The notes under the pieces were generated by a model. That model saw only the letters and a program-made list of their open reading frames with translations, searched no databases and had not been told where the DNA came from. From Siphonodentalium dalli (lineage: Eukaryota > Mollusca > Scaphopoda > Gadilida > Siphonodentaliidae), in NCBI GenBank assembly GCA_032622095.1, contig CP136063.1:209423934-209487933 (forward strand): a stretch of 64,000 nucleotides of DNA. Reading direction: 5' to 3'. Made by a program: the position numbers and the translations under genes. This document shows positions 1-64,000 of the stretch, piece after piece. Each line of letters starts with the position of its first letter. Within the stretch, counting starts at the first letter, position 1.

Positions 1-46
1 CCGTAAGCTAGAGTAGAAATTCATGGCATGATCTAATCTGCCTTAA
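1..46 (+). repeat. Right-end fragment of dispersed TIR repeat H
   Basis: The segment reading gtaagctagagtag...ttcatggcatgatctaat recurs almost exactly at 36085-36120. It also matches the right end of the larger inverted-repeat elements at 22705-23360 and 42326-42795. Only one end lies in the window, so the element continues to the left or is a solo end. Confidence 0.55.
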
Positions 47-150
47 GTTCAAGAAATATTCACCATACAGATGGATCATATAACATGTTCATGCCTGAAT
101 CCATTCTTAATTTCTCGTTGCTTAATATATTCATTCTTTGTCTGTTTCAG

Positions 151-720
151 TCATGAAGAAAAGAACTCGAGGCGTTCTTTTAAAATCCGTGGTCTTCATC
201 GCTGACGAGAAGGATGCTTGGGGCAGCTGGACTGTCAAATATTGGCTCCTTTGATCATCGTTGGGGACTATAAGTTGCTCAGTATAGTACATTCCACCTC
301 TTCTTGGACTATCCTTTGACTATCTTTGGAACGTGGACATATGTTTGCCGTAGCAGACTCGTGGGTCATGCAAGGCGGTTGAGCTGGGCACTTGTTTCAA
401 CTTTCGAGTTGGTGGATAGCTGTATAGTTCCATGGGACTTAACACCACTGATCCTCAATATTGTATGTGGAACGGAACACTAGTCATTCAGTTTTAAAGT
501 GATAGATGCTATATGGATAGATTAATTATTGTTATACTATGAGTGCTCAATTTGACTGGTTTATAAGACGTGTGTAGGATGCGTATGGGTGATTTGAGCA
601 AGGATGTGTGTTTTCTGAGAAAATGTTTTATTGTTTTGCATGAGAGATGAATGTTTGACGAGCTAAAGAGTTTATATGAAATGTATATTTTATAAGAAAT
701 AAATTATGAAAACCTTTTAA
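151..720 (+). other. Candidate 3'-terminal exon and 3' UTR of an unknown gene
   Basis: A strong splice-acceptor context lies just upstream: pyrimidine-rich tcattctttgtctgtttcag, with the AG at 149-150. The next bases read in one frame as HEEKNSRRSFKIRGLHR followed by TGA at 203-205, a short basic C-terminal tail. A second frame, starting at the ATG at 153, reads 33 residues to a TGA at 252-254; the third frame stops at once. No other long ORF follows, and an AATAAA poly(A) signal sits at 698-703, which fits a last exon with a roughly 500-base UTR. The upstream exons would lie outside the window. I recognise no protein family, and the call rests on splice and poly(A) signals only. Confidence 0.3.
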
Positions 721-739
721 CTATGCTTTAGTTTGAATT

Positions 740-1185
740 TGATAATATACAGGTTCACTATGATAACTTCTAACACCAATCACTGTTAGTTGTATATATA
801 TATATTTCTTTATTGCCTCCATCTGGGGAGAGTATATTATATACAACATTATTTACAAATACAGATAGCATGTCACAAGCATGTGGTTGAACAGATTATA
901 TACCAATATGTGATATTATTATATAAAAAAAACAAAAACAAAAAACAATCAAATTTAAAGAAAAAGAGGTGGGATATAAAAATAAATAAAAAAACAAACT
1001 GACTCCAGTGTTTCGTATATTGTACGGTTTCCTATTATCCATCTGTATTGATATGTGAGAACGTCCGTCTATCACATTTATCATATGATCAATGATATAG
1101 CAGACCGCGCCTGAATGTTTGAAGTTAGAAGTCCCGATTATAACACTGCAAATGCTGATCTGAAATCAAGCTCTCATTTAGAAGT
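740..1185. other. AT-rich stretch without recognised feature
   Basis: This contains a short AT dinucleotide run near 793-808 and A-rich tracts around 925-1000. The small ORFs here are low-complexity (lysine/asparagine-rich) and are not supported as genes. Confidence 0.6.
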
Positions 1186-1190
1186 AGTAA

Positions 1191-1291
1191 CACAGGTCCA
1201 CAGAAAATAATTGACACACCCGAATAATACTTAATCCTATAGGATTAAGTATTATTGGGGTGGGGTCAATTTTTTTTCTGAGGACCTGTTG
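1191..1291. mobile_element. Palindromic MITE, family B (copy 1)
   Basis: The two halves are inverted repeats. The outer arms read acaggtccacagaaaataa on the left and the complement of ttttctgaggacctgt on the right; the centre is the perfect palindrome taatcctataggatta. A second copy with the same arms and centre lies at 37326-37416. There is no coding capacity. The size and hairpin design fit a non-autonomous DNA transposon. Confidence 0.65.
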
Positions 1292-1564
1292 TATTATTAA
1301 AGGCCATGTTGGTATCACTCAAGCTAATTTAGTCTACAACGAACCGAAGTTTCTGGTTAAAAATACAGCTATTGATCAACATGATTTGCCAACAACAAAA
1401 CAAAATATATAGGACAAATATTCGAGTAAATAACTCCATAAAAGATCTTTATCAGGTTATCTGAGTGCCAAAGATCTTCTCTGGAGTATTTTGCTCGAAT
1501 CTTTGCCCTAATAACCAACTTTATCACTCAAGATATGGCCACGAGTCACCAGTGACACCAACTA

Positions 1565-1777
1565 CAGTAATGCCCTAATTAATCGACTCCATAACCACAT
1601 CAGAATTATGGGTAACTTTTCAGGATTTAGTCGGAAATATGGCTTGTTGCCATTCATCGGAAAGCTCTCCCCGAGAACTTTCCGATGAATGGCAACAAGC
1701 CATATTTCCGACTAAATCCTGAAAAGTTACCCATAATTATGATGTGGTTAAGGAGTCGATTAATTAGGGCATTACTG
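1565..1777. mobile_element. Tc1/mariner-type MITE, family A (copy 1, full palindrome)
   Basis: A 213-bp near-perfect palindrome with termini CAGTAATGCCC...GGGCATTACTG is flanked on both sides by TA (1563-1564 and 1778-1779). The CAGT-type end with a TA target duplication is the hallmark of the Tc1/mariner superfamily. The arms contain ggatttagtcggaaatatgg and are joined by a very short loop near 1670. Two more copies occur, at 2372-2455 (short) and 17519-17704. It has no transposase and would need one in trans. Confidence 0.85.
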
Positions 1778-2327
1778 TACCCCAGCAGAAATGATTATGC
1801 ATGAGATCGAGCGTATTTTCACTTTATGAACCCTCTAACCCGTGGGGATGAACAAGGACTTCTTTGTAGCAGTATTTTTCACCAAAAGCAATGATTTATC
1901 ATTCCAACATCGAATCTAGGTCAACAGAGTACACGAAAATAGCATCTCGTTAGGCCAAAAGGGGGAAAAAACATTTGTGGTTGGGATTTCCCTATCGATC
2001 CTACTTTAAATACCCTACCCTAAAAAAAACTAAAATCTCTTGAAAATTTCATCAAATTATATAGACAACTATATTAAACTGGGAAAAACTCATTACAACG
2101 TCCACAAATATCTGTTGATTTATTACTTTTTTTATGTATTTGGCTCGTAGAAAAAAGCAATGAACTTTTTAAAAAGCCAGAACAAATCTCAATAGAAATT
2201 TATTTTAAAAAATTTAAATTTAAGCATACCAATCGACTCTAATTTTTTCTGACACGTAACCCCAACCACACATTTATTTGTCTTCGCAAAAAATTTAAAG
2301 TGACTCATGCAATGCGAAATAACATAC

Positions 2328-2641
2328 GTCTGTAAAACGACTATCATCAACTATAGTAAGAAGATCACATACAGTAATGCTCTAATTAATTGACCCCTGA
2401 AAAGTTACCCATAATTCTGCTGTGGTTAAGGGGTCGATTAATTAGAGCATTACTGTATAGTCTAACTGTTCAATAATGAGATTTCGCTTAGCGAAACGAT
2501 TGTTAATGTTAACATTACCGGTCAAAGTCCAATTAGTCCAACAACTTAATGAAGTTTAAACCAAACTCGATGATAAACATTGGAAAAGGTCAAACCATTG
2601 AAAAATAATATTCAGACTTGGTTGTGATTTTTTTACAGACT
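2328..2641. mobile_element. MITE family F copy, split by a family A insertion
   Basis: The left end gtctgtaaaacgactatcatc and the right end ttttacagac are inverted. Between them lies the family core (caataatgagatttcgc, then a gttaatgttaacatta segment and a cattggaaaaggtcaa segment). The same core recurs near 21775-22075, 29354-29784, 31478-31625, 35130-35560 and 37425-37800. The family A MITE at 2372-2455 sits inside this copy with its own TA duplication, so the F element is the older of the two. Confidence 0.65.
2372..2455. mobile_element. Tc1/mariner-type MITE, family A (copy 2, short form)
   Basis: An 84-bp palindrome with the ends CAGTAATGCTC/GAGCATTACTG between TA dinucleotides (2370-2371, 2456-2457). 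Compared with copies 1 and 3 it keeps the outer arms but lacks most of the stem, consistent with an internal deletion. It interrupts a family F element. Confidence 0.85.
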
Positions 2642-2887
2642 TTTATGATTTTACCGCATTTACCAACTATATCGAACCTCAGAATCGGCGTCACTCGTAT
2701 CACCCCTCAGGCCCCTGGGGGGGATACCAGATAATAAGTATATACCATTATTTACTGTACCAGTGACAAGGCTCACAAGTCTGATTGTTGGCAGAAACAC
2801 ACCAACTGCCATATCCCAACTAAATACGCGAAATTAGTCATCTCACCCAAGATATTACATATAAGTGTTTAAGTATATATATAGAGG

Positions 2888-3040
2888 ATATCCACACTTT
2901 TTCAGTGGATATGGGTTATATCTCATGAGTGATGACAAAACATTGAATTTCCACGAGTGGCTTTAGCCACGAGTGGAATTTCAAATGTTTTGTCATCACG
3001 AATGAGATTTAACCCATATCCACTGAAAAAGTGTGGATAT
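2888..3040. mobile_element. Palindromic foldback/MITE
   Basis: Long inverted arms begin atatccacactttttcagtg and end with the complement; the inner arms share gtgatgacaaaacat. The centre carries cacgagtgg twice around ggctttagcc. The flanks are AT-rich, so the target duplication is unclear. It is non-coding. Confidence 0.7.
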
Positions 3041-3107
3041 TCTGTTTATTATATACCTTAGTTACTTGCCTATGGCCCCCCAATGAATGTCAATACATCA
3101 GAAATTT

Positions 3108-3162
3108 CACCAGTGGGATATCACTCATATCTCACTAGTGGGATATCACTTATATCTCACTG
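3108..3162. repeat. Two-copy short direct repeat (26-27 bp)
   Basis: The motif gtgggatatcactcatatctcact is repeated directly with one substitution, immediately downstream of a palindromic element. Confidence 0.6.
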
Positions 3163-3221
3163 CTAAAACCTTATAATTCATGGGCAAGTATATAATAAAT
3201 AGTCATATTCATTGGTGGGAA

Positions 3222-3312
3222 ATGTTCAGGCAATATCATCTGGCAATTATTATCTGAACATTTCCTAAAGGAACTACTCGTCAAGGAGTATTTAGTATAG
3301 GGAGGGTTAATG
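3222..3312 (+). repeat. Dispersed repeat family C fragment
   Basis: It contains ggaaatgttcagg, then ttattatctgaacatttcc, then ggaactactcgtcaaggagt. The same blocks occur at 33215-33305, 33515-33596 and 61265-61322. The blocks around the first motif are inverted relative to each other, forming a small stem. The 61.3-kb copy ends in CGAAAGGG next to TTAA, which suggests a TTAA-targeting transposon family. Confidence 0.5.
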
Positions 3313-3413
3313 GTCAACGAAATCACGAGGGACCGTTTGATTTATTGCACGGAAGTCATACCGCAAAAAAATTAGTATTTTGAAAGTCGATATCTTCGTC
3401 ATTAAAATATCAT

Positions 3414-3746
3414 ATGAATGGACTCATGGGTTATTTGAGCATTAATTATCTGGTCAAGAAAACGTATACAAACATAGTTCACGGTATCAAATCAGATAGG
3501 CCGCCCTTAAAAGTTTTACCAATGTCGTTTGACCTTCAAATACCAGAACGAATGCACCCTGATAAGTTAATATATGTCCCGACCCTTAATTGTATGGGTG
3601 ACTCGTCTCAAGTACGATACCCGATCAACAGGATATATATACCATTGTATATTGACTGGCACTTGCAAATATGTTTTCGGTACAAATCGCTTCCCATCTG
3701 TGTTTATAGAAAATATCTGAGGCTCAAATTCAATAAACTGGTGTGA
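3414..3746 (+). other. Unrecognised 110-codon ORF
   Basis: This ORF of 110 codons contains a stretch reading RPPLKVLPMSFDLQIPERMH. It resembles no family I know, has no clear splice or promoter context, and lies between dispersed repeats. It could be chance or part of an old element; treat it as unsupported. Confidence 0.12.
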
Positions 3747-3835
3747 CGAATGTAAAATACATTTATATATCCCAAGTATAAATGACTATTAATGTAGAGT
3801 ATATGTCCATTAATAGAGAGTATTTCCCACTACCC

Positions 3836-4710
3836 ACCCCCCCCCCCCGTGAATGTTGAATACCAGCTATCACGCACAGAGGGTGAATTCTGCGTTCCGG
3901 TTAAAGATACGGGCGGCGTTGGCGGTGAGTATGCTGTTAAAATATTCACCTCCGTCAAAAACCGCCATAAACAGAAAGAATAGTAAAATATAGACAGACT
4001 TTGTTCTGATACCAATCAGAAATAGGGCATAAACAGTATATTATCGTTAAATGTTTTTCATTTGTTATGTAAACAAAAGCAAAAAACGTTACCTTTCCTG
4101 GCTTTTGTTTAGATCCGGATATGGTAAACATAAAGAGCGTTATTTGTTACTGTTTTCTTGATATGGAAATAATAAAGAGCGTTAATATCATTTGTGTGTG
4201 ATTAACCAATATAATTGCGCAGTGTTGTGTAAACAGAAGCAACCCTTCTGTGACACGATCAGGCTCTTGTTTACGTACAACATCGTACGTCTTGACAAGA
4301 ATATACTATTTACGCGCTGATTATGTCTTGCATATGAACAAAACTATATATATTTTAATATTCCTTCTGTTGATGGCGATTTGAACAAATATGAATATTT
4401 TTTTGCCGCCCGTGCCTTTAAGAAAATACAGAATACAAGCCATGGTTAATTCACACAAATAACTATGTTACTTTACACACATGTGTTGAGGTATCAGTCC
4501 ATAATTTCAACACATCAAGATGTATGAGACTAAATTACATAAAAGTATGTTATTTTGGCTAAGAAATAATAAAAATTTGAACAATTTGATTCTTTTAAAG
4601 CTGGGTACCAGCATTGTTGTTGAATACTGAATATCTGTTAAAATGGGCATCTGAATTCCGCTCCAAAATCACCAGAATCCAGACAGCGGGGGGGGGGGGG
4701 GGGTGACACC
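3836..4710. mobile_element. Dispersed element family I (copy 1) with C-tract and G-tract ends
   Basis: The left boundary is a long C tract (about 3838-3849) followed by gttgaataccagc and a second block ending ttccggttaaag. The right boundary is ttgttgaatactgaata... followed by a long G tract (about 4687-4702) and gtgacacc. The same two boundary modules, C-tract plus gaataccagtta and gttgaatcctgaatgccggtta plus ggggg-tgacac, bracket 43625-43990. Paired outward homopolymers with shared subterminal blocks suggest a TIR-bearing non-autonomous element about 0.9 kb long here. No ORF is recognised. Confidence 0.45.
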
Positions 4711-5126
4711 ATCATCATAGTCAGGAATATATAGGCGTGAGGAACTGTTTGAAGTTCGGACGGTGTAATTATAACATTGGAAAAATAACGCAGATTATAT
4801 ATTTATTAGTTAATATCTAATAATGTATTTCACAGAATGTGAATGTCTCAACTCTAAATTGCATGATTTATGAGTCTTTTGTGAGCCGATTTCGTTTTGC
4901 TTCGCCCGGGTGATTGATTCAATGTGTATTGCGAAATTTGCTCACAAAAGTTGACTAAAGCATGTAATCTTGAGCTGGGACATTCACCTGCAAAACACGT
5001 TCAAGTGACAGTCAATATGCAACGTTATTATATATCAATTTCCGATGGACACAAATGTGGGTTGGCTTATCGCATCGGTGTCAGTTTTTATACGCCCTTT
5101 TTTTTTTAAATGTCGCTTTATGTAAT

Positions 5127-5150
5127 CCGTCTGTCTGTCCGTCTGTCCAT
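5127..5150. repeat. GTCTGTCC microsatellite-like tract
   Basis: Short run of gtctgtctgtccgtctgtcc. The complementary GGAC-rich tract occurs at 63322-63353. Such tracts commonly tail dispersed repeats in marine invertebrate genomes. Confidence 0.5.
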
Positions 5151-5407
5151 TAACATTTTTGGTTTCCCACCGATAACAGTTTGTTGAAAAGTTTGATAAA
5201 AATTGAGTGGGTGAGACACCCCAAACCCGCCTGTCGCCAAGTCCCTACAGACACTGCCAACTTAGGTTACCCTTTGGACGCTTATACGGGAATCCAACCA
5301 ATTGAGACAACACTGACATGCTCTTAGTGATGTGCCCCGAGCCACCGGAACACCCGGTGAATATCTATATATAGAAGAGTAAGTGAATTAATATTGAGGT
5401 TTCGCAA

Positions 5408-5480
5408 AACACACGGATATATACGGCGTATATTCGCGGTAATGTGGCGTACTTACGCCCTAGTATACGGCGTATATTAT
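5408..5480. repeat. Minisatellite of tatacggcgtatatt units (left block)
   Basis: The unit tatacggcgtatattcgcggtaatgtggcgtactta and a second partial unit are visible. The same unit recurs at 8040-8150 in the same orientation. The two blocks bracket the LINE-derived segment between them, as expected if the LINE inserted into a pre-existing array. Confidence 0.6.
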
Positions 5481-5486
5481 AAATAA

Positions 5487-7119
5487 AGTGAGTAGATGGG
5501 CGCGAAGCGCCCGGGATGGTCGAAAAGATCGAGTGATCTTCTCCTTCACCCCACGGTTTGTTGTTGTTGGAGATATAGCACATAGAAAATAGTCATGTCC
5601 GAACACGGCAAAAGCGGACATAATGAATTAATGTTATTTCTTTGATTGAATTGATTGGATGGATTATTTGGGGGAGAGCACACGAGCTTTAATATGGGGT
5701 GTGAGGGGTGACCTTGTGGGTCCCTTTAATATATGGTTGAGCTGAGCGTGTCGTCTGGTGCGCTGAAAAAGGAGCGGGGCCCGTGTTATGATTTTAAAAT
5801 CGTGTTAGTTTGTTAGTTGTTTAAAAAAAACAACCAACCGCAAGGCAGAGCGTGTGATTCAATGTGATTCAATGCGCCATCATACCGCTATTCTGCTATA
5901 GCCAAATGCGCAGAGACAGTATGTTTTGTTTATTTCGTTGTTTCTGGATGGGCCGCCCTATACGTTCCAAAGCACGGGCGTAGGTGAAGACTCTGACAAT
6001 TTTATGTGCAGAGTTGTTTGGGTTCCGATAAGTGAAGTAAATCTGAAGATTATGTACAAGATAGACTTTAATTGTTGACGATGTGAATGGTTTTGTACAG
6101 AGATATATATGATTACATGGTTACATTCAATAGATTTTTTTGGTTTTATATTTTTTGGTTATTTCTTTATTTTGTTAAAATTTGTATACATTTTGTACAT
6201 TTCAGTGTGTTCTGTTCTTGAGTCGTGAACCGTCCTACTCCCGAAGAAAACGTCAGAGCGGCAAGCTGGACGATCATATTTTGGTATATGTCGTTCCTAA
6301 CTCGTTGAGAGCTATGACCACTTGTGGGTCTGTAGTTCCTGCACCCCACCCAAGCTAGTGCTGGGTCGGGTTTCAAGCCGGATCCCGCTTGGTTGGTGTT
6401 GTTAGGTGAGTGGAATGTGTATGACATGAGCGCTAGCTTCTGAAAGTGAATTTGTAATTATATTGGTCTTCCCCCAGTTTGAATGGGTTCCCAGGGCGCG
6501 GGCGTAAGTGAAATCATCTTCATGTTCTTGTTGTAGTTTATTGGTTGAAAAAAATATGTATGATGGTAGACAATGGTATATGTGGATGTATATATAATAT
6601 ACAGTGAATATATTTTTTGGTTTTTGTGATTTTTTTGGGTTGTTTTTAATATATTTTGTAAAAATATTGAATATATATACACAATTTCTGAAAAGGAAGT
6701 GTTGTCAATTAAGTAGTGTTAGTTGATTTTGGAGGAGATAATTGTTCGACGGCTTATACTACGGCACGACAAGCGTATATTGCCGCCCGAGGACATTCGT
6801 CAGCGCCCAAGGAGCCATCTAGGGCGTGAGCCCGATATCCTATGTTTTGATTTTGGTGTTAGTCAATATTTTTTTTTTATTTTTTTTTTTGGCGAATGCC
6901 GGTATACAATGAGTGTTAGGTTTGTAGGAGATAATTATTCGATAACTTATACTACGGCCACGACAAGCGTATCTACACCGCCCGAGGACATTCATCAGCG
7001 CCCAAGGAGTCATCTAGGGCTTGCGCCCGCTAACCTATGTTTTGATTTTGGTGTTAGTCAATGTAATAATATGCATATATTCAATAAATACAAGTTCTGT
7101 AATAATAGGTGTTAGGTGG
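5487..7119 (-). mobile_element. 3' untranslated part of the decayed LINE
   Basis: On the minus strand this follows the RT stop codon. Its far end (5487-5560, agtgagtag, cgcccgggatggtcgaaaag, aagatcgagtgatctt) is duplicated at 58137-58195, where the match also starts at agtgagtag. A further shared block, ttaatatgggg, is at 5690-5700 and 58278-58288. This is consistent with the common 3' terminus of one LINE family. Immediately inside the terminus lies the hairpin aagatc-gagt-gatctt, a plausible RT recognition structure. Two variants of a cacgggcgtaggtgaa / cgcgggcgtaagtgaaa motif (about 5977 and 6500) and the 200-bp direct repeat at 6725-7065 lie within it. An 86-codon antisense ORF (6167-6427) is not recognised. 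Confidence 0.45.
6725..7065. repeat. Two-copy tandem repeat, about 200-bp period
   Basis: The blocks at about 6730-6865 and 6930-7065 share ggagataattgttcgacgg-type starts, then gacaagcgtat, gcccgaggacattc, cagcgcccaaggag, catctaggg and gttttgattttggtgttagtc. The 130-codon ORF across it only reflects the duplicated sequence. Confidence 0.75.
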
Positions 7120-8044
7120 TTAGTCCTTGTTGAGGAGTAACTTTCTTAGATTTAGTTCGGTTATGAGACTGGAGTTACTGATACGGGTTAAAGTTCGGTC
7201 CGCCAGTTCTTGAAGCCTTTGTTTTATGTATGGGACGTCTGCAGTCAAATGAAGGGCAGAAATAGGTGTTGACCTTATTTCGAAAAGGGCTCTTCTAAGT
7301 GCTTCATTTTGGGCCCGCTGCATTCTGCATAGGTTTGTTTGACTGCATTTTGAAGTAACTATTGCCCCGTATTCCATGACTGGGCGAATGAATTGTTTAT
7401 ATAATTTTATTAGGGTGCTTGGGTTTACCCCCCGTGCCCCGAAGTCTCGTTAGGAGTGCGGTTCTTTGTAAAGCTTTAGTTGAAATATTCTTAATATGCT
7501 TTTTAAGTCTGAAGTTCTCATCTAGAGTGAATCCTAATAGAGTTGCTTCTTTATTTTGTTTTATTGGTTCGTTAAATAGCGTGAGTTTTGGCTCTGATCT
7601 ATGAGTTAGGTTACCAAATACTACCAACTGTGTTTTATTTGCATTTAGTTTTATTCTCCATTTGGAACACCATTTTTCAAGTTCTGTGAGTTGTTTTTGC
7701 AGTCTAAGTTCAATTAATTTATTTCCTTTTGCTAGTGTCCATATGCCCATGTCGTCTGCAAATTGTGAAGCTTGTACATTATGTGTAGACTCTAAAGGTA
7801 TATCGTTTACGTACATTAAAAAAAGGAGAGGACTTAAGACTGACCCCTGGGGGGTACCGGCTTTAAGGTTGACTGTTTCGGAAATTTCATCATTTATTTT
7901 AACCGCTATATTTCTGTGTGTTAAGAACGATGATAGAAGTCTAACTATTTTTTTGTGGTAGTTCTGTGCGTGTTCTGAGTTTGTATCTGAGCCCATTGTG
8001 CCATACAGAATCAAAAGCTTTTTCAACGTCGAGGAATATGGCGT
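7120..8044 (-). pseudogene. 5'-truncated non-LTR retrotransposon reverse transcriptase, Jockey/CR1-like, two frameshifts
   Basis: This encoded the C-terminal half of a LINE ORF2, which copies its RNA into DNA at a nicked chromosomal target. Read on the minus strand, visible blocks in order are FLDVEKAFDSVWHNGL (RT motif A, first catalytic Asp, about 8036-7990), AGTPQGSVLSPLLF (template/primer grip region, about 7850-7810), FADD (catalytic Asp pair, 7762-7751), KWRIKLNANKTQLVVFG, a thumb-like RPVMEYGAIV and QNEALRRALF, and a stop at 7120. One frameshift separates motif A from the AGTPQGS frame (about 7980); a second lies in the C/G-rich tract near 7432-7440, between RLRGTGG and KLYKQF. There is no endonuclease domain, since the copy is cut off upstream of motif A where the minisatellite begins. 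Clade assignment is by eye; Jockey, CR1 or I are all possible. It is dead. Confidence 0.9.
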
Positions 8045-8150
8045 ATATTCGCGATAATGTGGCGTACTTATACGCTCTGGTATACGGCGTGTATTCTCGG
8101 TAATATATACGACGTACTTGAGCACAAGTATACGGCGTATATTTGCTTCT
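8040..8150. repeat. Minisatellite of tatacggcgtatatt units (right block)
   Basis: Three diverged units are visible: cgtatattcgcgataatgtggcgtactta, cggcgtgtattctcggtaatat and tatacggcgtatatttgc. The left block of the same family is at 5408-5480. The junction with the LINE RT lies in ggaatatggcgtatattcgc, so the LINE's truncated 5' end abuts the array here. Confidence 0.7.
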
Positions 8151-8154
8151 CGGC

Positions 8155-8345
8155 ATATCGGATAAGATCAAAGTGCAGTATATATCAGAGCCCCACTGGC
8201 GGCGCTCGGTGTCGCTATGCTTTGATCGAGCCCATGATGTGTGGTACGTCTCTAAGGGAGATTTCAATGACAATGACGGACAGACTTCGGGCTTGGGAAC
8301 GGCCGGCGGGCCCCTGATGGGCACATTGGCCATCTCGTAAGGGTG
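8155..8345. other. GC-richer segment with overlapping unrecognised ORFs
   Basis: The sequence between the minisatellite and a G tract (8358-8366) is open on both strands for 60-130 codons. It contains ggcggcgctcggtgtcgc and gaacggccggcgggcccc. None of the translations is recognised, and the ORFs overlap antisense, so no gene is called. Confidence 0.3.
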
Positions 8346-8374
8346 GAGAACATTTTAGGGGGGGGGCTTCAGCC

Positions 8375-8750
8375 GATAAGAGTGATCCAAAGAACCAATA
8401 ATCGTATTAAGAACTTACTGGTTACAAATACGGGACAAAATTTCGGAACCATCGGTTCTAGTATTTGCCTACGAGCAAATAATTAATTGGCTCCCAAATA
8501 GGTTCTGCACGAGTAACCAAAAGTCGTATTCAGAACCTACTGGTTCAATTCACAAATTTGTTCATCATGGGGAATCAAGAAAAGACTAATTTTGTTCTAT
8601 ATTGGTTCCAACTGCATGGTCTAGAGCCAACTGTTACTATGTCTACCAAGAACCAAATGATTCTCTACGCTGGCTACAAATACGGGACAAGCCGAAGAAG
8701 CAATGAAAAACAAGTTAGTTACAAATAATTCTAAGAGTGTATTGTTACGA
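8375..8750. repeat. Degenerate tandem repeats (accaa..tcgtatt..gaac..actggtt)
   Basis: Blocks such as cgtattaagaacttactggt and cgtattcagaacctactggt, each near acaaatacgggacaa or caaattcaca, recur with substitutions. This looks like a decayed tandem or interspersed repeat. Confidence 0.4.
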
Positions 8751-8959
8751 TTACGTTTTGGGTACTATATATGTCATCGAAATTAATTATGTACATGTTC
8801 TCACCAAAGAATGCGCGTTCTAGTTTCATATCTTTTTTTCGAAGTTGTATCTTTTTTACTTTAATGCATCTGTATATCTGTATATCAACATGTCGTGTAT
8901 TTGTCAACCTATCTTATATATATAGCTCAATCCAAATTACCAAATTACGGAGACAATAT

Positions 8960-9450
8960 TTCCAAGCTCAAATGAGCCATGTCCGTTTAAATTGAAACTT
9001 GGAAAGACGGGAAGCCAACATATGCGGCATCTGGCCATATTCCCTGGCTCCAGGAACCATCGCGTATGTGTCTGTCTCAAGAGGCAAGTATAACGTCTGA
9101 GCAGCCGGCCTGATTCCAAGAATTATCGCACGTGGCTCAGCCTCATGAGGAAAAGCCAATACTGGAACACGCGATGTCAATCTGTCGCTTTTGTTTCCGC
9201 TCGGAATGGACAAATGGCGAGCAGTTGGTTTGTGTGTGTCCATCTGCTCGGGCTCCGAATGTCACGCATTGGTGCAGTGCCCGTGCGCGGACCAGCTGCC
9301 GTGGAACCCTTGTTAGCGCTGGCATATCGTCCGATTGATTCCCAGACCCGCATATATTTATCTATAGAACACCTGCTTGTGTGTATACGGGAACCGGTGG
9401 GCTGATCTCCATTAAAATCGATCTCACAAGAATATATACGCGAACACAAG
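8960..9450. other. GC-richer island with mutually antisense ORFs, no recognised product
   Basis: Seven overlapping ORFs of 60-91 codons occur on both strands. The minus-strand ORF at 8968-9243 (contains SIPSGNKSDRLTSRVPVL) and the plus-strand ORFs at 9132-9405 are mutually exclusive readings. Base composition is less AT-rich than the neighbours. The segment gctcaaatgagccatgtccg at its left edge resembles 28900-28920 (gctcaaatgagccacgtcgg), so part of it is dispersed. It could be an exon remnant or an old TE piece. Confidence 0.25.
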
Positions 9451-9644
9451 ATGTTCTTTCATGAAGTAAAAAGAACAGATGCGATGTGCTCGCGTTTTTT
9501 TTTCTCAATAGAAATGACCAGGCAAGCTGTACACTTCACATGCATTCGGCCCAATATAATATTTCAAGCCAAAGATTAGCCTTACTGAACAAGACTGGAC
9601 ATATTTTAGTTTTGCCATGCAGTGTGTCTGGTGCTGTGTATATT

Positions 9645-9745
9645 AATCAATCAAATCAAATCAAAGTATATTTGTACGTTACACCATGCATGTATGGTCA
9701 AATGTACATTAACATAGACTAACAAGACAAGAACATTGAATATGG
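9645..9745 (-). mobile_element. LINE 3'-tail fragment, GATT-repeat tailed
   Basis: On the minus strand this reads tttgaccatacatgcatgg-tgtaacgtacaaat and ends in tgatttgatttgattgatt. The plus-strand fragment at 12360-12492 matches it block by block (tttgaccataaatggtgtaacatacaaataaa then gattgattgattgg). A simple-repeat tail of this kind marks the 3' end of a non-LTR retrotransposon family. No RT remains. Confidence 0.65.
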
Positions 9746-10079
9746 GACAAAATAAGTAGCAACAAATACATATATGGATGTATATAGATGACAATGTAAT
9801 TATGTGAGTTGATATTACGTCATCAGCCAGCATCAAACCAGGATGGTGTCAAGTTGATAGGGCAATGTTCCTTTTTTGTTGTACTCGATTAACCAGTTCG
9901 TCACTTGGTTGCCAAGCACCTTTCTTTTTCAGTCCACAGTGGACGAAATATGCCAGTGCCTGTAGTGTTGTTGGGTCTGTGCTTGTTAATATTTTATTGA
10001 ATAGCTTCTCGTTAGGGGTGCATGGTTAGGAGATCAGGTGTTAGTTTCTCGTGAAATATGGCGCGCTCGTCTGATTAAT

Positions 10080-10560
10080 CCTCAAACTCTTCTACATTTA
10101 TAAGTATACCTAAAACTTAGCAGACCAGACACTGGTCTTTTCTGCACGAGGCATAGTTTCGATCGCATGGTCGCGGTGTTTCGTTCGACGTTACATGTCG
10201 GAAGACTCAGGTATCCCACAGAAAACATAATTCCAGCACAGCAAGCTGGATCTTCAATAAACATGCATTATCTCTAATACAGGTGAAACATCGCAAGACG
10301 TTATCGCCCCTAATTTAAGTGGTCCTGCCAAATAGATAAAGTGGATTAAACACTTCTATAGGAGGCCATGTGGAAAAGCAAAAATCGCTGCAACCATCGG
10401 TATACATATATTCTTTTTGTAAATGCTGAGTAAGATCCATGTGCTATATGCAGTTTGGTTGAAGTACACGAAGAGACCGTGGGGCACGGTACAATGCTGC
10501 ATTTCATTTCAACGAGTTCGTGGCTAAATGTAACCTCTGTAGTTTATCATGGCCACCCAT
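10080..10560. other. Unassigned stretch
   Basis: No supported gene. A single block taatttaagtggtcctgcc near 10311-10330 resembles the start of the foldback unit at 10561, so an older copy of that repeat may begin here. Confidence 0.4.
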
Positions 10561-11340
10561 ATAATTAAGTGGTCCTGCTAATTTGCTACGATGCTGGTGG
10601 GTCCTGCTCAATTCATGTGAGACTGGTAAAGCAAAGCGATGATGTTGATACAAATGTATATACCGTTATTTTGTTTAAAGTTGTCATTTTCTCGTATCTG
10701 CAGGGGGAGGGGTCAAAAGTATTTTTCCGGTCAAGAATGACGGGGTGGTGGGTGATCAAGGGGTCCCCAAAAGCATTCTTTCCGCAGCTCAAACTTTTTT
10801 CCCTCGATTTATATTTACTCTTTTTAGTCTTACAACTTAGGAATAATGTTCGTTAACATCCACATTACTTGCAAATAGTCAGTACTTAGTATCTTAGTAA
10901 ATTAATATTACTGTAAGCAAATGACCGTGTTGGTTTTTTCAAACCGGCATAATTGAGATGGCTATCCCTGCCGTTTTGCAAATCATTAAAATATTAATAT
11001 TAAAATATATTTAAACATCTATGTTCTAGAATGTTTCATATATACAAACACTGCATGACTTTTGCTCAAACTTGAGCTCGGATTAGCCAAACACCGCAAA
11101 AGTGACAACTTTAGGAAAAATAAGCGTACGTTTTCTTAACAACATCGCGACATAACCTACCAATATCATAGACATTCAACAGGACCCACCAGCATCATAG
11201 AAATTCAACAGGACCCACCAGCATCATAGCAATTCAACAGGACCTACCAGCATCATAGCAATTCAACAGGACCCACCAGCATCATAGCAATTCAACAGGA
11301 CCCACCAGCATCATAGCAACTTAGCAGGATAATTTAACCA
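10561..11340. repeat. Foldback unit ending in a 29-bp minisatellite
   Basis: About six direct copies of the 29-bp unit catcatagcaattcaacagg-acccaccag run from about 11160 to 11334. One inverted partial unit, tgctacgatgctggtgggtc, lies at about 10576-10595, so the two ends of a 0.78-kb segment are complementary (aattaagtggtcctgctaa on the left against the complement of ttagcaggataatttaa on the right). A TIR element with internal tandem repeats fits, as in HINE-type non-autonomous Helitron-like elements or foldback transposons. The ORF at 10569-10856 is not recognised. Confidence 0.6.
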
Positions 11341-11569
11341 AGTGAATATAACAAGACTAACTGACAACTATAAGGTTTGATTCAAGTTTGTTTTTATATA
11401 GAGCTCATCGTTATTCAATCGTATATATTATATAGGTATATGCTATATATCGCGACACTGTCTGTTGATGAAAGGCCGCTCATTTTGGGTTACTTTCACA
11501 TGACTACTCGACAAATATAAGCCACACAACCATGCAGATAAGTAACTGAAAAATGTCCTATATGCACGA

Positions 11570-12075
11570 ATGGGGTCACCCTCGTAGATTACAAAATATC
11601 AGATACAGGGACGTGGAGATAGGGGTTGAGACTTTGGTCAAAATGTTCAACAGTTGAAAGTGTAATTCCTAGCACAATTATACACCATATATAGGTTGAA
11701 ATTGTTCTCATTGCTTCGTATTCAACATATCCTCGTGCGAATAGGTTCACATAGGTTCGTATTGGGCTTAATTGATTTTGAAATAAGCCTATATAGGACT
11801 TATTCCCGTTATTCCGTTGAATGGCGCGGGCCGCAGTGAAAACACATTATAAAGAGTTTTCATCTGGTAAATTGTATAGATGAAAACGTAGATAAAATAG
11901 TACCTATATTAGCTTCTTTTGAATTAAACTAAGCTATAAATGGGCTTATTTTGAACGTCACGTTTACGCCCATATAGAGCGCATTTTTCCTAAAATAAGC
12001 TCTATATGGGCGTAAAAATCGATATTCATAATAAACCCGTATTTTGCTTATTTTCAGGAGAACAGGCTGTCGTAT
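11570..12075 (+). repeat. Dispersed repeat family G (copy 1)
   Basis: Shared blocks with 44279-45440 in the same order are: tttggtcaaaatgttcaacag with the nearby ggttgaaat; gaatggcgcgggccgcagtg followed by aaaacacattataaagag; cgcccatatagagcgcat; and tgcttattttcaggagaacaggctg. The 44-45 kb copy is longer, so one copy has indels. An internal inverted pair (acgcccatatagagcgcat / ataagctctatatgggcgt, 11966-12014) forms a hairpin. The 87-codon ORF that runs off its end (12044-12307) is unrecognised. Confidence 0.6.
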
Positions 12076-12359
12076 TCCAACCGGTAATTGTTGGGAAAGT
12101 TGTGTTAGACGAATTGTGGGTAATTTTTCCACTTTTCTTCGAAATTGTGGTCTCACGGCCATCAGTTTGAAAAAATCCGACGTTATGGGGGTGTCAGGTT
12201 GGAAACTTCCAACAGTTGGAAAGCCTGATGTACCTGCTGGACAGTTACAACCCAATGGGCAAATGGTTTTTTGGTCTGGTCCAAGGGTCAAAGATTGTTT
12301 GACTTGAGCCCGTGCCGGTCTGAAATTCTAAATTAGCGAAAACAGCCATGTACCATTGT

Positions 12360-12492
12360 TACTTCTTAACTTTGTTTCATGTAATCCGTCAATTTTGTCT
12401 TGTTATTCTGTGTTAATGTATATTTGACCATAAATGGTGTAACATACAAATAAACATGATTGATTGATTGGTTGATTGATTGATTGATTGGT
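12360..12492 (+). mobile_element. LINE 3'-tail fragment with (GATT)n
   Basis: This ends in a GATTGATT-type tandem tail after aaataaacat. It matches the minus-strand tail at 9645-9745, and a looser relative lies at 49120-49202. Only the 3' end is present, as usual for 5'-truncated LINE insertions. Confidence 0.65.
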
Positions 12493-12499
12493 AAAGGTA

Positions 12500-14515
12500 A
12501 TCACTTTTCAGAAATATATATATATTAAATTTAGTCGGTTACCTATGGCAGTAACTGATGCACCAATGCCACCCCTGCCCAGTCACCTTGTGATGCTATG
12601 GTGATGCCGTGGTGGTTTTCCTCGGATATTTATTATCTTCTCTTTAAAGATGCATAATCCGAATTAATACTCATTAATTACTATGTCCTTGGTTTCGGTG
12701 GTAAATTTGTTTTTTATTCGAGTCGAGGAACTCACCCATCAAAGCTCAGAGTGATCAGATATCGATTGTTTAAATCTGTTATTTTTCACCACCTCGAATA
12801 TTTGGCGGCCTGGCAAATATTCGATGAATGCCGACCGACTTACTCTCGATACCAAATTGCGTTGAACAAAATGTTGATATATATCTCGTTTTGGTAAATT
12901 TTATACTACAGAGTTGACAGTGGTTAGCATTATTCTTTGGTAATTAATCGATTCTGATAACTAAAGTGTCTTTTGAAGAAATTTTGTTGTTGTTGGAATC
13001 TGCATGATGAATCGAGTCGGATTGTGTAATAATTTGTTCTGCGTGTTGCTAAACGGCATGGTTATTCACGTGGGTGTGGTTTCCAATAGTAGGTTCATAT
13101 TGAGCTTATGGTACAGGAGTACAGGCTGGGTGTCCATCTGCTGTCGCCAAGATCAGACGTGCAGTTGCAACAAATTCCAGCTGCCACATATCTGTTAATT
13201 CAGGACAGTGGAATAGCAAATCGATGAATGCTCCATATGTTATAAAATTGGCATCTGCGTCGTAGATATTATTATAGTTATCTGATGTGAGCAAAGCAAC
13301 TTGACGCAGAACCAATACGCACTAACTAACATTGCAGAGAACATGATAATCTTATTTTTAATGAATCCCTAAAAGGAATTGACCATATGAAATGGAAACA
13401 GCATCAAAACATTGATGGACTCAGCAAAATGGTTGAACAATTTATATTTGGAAATATTTGGGTGGGGGGGGGGGGGGCGCTGTACGCTTTCAGTGGCAAT
13501 GGTAATTATGGCGTGGTGTTATAGTGGTTTTAATGAGGTTTCATTTTATAACATAGGGGACAAAATATAGAGCATTGCCACATGAGCAATATTGTATTCC
13601 CAGAGAGTGAAGGGATTGGCCCTGTATAGTATGTCCATATTGTTGGCTGTGTAGTACTTCAACTTTAGCCCACGGTTAGGCCTCATGCAGGGTGTTCCTG
13701 GCTAAATTTTAGGATTTTCGGATAAATAATGTTCAATGGGTCAATGTTCTACTATTCTTAGTGTTGAAAAGTGCGTTTAATTTCATCGTGTTTGGTCTAT
13801 TATAGTAATTTGGTGTCTCTTCCTATAAGATCATTCAATTTTTGACATTTAAAGATGATATGGAATTTGTCTCCTATAGCGACCCTGCATGATAGCGCTT
13901 GGTGTCTGACATCGATCTCTGACGAAACAAAATATGTTGATAGTTTAGTTTTCCAACAACAATTTAACAAGAATTGTGTTATTTTTAGCCAAATGTTGAA
14001 TATTTTCCTATCTGTCCAGTGGTCTTTCGGCCATTTTTGAACTGAAATCACCATCAGTTGGAGATCCAACTCAAATGATGGAATTTCTTTGGAATTTTGG
14101 TCGGATTTAAATAGGTGAAAGCAGCTGGTTGGACATTCTCCAAACTAGCATCTTATTATTCTTATAGCATCGTTTATATAACTGATAAAAGTTACTTCAC
14201 TAACTGTGAATGAACTCAAGTGCACGAATTAGATAGTAAACGTGGTATATATCCAAACCAAAGATAGCGGTGCTGAGTAGCTAAATTATTATCGACAATA
14301 TATCAATATCTACGCTAAATTATTTCTGCTTCAAACAGTCGAAGGTCTGTTAGATTTGGGCTCATCTGCCGTCTAGCGCATTTGCCCGCGAAGAGGCAGA
14401 CCTTGGTCCAGGTGCCAATTTTAACGTCATTTGATTATCAATTATCGCTCCATATGTTCTAACGGCTGCGCCCTGATATTCGCGGGTTTATGCAGGTGAC
14501 ACAAACGACCGCACC
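12500..14515. other. Unassigned stretch
   Basis: AT-rich, with a G tract at about 13463-13476. The short ORFs on both strands (for example 13004-13198 and 13106-13315, and the mutually antisense pair at 13800-14069) are unrecognised. No splice-supported exon was seen. Confidence 0.5.
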
Positions 14516-14527
14516 CGCATATAACAT

Positions 14528-14592
14528 TAATCCAAGAGAACAGATGTACGGAATCCAAGAGACAGATGTACATAATCCAAGAGACAGATGCG
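14528..14592. repeat. Minisatellite, aatccaagagacagatg units
   Basis: Three direct units of about 24-28 bp: aatccaagagaacagatgtac, aatccaagagacagatgtac and aatccaagagacagatgcg. Confidence 0.8.
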
Positions 14593-14721
14593 TTATAATA
14601 CAACATTTCAGCAAACGCCTGCATCCATAAGGTGTGGGAGCGGAAAATTCGCATCTTCTATGAAACTTCGGCGTTCATTTAGCACATCTCTACCGGTATA
14701 ATTTCGGTATCCGGAGAAATG

Positions 14722-14850
14722 GCCCCCATGCGAAGACATCACTATGTAGACGGTCCCATGCGAAGACAGTCCCATTCGACGACAATTTAAATTCAATTCA
14801 ATTCCCCATGCGAAGACGGCTCTATGCGAAGACGGCCCCATACGAAGTCG
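14722..14850. repeat. Minisatellite of cccatgcgaagacgg units
   Basis: At least five diverged units of about 14-17 bp (ccccatgcgaagac, cccatgcgaagacagt, cccattcgacgac, cccatgcgaagacgg, ctatgcgaagacggc, cccatacgaagtcg), partly interrupted by an AATTCAATT tract. Confidence 0.75.
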
Positions 14851-15219
14851 ACACCACACCGACGACCACATGAATGACATAATCATGCATTGTTTAAACA
14901 AATTCTGTATTCCTTCGTCAGTGATCATTTAAAAGGGTTATTGCAAAGTAAAGAAATATGGATCATGCATATAATTGAAGTCGAAGTTGCAGGGGATGCT
15001 GTGGCGGCAGTTATAACGGCTGCGCAACAGGGGCGCCGGAACAGGGATAGATCTGAGCAACCGCCCCTGCATGCCATTCCACCAAGATGAGTGGGACACA
15101 TCGTGCCCTTTTATTCTTTATAGAATGGCAAAAAATACATGCACCTCGTTTGTCAGCTATATACAAACGTTGCGATATTGTAAAAATAGAAGAATGGGTC
15201 GATTATAAATACAACATGT

Positions 15220-15556
15220 AGCTTAAAGACATTAAATGGACTTGCTTCAGTGTGTAAAACCGATAAGTTAGTCTCAATATACTATCTCCACTGGAATAAT
15301 GTATAGCATCAACTAATATTATCGAAAATTCCAACAAAATCGACATTTCAGAGAACGCAACGTTTGAACTGCGTAAATATGTAAATATTTACTTCTTTAT
15401 TCGGGACGATTTATTGGGTATAAACATTATGGCAATGATTTCGCCAACAATAGCCATGCACTGCGTGCAATTCGTTTAAAGTAATGACAATGTTTTCCTT
15501 CTACCTATGTTGATATATATAAAATTTATGAAAATAACTTATTTATAAAATCAGAT
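15220..15556 (+). repeat. Dispersed repeat (copy 1), interrupted by the 3.84-kb element
   Basis: Blocks aacatttcagagaac-type, caacgtttgaactg, gtaaatatttact, ttattgggtataaacatta and atgaaaataacttattt recur in the same order at 35670-36000. There the sequence continues past the point where the 8-bp target repeat begins here (15557). Confidence 0.65.
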
Positions 15557-16719
15557 GTTTTAATCACTGTGGAGGATCTATTCCTAGGAATGTGGTGCTC
15601 TACCAATATTTTGAGCAATTTTTATCGTGACATTCCGGTGCTTTACTGGGGATTTTTTATTTTCGCCGCACAAAAGTGAAGAAAAATTACAGATTATGTA
15701 AGTATATCGCAGGTTTCTTTTAACCAATGGATTATTTATAATGATGTTCACATTAATATGTGAGAAAATGTAAGAAACCCATAGGAATGCCCGTAAATCG
15801 ACATTTTATAATTATATTCCGATACTTTACAGAGTGCTCAGTGCTCTCCCAGTAGTCAAGTGCTCTCCCCAGGATCATGTATTGTGCTATAACAAGCAAA
15901 AAAGCGAATAAATACTAAATGTTATGCGTTGGTTAGGGGGTAATAAACTTAATATGTTATTTTGCGTCGCATATACGTCCATAAAGGCATACTTTGTTCG
16001 TTTAATCACGTATTTCAGGGGTAGCAAACGCAATGGGGAGTATATGAATGAACTATGTAATCTATAATTATTTCCATGTGTTCTATTGGATATAACTGAT
16101 AACAAACGCTCAATTCTTGTTCAGGAAATGATTGTCGAACGTATTTTTATTGTGAAACTGTAATTGTGGCCAATCTTGGAATGTGACATGGTTGGTTTAT
16201 GGCAATTAATATGTCATTATCCTTGTTATATCCCCAACAGAAACTGTTGCACCAGTGTTCACAAATATCATGTTTCATGTAAAATATCATGCTGATATTT
16301 TGAAACAACCGAGCAGTCGAAACCGGAAAACCTCAAACATTATTACGTAGTTTGGTGGAATAACCGCGAAAAACTAAACACGATATTAGGTATGACTCAT
16401 GACAGGTACATGCAATTAGGTCCATTCGAGCAAAACTTACAACACAATCAGGTAGTAAGAGTTTTTTAATAGAGTAATCCCACGCTACTGTTCCTGCTGT
16501 GGCTAAAAAAGAGCTAAACTACACTTTACATGTGTATCACGGGGTGATAGAACGTTGATGGACCAGTGGGGGTGTTTTTATTCTCATCGTTCAGTGATGT
16601 TCCCCGATAATCGTGACCAGATTTTCATTGCGAACTCGAACGCCAAATTACAAACCCGCCAAATTACAAACCCGCAAATGTGTAAGTGTATATATATATA
16701 TGTTTATGTGTGTATTTGA

Positions 16720-17091
16720 GTGGCAGTTTGTATGTATAATTGTTTTATTTCGACATTTGCGTCGTTTTGGTGGTCAGTGCTGTTTCTGATTTGTGACGCC
16801 ATCATGTGCGTATGCACCAATGTTGGATTTTCATTATTCGTATTTATATGTTCATGTATTCATATATTTATTGTCATGGACCTTAGTGGTTTACACCACA
16901 TGCTTGGGGTCAGTTGTGTGGATTACATGTCTATTCTTAAAGCCATTTTGCAATTATTTTATATTTATACTATTTGTCTTCGCTATGTGTGTTCTTGTGT
17001 GGCTCACATTCATATGGATAATCCACTTGGATGTGAGTCATATGCATTGTATGGGAGGCCAAATTCACATTTAATAATGTTTTGTGCTTAA
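16720..17091 (+). other. 123-codon hydrophobic ORF inside the 3.84-kb element
   Basis: The translation is rich in F, I, L, C and V and could form membrane segments, but a second ORF (16793-17074) overlaps it in another frame with similar composition. That is typical of T-rich non-coding DNA. Its 3' end runs into the inverted repeat shared with 18226-18390. I recognise no family. Confidence 0.12.
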
Positions 17092-17206
17092 GCGCAAATA
17101 GGGCATTTACGCTTAAGCGTAATTAATTACGCTTAAGCGAAATTAATTGCGCTTAAGCGCAATCAATTGCACTTAAGCGCAATCAATTGCGCTTAAGCGT
17201 AATTGT
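17030..17206. repeat. Self-complementary satellite of gcttaagcgcaattaatt units (left arm)
   Basis: Six units of about 20 bp alternate the palindromes GCGCTTAAGCGC and AATTAATT, preceded by ggaggccaaattcacattta. The whole arm is inverted relative to 18226-18390, so it can pair both within each unit and with the distal arm. Confidence 0.8.
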
Positions 17207-17279
17207 GACTACTATCTAATTAACCTACCCAAAAACTATTAGCATGACCTGGTGTATCACCTAGCAACACAAGATGAGC

Positions 17280-17940
17280 ATTGAGCTAATTTTAACCTGT
17301 ACTCAACAGTCAACTGTGAGTTTGTGTTCAACAATGAGAATCCCTAATTACATATTATCAGCATCCCTCTATCCAAAGAATTGATGTCTCCTTCCCGGAA
17401 CTCTAGTATTTTTTTGTATGATGTTTTTAATGTATTTTTGCACAAAATTTAGCCTTTACTATGGTAATATCCTATACATGCATGCGGTGTCACTGCATGA
17501 GGGCTTTCTTACCCCATACAGTGATGCTCTAATTAATCGACTTCTTAACCACAGCATAATTATGGGTAACTTTTCAGGATTTAGTCGGAAATATGGCTTG
17601 TTGCCATTCATCGAAAAGCTCTCGAGCCATATTTCCGACTAAATCCTGAAAAGTTATCCATAATTCTGCTGTGGTTAAGGAGTTGATTAATTAGAGCATT
17701 ACTGTATGGTTTACTTATTGACTTAAATCAGGGGGAAAAACCCTATTTTCATATTATCAACATCCCTGTCCAAAAAATGGTGTGTAATTACTGAAGCTTT
17801 GGTGTCTCAGTCCTGGAGCTCTAGTTTTTCTTATTAAATCAGCATCTCTTGCACAAATCTATAATACTTCCATGATCATATAGTGTGAATGTGGTGTCAC
17901 CGAGGGCTTTCTTCCCTCATATGCTGTGCCTGTATACTCG
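17280..17940. repeat. Diverged duplication flanking a MITE
   Basis: The blocks catattatcagcatccct...gatgtctcc...ggaactctagt...ggtgtcactgc...gagggctttcttacc (17350-17513) are repeated with divergence at 17750-17923. The family A MITE sits at the end of the first copy. Confidence 0.6.
17519..17704. mobile_element. Tc1/mariner-type MITE, family A (copy 3)
   Basis: 186 bp with CAGTGATGCTC/GAGCATTACTG ends between TA dinucleotides (17517-17518, 17705-17706). It shares the stem ggatttagtcggaaatatgg with copy 1 but has a shorter right inner arm. It is nested in the 3.84-kb unit and so is younger than it. Confidence 0.85.
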
Positions 17941-17944
17941 AAAA

Positions 17945-18085
17945 TTGAAGAAAATCAATGTCGCCCCGACTAATACAGAAAGTAATGCTAATGCAAGTAG
18001 CCCCAACTAATATATACCGAAGATAATATAATGCTATCACGAGTCGCTCCAACTAAAACAGAAGTTGATGCTATTGCAAGCCAGC
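17945..18085. repeat. Degenerate tandem repeat, about 50 bp
   Basis: Three units share gtcgccccgactaatacag, agccccaactaatatatac and gtcgctccaactaaaacag, each followed by a taatgcta-like block and gcaag. Confidence 0.55.
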
Positions 18086-18225
18086 CATTTTGATAAAGAA
18101 GTTGGGCTAGCTCCCTACCCATCCAAACCAATGAAACCAAGAGGTGATATGTCAATAGGAGTTAATGCTAAGTTATGGAGAAACCTATTTATTCACCAGG
18201 GGTGTTTTGTTACATATAACCATGA

Positions 18226-18390
18226 ATTGCGCTTAAGCGCAATTAAATGCGCTTAAGCACAAATAATTACACTTAAGCGCAATTAAATGCACTTAAGCGT
18301 AATTATTTGCACTTAAGCGCAACTGATTGCGATTAAGCACAATTAATTATTAAATGTGAATTTGGCCTCCCATAGCATTGTATATTTTAT
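18226..18390. repeat. Self-complementary satellite of gcttaagcgcaattaatt units (right arm)
   Basis: About six diverged 20-bp units (gcgcttaagcgcaattaaat and variants), followed by ttaaatgtgaatttggcctcc. This is the inverse of the left arm at 17030-17206. Confidence 0.8.
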
Positions 18391-18568
18391 GTAGTTTTAT
18401 GTTGTCTTTGGTTCTTTGTCTTTGTGGTCAATGTACATTGATATTTCTGTGTGTCCAATTGGTATTTGACATTTATTTCATCCCCATTTATAACTTGCAT
18501 TATTCTTTGACAAACTGTCCCCGCAATGTCAGCAGGAAAATACATTATATGGTGTTCTTATAGCATCC

Positions 18569-18571
<3 letters not shown>

Positions 18572-18644
<73 letters not shown>

Positions 18645-18672
18645 ATATATATATATATTGTATATAATATAG
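18572..18672. repeat. (TA)n microsatellite
   Basis: A long uninterrupted AT/TA dinucleotide run (about 18572-18640), then two tgtatatata variants. The 68-codon ORF across it is an artefact of the repeat. Confidence 0.95.
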
Positions 18673-19434
18673 TATGTAATATATTATATATAGTTTATTA
18701 AGTTGACTATTTTGTGAGCATAAGCGTATTGTCAAAATAATTGACGTTATATTAACTACAGAACGGGTGAGCTACTTCATTTGTATCCCGGCATGGCTTG
18801 TATTATAATTTCTTAACAAATAATCACCAATGTGGCTTTATACGAGGTTGTTTTAGTAGGATTTCAGCCAGCTGAGTTTTCAGTACAGCACCGGAATAAC
18901 GATTATTCAACTCACAAAGCACCGGAATGACTCAGTAAACCACCGGAATACACATGTAGACCTATTTTATGGTCGTTTTCTTCGATTTGGTATGTTATTA
19001 ATGATATTTTCATGTTGCATTGACTTCAGGAATGTATTGAGGAACAGGCATTCAAAGTTACAATATACAGTATTAAGTCGCTAATACGCCGTTGAAGTGA
19101 CGAATTTCCCAAAAAACGCAAAATATCGAGTAATTTATTTATATTACTGGGCTGTATGCCAATATAGTGGCATAATATTACAACATATATTACTCATCTT
19201 CTTTGGCACGTCCATCTCGTATTCATTCGTCCAATATTTGCGTTTAAAACATTACTAAAACGCGTGTGTATTACCCACGCATGTCATCTCTGTCGCACAA
19301 TGACAAAATAAGCAAAATGTGACAGAACACCGGAATATTTGCTCGCTAAGCACGTAAATATTGCTCGGGAGAGCACCACATTCCTAGGAATAGATCCTCC
19401 AGTGGTTTTAATAGTGCAATATAATAAATAGAAT

Positions 19435-19587
19435 TATCACTTGTTGAACTGGTGACGTGAAATAATTTATCCGAGGCATGCATGCAGAGGCTATTTGGAA
19501 AACACTCGAGCGCAATGCGCTCTCGTGTTTGTACAACGTCCGTGCATCTCGTAAATTATTTTACGTCACCAGTTCAATCAAGTGATA
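19435..19587. mobile_element. Palindromic MITE just outside the 3.84-kb element
   Basis: The inverted arms tatcacttgttgaactggtg and the complement of caccagttcaatcaagtgata continue through acgtgaaataattta. The loop carries a second small hairpin around ctcgagcgcaatgcgctctcg. Non-coding. Confidence 0.75.
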
Positions 19588-19597
19588 ACACTCTATT

Positions 19598-20004
19598 TAA
19601 AGATGGTCTACCACTTCCCGGAACTTGCTGTATGAATTCGGGGGTTTTAAACTCAAATACTGAGTCAGGTAAACCAGTCAATTGGAGATTCTATCACTAA
19701 CAGGTCAATTTTTTCAATGAATTATTCTCTATGAATCTGGACAGTTTATGTGGCTATTTTTTTGAATATTACGACATTTGTATTGAAAATTTATATTTTA
19801 AATTGTTTCCAGATGTTTCTCGTGTGTTTTTCGGGGACACCATGCAGTTAAAATGTGCCTACAAAACGAGTTTCCAATTTTGAATTGTTGTTGTGGGTTG
19901 TTGTTGTTGTTGTTGTTGCTGCTGCTGCTGCTGCTGTTGCTGCTGTTGTTGTTGTTGTTGTTGTAGAAAGTGGTGTCAGGAAGAGATAAACCATCTTTAA
20001 GCAT
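19598..20004. repeat. Inverted duplication with a trinucleotide run
   Basis: The left part reads ttaaagatggtctaccacttcccggaac on the plus strand. The right part reads the related ttaaagatggtttatctcttcctgac on the minus strand (about 19976-20002). In translation these give LFKDGLPLPGT and MLKDGLSLPDT. Next to the minus-strand copy lies a GTT/GCT run (19884-19963), read as poly-Asn/Ser/Gln. Both halves look like an element end in opposite orientation rather than a gene. Confidence 0.45.
19884..19963. repeat. Trinucleotide microsatellite (GTT/GCT)
   Basis: Consecutive gttgttgtt and gctgctgct runs. Confidence 0.95.
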
Positions 20005-20039
20005 ATTTTAATATAACTGAAATATATATATATAGACTG

Positions 20040-20193
20040 AACACAACGCGCATCATAATCGAGACTCTTTATCGAATGAGTTGCGGATGGCGCAAGGATA
20101 TATTTCGCTAGAGCGTAGCTCGAGCGAAATATAAGTTTGCGCCGTCCGCAACGAGTTCGATAAAAGATTCGAGATTATGATGTAAGTTGTGTT
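20040..20193. mobile_element. Palindromic MITE with possible 3-bp target duplication
   Basis: Arms: aacacaacgcgcatcataat and the complement of attatgatgtaagttgtgtt, continuing through cgagactctttatcgaa and tgcggatggcgc. The centre is gctagagcgtagctcgagc. CTG flanks both ends (20037-20039 and 20194-20196), a candidate but short target duplication. Confidence 0.7.
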
Positions 20194-20199
20194 CTGTAT

Positions 20200-21740
20200 T
20201 TATTCTACACCGTTCAGTCAGATAAGGTCAATCCACGAATGTCACCTTCATTGTTACTATAGCTACCTTTATTGTGATTTAAGTCTGACAAATAACCAGT
20301 AATTATGGGGGGATCACCGGAAGCGGATGATAGACGTAATGTACGTCATCTTTATTGGCGACAACGCCAACAGAAATAGGTCCGGTTTGCATTCCACTAG
20401 AGGTATACACTAATATGTATTCAATGGCTGGGATTCCGTTGAATACATGTGCCTCACGCCAATGGGTGTGGAATAAATATATATATATATATACAAATGG
20501 ACTGCAACTGAGGCACAAGTTTTACAATTTGCAAACTGCCTCGCTCCTCTTTCATTCAGAACAAATACATTAAAAGTTCAAAGATATAGCATATTAGCAA
20601 GGGATGTGGGATACAGAGTGTGTGAGTTGTTGCTGGTGTTTCATCGGTAATACAAACTCGTTATTTAAGAAGTCGCCGATAGTCAATAATGAAACCGAAT
20701 CATTTGTTTTACATGTATAGTTAGGATCGAATTGCAATATTTGCAGACGACCATTAATCGCTCCCCATATACCTACACGTCAGTGACTACAAAATCACAA
20801 GAAAACGAAAAGGAGAAAAGAAACAAACAATACCAATGTAATAAATATGGACTATTGCATCAGACGTTGTTACTAATTTAGTTATACCCGGATGTAGGCT
20901 ATTCTAACTTCGTGTTAATAGAGCCGGTCATTGATATTCGAGTGTAAGTGCTACCCTCTTATCGCCATGTACACCTGTGTCCACTATACCATAACAACAA
21001 ATGAATAGGTCTGAACACAAATGGTGCCCATCTAATTAGATTACATGGTACGCCTAACATTAACCATCGACATATATCTACGTCGATGCTTTAACCCACA
21101 AAAAGTCACATCACTTTAACGTCTATTAGTCATGCACAGCGTGTCTGTTATAATAATATTGTCTGAATTTGGTAAGTTGGTTCAAGCCTTCCTCTGAATG
21201 TACTATATATTGCCATTATGGAATAACAAGGGGTGTGTACGAGGCTGCTTGGACCATTGATAGTGATTGGTAGTTTCGTACGGAGACAAATTTTATATTG
21301 TTGTTTAAGATGGCGAAAAAGTTACCATTTTCTAATATCATAGAAATCTCAGTTTCACAAAGATGGAATTCCAATGATCATTTGATACAATCGATTTGCA
21401 TGCATAGTAAACTGGCCATACATGTATTCTCAAAATTGTTTGGTTTGAACATATTTATTGAAACAAAAGTTACAAGTGATTGGGGCGCAAGTTATATCAA
21501 CTTAATTTACCCCTCTCCCAACAATATATACAGACATGTTTAAAACCAAGTTATGAACTAACAGAATAAAATGTACATGTAATAATAATTTAGTGATGAC
21601 TAGTGATTTTTTATTTGTGATTATCGGTCCCGTGGTCCTCTCCTATATAGATACCACGCAACTCCGTGAATAGTTATTAATGATTTTCGCTAAAGTGAAA
21701 CGTCTGGTTTCTAAAATATATTTTGATTAATGTAAAATAA
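20200..21740. other. Unassigned stretch
   Basis: No supported gene. It contains an AT run at 20477-20494 and scattered short ORFs without recognisable products (for example 21298-21543). Confidence 0.5.
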
Positions 21741-21759
21741 TAGTTAATTTCGACTGTTC

Positions 21760-22075
21760 TTATTTCCATCATTAATAGCACTCCAATAACGAGATTTCGC
21801 ATCTTGAAACCATTGTTATGTGAACATCATTGTTACAGTGACATTGCAGATACAATGCCAATTAGATACCAAAGTTTAATCAAAACTTGACGGAAAAAAA
21901 TTGGAAAAGGTTAAAGCCTTGAACAATATTCTGAAAATCATTTTCCGACTAAATTTGTTGAACGTACTACCTGATTATCTGTTTGTTGACAAATCACCGT
22001 AACAGTTTTGTTTACATAACAATGATTTCAACACACGCGGCAAATTATTTCTGAGTGCATTGGGTCCCTTTAATT
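21760..22075. mobile_element. MITE family F copy
   Basis: Contains caataacgagatttcgcatc, ttgaaaccattgttatgtga, gataccaaagtttaatcaaa and, near the right end, cagttttgtttacataacaatgatttcaacac, the inverse of the left block. The same modules occur in the 29-, 31-, 35- and 37-kb copies. The boundaries are approximate. Confidence 0.6.
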
Positions 22076-22704
22076 TCTGGAGAATTTACGGTTTTTTTTT
22101 AAATTACCATCGCTTTCAATGCTGAAATTGAGACCAATATAAACCCAGACTGAAATAAGCTAACTTTTCGGCACTTGTAAACTTTGAAAACAATGACCCC
22201 TTTACAATAATTGAAGGGTGGGATTACATACTGCATCTTGGTATTATATTTCACCATAAGACGTCCGTAATCATCGTATGAAATGAACACATAAGAACAG
22301 AAGCCCGTGGGAAAATCCCCCAAAGAATTGTGAGTCGAACATATTTATTGTAACCCACAATGTACAATATATAGTATAAACATACAGACATGTGTGGTGG
22401 GCACAAGTTGTCGAACTTATCAGAGCTCATCTCCTCTGGCATCCACATGCTAATAAATGTAAGAGATTGGTTCAAAACTTGCTGTTTAATTTGGCTGCTG
22501 GTGTGGCTGTTTGTGTGGCTGTGGTCTCGCATATATTTTGACTATAGGATACAAATTTTATATGAGAATTATGAGAAACGGTCCGTCGAGGAAAATAATG
22601 TACTGAATTATAGATATAACAAACACGGATCCATGTTTCCTATACATGTATAATTATTGAAGGGATTTTTCCTAATATCCGTATACAATAGAAGCTCCAA
22701 ATAC

Positions 22705-23360
22705 TTATCGATCATGCCACGAATCTCTACTCTTCGTTAGGCATGTACAGATCATATTCCACAATTACAATACCTGGGAAATTCTTGATGTTATGACCGG
22801 GAAGCTAATAACAATGAAAAAGCAGTGTAGGTTCCTTAATAATGTATTTCAGGTAAAGGTCCCAACACGATTTAAATGACTTAATCTTGAGCGATTTTGC
22901 TTTGCGTCGCTAACAATTATGGAATTTCTCCCGGGAAATTAATTCAATGTTTAGTGCAATATCGGCTCACAAAAGTCACAAAAAATATGAAATATCGAGC
23001 TATATATAGGACCCCCCCCCCCTCTCGCCAATGAAAAATAGATTATTGGGGAACAAGTATTAACAAGGACATATATTACCTGCCTTATGTATTCAATATT
23101 ATAAAGTTCCGTCAGAACGGGTTAGAACATCCAAAAGTTCCCAGCAGCGATGCCGGAAGCACCAAAGGGCAAGAGGGGCAAACCAGTCAGGAGGGCACTT
23201 TTCGGGTACCCATTGGACTCCCCTGGATCAGGGCAAGGGGGCAAGCGCCCCCGCGTGCCCCCTTCTCCGGCGTCCCTGGGTCCCTGGTGTTGTATAAGTG
23301 GAATATCATCCCTTCGGGCGCAGCTTAAGATTATAGATTCATGGCTTGATCTACAAAATA
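22705..23360. mobile_element. TIR element family H (copy 1)
   Basis: The left end gatcatgccacgaatctctactct...gatcatattccac (22711-22763) is inverted relative to the right end gtggaatatcatcccttcgg...agattcatggcttgatct (23298-23352). Interior blocks ccaacacgatttaaatgact, tgcgtcgctaac and gaacaagtattaacaa match the copy at 42326-42795. The right part holds a GC-rich insertion (about 23145-23285) absent from the other copy, with a 73-codon ORF whose product is not recognised. A C tract lies at 23014-23023. Confidence 0.65.
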
Positions 23361-24069
23361 CATTGTCCTAAAATAAAGCTAATCTGAGTTTATTATCGGA
23401 TTGTATATCGGATACATGTACGAAAAACTTGGTATCGCTGCCGCATTCTTATCACGAACAACCTTACTTGTGATAATACACAGGCAATCATTATTCTGAT
23501 CAAGGTAATTGTCTAAGAGGATAAAGGCGATAATGAGATATGGCGAATTTTGTAAAGATATCTCACTAAGCCATAACTCGTTTCAAGTGCAGAGTCTGTT
23601 AGCGCGCATTGTTCGGTTGTACATTACGTGGCTATCATTGTTAGCCCGAGGACACAGGTGCGCTGTTGACAGTTATTATTTAACTTGGACATGCTATTAT
23701 GACATAATAGCATCTGTAACTATAGTGCAAGTTTATGCACGTTAGAGAGTATACTTCATCTGCACTTTGCCAAGTAGATTTTGTTGACAGAAGAAAATGC
23801 TATGTGCCAAACGCTCGTTAATCGAAGGTTCGCCGCGAGAAAATGCACGGGCTGCACAAACGTCTTTGTACGCTGCCACGGATGTCTATTTGACCAGTTG
23901 TTGCGGAAGCAGGACTATGCTGCACCTGTACAGATGTCTGAATTCCATACGCGAGATTCAATAAACTATAAGATTCCAGTTAAAATGGCGTACATGCACT
24001 ATATAGAACCCCACATTAACGGGGACCTTGGGTATATAAAGCCTGCACCTGAAATATGGCCAAATGCAT

Positions 24070-24222
24070 GGCATTATAGGATAGGATAGGATAATTTTAT
24101 TTACAATATACACACATGGAAAGTACAATTACAAATAAATATAATATTGATAGACTATACATGTATATTGCTAGGGGTGATATAGTCATGACTGACTGTC
24201 TTCCTATCACCCCTATACAACG
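24070..24222 (-). mobile_element. LINE 3'-end fragment with TATCC tail
   Basis: Read on the minus strand it ends ttgtaaataaaattatcctatcctatcc, a simple-repeat tail typical of CR1/L2-like LINEs. It is inserted within a unit of the tandem repeat. Confidence 0.6.
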
Positions 24223-24499
24223 TATATATGCATTAGTCTGATGCACCTGTACATATATATGCATTCCATACACGAGGATTCCAGTTAAATGGCATACACT
24301 AGGACCCAGTACGTATGGCTGGGGGCCTTGGGAAAAACCTGGACCTGAAATATGGCATCATTAAACTATAAGATACCAGTTAAAATGGCGTTTATGCACT
24401 ATATAGAACCCCACATTAACGGGTTAACGGGGACCTTGTGTATATAAAGCCTACACCTGTAATATGGCCAAATGCATGGCTATATATACAACGTATATA

Positions 24500-24900
24500 T
24501 GCAGTAGTAAGATAAGATTTTAAGATAAGATTTAATGCAAAATACACCCAAATGGGCAGTTGCAAACATGAAAAAAAAATACATATAATTTGACAAAAAG
24601 TAACTATATATATTAGATGAGTAACATATATGCATATACACGTACAATGTAGTTTCCTAACGAATTTCTTTTTTCTCTTTTCATCTTAAAATTTTATTCA
24701 TCAGTTATAAATTATCAATTGACTAGCTTTTATTGGAATCCCGAGCGGTGAAGAAAGACCGGATCATGTCACATATAACATTAATGGTTGGTTTGTGTTC
24801 ATTCTTCATATTAAATCTAAATATCTCATAATTCGTCATATCTGAAAAATGTGGGAACTCTGTGATTATGTCCCTAAAATATGCATCGCGCATACTTGTG
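24500..24900 (-). pseudogene. LINE (CR1/L2/Crack-like) ORF2 C-terminus plus 3' tail
   Basis: The minus-strand frame ending at the stop near 24728 reads RDAYFRDIITEFPHF, then EIFRFNMKNEH, then NVICDMIRSFFTARDSNKS. This is the layout of the extreme C-terminus of CR1/L2-group LINE proteins (a short region after the RT with an R-x-x-YF, FP-F and final F-x-x-R pattern). The 3' UTR follows and ends in aaatcttatcttaaaatcttatctta. The fragment is truncated at its 5' side in the tandem repeat near 24900. The block tttgcaactgcccatttggg also occurs, on the minus strand, at 51808-51822, marking another copy of the same family. Confidence 0.6.
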
Positions 24901-25639
24901 TATATAGGCTCTATACATATATCTGCATTCCATACACGGGGATTCCAGTTAAATGGCATACACTGGGACCCAGTACATATGAACGGGGGCCTTTGGTAAA
25001 ACCTGGACCTGAAATATGGCTAAATGCATCATATATATTGCATGAATCCGGTACATTTTTACTCCACTATAGTCATTTTGTAACAGTGATACAAGTGTTA
25101 CAAATGTTACAATTGTTTACAGTTGTCTTCATCCCACACTCGATGTTCACTAAACTATAGAACTCACGTTAAAAGGGAGTACTCCATAGAACCCCACAAT
25201 AACGGGGAGCTTCGTTAAAACCTACACCTGATATATGGCTGAATTCCCGGCTATAATATAAAATGTATATGCAGGAGTATAATGCACCTGTATACAGATG
25301 TCTCCATTCAAAACGCGAGGTTCACTAAACTATAGGATTCCAGTTAAATGGGTGTACACTAGGACCCCACATGTATTAACGGGGACCTTCGGTAAAACCT
25401 GGACCTGAAATCTGGCTAAATGCTTGACTACACCACTGTACGCCCTTTTGATGTATATGCATGCAGGGGTAATTGAGTATGATGCACCTGTACAAATCTC
25501 TGCCTTCCATACACGAGGTTCACTAAAATGTGGGATTCCAGTTAAAAGGGCGTTCACTATAGGACCCCATGCACACAAATTAACGGGGACAGTGGGTAAA
25601 ACCTGGACCTGAAATCTGGCTAAATGCATGGCTATTGAA

Positions 25640-27545
25640 AATTTAAACTTCTGAAACGAGTAAGCATATTTATAAAATTATCTTTAAAAGGGATACAACA
25701 GTGGGCGCTACCTCACATTACCATATACATGTATATGTACACAAAATGGCGTATGCTCAGTAAATTGTAATATGTACTGTTATTGTTATGATTTATATGT
25801 TATGAGTGCATTGTATATAATATGTATATATGTGACTGCATGTTCCAACGTAATAACTGTTGGCTTTGCTAATAAACAATATACGGTATGTTATCTGCGG
25901 AGGGGTTGTTTCTATATATGCCATTGTGAATGTGTTCACCTCCGTCAAGCATATATACGTTGTTCTATATATGATGATGAAACCATAATTCGTAGTTTCT
26001 CAGTGTGTGTATCTATGACCACATCAACATAACAGCATATGCGAGGATTATAATATGAGGAGCAACTATATTCAACAAACAAGCCCTTCGGGTATAAATA
26101 CGACATATCGTTTGATAGATCTCATACCATGACCCCAAAAACACATTTACTTGATATGCATACAACGTTAATGACCCCCCAAAACACGGTTACTTGATAT
26201 GCATACCACGTTCAAAACAATCCGACCTCATTGACTATAATTACGCCCGGTTATTCACAGTAAGTATATTACGTGACCTATTTCGCCTCAGTACAAATGT
26301 GTCCTATAATTTGACACCCACTCCCATACATATTTGACACTTCTGATTATTAAACTCCAGCTGCAGCTGTATACGTACTCGAGAAAATGTCACGTCTAAA
26401 ACAAAGATGCGGATGCACAATTACCATATTGATAATTGTTCAAAGTGCCGTCTGGCTATCTGTGTCAGCACACTAATTTGAATTCCATCCGTCATTTCGT
26501 TCCGTTTCATGTATTCGGCGCGACACGTTTTTGGTAGTTGCACGTGTTTAATTATTTTCAGGATCAGGAAACGGTAATAAGTGGTTGGAGTGATTTAGTT
26601 GAAGTGGTATCGTCCTGTCGACTTTGACAGAACTTTGGTCGCCAGTCATAACGGAAGTAGTTATTCCACTATTGTACGGCATGACAATGTATCTCATTGA
26701 CATTTGTATGGCGACAAATGTGACTGAACATGAAGCAAGTAGCGAAGTAGATTACATAGGCCCACTAGGATACTTAGCCTATCAATTCTCAAAATAAAGC
26801 AAGTAATGTATCGCTTTTGGCCAAGTTTTTGGGGACATTCGGCGGATAAAAATATGTCAAAAACTATATTTGATGTGCCCAAAACTGTATAGGTCGATCC
26901 ATTGACTCACTAGAAACCCAATTTGAAGTAGCAAATTTCAATTGAATTTTCATAATGTCGAAAACTTGCGCCATGTGCGTATGTACTGACCCATTTTGAT
27001 CCCCGGAATGTGTCAAAAGCAAAACAAATTCTAGCCTTGAAGACAATGTACCGAATAAAATCGAGCGTTTGTCTGCATGTAGACGAAGCAAACCCCACCA
27101 CCCCCCCCCCCCCCCCCGGTGACACAGAGGACATTTCCCTTGCAAAATATTAAATTTGACCACTCCTTCAACCACAATCATATAAGTCTAAAAGCAAGGT
27201 CGCCAATATACCTGCAAAAGATGTGACCCGAATTTAATCATGCAGCCCAAGGCCAGAATCTTTGCTTCCATGAATTGCAAGGGGCATTGTAATATATTGC
27301 ATAACGCCACAAAAGCAGGGCACCTGAGGAAATAGGCTCATAAAGTGCATCCCCGCGTCGACTTTTGCTGTTTTTACGCCCTATTTATGTCAGTAAGACT
27401 TTGTACTTGTTCGATAGCCCCAAACTAATCAGCAATGTGAAAAGGTTAAATTAGACGCTGGGTGTAATTAAAGCTTGACACAGAGGTGATAATTTTCTGC
27501 CACGGGAATACTGGTTTGGAGAAGAGAGCTCCGGGTGGGGTGCTT
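25640..27545. other. Unassigned stretch with a short duplication and a C tract
   Basis: A two-copy repeat (acttgatatgcataca/ccacgtt, 26150-26215), a long C tract at about 27100-27117 followed by ggtgacacag, and short unrecognised ORFs. No gene is supported. Confidence 0.5.
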
Positions 27546-27557
27546 TCTTTGCTTTAA

Positions 27558-27822
27558 AAGGGTACTGTACGGCCATTTATGGGACCATCTCCTTTCATAA
27601 TCCACAGAATATATGCAACAAATGAATAAATTTGACCCATGGATTAGGCAAAATAAACTCATTTTCCTTATAATTACAATAGTGTGTCCATTGTTCACAC
27701 AGAGCACACGACTGTGTTGTTCAATAATCCATGCCTCAAATTCATTCATTTGTTGCATATATTATGTTGAGTATAAAAGGCGATGGTCCCGTAAATGGAC
27801 GGATTTAGTGTACAGTGCCCTT
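27558..27822. mobile_element. TTAA-flanked palindromic MITE, family K
   Basis: AAGGGTACTGTAC...GTACAGTGCCCTT arms lie inside TTAA (27554-27557 and 27823-27826). The arms continue through tgggaccat, caacaaatgaat and tccatg with mismatches. TTAA duplications are made by piggyBac and Kolobok transposases; AAGGG-type ends are more suggestive of the latter. The pair of antisense ORFs (96-97 codons, each starting MQQMN) is a mirror effect of the palindrome. Confidence 0.75.
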
Positions 27823-28189
27823 TTAAAAATATTTTATTTTTCAAATTACAAAGGGATTGGGATACAAGTTAAATATACAGAAACCCCAATCCCAACACAA
27901 GGTTGAATTATAATATTTGTGAACAATATTTATTGTGGTGTATGGGGACCATAATGGAAACAAGTTTTAACTTTATTTTGCTATCCCTGGTTGGGTAACT
28001 CTATACATACCGATAAAATCTTATCTAACAATCTATTACAAACACCAAAAAAAGATAAGAAGCTATGGTAAGAGTGTGTATGGTTATGGTTCCTGTTGCG
28101 CTTTGCCAACTGTCTCTCCGGGTGTATACAAATGATATGAGAAATGGGTCGGGCGCATATGTTGTATATGTGTTACTATACTATATTTA

Positions 28190-28670
28190 CATAGCCTGTC
28201 TGCGTTACACTAAATCCTGTTTGGTGATTGGTCAACTGCCAATTGGGTCACCCGGTTTACATTCCAATAATGGGAAGAGTGTATCACGAACAGGAAGTTA
28301 CAAACTCTTGACCTAATCTGAACTAAACACTAAACGCGGTCAGCAGAAGCATTAGGGCGTGCTTTTAAAAAGTTCAACCGAATTGCTTCTTAAGCCAGTT
28401 ATTTATATGATCAGGTTATTGTAGCTAAGAGTTTGGGAATCTTATAAAGGGCTGACGTAATGTGCTGCGAGGGCTAGTCTAAAATTGTCCGCAAATTTCG
28501 TGAAAATAAATAAGAATACACACAGCTTTTTATGGGAATAAATCATCAAAGAGCTACATAAATATAAAAATGAATGTAGTGGGTGTGTGTGGGGGGGGGG
28601 GGTGAGGGTGTGGGTGTGTGTGTTATTGGATGATACGGCGCTGTGGTTGTTGTGTCAAATTTAGTGTAAA
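28190..28670. repeat. Left arm of a 3.3-kb inverted repeat
   Basis: Blocks aattgggtcaccc, gttgacctaatctgaac-like, cactaaacgcggtcagcaga, tgggaataaatcatcaaa and gatacggcgct recur inverted at 31025-31465 with moderate divergence. A G tract lies at 28590-28600. Confidence 0.65.
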
Positions 28671-28674
28671 CTGG

Positions 28675-28728
28675 TTGGGTATGATCTCTACGGGCATTGC
28701 CAGAGTGCATATTCGTGGCATGGTCCAG
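28675..28728 (+). repeat. Right-end fragment of TIR family H
   Basis: gtatgatctctacgggcatt...agagtgcatattcgtggcatggtcc matches the family H right ends at 36070-36118 and 42745-42795. Confidence 0.5.
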
Positions 28729-28927
28729 GGCGCTCACTGTTAGTCTGATCAGATAACAATGAAGAGCGGTTTTCTCACTTCTACATGAACAATTAAAACT
28801 GTCTGGAATTTTTTTAATTAATTGGTGATTTATTTTATATAGCCTGCAGATGTGTATTTCATGTATCAAGTTACCTCTCTTATCCCTCATTCCAAACGAT
28901 AGGCTCAAATGAGCCACGTCGGTTTAA

Positions 28928-29323
28928 CGCTTTACCCAACAGAAGGGCCCTGTGCCAATGCATTCTCTTATATATGCGAGTCGACCATAGGTCGCCTCGC
29001 ATATATAAGAGAATGCATTGGCTTAACACATTAAAAATTATAAAATTGTTAAAGAATGTAAGAAAAAATGGTAAAAAGTGTTAAAAAAAGATTTTTTTTT
29101 AGGCCAATGCATGCATTCTCTTATATATGCGAGGCGACCTATGGTCGACTCGCATATATAAGAGAATGCATTGGCACAGGGCATAACTGTAACTATCACA
29201 ATGTGGTCAAGGAGCTGGTTCCAATGATATCCATATTTGTATGGTTCTATTGAGACAGACCGAAGATATTTTTGGCTGTTGAAGCTTTATTTGGCCGGTT
29301 TTGGCCGGTTTGTTGGGTAAAGG
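28928..29323 (+). mobile_element. piggyBac-type (TTAA) MITE, family D (copy 1)
   Basis: TTAA (28924-28927) precedes cgctttacccaaca. The right end ggccggtttgttgggtaaagg is the inverse, but the outermost bases and TTAA are mutated. The interior has two copies of a 70-bp palindromic module built on aatgcattctcttatatatgcgag, placed as mirror images around a spacer ending in tttttttt. It is nearly identical to 57644-58036. Confidence 0.85.
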
Positions 29324-29353
29324 TGCAGTGGGTAAATTTGCCAAAAAATTTGA

Positions 29354-29784
29354 AGTCTGTAAAACACCACCATAATAAGAACATGTACAAATAGTGTTCG
29401 TATAATAATTATTGACAGTTCTCCAATAATGAAATTTCGAGTGTTGAAACAATAGTTATGTAAACAAAACTGCTACAGTAATTACAGTAATGTGTCAACA
29501 AACATCGCTGATCGGGTACTAAGTTCAAATATTGTATCTATATATATGATTTTCAGAATATTTTTTCAACGCTTTCGCCTTTTCCAATGTTTACTCTCAA
29601 ATTTTGATTTAGCTTTGTTATGTTATTGGACTTGATTGGTAATTTCACTGTAACAGTAATGTGTACATAAATGGTTTTTATAAGCGAAATCTCATTATTT
29701 GAGAGTTATTAATAATACATTTAGAACAAAGTTGATCAATTTTTAAATATACTTGTTGGTGATAGTTGTTTTACAGACTTTTAT
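29354..29784. mobile_element. MITE family F, best full-length copy
   Basis: The left end gtctgtaaaacaccacc and right end gttgttttacagac are inverted. Inside, ctccaataatgaaatttcg pairs with cgaaatctcattatttgag. The middle holds tccaatgtttactctcaaat. About 430 bp, non-coding. Confidence 0.7.
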
Positions 29785-29920
29785 ATATATAAAAAAATTC
29801 TTATTTCACATGAACCCACTTCGAAGACATTATAGGTCTCTTTAACATTGAACTAAATTATTTCAGGGTTCTCAGCGTGGATAAAACCAGAAATGGCAAT
29901 GCATTCCGCACTCGACTTAA

Positions 29921-30128
29921 CCCTTTCAGTGCCAAGTCCGATTTTTGTATCAACCCATATTTCCTTTGATCATTTTTCAAATTTATTGATTATAATAATG
30001 TGATACATTGATGGAAAGAACTCTAAGAGCTCTTTCCATCAATGTATCACATTATTATAATCAATAAATTTGAAAAATGATCAAGGAAATATGGGTTGAT
30101 ACAAAAATCGTACTTGGCACTGAAAGGG
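29921..30128. mobile_element. TTAA-flanked near-perfect palindrome, family J
   Basis: CCCTTTCAGTGCCAAG...CTTGGCACTGAAAGGG lies between intact TTAA sites (29917-29920, 30129-30132). The 208-bp unit folds into one long hairpin with a tiny loop around aactctaagagct. It has only a handful of mismatches between arms, so it is young or under gene conversion. Confidence 0.9.
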
Positions 30129-30461
30129 TTAAGTTATATATTCGGGAAGCTACAATCGTGACTAAAGATAACATGTTTCGACTTAGACGTTTTACGCACA
30201 ATCGGATCCAGTTGGAGTGATACACAACGCGGAAGATGATGTAGCGTATTATAAACCTCAAATAATCCTCCAAAGAATGCACCATTCACCTGTTCGTGTC
30301 GCATAGAGTAAAGTGTGAAATGTTGCATCTCAGTGGAGTATATGCTTTTAATTTGCAATCACGAACGTCCAAGTAATTTGATTGATATTGAATTACAGAA
30401 AGCCTTTTTGTGCATACAGTTTCACCAGGTCTAGAAAACTGTTCCGTCAAAGTGCACTCAT

Positions 30462-30806
30462 TTGATACAGCTGCGACTGGCTGATAATAAAGCATTACTT
30501 TTACTCACTTTGGAAATGTGTTCATACACTGGCAAGTTTGCACGGTATGATTTGCAGGCATTTCGTCGTAGAAAACGATATGGTGCCAGAATATCAACGG
30601 AAACAAGCATATCAAATGCATCTGAACCTCAAGTAAAAACTCTGTATAGTTCCACGTGTAGCGATGCTACTGGAATTTGCCTGAAAGTAGCATGTAAGGA
30701 TCAATCATGCATGTATTTGAAGGCAAATTCCAGTAGCACAATTACATATAGTGTCACAGTAAACGCTTGTACCAAATTTCACAAAGAAATTCCTTACATA
30801 TTTTGA
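30462..30806 (+). CDS. Possible integrin alpha-like exon (partial)
   Basis: An open frame of about 114 codons. The part from about 30560 follows a plausible acceptor (tatgatttgcag) and begins AFRRRKRYG, a furin-type dibasic run. It continues to SSTCSDATGICLKVAC, then SSSTITYSVTVNACTKF. In integrin alpha subunits a processing site in the second calf domain is followed by a C-x-x-x-A-x-C-L-K-x-x-C pair and then an S-A-x-x-Y-V...T-x-F strand. The order and cysteine spacing (C-x4-C at CLKVAC) resemble this, with two extra residues in the first cysteine gap. If real, it would be the light-chain junction of a cell-adhesion receptor. No transmembrane or GFFKR exon was found nearby, and the frame ends in TGA without a clear donor (a weak one is at cacagtaaac). 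It may be a real exon, an exon remnant or coincidence. Confidence 0.3.
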   Translation: MIQLRLADNKALLLLTLEMCSYTGKFARYDLQAFRRRKRYGARISTETSISNASEPQVKTLYSSTCSDATGICLKVACKDQSCMYLKANSSSTITYSVTVNACTKFHKEIPYIF

Positions 30807-31024
30807 GAAAATCCATTTCTAAATACCAGGACCATTAGCGCGGGTCTATTATAATTCGGGGAGTTGGGGGAGCCCAGGTTGCATGATGGGAGACTCTGAC
30901 TTAAAATTACTGTTGTGTACCTCTGGGTTAATATAGAAAAATCAGAAGAGACATACATCACCTTTTAAGGAAGACGAGCCACTAGCTGAGGGTATATGTG
31001 AACAATCATCAATTTTATAATTAA

Positions 31025-31465
31025 GAAATGAATGTAGTAGGTGTGTGTTATTATGTGATACGGCGCTCTGGTCATTTCTGGTACATTATGTGAACCGCGA
31101 ATTCATTTCTTATATTTATATAACTTTTTGATGATTTATTCCCATAACAAATCTGAGTGTATTCTTATTTATTTCCACAAAATCTTCCGATAATTTGAGA
31201 CTAGCCCACGCAGCACATAAAGTCAATCCAATATAAGCGTTCCAAGCACTTAGCAACGAAAGGGTTATCGGTATAAATAATTGGCTTCAAATTCAATGCG
31301 GCTGTTCTTTGAAAATCACATCCAATTATTATGCTGACCGCTTTAGTGATTATGTAGATTAGGTCAACAATTTGTGACGTCTTGTTCGTGTTGTGGTCTG
31401 TGTTATAGGGTTATGAAACAGGTGACCCAATTAGCAATTGACAGTACACAGACGGGCTGTGTAAA
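31025..31465. repeat. Right arm of the 3.3-kb inverted repeat
   Basis: Inverse of 28190-28670. It includes gctgaccgctttagtgat, gtagattaggtcaac and ggtgacccaattag. Confidence 0.65.
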
Positions 31466-31477
31466 TTCAAGTCTGTT

Positions 31478-31640
31478 TTACAACTATCTCCAATAAGTAC
31501 ATGTGAAAGAGTGGAATTTGTTCTTATGTTCATTATTAATAACTCTCCAACAACGAGATTTCGCATGTCGAAACCACTGTATGTGTATAAAAACACAAGG
31601 TTACAATGATATTATACCCATCAAAGTCCAATAAGTCCAA
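31478..31640. mobile_element. MITE family F fragment
   Basis: Begins gtctgttttacaactatctcc and continues ctccaacaacgagatttcgc. The right half is missing or diverged. Confidence 0.55.
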
Positions 31641-31654
31641 TAAAATGACAAAGA

Positions 31655-31690
31655 TTAACCCTTTACCCAACAAAACGGCCAAATGCTAGC
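31655..31690 (+). repeat. Solo left end of piggyBac-type MITE family D
   Basis: TTAACCCTTTACCCAACA followed by aaacggcc matches the family D terminus. No partner end is visible before unrelated sequence starts. Confidence 0.6.
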
Positions 31691-32442
31691 CCTTTTCATA
31701 CACACATCATATATCGAGTATACGGATATATGCTTCAAGCCTGTGTATAGCAGAATTTTCCCATGATATATAGATTGACAGTGAATGTCACCTGATGACA
31801 TGATCTATCACATCGGGTTTGCACGTGGTCTAATTATGCTAACATTGTTCATCAATGAGCTGTGTCTGTGTCAGTTTGAACAGGTGTTTGATAAATATTC
31901 ACGTGTTTCCTTCTAGTTTCCATTAGCTCTCTCGGGCTGGGTACCTTCAATAATTGATGTTCTCTCGGGGCTCATATTCTTTTATCTGGGAAATAAAAAA
32001 ATGAAACAATGCTCTTTATCACCTGTGTTGTATGGGATTAGCCTTTACTGTGCACATGTTCAGATGAGTTTTATCAATTATGAACATGGGAGTGTATTGA
32101 TCATTGGGTTGGATGTATATGATAATATTCACAGGGAACAGCTGCGAGCCGGTTTTTTTTTCGCGTACCGGTAACCCTTTTATTGCGCAAATACTCCGAA
32201 AAAATTGACGTATGTTGTTATCCCTTAGGAATTGTTCAGATAATAAGTTCAACGTGGGTTTTTAATGAACTGAACATTTTCCACTAACAAATGGCAATCA
32301 TTCTGCATGCACTCTCTATTATCTGTCGTCTGCTTTCTTTAACATCCTTCCAGATGAATATTAATAGACCCTTCCAAAATATATTTTTATAACCGATGAG
32401 AGAATCCATTTATAGTAAAGAAAGGCTACTACGAGCTCGGTA

Positions 32443-32685
32443 TTGGAAAGTGCTTTAATATTCGTATTATTACCAAACTTCTTTTACCTTTTCGACATTT
32501 ATGCAAATAACTATGACTTTAAAACATCGCATTTCTGGAAGGTCTGCCCCTTGCACTTGGTAGCTTTGGAAACAAAAACGCTAAGTATCGAATATATTTT
32601 CGGTGATGACAAAGACGTATCAAGTTTCCAGACCTCCAGTTGCAATACATCTAATTTAACATCGTTTTTCACTTTGTTCTGTTGA
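32443..32685 (+). other. Unrecognised ORF (80 codons)
   Basis: Contains LSIEYIFGDDKDVSSF and two potential N-glycosylation sites in SCNTSNLTSF. It lies in the same plus-strand interval as the other exon-like ORFs (30.5-35.1 kb), but no family or splice sites are convincing. Confidence 0.15.
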
Positions 32686-32985
32686 AAACATGTTGAAAAC
32701 CAAATATGAGATATAAACTTGACCTATACATACCACAGAATATAATTTGGTTATAGCGAAATTAACAAAATAATATTTGGTGTCCCGCCAAGACATCGAG
32801 ATGATATAAAATTCATTATCAAAGAAAATAGGCGCATTTAGTATTTCTCATTCCAAACACGTTAGTTTATACACTGGAATATAAATAAAAAATGAAATAG
32901 ATTTACGTAAAAAAAATATGCCTGGAACCCTTAATACATCTTTAACACTTCCTTGACTGGAGCTTCCTGAAATTTTGCGAAAACC

Positions 32986-33057
32986 CTGTGCCATGCATTA
33001 TCTTATATATGCAAGTGCCATATGGTGCCTCGCATATATAAGACAATACATTGGCCT
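32986..33057. repeat. Diverged single palindromic module of family D
   Basis: ctgtgccatgcattatctta...tataagacaatacattgg is the 70-bp module without the piggyBac-type ends. Confidence 0.65.
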
Positions 33058-33214
33058 AACAATATTTACATTGACTTTGTATACCGTGTATATAAAAGTA
33101 TACACTGGAAGGGCCCATTATTAATGTCGAGAGGTTATCAGGAAAAAAGAGCAGACGACAGACAAACAAAAAGATAATATACAGGTGCATGCAGAATGAT
33201 TACTTTTCACTGAT

Positions 33215-33596
33215 TGGAAATGTTCAGGTAATAACTTGTTCATGTGTTGAACTTATTATCTGACTTTTCCCAAGGGAGCTACTCGTTAATGAGTACTTTG
33301 TATGAGTCCCGTTTAATCGTGCTATAAATAAATCGCTCTGTGGAACACTATATTTGTACATGGAATTACAGAATCCCGAAAAATAGTCTCTTTTTATCAT
33401 TGAGAAAAGGTTTAGCTTGTAAATCAGGAGGGGAACCTGATTCGTGTATACCTTGGCCAATGTGTCCAATGCTTGACCCTTTTATCATCTTTGAACCTTT
33501 CTATACTAAAGCATCATTGACGAGTAGTTATCCCATAGGAAATGTTCAGGTAATAACAAACGGTCGTTTGTTGATCTTATTATCTAAACAGGTCTT
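33215..33596. repeat. Two inverted copies of dispersed repeat C
   Basis: The plus copy ggaaatgttcaggtaataac...ttattatctg...gagctactcgttaatgag (33216-33296) faces a second block gacgagtagttatccc-taggaaatgttcaggtaataac (33518-33560). The 33340-33600 ORF between them is not recognised. Confidence 0.5.
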
Positions 33597-33600
33597 TTAA

Positions 33601-33860
33601 CCCTTTACCCAACAAACCGGCCAAAAACGGCCAAATAAAGCTGCAACAGCCTAAATTATCTTGGGTCTGTCTCAATAAAACCATACAAATATGGAATCTT
33701 TTTTTAACACTTTTTACCATTTTTTCTTACATTCTTTAAAATTTTTATAATTTTTAATGTGTTAAGCCAATGCATTCTCTTATATATGCGAGGCGACCTA
33801 TGGTCGACTCGCATATATAAGAGAATGCATTGGCACAGGGCCGTTCTGTTGGATAAAGGG
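33601..33860 (-). mobile_element. piggyBac-type (TTAA) MITE, family D (copy 2, intact target site)
   Basis: CCCTTTACCCAACA...TGTTGGATAAAGGG between TTAA (33597-33600 and 33861-33864). It is in reverse orientation relative to copies 1 and 3 and has only one of the two palindromic modules (33770-33838), an internal deletion of about 130 bp. Outside it sits family C sequence on the left. Confidence 0.92.
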
Positions 33861-33919
33861 TTAATGAATGGGACTCCTTTTGTACGTTTATTTATCTGTT
33901 GTCTGCTTATGTTACCAGT

Positions 33920-34112
33920 AGATCCACGCAAATCAATAATAGACCACTCCGATGTACACTTTTTAACTGACTGGGATAATCCATTTAGTATTGAAACGCG
34001 GTTGACAGGGGATCGACATGGTTTATATGTGCAGCAGATTGATTTGCAAGTGAAGAGAACAATGAAAATGACAATTTCAACTGTTCAGGCTTGCAGTGGA
34101 TATGTAACCAAT
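33920..34112 (+). other. Exon-like ORF segment, unknown product
   Basis: A good acceptor-like tract (ttatctgttgtctgcttatgttaccag) ends at about 33919. The downstream frame reads DPRKSIIDHSDVHFLTDWDN and then LYVQQIDLQVKRTMKMTIST, with possible donors at atatgtaacc or aacgtgaac. Its amino-acid composition looks like folded protein rather than repeat. It shares strand with the integrin-like ORF 3.3 kb upstream, but there is no evidence that they are joined. Confidence 0.2.
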
Positions 34113-34812
34113 AACGTGAACAAGTTGCACTAATGCATATAGATAATACTATTGTATTGCTGAAGGGGTCACTCCCACCAAAAAAGTGCCGAAAATATGC
34201 TGAATGATACACAGGGTTTGTGATCGGCACTAATGCATTTTTTTTTTTTTTTTAAACATATTGTATTGTCATATAATATTACACAAGGGATCGGTGCACA
34301 AGTTTTAACAACTTAAATCCGCCCCTCTCCCATATACATTTTAACAAATACAAAGTAGATGACGAACATAACATATATACAGGGTGATGTATGGTGTGGT
34401 TGTGATTGCTGTCAGTCCTATCCTGCTTTTGAAATTTCATCTGAGGTAGTCAACATTTGTAACGCAAAGGAGGATCTCGCCTATATTTGTTAGCGGAGGG
34501 GCCTAATTAAAACGTTTCGTTGATGAAATGTATGAATAAACAAAATGGAAAAGAATTTCATTGCGTCGATTCGATTCTGATGATATCCCTGTGAGTAAGG
34601 AGGAAATGTTAGATATTATAAATTTGTGGGCTGCAATCTTATTGAAGAGTTCGCATCTTTCGGTAGCATACAGGGGGCACTCAAAGAAATAATGCAGTTA
34701 CTTTAACTGTGTTCCTGAAATCTGGCTCCGATCAGCAGTTCGTTTTCAGTTCATTTTAATACAATTATTCTCTAAAAGAAATCATGGCAGACACGAAAAC
34801 TATTTTTTTAAA

Positions 34813-35121
34813 GTGTCATTTAGAACGAGATTTCAAAACATGTGTACCCTTCAGCACTTTTTTTTGGTGAGAGTGACTCCTTCAGCATTACTATTATTTG
34901 ACGACAAAAACATCTTCAAACTAATATTACTTGATGCACGCGTGTTCAGTAAGAATGTCCTTGCTCTGTATAACGCAAAAGGCGTGAAACACCCGATTTT
35001 CAAGAACAAACATGATAATTTTAAAATTCTGATTACAATTGTTTATAGTTATTGTTTCATATATATATTTATTGTTATTTATGTTGTGACATCGGCCCCG
35101 CGTGGGTGTAATTGTCAATAA
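34813..35121 (+). other. Unrecognised ORF with one hydrophobic segment
   Basis: 102 codons. Near the C-terminus ILITIVYSYCFIYIFIVIYV could span a membrane and is followed by a short tail ending CNCQ. An acceptor-like tract (ctatttttttaaag) ends near 34814. The hydrophobic segment lies in T-rich DNA, so it may be compositional. Confidence 0.15.
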
Positions 35122-35129
35122 ACTTATAT

Positions 35130-35560
35130 AAAGGTCTGTAAAACAACTATCATCAACAAGTACATTAAAATTAGATTGACATTGATCCCATTTTCATTAT
35201 TCATAACTCACCAATAATGAGATTTCGCATGTCTGAACCATTGTTATGTAAACAGTGGACTTACCGATAAAAATCCAATTCGTCCATGTGCAATAAGATA
35301 CCAAAGTTTAATCAAATCTTGACGGCAAACATTAGAAAATGTCAAAGCGTTGTTTGTTGACAAATCACCTGCATGCAGCATTTTTGTTCAGATAACAATT
35401 AATGTTTTCAAAACGCAAAATTTCGTTATTGGAGAACTATCAATAACGTATAAGAACAGCGTTTATCTGTTTCTCCACGTTCTTCTTATAGTGGTGACAA
35501 TGCTTTTAGTGGACTGTTATATTATTTGCACATTTTCCAACTGCGAGTGCCTTGGGTCCC
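35130..35560. mobile_element. MITE family F copy
   Basis: Left end gtctgtaaaacaactatcatc, then caataatgagatttcgcatg, then taccaaagtttaatcaaatc and the inverse block cgcaaaatttcgttattggag. The right terminus is diverged. Confidence 0.6.
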
Positions 35561-35669
35561 TTTAAAACATATGTCAAAGAAGATCCATATACATGCATCA
35601 TTAACAACGAAACAGCGTGCCCCCAAACTGTCCATTCGTTTCATCAAGATCAATATCATCCATACAGAA

Positions 35670-36000
35670 CTTAAAGACATATTATGTACTTATATCATTG
35701 AATAAAACCAATCAGTTAGTATCCAAACACTATCTCTCTATTGGAAGAGTGTACCAATGAACTAAGATTGCCGAAAGTTCCAACCACATAACCATAACAT
35801 TTCAGAGAACACAACGTTTGAACTATGCTCAAATGTAAATATTTACTACTTTATTTGGGACTCTTTATTCGGCATAAACATTACAGCAATGATGTGTACC
35901 AATAATAGTCAATGTGTCTAAATTCGTTTATAACAATGAATCTGTTTCTGACTATATTTGGATATCAAATATATGAAAATAACTTATTTTTGGCATGAAT
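35670..36000 (+). repeat. Dispersed repeat (copy 2 of the 15.2-kb repeat)
   Basis: Same order of blocks as 15220-15556. It continues into sequence ending gcggagtgtttcacatcactttaa, which recurs at 36868-36892 (gcggagtgtctcacgtcactttaa). Confidence 0.65.
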
Positions 36001-36069
36001 ATGTCATTTTCCGTTCGGAACATTTTAGCGGAGTGTTTCACATCACTTTAAGGTATTGTACTGATGGAG

Positions 36070-36120
36070 TATGATCTATAAGGGCGTAAGCTAGAGTAGA
36101 TATTCATGGCATGATCTAAT
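36070..36120 (+). repeat. Right-end fragment of TIR family H
   Basis: tatgatctataagggcgtaa, gctagagtag and ttcatggcatgatctaat match window position 1-46 and the full elements at 22.7 and 42.3 kb. Confidence 0.6.
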
Positions 36121-36297
36121 ATGGAGCCATCTCCCATGAGAATCCATTTAGTAAAGAACTGGTTAAGTGAGAACAAATCGAAAAATGGAACAATTCACTG
36201 GTGTAATAGAAATGCAAGAAAGTTGAAACGAATCTCAAAGAAGAATCATATTATTACCCCCAAAATGTCCATTCGTTTTATCACAATCGATACCAGT

Positions 36298-36510
36298 TCA
36301 CACAGAACACAACCCCATACGCCGGGAAATCGAATCCATTCCATGCAATTTGTTTGGTGTATTGACTTTGGGACTGGCGGATTTTGAACAATATGAGTTA
36401 ATGAGATATTTGCATGCCAGATCTGATGGATCGCAGGTGTCGGACTGGGGATAATAATTGGCGATGAAATTGCCCCCATCTTCTCGGCTGCGACCGACTT
36501 CCTGAAATGA
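36298..36510 (-). other. Exon-like ORF, unknown product
   Basis: On the minus strand an acceptor-like tract (gctggcattatcatttcag) precedes GAAGTCGGTCGC. The frame then reads EVGRSREDGGNF, then SDTCDPSDLACKYLINSYCS to a stop near 36298. A second frame (MGAISSPIIIPSPTPAIH) is also open, so the reading frame is undecided. The block at its 3' side (ccattcgttttatcacaat) is shared with 35630-35650, which points to repeat origin for part of it. Confidence 0.15.
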
Positions 36511-36971
36511 TAATGCCAGCTTAGTCATACCACTAGCGACCGGCTCATAATAATAGTCAGCATAGTGAGTCGTGACTGCAGACCGCACCATCAAAGATAT
36601 CCACTATCATTTGCATCGTGCATTTGAGCGACAAAAACACACAGACGCTATATGCATGCATGTCTGTTTGACATAAACCTATTTTGCGTCCTTTAGGCCA
36701 AGACTTAGCAATATGCATGATATATTATATGAGCACATCTCTAATCTACATGTAAAATTGGTTAAAATATGATATTATTTCCTGAACATATACTCGGTTA
36801 AAATTTATGAACATAACTGAATTTGTCATGGTCCATTGTTATCCGTTCTGAACACATCAGCGGAGTGTCTCACGTCACTTTAAACGCCACATTTTGATGC
36901 ATAATCGGGTCATATTCGGGTGACGTTGACATGGCAAAAATGCTGAATATTTCTTTTTGTTATCATATATG

Positions 36972-37010
36972 CACAAGAAACCCCGGTGGCTCAGTTGGTA
37001 ATATGCACGG
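36972..37010 (+). repeat. tRNA-like A-box (possible SINE head)
   Basis: ccccggtggctcagttggta resembles a tRNA D-arm and contains an A-box-like TGGCTCAGTTGG. No B-box (GGTTCRANNCC) lies at the right distance and the rest does not fold as a tRNA, so at best this is a decayed SINE or tRNA relic. Confidence 0.35.
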
Positions 37011-37325
37011 CGTATTATGCCAACGTGGCGCTAAGCCATATACCGAAGCTGCATGTTTCGCATTATGATATGAAGATATCTTGATTCGTGTATCTGGGCA
37101 AGGTTTTCAGACTTCGAAGAGTAGTGTGCTGCTTTCGCAGTGAAATTAACCATTCGGCGCGCCCTTAACTCCACATTAACCTAACAATATGGAGGTTTGG
37201 ATTGATAAAACCTCTAACTTTGATCATCAGCCATAACAGACTATATATAATTATCTTTGTCCGATAAATGTTCCAAGTATATGGAAAAAAACATCACCAC
37301 CAAGAACATGAAGAAATAGATAAAC

Positions 37326-37416
37326 TCACAGGTCCCCAGAACAAAATTTGACCCAACCCCCAATAATACACTTAATCATATAGGTGGGGTCTAATTTTGT
37401 TCTTGGGATCTGTGGT
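37326..37416. mobile_element. Palindromic MITE, family B (copy 2)
   Basis: cacaggtccccagaacaaaa and the complement of ttttgttcttgggatctgtg. Shares caataata..cttaatc..tatagg with copy 1 at 1191-1291. Confidence 0.65.
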
Positions 37417-37424
37417 ATAAACTC

Positions 37425-37800
37425 TAATCTCCAATAATGCAATTTTGCGTGTTGACACCATTGTTATGTAAATAAAACTGTTAGAGTGAATTGTTCGACA
37501 AACATGTACATCTGATCGCGTAGGAGGCTCAAATAGTTGAGCCTAAACCGGTCTACGTGTGATTTTTTTTAATTCTATGCTTTGACCTTTTCCAATGTTT
37601 ACTGTCAAATTTTGACTAAATTTTGGTATCTAATGGACTTTGATCGGTAATACATCGTATATAACAGTAATATTTACATAACAATAGTTTCAATCTGGTC
37701 ATTGGAAGTTTATTAATAATGAAATAAGAAATAAGAACAAAATGGATCTATTTTTAGATGTACTTGTTGATCATATTTGTTTTATAAACAAATATTTTGC
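37425..37800. mobile_element. MITE family F copy
   Basis: Contains ccaataatgcaattttgcgtg, tccaatgtttactgtcaaat and ttggtatctaatggactttg. The right end tgttttataaac is diverged. Confidence 0.55.
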
Positions 37801-37856
37801 ATGAACCCACTCCGAGGGCCTTTGGATCCTTAATTTGACGTATTCCTATCATTCAA

Positions 37857-38752
37857 AGCTTGTCATGCATTATAGACCAAGTATTCTGGGTACACAACAG
37901 CTTGGGATATCGGTTGGGGTCATGAAATTTGACCGAGTCCCGCCCCGTTGCTCTTCTATAACGGACTTTCGTTCAAAAAGACGTACTACATATACACGTG
38001 GAGCCTGGGCAACGTAAATCTCGAAATGTGATTAATCATCTGACATGTCCGCGATAGCAGCATGTGTGCGTCTGCGGGTGTTGTTTGTATGGGACCCCTT
38101 CCCCTATAGGTGTGTGTATGTATATGCCCCTATAGTTTGGCAACGCCCCATTTTCTATGCTCGATATATAATAATTAAACCTATAAAATTAAATAATACA
38201 TAAAAAGGAGGAGTTTGTAAGACTTCGTAAGACTATGGACCCATATATAAACACATACAAAGCATAGAAAAGGGGGCGTTGCCAGACTATAATGGCATAG
38301 ACATACACACACATATAGGGGGAAGGGGTCCCATACATACATGACCCGCAGACGCACACATGCTGCTCGCGATTAATCTGTCTTCAAAATGATATATAAT
38401 TTACCGTGATAGAAAGATGTACATAGTGATGCTATGATCGTTTAATGTATTGTGTACATGATAGCACGACAAATCGAAATTCTATGGAAAACAAGACTTT
38501 GTTTATACTTATAAATGTCGTTGCTTTGACATTTAACGGACCTCTGATATTTGCATGTTTGATATCATCATGCTTGGGAAAGGCTGAGCTCTATGTTTAT
38601 ATACGCAAAGTTTCCATTTGACTATAATACGAAGAAATATAAGCAAGATGACTCCCGCCCACGATTCCGGGCGTAAAGAGTAGAAGAGTAAAGGGACGGG
38701 ACTCGCTCCAAAACAGCATCAAACCAACCGATATCCCAAGCTTGGTCTAATC
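37857..38752. repeat. Nested inverted repeat around a long palindrome
   Basis: Outer arms: tagaccaagtattctg...cttgggatatcggttgg (37873-37915) against the complement of ccaaccgatatcccaagcttggtct (38725-38749). They also share gagtcccg and tactcttct blocks. Inside lies a second hairpin, 38050-38371. Confidence 0.6.
38050..38371. mobile_element. Long palindromic element
   Basis: Arms begin cgcgatagcagcatgtgtgcg and end in the complement; they share tgcgtctgcgggt, atgggaccccttcccc and ggcaacgcccc. The spacer is AT-rich. The arms differ by scattered substitutions and small gaps. No ORF. Confidence 0.75.
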
Positions 38753-40500
38753 ATGCCTCTATTGTGTGCTCATAAATTCTTTCCATCGTCGACATTAATG
38801 TCGATTTACGGAAGTAAAAGAGGCAGTTGTCGTGCTGTCTGTCCATTTATACTCAAACCATCGACCATGTTCATTCTAAATGGAATCCACGTGTCTTGAC
38901 TAAACATGAAGAAATTATCTCTGAGACTGGCTATTACAGCAATCCGATGGTCGACTGTTGTATCGATCGAAGGCTGAAATCGGAAGCAGGTGCGGCGGAA
39001 CAAGCCTGATGGATCGCAGCAATTCAGACAACACGGGCGCGTGCGAAGCCATTCAAAAACACGGGTTCCATTCGATTGAACAGACACAAACCGGAAGTAG
39101 TTATCCACAAAAGTCGAAGCGGGAAATGGAAATGGAAAAATCGAAGTCACAGCTGAGGCGAACTGAGTTTGCAGTCACGAAATGAGGCAATTGATTGAAG
39201 TGGAGTCACGTTTTGTCAGCAGGGATTGGTACTCAATGAGGACCACGTGACTGTTTCACAGATATAGAATACATTTGATTCAAACTGCAAGCCATAATTC
39301 AGTCCCCTGCTACGCTGGCCTGACCATTGCCTTCACGTATATATACGTAATTAATGTTTTCTTGACAAGTCTTGTCGATCACAATTCATTGTGATTTGAT
39401 CTATAGATAATTTCAAATTGAACATGGACAGCTCGGTTCCTCAGAATTTGAGAATACAGAATAAATTATAATCGAGCAAAGTCTTAAAGAAAACAGATAT
39501 ATTTCCTCCCTCACATTATTGTACATGATGGCAGTGGTCAGACTAGCGTAGCGATGGGACTGAACTCTGCCTGGCAGTTTATATTTGAATAAGTCAATGC
39601 TCTTGTTGAACAGCTATAATATGGTACGCCTGAAAGAACAGTCCAAAATGTCAGACCGGTAGATGATTCTGATTTCAAAGTTCAAACCATTGCAACAATC
39701 CATGTCGCCGTGTGTATATATGTTTATTACATGATCCTACCCTTATTCCATTCAATAAACCCATTCTATAAACTGTGATATTAAACGTTCGTTCAATAAC
39801 AGGAAATAGTGCCTTTGACTTCCGGTTTGTCGTCTGTTTACATTCCGTACGCTACGTCTCAAAATACTATGGCTTCGAATATTTTTCCAACAAACTATAA
39901 TGAACGAAGAGGTTGAAAAGTTATGTCAATAAATATGCGCCATTAAATACGCCAAAGAGTCTTTATTTGTCTGTGACTATTTCTTTACGCGGACAAACAA
40001 CGAATAGTTACGTGAAACGTCACCGCATGCATTATAGAAGCCGATGTTAGTTTCGGTCCAATTTGTTGATTTAAGTATGTTTTGTCGAGATTTTGGATCA
40101 TGTAATAAATAGAATTAACAACTCGTCCACAGTGTGTAATGGATGTTAGAAAACTCGTCCAGTAAATTAGGTCTGGACTCGTTTGGTAAATTCCGCTATA
40201 AACTGGTGTCTCGTTTTAGATCCTCTTTGTATGCTTAAGTTCAAATGGAACGAAGTCTGTGGTGCTGATACAATCCGCATCCGTCGTTCATCCGCGAAGA
40301 TTGTGTGTCCGTTAACCATGTGTTTTAAGTATCTTCAGCATCCAATCGCATAACGATATCATATCTGGATTGGGTGGCCTTGTGTGACTGGGATTCACAT
40401 TTTAACTGGGGTATCTCGATTGAGTATGATCGAAACCAGGGGATGTGCTATTTTCCGAAGAAAAAATTACAATGAAGCCTCCAAAGAATCTCCAAAACCA
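38380..40500. other. Mostly unassigned stretch
   Basis: Apart from the outer inverted-repeat arm at 38670-38752, nothing is recognised. Antisense ORFs at 38806-39150 (minus, 114 codons) and 38827-39185 (plus) overlap each other; neither is recognised. Confidence 0.45.
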
Positions 40501-40512
40501 GCGTAATTTGAC

Positions 40513-41280
40513 TTTAAGCTATTCGTAATTACTATCAATAGACACCTTTCGCATACTGAACGACTACTGATAAGAATTACGAATAGCTTTATTAGTTGCA
40601 TAATGAACTACTACGGATAAGAATTACGGATAGCTTATATTAGTCGCATAAAGAACTACTACGGATAAGAATTACGAATAGCTTATAGTAGTCGCATAGT
40701 GAACTACTATTGATAAGAATTACGAATAGCTTATAGTAGTCGCATAATGAACTACTACTGATAAGAATTACGGATAGCTTATATTAGTCGCACAATGAAC
40801 TACTACTGATAAGAATCACGGATAGCTTATATTAGTCGCATAATGAACTACTACTGATAAGAATTACGAATAGCTTATATTAGTCGCATAAAGAACTACT
40901 ATACTGGTAAGAATTACGAATAGCTTATATTAGTCGCATAATGAACTACTACTGGTAAGAATTACGAATAGCTTATATTAGTCGCATAATGAACTACTAC
41001 TGGTAAGAATTACGGATAGCTTATATTAGTCGCATAATGAACTACTACTGATAAGAATTACGAATAGCTTATATTAGTCGCATAATGAACTACTACTGAT
41101 AAGAATTACGAATAGCTTATATTAGTCGCATAATGAACTACTATACTGGTAAGAATTACGAATAGCTTATAGTAGTCGCATAATGAACTACTACTGATAA
41201 GAATTACGAATAGCTTATATTAGTCGCATAATGAACTACTGCGGATAAGAATTACGAATATAGCGTACAGAAGTCGTATA
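40513..41280. repeat. 48-bp satellite array, about 15 units, with an inverted stub
   Basis: Direct units of 48 bp, consensus gataagaattacgaatagct then tatattagtcgcataatgaa then ctactact, run from about 40563 to 41280. Variants (gata/ggata/ggta; cgaata/cggata; an extra TA at units 7 and 12) group the units into sub-types. A reversed partial unit, aagctattcgtaattact, lies at 40515-40532, so the left edge folds back on the array. There is no spacer diversity and the units are direct, so this is not CRISPR. Confidence 0.95.
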
Positions 41281-41284
41281 TTTT

Positions 41285-42300
41285 TCGTTTTCGCAGAAAT
41301 TAGTACTAACTATCGTTTGTGAGAAAATAGTGCCTTCTTGCCACTCGCAGTTAGGTGATATGATTATGTTTGTTGTGATTAGTTTGTATTTTCATGTAGT
41401 TGTGTTGTTATCAGGGCATGCATACCCAGTGGTGGCAGATATATTATATAATATCTCTGGGTGGTAGTCTCGATGATCGCAGACAAATCTCGTGTGTCCA
41501 TGCTTGTCTTCTCGAAACCGTAATCGTAACTACGGATACGACAAAACGACAACTGGTAGACAGAACACAGATTCTAGTGACGTCGTACTCTATTCACAAT
41601 TCTTACCATTACCGTGGGATGTGAGGATTATTTTGACTCGGCTCACGACTCGTAAAAATAATCATTGGCATCGATCTTAGGAGAAACCCGCACACTACTC
41701 AGCACAAGCACATTATATATAATACATGCCATAAGACATATACCATTTGAAAGAGGAAGCTCTAAAACGTTGTATTATCAACTTATATCCGGTGTATATA
41801 AAAAAAACATGTTGTTTTTGTTGAGGTACCGACGTGTTTTTTGTGCTTAAGTTTCATCTCGACTGTACTGAAAAAGTCTATTATTTTGAATGGAAGGGGA
41901 ATAACTCTATATCTTAGTTTAAATTCTTTTGCATACTGCGAGCGAAACGGGGGAAATGTTTCTATGATTTCAGCTATGTTCTATTACTCTATGTACACCT
42001 TCTGGGACACAGACGTTCCAAATGGTGATGCATGAATTATAGTATTTTAATCATATTTTATGTCATCGATTATTATTAAAACCGTATATCAAGGCACTAT
42101 AAAAAGGACATAATCGGGGACTCGAAAATTAAATTGGCCTTTAACTACATGTAGTGTCTATATATACACCGACCATTAATTTCGTTCGCCGTGTATAATA
42201 ACACTTGGGGTGTCACCTTGACAAATTTACCTCAAACAGGGCTGCATTAAAAAGGAATTATCGAAGAGTGTATTTTGAAATAAATCGACATTTAGACATG
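41285..42300. other. Unassigned stretch
   Basis: AT-rich with short unrecognised ORFs. No splice-supported exon was seen. Confidence 0.5.
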
Positions 42301-42325
42301 CCCCTACCTTTATACCCAAATCCTT

Positions 42326-42795
42326 GATCATGCCACGAATCCCCACTCTATGTACGTCCGTATAAATCATATTCCACCACTTTTGGATGTTGTGACAGGA
42401 AAGTGCATGTATAACATTGAAAAAATATAGTGCAGGCCCCAACACGATATTGCACGATTAAATGACTTTGTGATCGATTATTCTTCGCGTCGCTTACCAT
42501 TATGGAAATTATCCTGGGTTATTAATTCAGTTTATTGCAAAAGTCATAAAAAACATGAAATCTAAAACTGGGATCACCCCTAATATGAAGTAGTAAATTA
42601 TTGAGGAACAAGTATTAACAAAGTCATATATCCCCTGCCATGTTTGAACAATGTTATAAACTTTATAATAAAAAGGTTCCATGTCAGAAAGGGTCAGGAC
42701 TCAGAACATCAAACAGTTCCCAGGTTTTGGACTTGTGGAATATGATCTCTACGGGCATACAAGAGTAGAGATTTTCAGCCTGTTCTAGCCAAACC
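42326..42795. mobile_element. TIR element family H (copy 2)
   Basis: Left gatcatgccacgaatcccc...ataaatcatattccacc; right tggaatatgatctctacggg...agagtagagattttcagcc, inverted. The interior parallels 22764-23130 (ccaacacgat, ttcgcgtcgcttacc, ggaacaagtattaacaa) and lacks the GC-rich insertion of copy 1. Confidence 0.7.
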
Positions 42796-43624
42796 ATGTA
42801 TTCCCAACGGTAACGAGGGTACAACATTCGCGACAGCTCGGGGTCTTGAATTTACATGAAGCCAGTCACTACATCCTGAATAAAATTATTTGCATACCAG
42901 CAGAACCCATCACAATTAGAACGCCTTAGCCGATTTCTCAAGTAATCAGTCTTATTACCAGCAAATTGCTTCAGTCCCAAGGAGGCCGGCGCGTCATCTC
43001 TAGAAAGATTGATGAATAATCGATACATCAAAGCCGAAAGTAACCGTGGGCCGCATTAATTGATCCATTCGTGTCATGTTTTGTTTCCGGTCGTTGGACT
43101 TGAGAGTCTCTCAGATAATAAAGAGAGTGCCGCCGTGAAGTTTTATAGGCTTTCTGCATTGTATAGATGCGCCTTGTGGAAATCGATGTATTCTTACAGG
43201 GATTCATAAATGGGAGTGTTTTATTTAATGGACACAAGGCGAATCCAGACGACCTAATTTTATCCAGGCAATACACGCGTTATCAGTCGATGAGGTGGCT
43301 GTACGGTGATGCGACAGCAGAAGGGTGTGGTCCTGATGGGTGGTGCCTTATCGCGTACTCTTAAACAATATACAAAAACCACAAATGCCTCAACAGTGTT
43401 AGCGATGATGCAGAGGAATACCACAATTTACTCGAGGAAAAATACGATCGTATTTTACCACACATAGGGCTTCTGTGGGGGGGGGTGTTGCTTTATATAT
43501 ACTAACACGGCTAACCTCTCTATAAATGAGAGGGATTATCTTCAATTACCTTTCAACATCTCAAAGTTAATCTGAGAAAACCGCGGCCAAGTGTCGCCTA
43601 GCTGCACCATAGAGTGTTTCACCA

Positions 43625-43990
43625 CAACGCCACCCACCCCACCCCCCCCCCCAATCCTGAATACCAGTTAACAGATAGGGTTGACGAATCTTGCGTACCA
43701 GTTAAGAAAAGGAGGATTATAAGTTTATTAGTAAATTGACACTAAAATCATAGTTTTCACACATTTGCTGCAGTTGTATCCATGCATAACTTCAAAATAT
43801 CAATATATATATTAGACTGAACTATCTTAAACTATGTCATTTGGGCTGGAAAATACTCAAAATGTGTGTACTGTGCTATAAAGGCTGCCTACCAGCCATT
43901 TTGTTGAATCCTGAATGCCGGTTAAATTGGGAATATAAATCCGTAGTATAATTAAAATATGGGTATACCAAAAAAAGGGGGTGACACACT
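43625..43990. mobile_element. Dispersed element family I (copy 2)
   Basis: C tract (43628-43652), then aatcctgaataccagttaac; right part accagccattttgttgaatcctgaatgccgg and aaggggg-tgacac. Shorter than copy 1 at 3.84-4.71 kb. Confidence 0.45.
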
Positions 43991-44278
43991 GCTGCGTGCA
44001 TGGCCCGCTGTTTAAGGGTGCATTTACACTGCTACAGAACTGTACACACATCTACACGCAAACTAGTGCGAACGGGTTGATATAGAAATGCACACAGAAA
44101 GAAAACGGTATTCGTCCATGTGAGCAAAAATCGTGTCCGCTACACGTCAGGGTCAACGCCGAAGCATTGCGACAGGCAAATCTGTTTTGATTAATTGTTA
44201 CTCGGGCTTGGCGAATAATGTGTTACAGTTTTCGTTGTCATTTCAACCCATGTATTTCGTATATTCAAGATGGACAGG

Positions 44279-45440
44279 GACATGTCAACCGGGGGTGAGG
44301 GGTGTCTCACCCCAACTTTGGTCAAAATTTTCAACAGTTGGAAATTTCATACCTGACAAAACATTAGTTGTAATTTCCAAACCAACAATAGGTTGAAAAT
44401 GATATTGTAGTTTGATTTTCAAACATTTTGTAGTATTGTTTTCTGACCAATATTTGCATAATTTCCTACCTTATATGGAAAGATTGTGCCCTGGTCCCTC
44501 CCCGTGGCCAGTCAAAACTGCTAGTTAATTTAATAAAAACAATATTGTCCTACATTTGGTCAACATTGTCATTAGAATTGTTATCAGTTGGAAATTTTGC
44601 TACATTTGGTCAAATACAGGGTGTTGTAGCATGGATACCCACTCCATACCAATCCAAAATGACCACCTCCCAGATGGTGTCAAACAGGAGACCTATATAT
44701 ATATGCTGACCCGGCACATACCAAATCGCTGTTGTCTGCTGGTAGTTGATCCATTTTTATGTCTGGCCTAAACTGAAACGACTCCTAGTGAGTTGTCAAT
44801 TACCAGAGTACTGGTCAGCGCGCGTTCACTGTTAGTCATCATGTTGTGATGACAGTATTGCACGACACGTGACTTCATACATATCTGTATACAGATCTAT
44901 ACACAGTGTAAACACACCCTAAACCGCGACAACTTGTCGCCTGGTAGTGTGTACACACTAGTTTAATTATGCATATGGATCCTGCGTGCATGGTACTATC
45001 TTTCGAATATGAGATTTTGTCTTGAATCGATTCTCAACATCGAATCGCCGTTCAAATATCGATATCGAACCGAATCTCGAAACGGGCGATGTTCATTAAA
45101 TCTATTTTCTTTCTAATTTTGAATATTTGCTCAATTTTGAGTCTTTGCTGCCATATATAGGCGTTGAATGGCACAGGCCGCAGTGAAAACACATTATAAA
45201 GAGCGTGAATCTTGTAAGCTGTGTCGGTGAAAAGGGTAGATTAAATAATGCCAATATGGCCGTATTCATACATGTATGTAAATAATCGTAAATGTACATT
45301 GTACTGTTTTTTTTAAACGCGTTTTGTGTCCATTATAGGGCGCATATTGAGGTTAAATAATGTCAATATATGAGCGTATTGCGCTCATTAACATACGCCC
45401 GATGTGTGCTTATTTTCACAAGAACAGGCTGACATTGCAA
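44279..45440 (+). repeat. Dispersed repeat family G (copy 2)
   Basis: Same modules as 11570-12075 in the same order, separated by longer sequence (about 44420-45150). That interval probably includes an insertion; it contains the repeated motif tacatttggtcaa at 44552-44564 and 44601-44613. Confidence 0.5.
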
Positions 45441-46125
45441 CCGCATTGACTAGTTTAAAATGGGTTGACTTTAGACAATGCAGCTAGGGGGTATGATTAC
45501 CGCGGTGGGTTACGCTTATATAGTTCTCATTTGGGGCTGTTGATTTGTACAAAAAACACCAAGGGCATTGATTTTGTTGAAAGTATACTATGACGTCAAT
45601 ATCTATATGAAGGTTCTTTAATGTCAGATGTAGAGGTTGTCGCGGGGGGGGGGGTAATTCCTCAATTCTGAAGACAAGAGCACGAGAAGCCCATTCGTAT
45701 ATGCTGCATTCAAAAGTGCCATATATACTCACACCATAGCATGCAAATACTACAGCGTCAACACGGGTCTAAGAGTGTTAAGAAATGCGAACACTGTTGA
45801 TTTTTCGGATGTCATGTCGCATTTTCTTAGAATAACGTCAGTCTTCAAGTCTTCATGCAACGCATTCATATAGCGTGAACAATCCAAAACACTCGACTAG
45901 TTTGACATTTGTATTTCTTTACACCGGCATAAATTACAATCATGTTCGAAATAATGAGAAACACAATCTCGCACGCTAGAGCCTTTTAATTAACTTCTTA
46001 TGACCCGTTGCGTGGATAATTATACAAGGGTTCAAACCCGCCATTTATATTCATCGTCTTCACAATACATTCCCGAGGTTCTTAAATCAATCAATAAGGA
46101 TCGATCCAACAAAGGCTGAACCATG
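45440..46125. other. Unassigned stretch
   Basis: A G tract at 45641-45652. No supported gene. A tRNA T-arm-like ggttcaaaccc at 46029-46039 has no matching A-box. Confidence 0.5.
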
Positions 46126-46129
46126 TATA

Positions 46130-48735
46130 AGGGTTTCATTAATTACTGAGATATATCACGGTGTGATGTGACAAGTATACTATAAACTACCCGAGGCATT
46201 CTGGGCACTTGATACGACGTTGCATAAGAGTCGGCTTGTTGAAAGAGCCCCCAAGATGATGCGCGGTCATCTCAACAAGGTAGTGATTATTTTATAAATA
46301 TCATTTACGAAATCCTTCTAAAACCATCTATTCGTTCAATAAAATCAGGGCTTCTCGATTTCGGTGTGACGAAAAAAAAAAACCAGAACCATTGCTTAAT
46401 ATCTAGGAGTTGTTTTCGGGGACAGAGAGATGTGACTCTACCCATAATTCGGGAAACCCACCCATATATACTAGCAAATAAAAAGGTGCTATTAACCCAC
46501 AACTTGCCAGATCGGCATAATGTTCATCATCTCGTAAAAGAATTGACCCGTCTGAACCGCGCACCCCCTGGAATTCTAAATATATAGGCAGATGGGGTAC
46601 GCTGTTCAATCTATCCACACAGAGACACTAGCACACCCTGCGGATGTCAAATACGGCAATTCAATTTTCGTCGAATATATTTCCCGGCAATTGAACCTAT
46701 ACCCGCCCGGACCACTCATGAAAGCTTTGTCGAGGACTGAAAGGTGGATCTGGGCTTCCTTAATTACTGACATATATCACGATGTGATGTGACAAGTATA
46801 CTATAAACTACCTGAGGCATTCTGGGTACTTGATATGACATTGCGCAAGATTCGGCTTATTGAAATAGCCGCTCAGATGATACGGTCATCTCAACAAGGT
46901 AGTAATAATTTGATCAATATCAATTACGAAATCCTTCACATGAAACCATATACACGTTCGATAAAATCAGGGCATCTCGATTTGGGTGTGACTAAAAAGA
47001 AAACCCAGAACCATTCCTGAATATCTCGGAGCTGTTTTCGGGGAGAGATAAATGTGAGTGTACCCATAATTCAGGAAACCCACCCGTACTAGCACAGAAA
47101 AGGGTGCTATTAATCCACAACTTGCCAGATCGGTATAATTTTCATCATCTCGTAAAAGAATTGACCCGACTGAACCGCGCACCATCTGGAATTCTAAATA
47201 TAGAGGCAGATGGGGTACACTGTTCAATCTATCCACACAAGGAAACTGGCACACACCCTGTCAAAAGTGTGGCAATTCAATTTTCGTTGAACATGTTTCC
47301 CGGTAATCGAACCTATAATATATACACGTCCGGACCACTCATGAAAGCTTTTTCGAGGAAGGGTGGATATGGGTTTCCTTAATTACGGACACATATCACG
47401 GTGTGATGTGACAAGTACTATAACTATACCTGAGGCATTCTGGGTACTTGATATGACATTGCGCAAGATTCGGCTTGTTGAAAGAGAGATCCGAATGATG
47501 CGGTCATCTCAACACGGTAGTAATTATTTCATCAATATCATTTACGAAATCCTTCACGGGAAAACATATATACGCTATACGTTCGATCAAATCAGGGCAT
47601 CTCGCTTTGGGTGTGACTAAAAACCCTCCCGAACCATTCCTGAATATCTAGGAGCTGATTTCGGGGACAGATCCTGGAATTCTAAATATATAGGGGGTGG
47701 GGTGCACTATTCAATCTCTCCACACAAGGACACTAGCTCACACCCTGTCTGTGAAACTACGACAATTAAATCTTCGTCGAATATGTTTCCCGGCAATAAT
47801 ATTGAACCTACCCGTCCGGACCACTCATACATATCTATATGTAGGAGCTTTTTTCGAGGACAGAAATGTGGATATGGGTTTCTTTAATTACGGAGATATA
47901 TCACGGTGTGTTGTGACAAGTACTATAAACTACCTGAGGCATGCAGTCCGGGTACTTGAAATGACGTTACGCAACTGTCGGCTTGTTGAAAGAGCCCCTC
48001 AGGTGATACGGTCATCTCAACAAGGTAGTAATTATTTGATCAATATCATTTACGAAATCCTTCACGGGAATCCATATATACGTTCGATAAAATCATGGTA
48101 TCTCAATTTGGGTGTGATTAAGAACCATCCCGATCTATTCCTGAATATCTAGGAGCTGTTTTCGGGGACAGAGATGTGATTGTACCCATAATTCAGGAAA
48201 CCCACTCATACTAGAACAATGTGCTATTAACCCACAACTTGCCAGATCGATATAATTTTCATCATCTCGTAAAAGAATGGACCCGCCTGAACCGCGCACC
48301 TCCTGGAATTCTAAATATATAGGCAGATGGGGTACACTGCATATGTTCAATCTATCCACACAGGGACACACCCTGTCTGTGAAACTGCGACCCTTAAATC
48401 TTCGTTTAAAATGTTTCCCGGCAATAATAATGAACCTATACCCGCCAGGACCACTCATGACTATCTAGGAGCTTTTTCGGGGACAGAAAGGTGGGTATGG
48501 GGTTTCCTTAATTACGGAGATATATCACGGTGTGGTGTGACAAGTACTGAACTATACCTGAGGCATTCCAGGTCCTTGATAGGTCGTTGCGCAAGAGTCG
48601 GCTCGTTGAAAGAGAGCTCCGGATGATGCGGTCATCTCAACAAGGTAGTCATTATTTGATCAATATCATTTACGAAATCCTTCATGGGAAACATATGGTT
48701 ATACGTTCGATCAAATCAAGGCATCTCGATTTACC
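46130..48735. repeat. Tandem array of about 620-bp units (about 4.2 copies)
   Basis: Units begin with attactgagatatatcacgg (46142), and recur at 46763, 47383, 47887 and 48509, giving spacings near 620, 620, 505 and 620. The third unit lacks about 115 bp. Shared landmarks are cctgaggcattctgggtact, cggtcatctcaacaaggtag, tttacgaaatccttca, ttttcggggacag, caacttgccagatcgg, tcgtaaaagaattgacccg and ctggaattctaaatatatag. Both strands stay open for 60-100 codons in several units: plus LPDRHNVHHLVKELTRLNRAP; minus VRGSxGSILLRDDExYxDLASCGLIA (conserved in units 1, 2 and 4). No family is recognised. Confidence 0.9.
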
Positions 48736-48739
48736 CTAT

Positions 48740-50060
48740 AATTTATAGCCTGCTATTCTTTGCAGAACGTTTAACTTCGTAATTGATTTGGTGATATCTA
48801 CACTCTAGATATGTTTCTAATTATATTGTAATACAATCTGATATGGATAATCGCCAAAACGACAGCGCAATATTTTACTAAACATGCAGCGCGTTTGTCT
48901 TCACAATAATAGCCCAGGTCTGAAATATCCTATAGACCGTTGTCTATACCACGGACTTGACAAAAATGGAAAATGGCAGCCAATAGTGACCAGTTGCTAG
49001 ACAGAATACGCAACCCGACGAATGCAAAACCCCAATAAGATCAAACTACACACAATTATATATATATTGCTCTCATAATATGTATGAACTTTTTCATGTA
49101 TACATGTCCTTCCACAAAATTGTTATAATTATATTATGAATCTATACACTTGACTATATTTGGTGTAAAAGTATAAACAAAAATATTTATTGATTGATTG
49201 ATCCCAACGACTCGACCATTTCCGAACAACCTCTTCCATATAAATAGAAACCATGTTCGTACAATGCTACAATACATGCACGGCCATATAAGGCGATACA
49301 CTTGACTTGGTGACGCATGCGTGTGAATGGAGCAGACGGAATTTATTCATGACTGTACCATACTTGATCATTCATTAAATGGATAATGGTAATAAATAGA
49401 ATAATCAGTTCAAGTTTAACAGACCAGTCTCCCAGTCAACATATCTATTTCCCATTAGTATATATACACACACGATCAATCAAGTGATTGAAATATTCCG
49501 GCTGATATGGTGTCTATACATGGGAGATGTTATTGCCATGTGACAGCGGAACAGGGCGAGCCGTTGAGATGGTACCCCAGACATGTATTGACACTTCGAA
49601 AATTGCTTCCGCAATCAATGACTATTATACTTGACCATTGTTATACAGCTCGAATTATCACGGGGAAGACGACTTAAAATAAGCTTTAGCTTGTTGTTGA
49701 ATTACCCACGTAAAACTATATTCTGTATCAATTAACCGTAATTGTAATGTATTATGTATATATTCACATGAAACCCCTATAATATCATTGCAAATCCATT
49801 AGATATTTTCTTATCTCTCATTATAGTGCGTAATCGCGGTGTGCTTCCCTGGATACTTGGCAACGCGCCAAGTAAATTACCGCGTGGATTAATACTATTT
49901 AGAAAAGTCGCGCTTGACACCAAAACCAGACATTGGAAAATGATTGCTTTATTCATTAAATTTCAGTTATGTATGGATTTTACATGCATTTTTCAGCTTT
50001 TTAAAAAAGATTTTGATTTGATAAAAAGGCATAAAGCTCTAGTGTTTTTCATGTGATATA
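48740..50060. other. Mostly unassigned stretch
   Basis: A diverged LINE-type tail (aaatatttattgattgattgat) at 49180-49202 resembles those at 9.7 and 12.5 kb. The ORF at 49826-50056 is unrecognised. Confidence 0.45.
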
Positions 50061-50077
50061 CAAGATCTTCAATTCGT

Positions 50078-50197
50078 TATGTTGGGATATAAGATTTTAT
50101 GAAACTTGTTTGATAAATTTGATTCACAACTCGTCTACGACTCGTTGTGAATCAAATTTATCAAACTCCTTTCATAAAATCTTATATCCCAACATAA
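50078..50197. mobile_element. TTATG-ended palindromic MITE
   Basis: TTATGTTGGGATATAAG...CTTATATCCCAACATAA with arms continuing through attttatgaaa and tttgataaatttgattcaca to a loop at ctcgtctacgactcg. TTCG flanks both ends (50074-50077 and 50198-50201), a candidate 4-bp target duplication. Confidence 0.8.
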
Positions 50198-50589
50198 TTC
50201 GTTGGAGATCCTCTATATATGTTATATTATTGGGGAAAATAAATATGTTTACACCAGTTGCTTTGCAACATACACGTCCTCCTTGTCTCATCGAACTACT
50301 GGGCAACCGAAGTATGAACGCTCTTCGTCATATATAATCTCTTTATTTTACGCTGGTGATATTGGCTCTTTTGAAATTCGATGTCCACCAAACATCTCAT
50401 GCTGAATAATGATTATTAGCCCATGATATATGTTCGATCTTAGTGCGATTCTTTGGCTTCGAACACGAAAGAGCCTTATGTCCTTTCCCGATATGGTACA
50501 AATAAATAGCACTTATAATCACTATTGCGTGCATGGGAAGTTCAAATAGCTGAGACATTTCGGTGGCTTTGGTACGTCTTTTAAAGTCA

Positions 50590-50740
50590 TACACTTGGTG
50601 GTTTGCGCCCCAAAATACACATACATGTAATAATATTCGGTTTTGAATTTTTAGCGGTATCGAAATAGGTCGATAAGCACTTGAACCACCTTTCTACGAG
50701 CATTGTATATCAACGAAGGGAGCATTGAAGTCATACACAA
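50590..50740 (+). repeat. Dispersed repeat shared with 52895-53020
   Basis: catgtaataatattcg, cggtatcgaaataggtcgataag, ttgaa and cctttctacgagcat recur at 52920-53005 (catgtagtaatattcg, cggtatcgaaatatgtcgataag, cctttctacgatcat). Confidence 0.65.
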
Positions 50741-51774
50741 TACAACTTTTTAACACGATGTTTGGGTACAAAATAAAAAGCAGACATTTCCACGGCATGG
50801 AACGGAAAAGAGCGTTCGCTTTTAGTCTATTCCTGATATGGTAGAATAAAAGAGCATATGAAGGCGGTATATTAATATTTCGCGTATGTATCTGTATAGT
50901 TTATACCTCCTTCCAAATTATGCCATGTCCGTTTAATGTGTGTTGTATTTTGTATAATGTACTTGTATAGATGAGCTCTCTTCCTATATATGTCGCTATA
51001 TCTCTCCATTATAAAACCAATGTTTCGATCCCATTTACATAATCAAATCACCTCCTTCTTAATCTCTGGTCAATTCCGGCATCTGGCACAGGATATTTTT
51101 TTCATAGATCAGGAATTCTCTCTCAAAGATGTCAAATATCGCAGAAAATTTGTAATTCTCCATATGTGACATAGCCCTAGATATATGATACATGACGGTG
51201 GGCGTATAGCCGCACGGGCAAGACATGTGTAATTGTATTATTTATGTAGAAAGAATCGAGACAGTCAATTCAGTTTTAGAGTGTGCACAAAGCTACCGAA
51301 ATTCGATTTGGTGAGTGGGTAAAGTTAGAGCTGGGCACCAGATGGAACTCAATTATCAAAAGTCGGTCTAATGGTGTTAGCTTTTGGCGATTGGTCACAG
51401 ATAGTAACATTATTACCATATGGGGCCAGATGGTGATGCGATTGATCAGAAACCCGGTTTGTGTGCATATAGGGATGTTGGGGGTCATTGTCACACGAAG
51501 CCAATGTGTTAACGTGGTTTCTTGTTTTTCAGATCAAGCTGCTGTGCTACAATTATTTTCTAAAATTAGCACCTGCGTGCCCAAATGAAGGAATTCAGCT
51601 GATGAAACTGTGCATATATATGTCACAGAATTACTCACCGGAGTCAGCTGCCCGAGTCATAAATTTATCAAATGATTCGCGACTTTTCTTCAGTATAGAG
51701 CGTACAATAAAGAGCGTTTATGTTAGTGTGGTATTCATGTTATGGTGTACATAAAGAGCGTTTAGCTCACGTAC

Positions 51775-51880
51775 AAGATTTTATTGCAATAACACCTCAA
51801 CATGGGCAGTTGCAAACATATAACATATAATATAAAACATACATGTACATGAATTAAACAAAAACCCGACTCAGAAATCA
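51775..51880 (-). mobile_element. LINE 3'-end fragment
   Basis: On the minus strand, tgtttgcaactgcccatg then ttattgcaataaaatct matches the 3' UTR of the LINE fragment at 24500-24620. The rest of the element upstream is not recognisable. Confidence 0.5.
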
Positions 51881-52198
51881 TTTATATACAGTATGCTCAC
51901 TCATAAGTTGTTCTTATAATTAGTATGCACATATAGGTGTCTATGACATTGCCACATGTTGTCCGAGTATACGAAGCCGCGTGATATGTACTTCGTTTAT
52001 TTATCGACAAATCTTATCATTCCGTCCATGTCCTATAACTTAGAGCTATAGAACATTATCTGAAAGTTTATGCATGGTATGGTAAACATGAATAACGTTA
52101 TCCAGAATATTTAAGCGTTTCTGTCGCTTTAATATTAAAGATTCCCTGTCCGATTTGACACCATAAAACAACCAATTTCACGTCCTATATACCAGAAA

Positions 52199-52676
52199 TT
52201 ATGGAATCCTATTAGGGCCACTTGCTAATGGCGCTTTCGGCGCGATGCGCCGAAAGCGACAAAAAGTGCGCCATTAGTAACGTGCCGAAAGCGCCGAAAG
52301 CGACAAAATATGCGCCGTTACGGCGCACTATTTGTCGCTTTCGGCGCACTTGTTGTCGCTTTCGGTGCTTTCGGCGCGCGCGCCGAAAGCGACAAATGCG
52401 ATATTAGCGCAAGTTTCGGCGCGCCGAAAGCGACAAAATGTGCGCCGTATAACGGCGCACATTTTGTCGCTTTCGGCGCGTTACTAATGGCGCACTTTTT
52501 GTCGCTTTCGGCGCGCGCCGAAAGCGCCATTAGGCATACTATTAGGTCCACTCCCTAATGGCGCGCGCCGGAAGCGACAAAAAGTGCGCCATTAGGGTAT
52601 GTTTCGGCGCGGGCCGAAAGCGACAAAAAGTGCGCCGAAAGCGCCATTAGCAAGTGGCCCTAATAGGATTCCATAA
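52199..52676. mobile_element. GC-rich multi-hairpin foldback element
   Basis: A 478-bp unit with perfect outer arms, TTATGGAATCCTATTAGGGC through cacttgctaatggcgc, and the inverse at the right end. GAAA lies immediately outside both ends (52195-52198, 52677-52680). The interior is a mosaic of the word gcgccgaaagcgacaaaa and its complement in alternating orientation, giving several nested stems (for example tgcgccgttacggcgca; tgcgccgtataacggcgca). It is strikingly GC-rich against AT-rich flanks. The 61-82-codon ORFs on both strands are translations of the word repeat, not proteins. Confidence 0.9.
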
Positions 52677-52894
52677 GAAATAACTGTATCGGACCCATGA
52701 GCACATCAATATGAGGTTTTCGTGGCCAGATATCGACTCTCAAAATAGGATGTTTTAACACGTTTTTAATTTGTGTCAGCCTATAGCACAAATTATAATG
52801 ACCGTATATGCTCCCATCGCCCAAAAACTGTAGATTATAAATAGCGTTCTTCATTGATATCCTTTGCTCTCGTTTTCAACATTAAAGCCACATG

Positions 52895-53240
52895 GCGCTT
52901 TGCGCTCCGAAATACACCTACATGTAGTAATATTCGCCTTTTGGATATTTCCCGGTATCGAAATATGTCGATAAGATCTTGAAGTATACCTTTCTACGAT
53001 CATTATATATGTCGGGGGCTTCACCTGCCTTTCCTATATATATACCGGTACAACAACCGTAAACAAATAATATCCGACCCATCATACATATTCCCCGAAA
53101 TAGAAGAAGCAAACAAATAATGTAGACTCTCCACCACCACGGACAACTCCGACTTCACCCGAAGACTCCGAAATACACCGAGTTGGAGCATTCATCTGTC
53201 TTTCCTACAACGACCGCAAAACTATTATCCGAACCAGCTT
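52895..53240. repeat. Internally duplicated dispersed repeat
   Basis: Besides the 50.6-kb match, it contains two related blocks: tgcgctccgaaatacacc...tgcctttcctatatatatac...aacaaataatatccgaccc and actccgaaatacaccgag...tgtctttcctacaacgacc...aaactattatccgaacc. Confidence 0.5.
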
Positions 53241-53839
53241 ACCTATCCCCGATATAGAATAATAATATAGACAATTTAAAATACAAGAAGTGAGGCGCGG
53301 AAAGCCGAAAATATAGTTGAAATTGGAAAAATGAGAGCAAAAGGTCTATTGCTTCCACCAACAACATCATCATCAAAAAGAAAAGAAGAAAATGGAACCG
53401 AACAGCAACTGACAACTCTATACCTCACCTTGCATACAGTCAGCCTCCGTATACAAACAGCCACCGCCAACATGATCGATCTTCATCTAAACAAAAAGTT
53501 AGGGTAAAGGGATCTGCACATTCCAGTCCGAACATCCTGCCTGATCAAATTTGGCCCATCCTGTGTTGGTGCATGCTATTTGTTTGCATTAAAGGTAAGG
53601 CACGTTGTTCCCAAAACGACCTGCAATGGCAATGCCAGGCGACCCCTTTAACCGATAAATCCAAATATATTGATATGTTTCTTCCCAGGATGCAATGGGG
53701 AGGGGTCAAGGTTATACAGCCCCCACCCTCTGTAAGAGAGGGTTAGCCCCTCGTCGGGAGATCTGCTATTGTCAGTCCGGTAGCTATACCCCCGTAGCCC
53801 CTGCACCTACATCGGGGAAATACTGGCGCCACACCTGTT

Positions 53840-53965
53840 CCTCCCACATGGCCGCGAGTTAGTGACAGGGCGTATTGCAAAGTATGTTAATAATAGCACA
53901 ATAATCACGGAACCGGGCCTGGTGGATCCAACATGGCCGCGAGTTAGTGCCAGTATATGCATGGC
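53840..53965. repeat. Short direct duplication
   Basis: catggccgcgagttagtgacagg (53848) is repeated as catggccgcgagttagtgcc (53932), about 84 bp apart. Confidence 0.75.
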
Positions 53966-53969
53966 CTGG

Positions 53970-54930
53970 TTGATGCTTACATTCGTAAAAACTAATTGCA
54001 TAGAACTGCGTGTGTAGAACGCCGACAGTCCTACATTTTCTATATGAGATGCTGAGAATTCGCATGATATTATTATATGGCAGTTTATAGATGTAACAAC
54101 CATTTGAATGTTCTATCTGGTACAATCATACATATATACGCAATGACGCTTTTGTCCTTGTCGATGTTGCAGGATTCCACACCAACGTGAGAAAATAGCA
54201 CACGAAGCGCCACTCTCGCTTGAGATATAACAGGAGTGGCTATATCCCGTAGACAGAACACCCTAATACCACCACCAGATGGGGCCAGATGGTTCCATGA
54301 TAGGGTTATCTCGGCAATTCTCTGATAGATGTACAAACCAGATCCACGTCTGGGACGATCTCAAGAAAACTCTCTGTGAGGGAAAATCGATCCCCAACGA
54401 ATGACGAATACCAATAAATAAATTGGAAGAATTATATCTCTGACACGCCATGTGGGACCCGGACGGGACCTCCTGTCCACACCGCATCACAGGCGTCTAA
54501 GCTTGATTGAGCCGTGCGTGTGTTGCTTGGTGATTCCATCGCGTGGCACTTGAATATCTAATCAAAGAAATGGAAACAACATCATGCCATATGTGATGTG
54601 ATTTTTGGTAGGATTTCGCCTGAACGAATCCATCATAGAATTGTTCAGCCGACTATTTCCTTTTGGTATTACCGAAATGCACCAGACAGTTACAAAAATT
54701 TGGCAATGTAGGTTGGCGCGGTCCCAGTCCGTTTACGTCACCCGACCCTGAATACAACTACATATACTTCAAGCTCCATGCAGAGTTCAGTCCCCTACGT
54801 AGGACTTACCGCTGCCAGCACCTACACGGAATGTGAAGAAATGTCGCATTTATTTATTTGAGACTTTTGTTGGTTACAATTCATTCTGCATCCTTCTGAG
54901 AAACTGAACTGTCCATATTCATTTCTAGAT
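53970..54930. other. Unassigned stretch
   Basis: No gene recognised. Minus-strand ORFs at 54085-54490 are short and of unknown product. Confidence 0.5.
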
Positions 54931-54963
54931 CAAGCCAGAATGAATTGTAACTGGCAAAAGGTT

Positions 54964-57527
54964 ACACCAAATATAAAAAATTATCCCCCTTGGTGTGCTG
55001 TCACCCACACTCAAGTCAGCATAAAATCACATCTGGCAGCTGAATGGTTGATTATGATTGGGGTAAAATTAATGCTAAAACAAGATAAAATCATAGCCAT
55101 CATGGAAATATTATACCTAAATGAATATTGATCCAGAGTGGGTGAAATAATTAACCTGGCATTTAATGGGGGGTATGTTTGAAAATTTGGTGATAATTTT
55201 TTGTGCGGAATTAGGGTAGTATCAAAAGCGGTACATTTAAAAACTGTCAATTGACATTGACCTATTAATTGTTTTTGGGTCATATTGGGTCCGAAGGGTC
55301 ATTCTTCAAAATTGACTATGTTAGAAAGTTCCAGCATTCACATTGAATCGAGCATAGCCCCGGACATTAACACTGTCGCCTATGGAGAATAATTGGCGTA
55401 CTGTAACCTATAGCAATAAATGGTCGTTTTTCAGATCTCTGCCCTGGAACATGTCCCGTGATCATTATCCTCAGAAAACAAATTGGGAGCTTGAAGCACA
55501 CAGATTACTAAGGCACAGGAGCATTAACCCCTCCCATACCATTTCCGCTTCTCGTTGTAAAACCGAAAATCGCCATTTTCGGCCTATGATTATTTTCGAA
55601 AATTTGGTGGGTGCGCCCAATGTGAACCCCAAGTGCTCCCAATTCGAATGGCGAATCGAATGACATATTTTCTGGAAGTGATATCTACAAGCTATCAGAT
55701 CGTCCACATGTATGTACGTCGTCACTGTTTACTTTGCCAAAATGCAGCTTCAATGAAAAAAAATCACATTCAAATCAAGATATTTTTTAGCACATTCAGA
55801 TACGGGTGGTGGCAGAAGAGGGTTAATAAAGTAAGAACACAGACACGTTTCGAATCAAAGTTGTTTATTTTGACGTCGTGTATATAAATGGCCGCAATTT
55901 AATATCGTTTGGGCGGCTTTATTATATGTCCATTGCTCACTATAGGTTATAGTACACCAAATATAAAAAATTATCCCCCTTGGTGTGCTGTCACCCACAC
56001 TCAAGTCAGCATAAAATCACATCTGGCAGCTGAATGGTTGATTATGATTGGGGTAAAATTAATGCTAAAACAAGATAAAATCATAGCCATCATGGAAATA
56101 TTATACCTAAATGAATATTGATCCAGAGTGGGTAAAATAATTAACCTGGCATTTAATGGGGGTATGTTTGAAAAGTTGGTGATAATTGTTTGTGCGGAAT
56201 TAGGGTAGTATCAAAAGCGGTACATTTAAAAACTGTCAATTGACATTGACCTATTAATTTTTTTTGGGTCATATTGGGTCCGAAGGGTCATTCTTCAAAA
56301 TTGACTATGTTAGAAAGTTCCAGCATTCACATTGAATCGAGCATAGCACCGGACATTAACACTGTCGATCGCCTATGGAGAATAATTGGCGTACTGTAAC
56401 CTATAGTAAGAAATGGTCGTTTTTCAGATCTCTGCCCTGGAACATGTCCCGTGATCATTATCCTCAGAAAACAAATTGGGAGCTTGAAGCACACGATACG
56501 ACAGATTACTAAGGCACAGGAGCGTTAACCCCTCCCATACCATTTCCGCTTCTCGTTGTAAAACCGAAAATCGCCATTTTCGGCCTATTGCGGGCCCATG
56601 CATGCCCCTTTAATGAACGTGAGACCACCTTTTGGGGCACCCGACATTCCAGATGAATGCAAAGGCGGATTTATCGGGATTGAGCACGACGTCGGCGTAA
56701 ATCATTGTTTCGTTGTGGACCACACTCTAACACATGATGCAAAATCGGTCCAGTATCTGGTCAAACAAAGTCGAATTGCCCCTTTAAGATGATAGTTTGA
56801 CAAAAAAGGACAACCCTGGAAATTTGCAGAATTGGTTTAACGATCTACCGCGCCCAAATTTCCGCCAATAAATGCATTCTTGTGACGGGCAAATTTGGGT
56901 TTTCTGTCGATTATTTTCGAAAATTTGGTGGGTGCGCCCAATGTGAACCCCAAGTGCTCCCAATTCGAATGGCGAATCGTATGACATATTTTCTGGAAGT
57001 GATATCTACAAGCTATCAGATCGTCCACATGTATGTACGTCGTCACTGTTTACTTTGCCAAAATGCAGCTTCAATGAAAAAAAATCACATTCAAGTCAAG
57101 ATATTTTTTAGCACATTCAGATACGGGTGGTGGCAGAAGAGGGTTAATAAAGTAAGAACACAGACACGTTTCGAATCAAAGTTGTTTATTTTGACGTCGT
57201 GTATATAAATGGCCGCAATTTAATATCGTTTGGGCGACTTTAGTATATGTCCATTGCTCACTATAGGTTATAGTACACCAAATATAAAAAATTACCCCCC
57301 TTGGTGTGCTGTCACCCACACTCAAGTCAGCATAAAATCACATCTGGCAGCTGAATGGTTGATTATGATTGGGATAAAATTAATGCTAAAACAAGAAAAA
57401 ATCAAAGCCATCATGGAAATATTATACCTAAATGAATATTGATCCAGAGTGGGTGAAATAATTAACCTGGCATTTAATGGGGGTATGTTTGAAAATTTGG
57501 TGATGATTTTTTGTGCGGAATTATAGG
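54964..57527. repeat. Tandem duplication of 0.99/1.32-kb units (2.2 copies)
   Basis: Units start at acaccaaatataaaaaatta, at 54964, 55954 and 57275. Units 1 and 2 are almost identical where they align. Unit 2 carries about 330 bp more (about 56588-56915) between gccattttcggcctat and gattattttcgaaaatttgg. Unit 3 stops after about 250 bp, near 57527. A 56-codon frame beginning TPNIKNYPPWCAV and ending EILYLNEY is identical in units 1 and 2 and has two changes in unit 3. A minus-strand frame MTTYIHVDDLIACRYHFQ is also conserved with a different C-terminus in each unit. None is recognised. Confidence 0.9.
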
Positions 57528-57643
57528 GTAGGTTTGAGTCACAATGACCAACTTAGCTTGGTCACTGGGGAGGTACGTGTTTCTGCAATTATTTCCAAGA
57601 TGAACCAGATGATATCATATCCACAATCAGAGACCGAGTTTAA

Positions 57644-58036
57644 CCCTTTACCCAACAGAACGGCCCTGTGCCAATGCATTCTCTTATATATGCGAGTCGA
57701 CCATAGGTCGCCTCGCATATATAAGAGAATGCATTGGCTTAACACATTAAAAATTATAAAATTGTTAAAGAATGTAAGAAAAAATGGTAAAAAGTGTTAA
57801 AAAAAAGATTTTTTTTAGGCCAATGCATTCTCTTATATATGCGAGGCGACCTATGGTCGACTCGCATATATAAGAGAATGCATTGGCACAGGGCATAACT
57901 GTAACTATCACAATGTGGTCAAGGAGCCGGTTCCAATGATATCCATATCTGTATGGTTCTATTGAGACAGACCGAAGATATTTTAGGCTGTTGAAGCTTT
58001 ATTTGGCCGGTTTTGGCCGGTTTGTTGGGTAAAGGG
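57644..58036 (+). mobile_element. piggyBac-type (TTAA) MITE, family D (copy 3, full length)
   Basis: 393 bp, CCCTTTACCCAACA...TGTTGGGTAAAGGG between intact TTAA sites (57640-57643 and 58037-58040). It has the two mirror-image modules based on aatgcattctcttatatatgcgag, and is almost identical to copy 1. This is the best reference for the family. The antisense ORFs inside are palindrome shadows. Confidence 0.95.
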
Positions 58037-58134
58037 TTAAAGCAGGCCAATCGATTAATCTTTCGCAATCAATTCTAAACAAACAAAAACAGATTCCAGT
58101 ACTGGTCTGTTGAGAGGTATAACAGTATATTGTG

Positions 58135-58310
58135 GATAAGTGAGTAGTTTGTGCCCGGGATGGTCGAAAAGATCGAGTGATCTTCTCCTTCATCCCGCGA
58201 TTTGTTGATTTATGTATAGTGCTTTTTATCACCATACCTTGCCTGATGAGGCTGTACAGGGGTGGGGACCACGAGTTTTAATATGGGGCGGGGGGTCCCA
58301 CTATAATTCA
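58135..58310 (-). mobile_element. 3' end of the LINE family seen at 5.5-8.0 kb
   Basis: agtgagtag...gcccgggatggtcgaaaagatcgagtgatcttctcc and later cacgagttttaatatgggg match 5487-5560 and 5680-5700. The match begins at the same base, which defines the family's 3' terminus on the minus strand. It is a short 5'-truncated copy. Confidence 0.6.
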
Positions 58311-58499
58311 CTAGTTGGATGCCACCAGAAGCAGGAGCGTACAGAGGTGCGCTGTAAAGTTGAACGGATTAATTGTGGGAGGTGGGGAGGGGCATCAAAG
58401 CTGTTTAATTTTGATTTTTGTTTTAATTTGATATCATAATTGATGAAATGAAAACCGAAAGTCAATTTTTTACAATGGAGTATTAACATGTTACATAAT

Positions 58500-58625
58500 T
58501 TATTATTATTATTATTATTATTATGTACACGAACATTTTGACAGACCTGTTATAATTATATACATGAAAGTGATGATTCATAACATAGTAGCACAGATTA
58601 TTATTATTATTATTTTTAATTTATC
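58500..58625. repeat. (TTA)n microsatellites
   Basis: TTATTATTA runs at 58500-58524 and 58599-58617. Confidence 0.9.
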
Positions 58626-58941
58626 ATTTTTTGTGTTTTGTTTGTTAGAAAGTTGTAAACTTAAACAAACTGTAACCATATTTTTACAGTAATATACAAT
58701 TATATATATGTTGTTTGTAGTATTCACATTTGATTTATTCTATTGGCTATTCTATTATGTTATATGCATGTTGTTGGAGGCATTCATAGAGTAACCATTT
58801 GGAAGAACTCTGAGGCCCCGATTGTGGCATACATGTAGGTATGTTTAGTTTATTCATTTACGAGATGGCTGTGCTGTCTATATATTTGAATTAGAACATT
58901 TGATCCAAATAGTGTAGCCTTTGGTCCGGCGGGGGTGTAGT

Positions 58942-58945
<4 letters not shown>

Positions 58946-59001
<56 letters not shown>
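58946..59001. repeat. (AT)n microsatellite
   Basis: An uninterrupted dinucleotide run of more than 50 bp. The ORF across it is an artefact. Confidence 0.97.
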
Positions 59002-59004
<3 letters not shown>

Positions 59005-59124
59005 ATTATCTCCCCCACCACAATTGTTCAATTATATAGATCTAAAAAAAAGTGCGATGCATTGGATATTAAACATTTAACAATGGATATCAAACATAGT
59101 TTAAGGCAGTATGGTAAATAGAGT

Positions 59125-59320
59125 TATTCTTCGTGTAAATTAGTCACTATGCCAAAGACCAGAGTTGGTCATAGTGCCTTGTGGAAAGGTATGTTTTAGT
59201 CAAAATGACTTATAACTACTAATGCTTATAACTAACCCTATCGTGTAACTTAATCACTATGACTAAGATCAGAGTTAGTCAAAATGACTTATAACAAATA
59301 TATACAAGTTAAGTCATATT
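59125..59320. repeat. Two-unit repeat of ttagtcactatg motifs
   Basis: cgtgtaaattagtcactatg-ccaaagaccagagttggtca (59134) and cgtgtaacttaatcactatg-actaagatcagagttagtca (59241) are about 107 bp apart. Each is followed by an aatgacttataac block. Confidence 0.7.
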
Positions 59321-59329
59321 GACACGAAT

Positions 59330-60600
59330 TTTTCTATACGTATAATGAAATGATATCTAATTTCGAAATTAACCCTCTGTGCGATACAGCTGCCAATAAA
59401 ATTGGCAATCTCGCGATTTGGGTGCAGTCAATACGCTTCAAAGGAAAACCACACGTTGTTTTCATGACGATTCGGGCAGGAATGTCGTTTTCTGAATTCA
59501 TGGGAGGGGAAAAACCTGCATTTGCAGAGGAATGTACATAACTGCATATAGTCTGGCGATAGTTCCCAATCGACATGCATTTCGGTGCCAACGGGATATC
59601 ATTCGGAAATGAGTTTGCAGAACAGAGGCAGGTGCAACATTCTCGATTCCAATAAAACAAGATAAGAAAGATGTTATGAAATCTAACTTCTATGATGTAC
59701 AGACGTGGCGAATGTTATTGATTAGTCTCGGAACATTTCAAATTAATTCGGCCCAGAAACAAAGAATGCAATATAAAGAAATTGGAAATAATCAACCACG
59801 TGTTCCCTCGGATACGGGACACGTGTTACCCTCGTGTGGCCATGCAGATGTTCATCATGCAAGCCATGGTTCCGAGATAATGGAATAAAGAAACGATGAG
59901 CTATGTCTGAAATTGTCCATCTGCGATATCAATTCCCTGTTCGATCTGTATGCTGTCTATTTCTGTTACTGCATGGAAAAAAGAATGTGGCATGTTTCTT
60001 TGAAAAGAGCCATGTGGTTCCACTGTGAGCTGCGTGCTCATATACGGGAACGTCTTTATTGTTTTCTCTCAGTTTTCGTCTATAGCGAGATAGAGACAAG
60101 CTAGTATATTAAGCGGCTCGTAATCGGTTGAAGACGAGAAATACTTTGTTTTTCACTGCAAAAATTTATACCACAAATTGCGGAAAAATCTCAAACTATC
60201 AGTCTTATTCGGATTTTTCTCCCCAGACCCCTGGACCGATTTAAACCAAATGGGGTGTGCATGGTGACTCGGGGTACCCTGGCGGGTGTTATAACGGCGT
60301 TAGTTTTTTTTTCTCTCAAAATTTTTATTTAAAAAACTTAATTTAAAAAAAAAACATTTCTAATTGTTAAATTAGGCAAGGAGTTCAATCTAGAAACTAG
60401 AATTTAATTTTTAAATATCAAAATGTTCAAAAGATAAAACTGTGCGCGATACGCACACAAGGGCCGAATGCCCTTAACGAACAAAGGGGCGACAGGCTCC
60501 GCCAACGCCGCATGCAGGTTCCCGACGGGAGTCTGCATGCTTCGTGGAATGTATGCAGTTATGTATTTGTGTTCTTATTATTATGTAATGTATACGGCTT
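59330..60600. other. Unassigned stretch
   Basis: Short ORFs (59350-59541, 59676-59888, 59913-60104) are unrecognised. A-rich tract at about 60344-60355. No gene is supported. Confidence 0.5.
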
Positions 60601-60639
60601 ACACGAGCGTTTTCGTGCTAATACATATATCGTAACACA

Positions 60640-60960
60640 ATCTTTAGTGTGCATGGCGACTTGGATTCATCCAAGATATTCATGCACATGTGTAGAAGCC
60701 ATGATTCAAAGTTTGTCAAAATCGGATTACGTTTGTTCACGTTATCGCGCTTACGTTGCGTAATACGTTGACGTTAAGCGTTAGGATCCATTAGACGCCC
60801 GGTATATATCTAAGAAGGCATAGCTCCTGAAAAAAATTAGGACAGGACTTATTTTCGAATTCATCCAATATATTCATGGCTAGAAGCCATGATTCCAATT
60901 TGGTTAAAATCGTATTATGTTTGTTCAAGTTGTCACGCTTATATACGAAATAGACACCCG
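60640..60960. repeat. Diverged tandem duplication
   Basis: ggattcatccaagatattcatg, agaagccatgattcaaagttt, aaaatcggattacgtttgttca and cgcttacg are repeated about 200 bp downstream as gaattcatccaatatattcatg, agaagccatgattccaattt, aaaatcgtattatgtttgttca and cgcttata. Confidence 0.7.
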
Positions 60961-61259
60961 GTAAACAGTTAAGTTATCGAGCTTATATATACGTCACGAT
61001 ACGGACGGAATGCCGGACGGGTGGTAGCCCGTCAGGCAGACACACGCCCATCGTCATTCATAAAACCGAGTTCCTTACACGACCACATTTTCTGATGACC
61101 GCTGTTTGCTTGTGAGATTCAAAATACACGTATAGGTATAAACATTATCTCGTTCACTCATATATATGCGTGAATTTTTGGTCCAGAACTATCTATAACG
61201 ACAGAAAGTGTACACAAGGTGAACTATCATCTGGAAATAATATGGTTGTTTTTTGAACT

Positions 61260-61322
61260 TGATACCTAACATTTCCTATAAGGGAACTACTCGTCAATGA
61301 GAATTTAGTAACGAAAGGGTTA
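61260..61322 (-). repeat. Family C end next to TTAA
   Basis: aacatttcctataagggaac, tactcgtcaatgag and gtaacgaaaggg end directly at TTAA (61320-61323). This suggests that family C has CCCTTTCGTTAC termini and TTAA targets; the other end was not found. Confidence 0.4.
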
Positions 61323-61324
61323 AA

Positions 61325-62325
61325 TTGACTAAATTGAAACAACGAGTTCTTGATTTGCTGACTTTCCCATGATATGTATATACTTCATAGAGCAGAAAAT
61401 AATGCAATAAGATGGCACACAAATTAATCTCCGTCGCATAATTCGATACCAAAAAAAGGGGCGGCCCGATAAACATTTCGGACATGGAACTGAACAGGAA
61501 CCATAATTAAAGTACGGAAAATGAGAATTCACAAATTTATTCGATATGAGCAACGTTAAATTCAAATTCCCACGTGTCAAGCTTCCATGAACAAATGTCC
61601 GTTGGTTAATTCTTGGCGGGGCGAACAGATGTATGAATTTATCAAGGTTTTGGAAGATCGCCATTTGAGCATGTGTCACGGATATTATTAGCGACTGATG
61701 ATCTGATCACCTGCAAAACACGGAACAAATTTCATAATTAAGCGGACAAAGATAACAAAGGTCGAAATTCTTTTTGTCTGGCGATGAAACTGCTGGTATA
61801 AATAATGGTATGATGCAGGTGCAAGAATAATTCCTGGTAAAAATCACAAGGTGTTGGAGGCGTCTGGATGGTTCTTGTTGGTAGCTATAGTGGATGCGAT
61901 TGTTCTTCTGTATAATGAGACGTATGTGGGTTCACAAGTTCCGTGCGCAATGAACCACCTGCGCACACACCGTCGGATCCAAACGCACGTGGCACAGGTG
62001 TCCGGCCTATTTATAACATTGTGTTAAGTGCCATACTCTCCGATTGTCGAGTCAATGAGAACGATGACCATGGCTATTATATTATTTATACGCCATATAT
62101 TGGTAATATGCAGATGGTACTTGTCATGAAAACCGATACTTTTCATTGATTCGTCCTTCGTGTCATTTTGTGACTTTTGTTATCATTACCGATATGTAAT
62201 TCAATTGAAGGCTATTGCGCCCTTTCCGGAAACGCGACCATATGCCGACCGCTGCATTGCATCTCGTTCGTCGATAGCATATCCGTTTCATGGCTGAGCT
62301 GCGTTGGTGCAACATTAAAGATCAC
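61325..62325. other. Unassigned stretch
   Basis: Minus-strand ORFs at 61294-61679 overlap and are unrecognised. No supported gene. Confidence 0.5.
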
Positions 62326-62327
62326 GT

Positions 62328-62455
62328 GTCAGTGCATTGTCTTATATATGCGAGTCTCTCATAGAGAGTCTAGAATATATAAGAGAATGTACTGGCTTAC
62401 ATGTTATAAGGTAAATTTTGTTACGCCAATGCATTCTCTTATATATGCGATGCTC
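62328..62455. repeat. Diverged palindromic modules of family D
   Basis: cagtgcattgtcttatatatgcgag...tatataagagaatgtactgg and then a second half-module ccaatgcattctcttatatatgcga. No piggyBac-type ends are visible. Confidence 0.65.
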
Positions 62456-62499
62456 CCGTTATGGGGCATTATACATTATACATTATATTAATTAGAATA

Positions 62500-63050
62500 T
62501 GGGTGAACGAATACGAGTTACATGTATTCAAATTCCAAGGAGTCACAAGTTATAACTCAAACAGTGGTATAACAAGTATGCATGCTGAATGATTGTTATA
62601 TTGTTAAAGCTGTCCTCAGAAAGATATGGAGGTTTGGCATTACTGATAGACTAGTGACCATGAATCTATGGTTGGTAAAACATGCCAGTCTGAACTTGAA
62701 GGAAATGCTTTGCTTTCAATTTCATATTATGTGTTCAGGTAATGAGCATTACTGAATTTAATTACTCAAATGACTGTGTATTAACTTGTAATATTGACAT
62801 TGCTACCTTGCAGGACAAATTTAAATAAACTGATTAATCGAATATAATGCAATGCGAGGAACTAAATGTATAAGTATAAGTACAACTATTGGAATTTGAG
62901 TCATGAAATTTCCAACTATTGAAAATTATGGTCCTCATTGGGGACTACAATGTTGCACAAAATGACACAATATTGTACGTTGTTATTGTAACATTTCTAA
63001 TTAGAAAAGGGGTATCACTGTCGTAAAAAAAAAAACTCGAATTGATCTCA
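62500..63050. other. Unassigned AT-rich stretch
   Basis: No feature recognised beyond the A tract at 63027-63036. Confidence 0.5.
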
Positions 63051-63109
63051 TAATTGCAGGTGCACAGGTTCTCATGGTACTAAATCTTTTATAAATATCT
63101 GTACCAAGT

Positions 63110-63360
63110 TTTAAAACATTTACTAACAAGAGCATCGCTAGGGCGTGGCATAATACGCCGCGGTAATTCCAACAAAGAACCATAACTCTGGTGAAAATTG
63201 GCGGGCGGAACCCGAATTCGAACTTGACTTGTATGTTGTGCTAGTAAGCCCACATACCAAATTGCATTTCATTCAGTTAAGACTACATAATATATCAAGC
63301 GGAAAACAAAAGCGAACAGAGTCGACGGACGGACCGACGGACGGACGGACGGACACACCA
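63110..63360 (+). repeat. Dispersed repeat with GACGGACGG tail
   Basis: aagagcatcgctagggcgtgg, then acccgaattcgaacttgac, cccacataccaaattgcatttc and a final gacggaccgacggacggacgg run. This layout is familiar from abundant SINE-like repeats of marine invertebrates. The identification is by general resemblance only. Confidence 0.45.
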
Positions 63361-63399
63361 ACATTTGGGAGTTATGTGTTTAACTATGAGATTATATTG

Positions 63400-64000
63400 T
63401 CAGTAATGTTATGACTTATGAGATCTAAAATTTGATACTTATGGGCAATGATATAAAATTGCAAGATTTACATTTACTGGACCATATATACCACACCTGT
63501 TTGTGATATATCCATATTTGTAATACGACCCTGCCTAACTATATGCTTAAAAGCCATATGTCCTGATTGGCCAGTGGCCCGAGTTACCATGGCTATCTCG
63601 TTCGAGTTTTGTGGTACAATTCTGCTTTTTCCAATTGTACCACGAAAACAATCGGTTTATTCAGATCGCCGCACGCGACTTTTCCCGTCGTTTCTAACTC
63701 CGCGCAAACGGGACATCAACGGAGTACACCCGCACCCGTAACCCTTTGAATTTTGCTACATCTTGACAATCTTGCGAATTTTCTAGCGATTTGTCGCTTG
63801 AACGCAGTTTGGTTGCCAATGAATATGGTCCAGATGATGTTATGGTATATTGATATATGTTATATACGACCAAAGAAAGTTACTTAATAAGTATATTAAA
63901 TGACAAAATAAATCGGTAAAATTGTATTTTCCATGGGGCCGGGCTGTGCATTCGTCGATTCGAATCTCGATCATATTCGATATTTCGGAATCAAGTTGAA
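63400..64000. other. Unassigned stretch
   Basis: A small inverted pair (gtggtacaattctgctttttcc/aattgtaccac, 63612-63644) forms a hairpin. Otherwise no feature is recognised. Confidence 0.5.

Follow-up and report, generated by a model that had tools for sequence, protein, structure and literature searches.

A GC-rich hairpin island in the genome of Siphonodentalium dalli is most likely a small gene-less transposon of the IS3EU type

The window considered here, i.e. the whole stretch of 64 kb that was analyzed, has many palindromic elements and a longest reading frame of at most 256 codons. A Pfam search with 10 of its 24 stop-to-stop frames of at least 110 aa returned a single match past the cut-off, a reverse transcriptase piece on the minus strand at 7400-8167 (RVT_1, E 2.5e-17), and two weak ones below it (E 0.026 and 0.081). 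Taken together, the reverse transcriptase piece, the limited frame length and the many palindromes give the window a eukaryotic appearance. A tRNA scan of the window returned none and Rfam gave no match at gathering score anywhere in it. Several local repeats are also present: tandem-like repeats at 46124-48732 (aligning over roughly 300-1100 bp with a similarity of about 80-85%), repeated segments at 54963-57531 whose identity of about 97-98% points to recent local duplication, and a repeat pair at 50592-50710 and 52889-53010 (82% similar), one copy of which lies about 210 bp past the element described below.

At 52200-52675 lies an insert of 476 bp with a GC content of 55.0%, versus 34.0% (51700-52193) and 39.7% (52682-53175) in the 494 bp on either side, as the first-pass annotation had observed in singling out a GC-rich island between AT-rich flanks. 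The CpG observed/expected ratio is 1.84 in the element and 0.93 in the rest of the window. Its layout runs from the left end through a large imperfect palindrome (P1), a degenerate copy of the end region and a second word block (P2) to the right end (Table 1).

Table 1. Features of the element at 52200-52675 and of the second element of the same type in the window
Feature	Position	Strand	Basis
Left target site duplication, AGAAAT	52194..52199	+	exact 6-bp direct repeat
Left terminal inverted repeat, 44 bp, starting TATGGAATCC	52200..52243	+	44/44 as the reverse complement of 52632-52675
P1, large imperfect palindrome of repeated words, CTAATGGCGC...GCGCCATTAG	52225..52533	.	self reverse-complement match
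31-nt word unit GCGCCGAAAGCGACAAAAAGTGCGCCATTAG	52247..52277	+	identical to the inverted unit 52484-52514
Perfect hairpin formed by two opposed units, with a 29-bp stem and a 3-nt loop	52420..52480	.	inverted-repeat pair
Degenerate internal copy of the left end, separating P1 from P2	52533..52564	+	27/32 nt as 52203-52234
P2, second word block, CTAATGGCGC...GCGCCATTAG	52555..52650	.	
Right terminal inverted repeat, 44 bp, terminating GGATTCCATA	52632..52675	-	
Right target site duplication, AGAAAT	52676..52681	+	exact 6-bp direct repeat
Second element of the same type, TATGGGAGG...CCTCCCATA	17050..18374	+	target site duplication GCATTG at 17044-17049 and 18375-18380
Left subterminal array of 20-bp palindromic words (CGCTTAAGCGCAATTAATTG-like)	17107..17205	+	
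Right subterminal array of 20-bp CGCTTAAGCGCAATTAATTG-like words	18225..18349	+	

The element consists largely of one word of about 31 bp, present in both orientations. All 15 sites of GCGCCGAAAGCGACAAA in the window (up to 3 mismatches) fall within it, whereas 100 shuffles of the window yield 0.05 such sites on average and never more than 1. Of its length, 91% is covered by 10-mers with two or more occurrences on either strand, compared with 7% on average and 21% at most for 200 dinucleotide shuffles; the earlier description as an island of repeated words is thus upheld. Ten 31-nt units conform to one pattern, with starts at 52247, 52291, 52317, 52338, 52380, 52421, 52449, 52484, 52565 and 52611. 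The words had been said to alternate in orientation: both orientations do occur, but there is no strict alternation, the ten units running ++--++--++ and the 15 looser GCGCCGAAAGCGACAAA sites, truncated words included, running -+++---++--++++. One unit, at 52380, is divergent (15-19 of 31 nt in common with the other units); the remaining nine have 24-31 of 31 nt in common and two of them, at 52247 and 52484, are identical at all 31 positions. In a gapped alignment, P1 and its reverse complement are 79.6% alike. The longest inverted arms inside the element (53 nt at 94%) extend from one unit into the next, and further arms of 36 and 35 nt, both at 97%, are only a few bases longer than one unit. 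Since the 53-nt arms span a unit boundary, at least one block, and not just single words, has apparently been copied in inverted order.

Across 52194-52681 the junctions read AGAAAT, TATGGAATCC...GGATTCCATA, AGAAAT, so that the element itself begins and ends TATGG...CCATA. Because AGAAAT begins with A and ends with T, the inverted repeat gains one accidentally pairing base on each side, and the resulting one-base misregister in the first reading hid both the 6-bp duplication and the TA..TA ends. That reading had proposed perfect TTATGGAATCC inverted ends and a GAAA duplication: the perfect ends and the presence of a duplication stand, the register is off by one base, and the terminal inverted repeat, taken to be 11 bp, extends over 44 bp with 44 of 44 positions matching. 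The alternative of a 4-bp duplication (GAAA, with TTATGG ends) was rejected, as the 6-bp reading assigns the extra base to the duplication. The more general perception of a mobile-element-like unit made of mutually inverted words, with inverted ends and a duplicated target, was right.

These ends suggest an assignment to a superfamily. Complete IS3EU families are described as always having TA..TA ends and usually a target site duplication of 6 bp (PMC10045372), and the account of the Pucciniales (TET+) families gives 6-bp duplications, terminal inverted repeats longer than 30 bp and TAYGG..CCRTA ends (PMC12730594); for Styx, which is linked to IS3EU, 6-bp duplications are likewise described (PMC10853768). 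The element has TA..TA termini (TATGG...CCATA, at 52200 and 52675), a duplication identical in 6 of 6 positions, and inverted repeats of 44/44 bp with TATGG..CCATA ends. At 476 bp, short and non-coding, with inverted repeats and a duplicated target, it also has the makeup of a MITE. No transposase was found in it: its three ORFs of 61-82 aa consist of the words and have no Pfam match passing the cut-off (best E 0.11).

We gauged how often such ends arise by collecting all TAYGG...CCRTA pairs in the window with a spacing of 50-5000 bp, with matching ends defined as 14 bp with at most 2 mismatches. Among the 1317 pairs, 2 have an exact 6-bp duplication, 14 have matching ends and 2 have both, the corresponding means in 200 dinucleotide-shuffled windows being 0.47, 1.78 and 0; in none of the 200 was there any pair combining duplication and matching ends. 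With 0.47 pairs on average in the shuffles against 2 in the real window, the duplication alone is unremarkable, and it is the conjunction that is striking. Since shuffling destroys the palindromes of the window, a better comparison is with the 14 real pairs whose ends match: 2 of them have a duplication at 6/6, the other 12 agree at 0-2 of 6 positions. On this evidence we take the element to be an inserted non-autonomous DNA transposon of IS3EU type, with a probability of roughly 0.8. In other words, the GC-rich hairpin island is most likely a small gene-less transposon that would be mobilized by a eukaryotic IS3-like enzyme encoded elsewhere. A second copy of the family was not found within the 64-kb window, where no match longer than 27 nt lies outside the element. 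The patterns of its inverted repeat and word have no exact match in the viral_contigs and genome_contigs collections, blastn against phages gave none, and patterns of the second element have none in viral_contigs; these viral, prokaryotic and phage sequences are not collections of eukaryotic genomes, so that the absence of copies there is to be expected and says little.

The second element of the same type (17050-18374) has TATGGGAGGCCAAATTCACATTTAATAAT ends, perfect over 29 bp and imperfect beyond (92% over 48 bp). The longest ORF wholly within it has 85 codons. Its 20-bp palindromic word is centered on CTTAAG and forms arrays behind both ends (Table 1). The two elements thus follow the same plan, word arrays behind the ends, with a different word in each, and they represent separate families. 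Nested inside 17050-18374 is another palindromic element (17514-17709), which belongs to one family with 1563-1779 (about 82% alike, arms of 85-107 nt); a further arm of this family lies at 2396-2457.

The first-pass annotation had suggested comparing the folds of both strands with shuffled sequence, and the outcome is positive: as single-stranded DNA the element reaches z -31.5 on the plus strand and -26.3 on the minus strand, and as RNA (plus strand) -29.0, in each case unmatched by any of 100 shuffles. A control with 30 shuffles puts the element at z -25.9 and both flanks at 0.1; among seven other palindromes of the window, the values span -16.5 to -34.7 and two are more extreme than that of the element. 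Strong folding is hence ordinary in this window, and what sets the element apart is its internal word repetition. Coverage by 10-mers seen at least three times is 68% for 52200-52675, 58% and 45% for the two end regions in 17050-18374, and 47% for both copies of one palindromic family (28947-29182 and 57663-57894), versus 0% in 9 of the 11 other window palindromes examined. When 476-bp stretches were taken at steps of 100, coverage above 25% was seen elsewhere only near 10901-11577, 18201-18676 and 40301-41577, where two tandem arrays (11165-11319 and 40549-41260) and, from the second element, the right word array are located. The earlier view that this architecture is unlike ordinary MITEs accordingly fails for the folding and largely holds for the internal repetition. 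As side observations, the array at 40549-41260 has a 48-bp unit in 14.8 copies and also a 242-bp period, and 28947-29182 and 57663-57894 form one palindromic family with 33695-33864 (best alignments 97-98% alike), the first two with a possible 8-bp duplication, AATGCATT.

The words of the two elements were also compared with each other. Ungapped alignment gave a best score of 7, without excess over 139 random window stretches scoring 6-11 against the element; in this control, 10 of 150 draws were skipped by rule and, of the 140 scored, one (score 107) was dropped for presumed overlap with the element. Among words that recur at least three times in both elements, one wildcard being allowed, the longest is TAATNGCGCTT, with 10 specified bases. 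Among 300 column-permuted arrays none reaches 10 specified bases and 3 reach 9, in a test that covers one pair of elements and 11 of 12 word units (all except the first one on the left). The form AAGCGC[AC]ATTA occurs three times in each of the two elements and is absent from the rest of the window. A core, AAGCGCNATTA, thus appears to be common to the words of both, in excess of permuted arrays; as it was spotted by eye ahead of the test, the permutation result is suggestive only.

The following course of events would account for the element. A DDD/E transposase from an IS3EU element elsewhere in the genome would bind the ends and link them to a target site nicked at two positions 6 bp apart, and repair of the gaps would leave the AGAAAT duplication. 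Blocks of words could have been copied in inverted order when a hairpin primed template switching, in the course of replication or of gap repair; that such copying filled the element with words and gave it its foldback shape is a proposal to which we give even odds. Expansion by template switching is plausible in view of the 53-nt arms at 94%, the 79.6% self-match of P1 and the identity of the units at 52247 and 52484. For the words themselves, a parallel is offered by Galileo, whose transposase is described as binding repeats in its long terminal inverted repeats through a THAP domain (PMC3688188). By analogy, the word may hold a secondary binding site for the IS3EU transposase, with AAGCGCNATTA as the candidate core, a suggestion that we hold tentatively and somewhat short of even chances. 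A broader scenario, which we regard as rather unlikely, is that the IS3EU transposases of this lineage recognize the ends together with arrays of dyad-symmetric sites behind them that have AAGCGCNATTA as a conserved core; families would differ in the word around the core, and gene-less members would be enlarged as blocks of sites are duplicated in inverted order, ending up as little else than binding sites, a foldback strategy independent of that of Galileo.

Among known systems, IS3EU transposons share with the element the TA..TA ends, the 6-bp duplication, the TAYGG..CCRTA motif and inverted repeats longer than 30 bp, and differ from it in that 52200-52675 is without a transposase and has an interior of inverted word arrays. 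Such arrays go unmentioned in the portions of the IS3EU descriptions consulted (PMC10045372, PMC12730594, PMC8268682, PMC10853768), and a literature search found no title on word arrays in IS3EU elements, which does not prove their absence. Galileo is comparable in its internally repetitive inverted repeats near the ends, for which multiple transposase-binding sites have been proposed, but it is assigned to the P superfamily and its terminal inverted repeats exceed 1 kb (PMC3688188), whereas here the whole element measures 476 bp and has IS3EU-type ends. Tetris of D. virilis is described as a non-autonomous foldback element with internal repeats in its inverted repeats, these being tandem repeats of about 220 bp (PMC4079207), in contrast to the 20- and 31-bp words seen here. 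MITEs with internal repeats are likewise short and gene-less with inverted ends and a target duplication, but 9 of the 11 other palindromes in the window are without comparable word repetition. The combination by which foldback elements are recognized, long inverted repeats with internal short repeats, is present, the 44-bp inverted repeats continuing into inverted word blocks. At the level of an outline, 52200-52675 is thus explained as a real insertion, a gene-less IS3EU-type element with foldback-like internal arrays.

The strongest competing explanation retains the IS3EU identity and regards the words as passengers, an inverted repeat or satellite-like unit that was amplified within the element by replication slippage and template switching, with no role in transposition. 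It challenges the binding-site step alone and fits most of the data equally well; we take it to be a real contender, if a little less than an even bet. Stem-loop models have been put forward for tandem units that arise within MITEs and for their growth into satellites (PMC8268682; for Tetris, PMC4079207). The words of the two elements do differ, their plain alignment is without excess similarity, and a palindromic family lacking IS3EU ends repeats 10-mers too (the 47% noted above). Against it, both IS3EU-ended elements in 64 kb carry palindromic word arrays, when 9 of the 11 other palindromes have no 10-mer more than twice, and the shared core beats 300 of 300 permuted arrays. Improbable by comparison is membership of another superfamily, e.g. 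a foldback element of P, hAT6, MULE or Polinton kind, with a coincidental likeness to IS3EU. TA..TA ends, a 6-bp duplication and TAYGG..CCRTA together fit IS3EU, and the end motifs of other superfamilies are not known to start with TATGG. What speaks for such a membership is that foldback-like elements with internally repetitive inverted repeats are reported from the P superfamily (Galileo, PMC3688188), that Polintons are listed as also making 6-bp duplications (PMC10045372), and that hAT6 is named after 6-bp duplications, according to a title cited in PMC12730594. Preservation of the hairpins for an RNA or chromatin function, as a small-RNA source, a cruciform or a replication-pause site, would suit the very stable folds of both DNA strands and of the plus strand as RNA, but ordinary palindromes nearby fold as strongly, the window has no Rfam family at gathering score, and insertion by itself accounts for the perfect ends and the target duplication, which makes such a function highly improbable. 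Hairpin-rich repeats are difficult to assemble, but an assembly artefact of this hairpin-rich locus is scarcely credible given the insertion signature of an exact 6-bp duplication with perfect 44-bp ends and another element with the same type of ends 34 kb away.

Returning to the reading of 52200-52675 as a non-autonomous IS3EU-type insertion, its significance hinges on the role of the words. If they are transposase-binding sites, IS3EU would join Galileo and P in relying on multiple internal sites; otherwise, the element is an ordinary insertion in a palindrome-rich genome. Two elements with different words and the same plan offer a direct test of which transposase binds which word. The element also illustrates a route by which a small transposon can become an island rich in hairpins and in GC, which may be prone to breakage and to problems in assembly.
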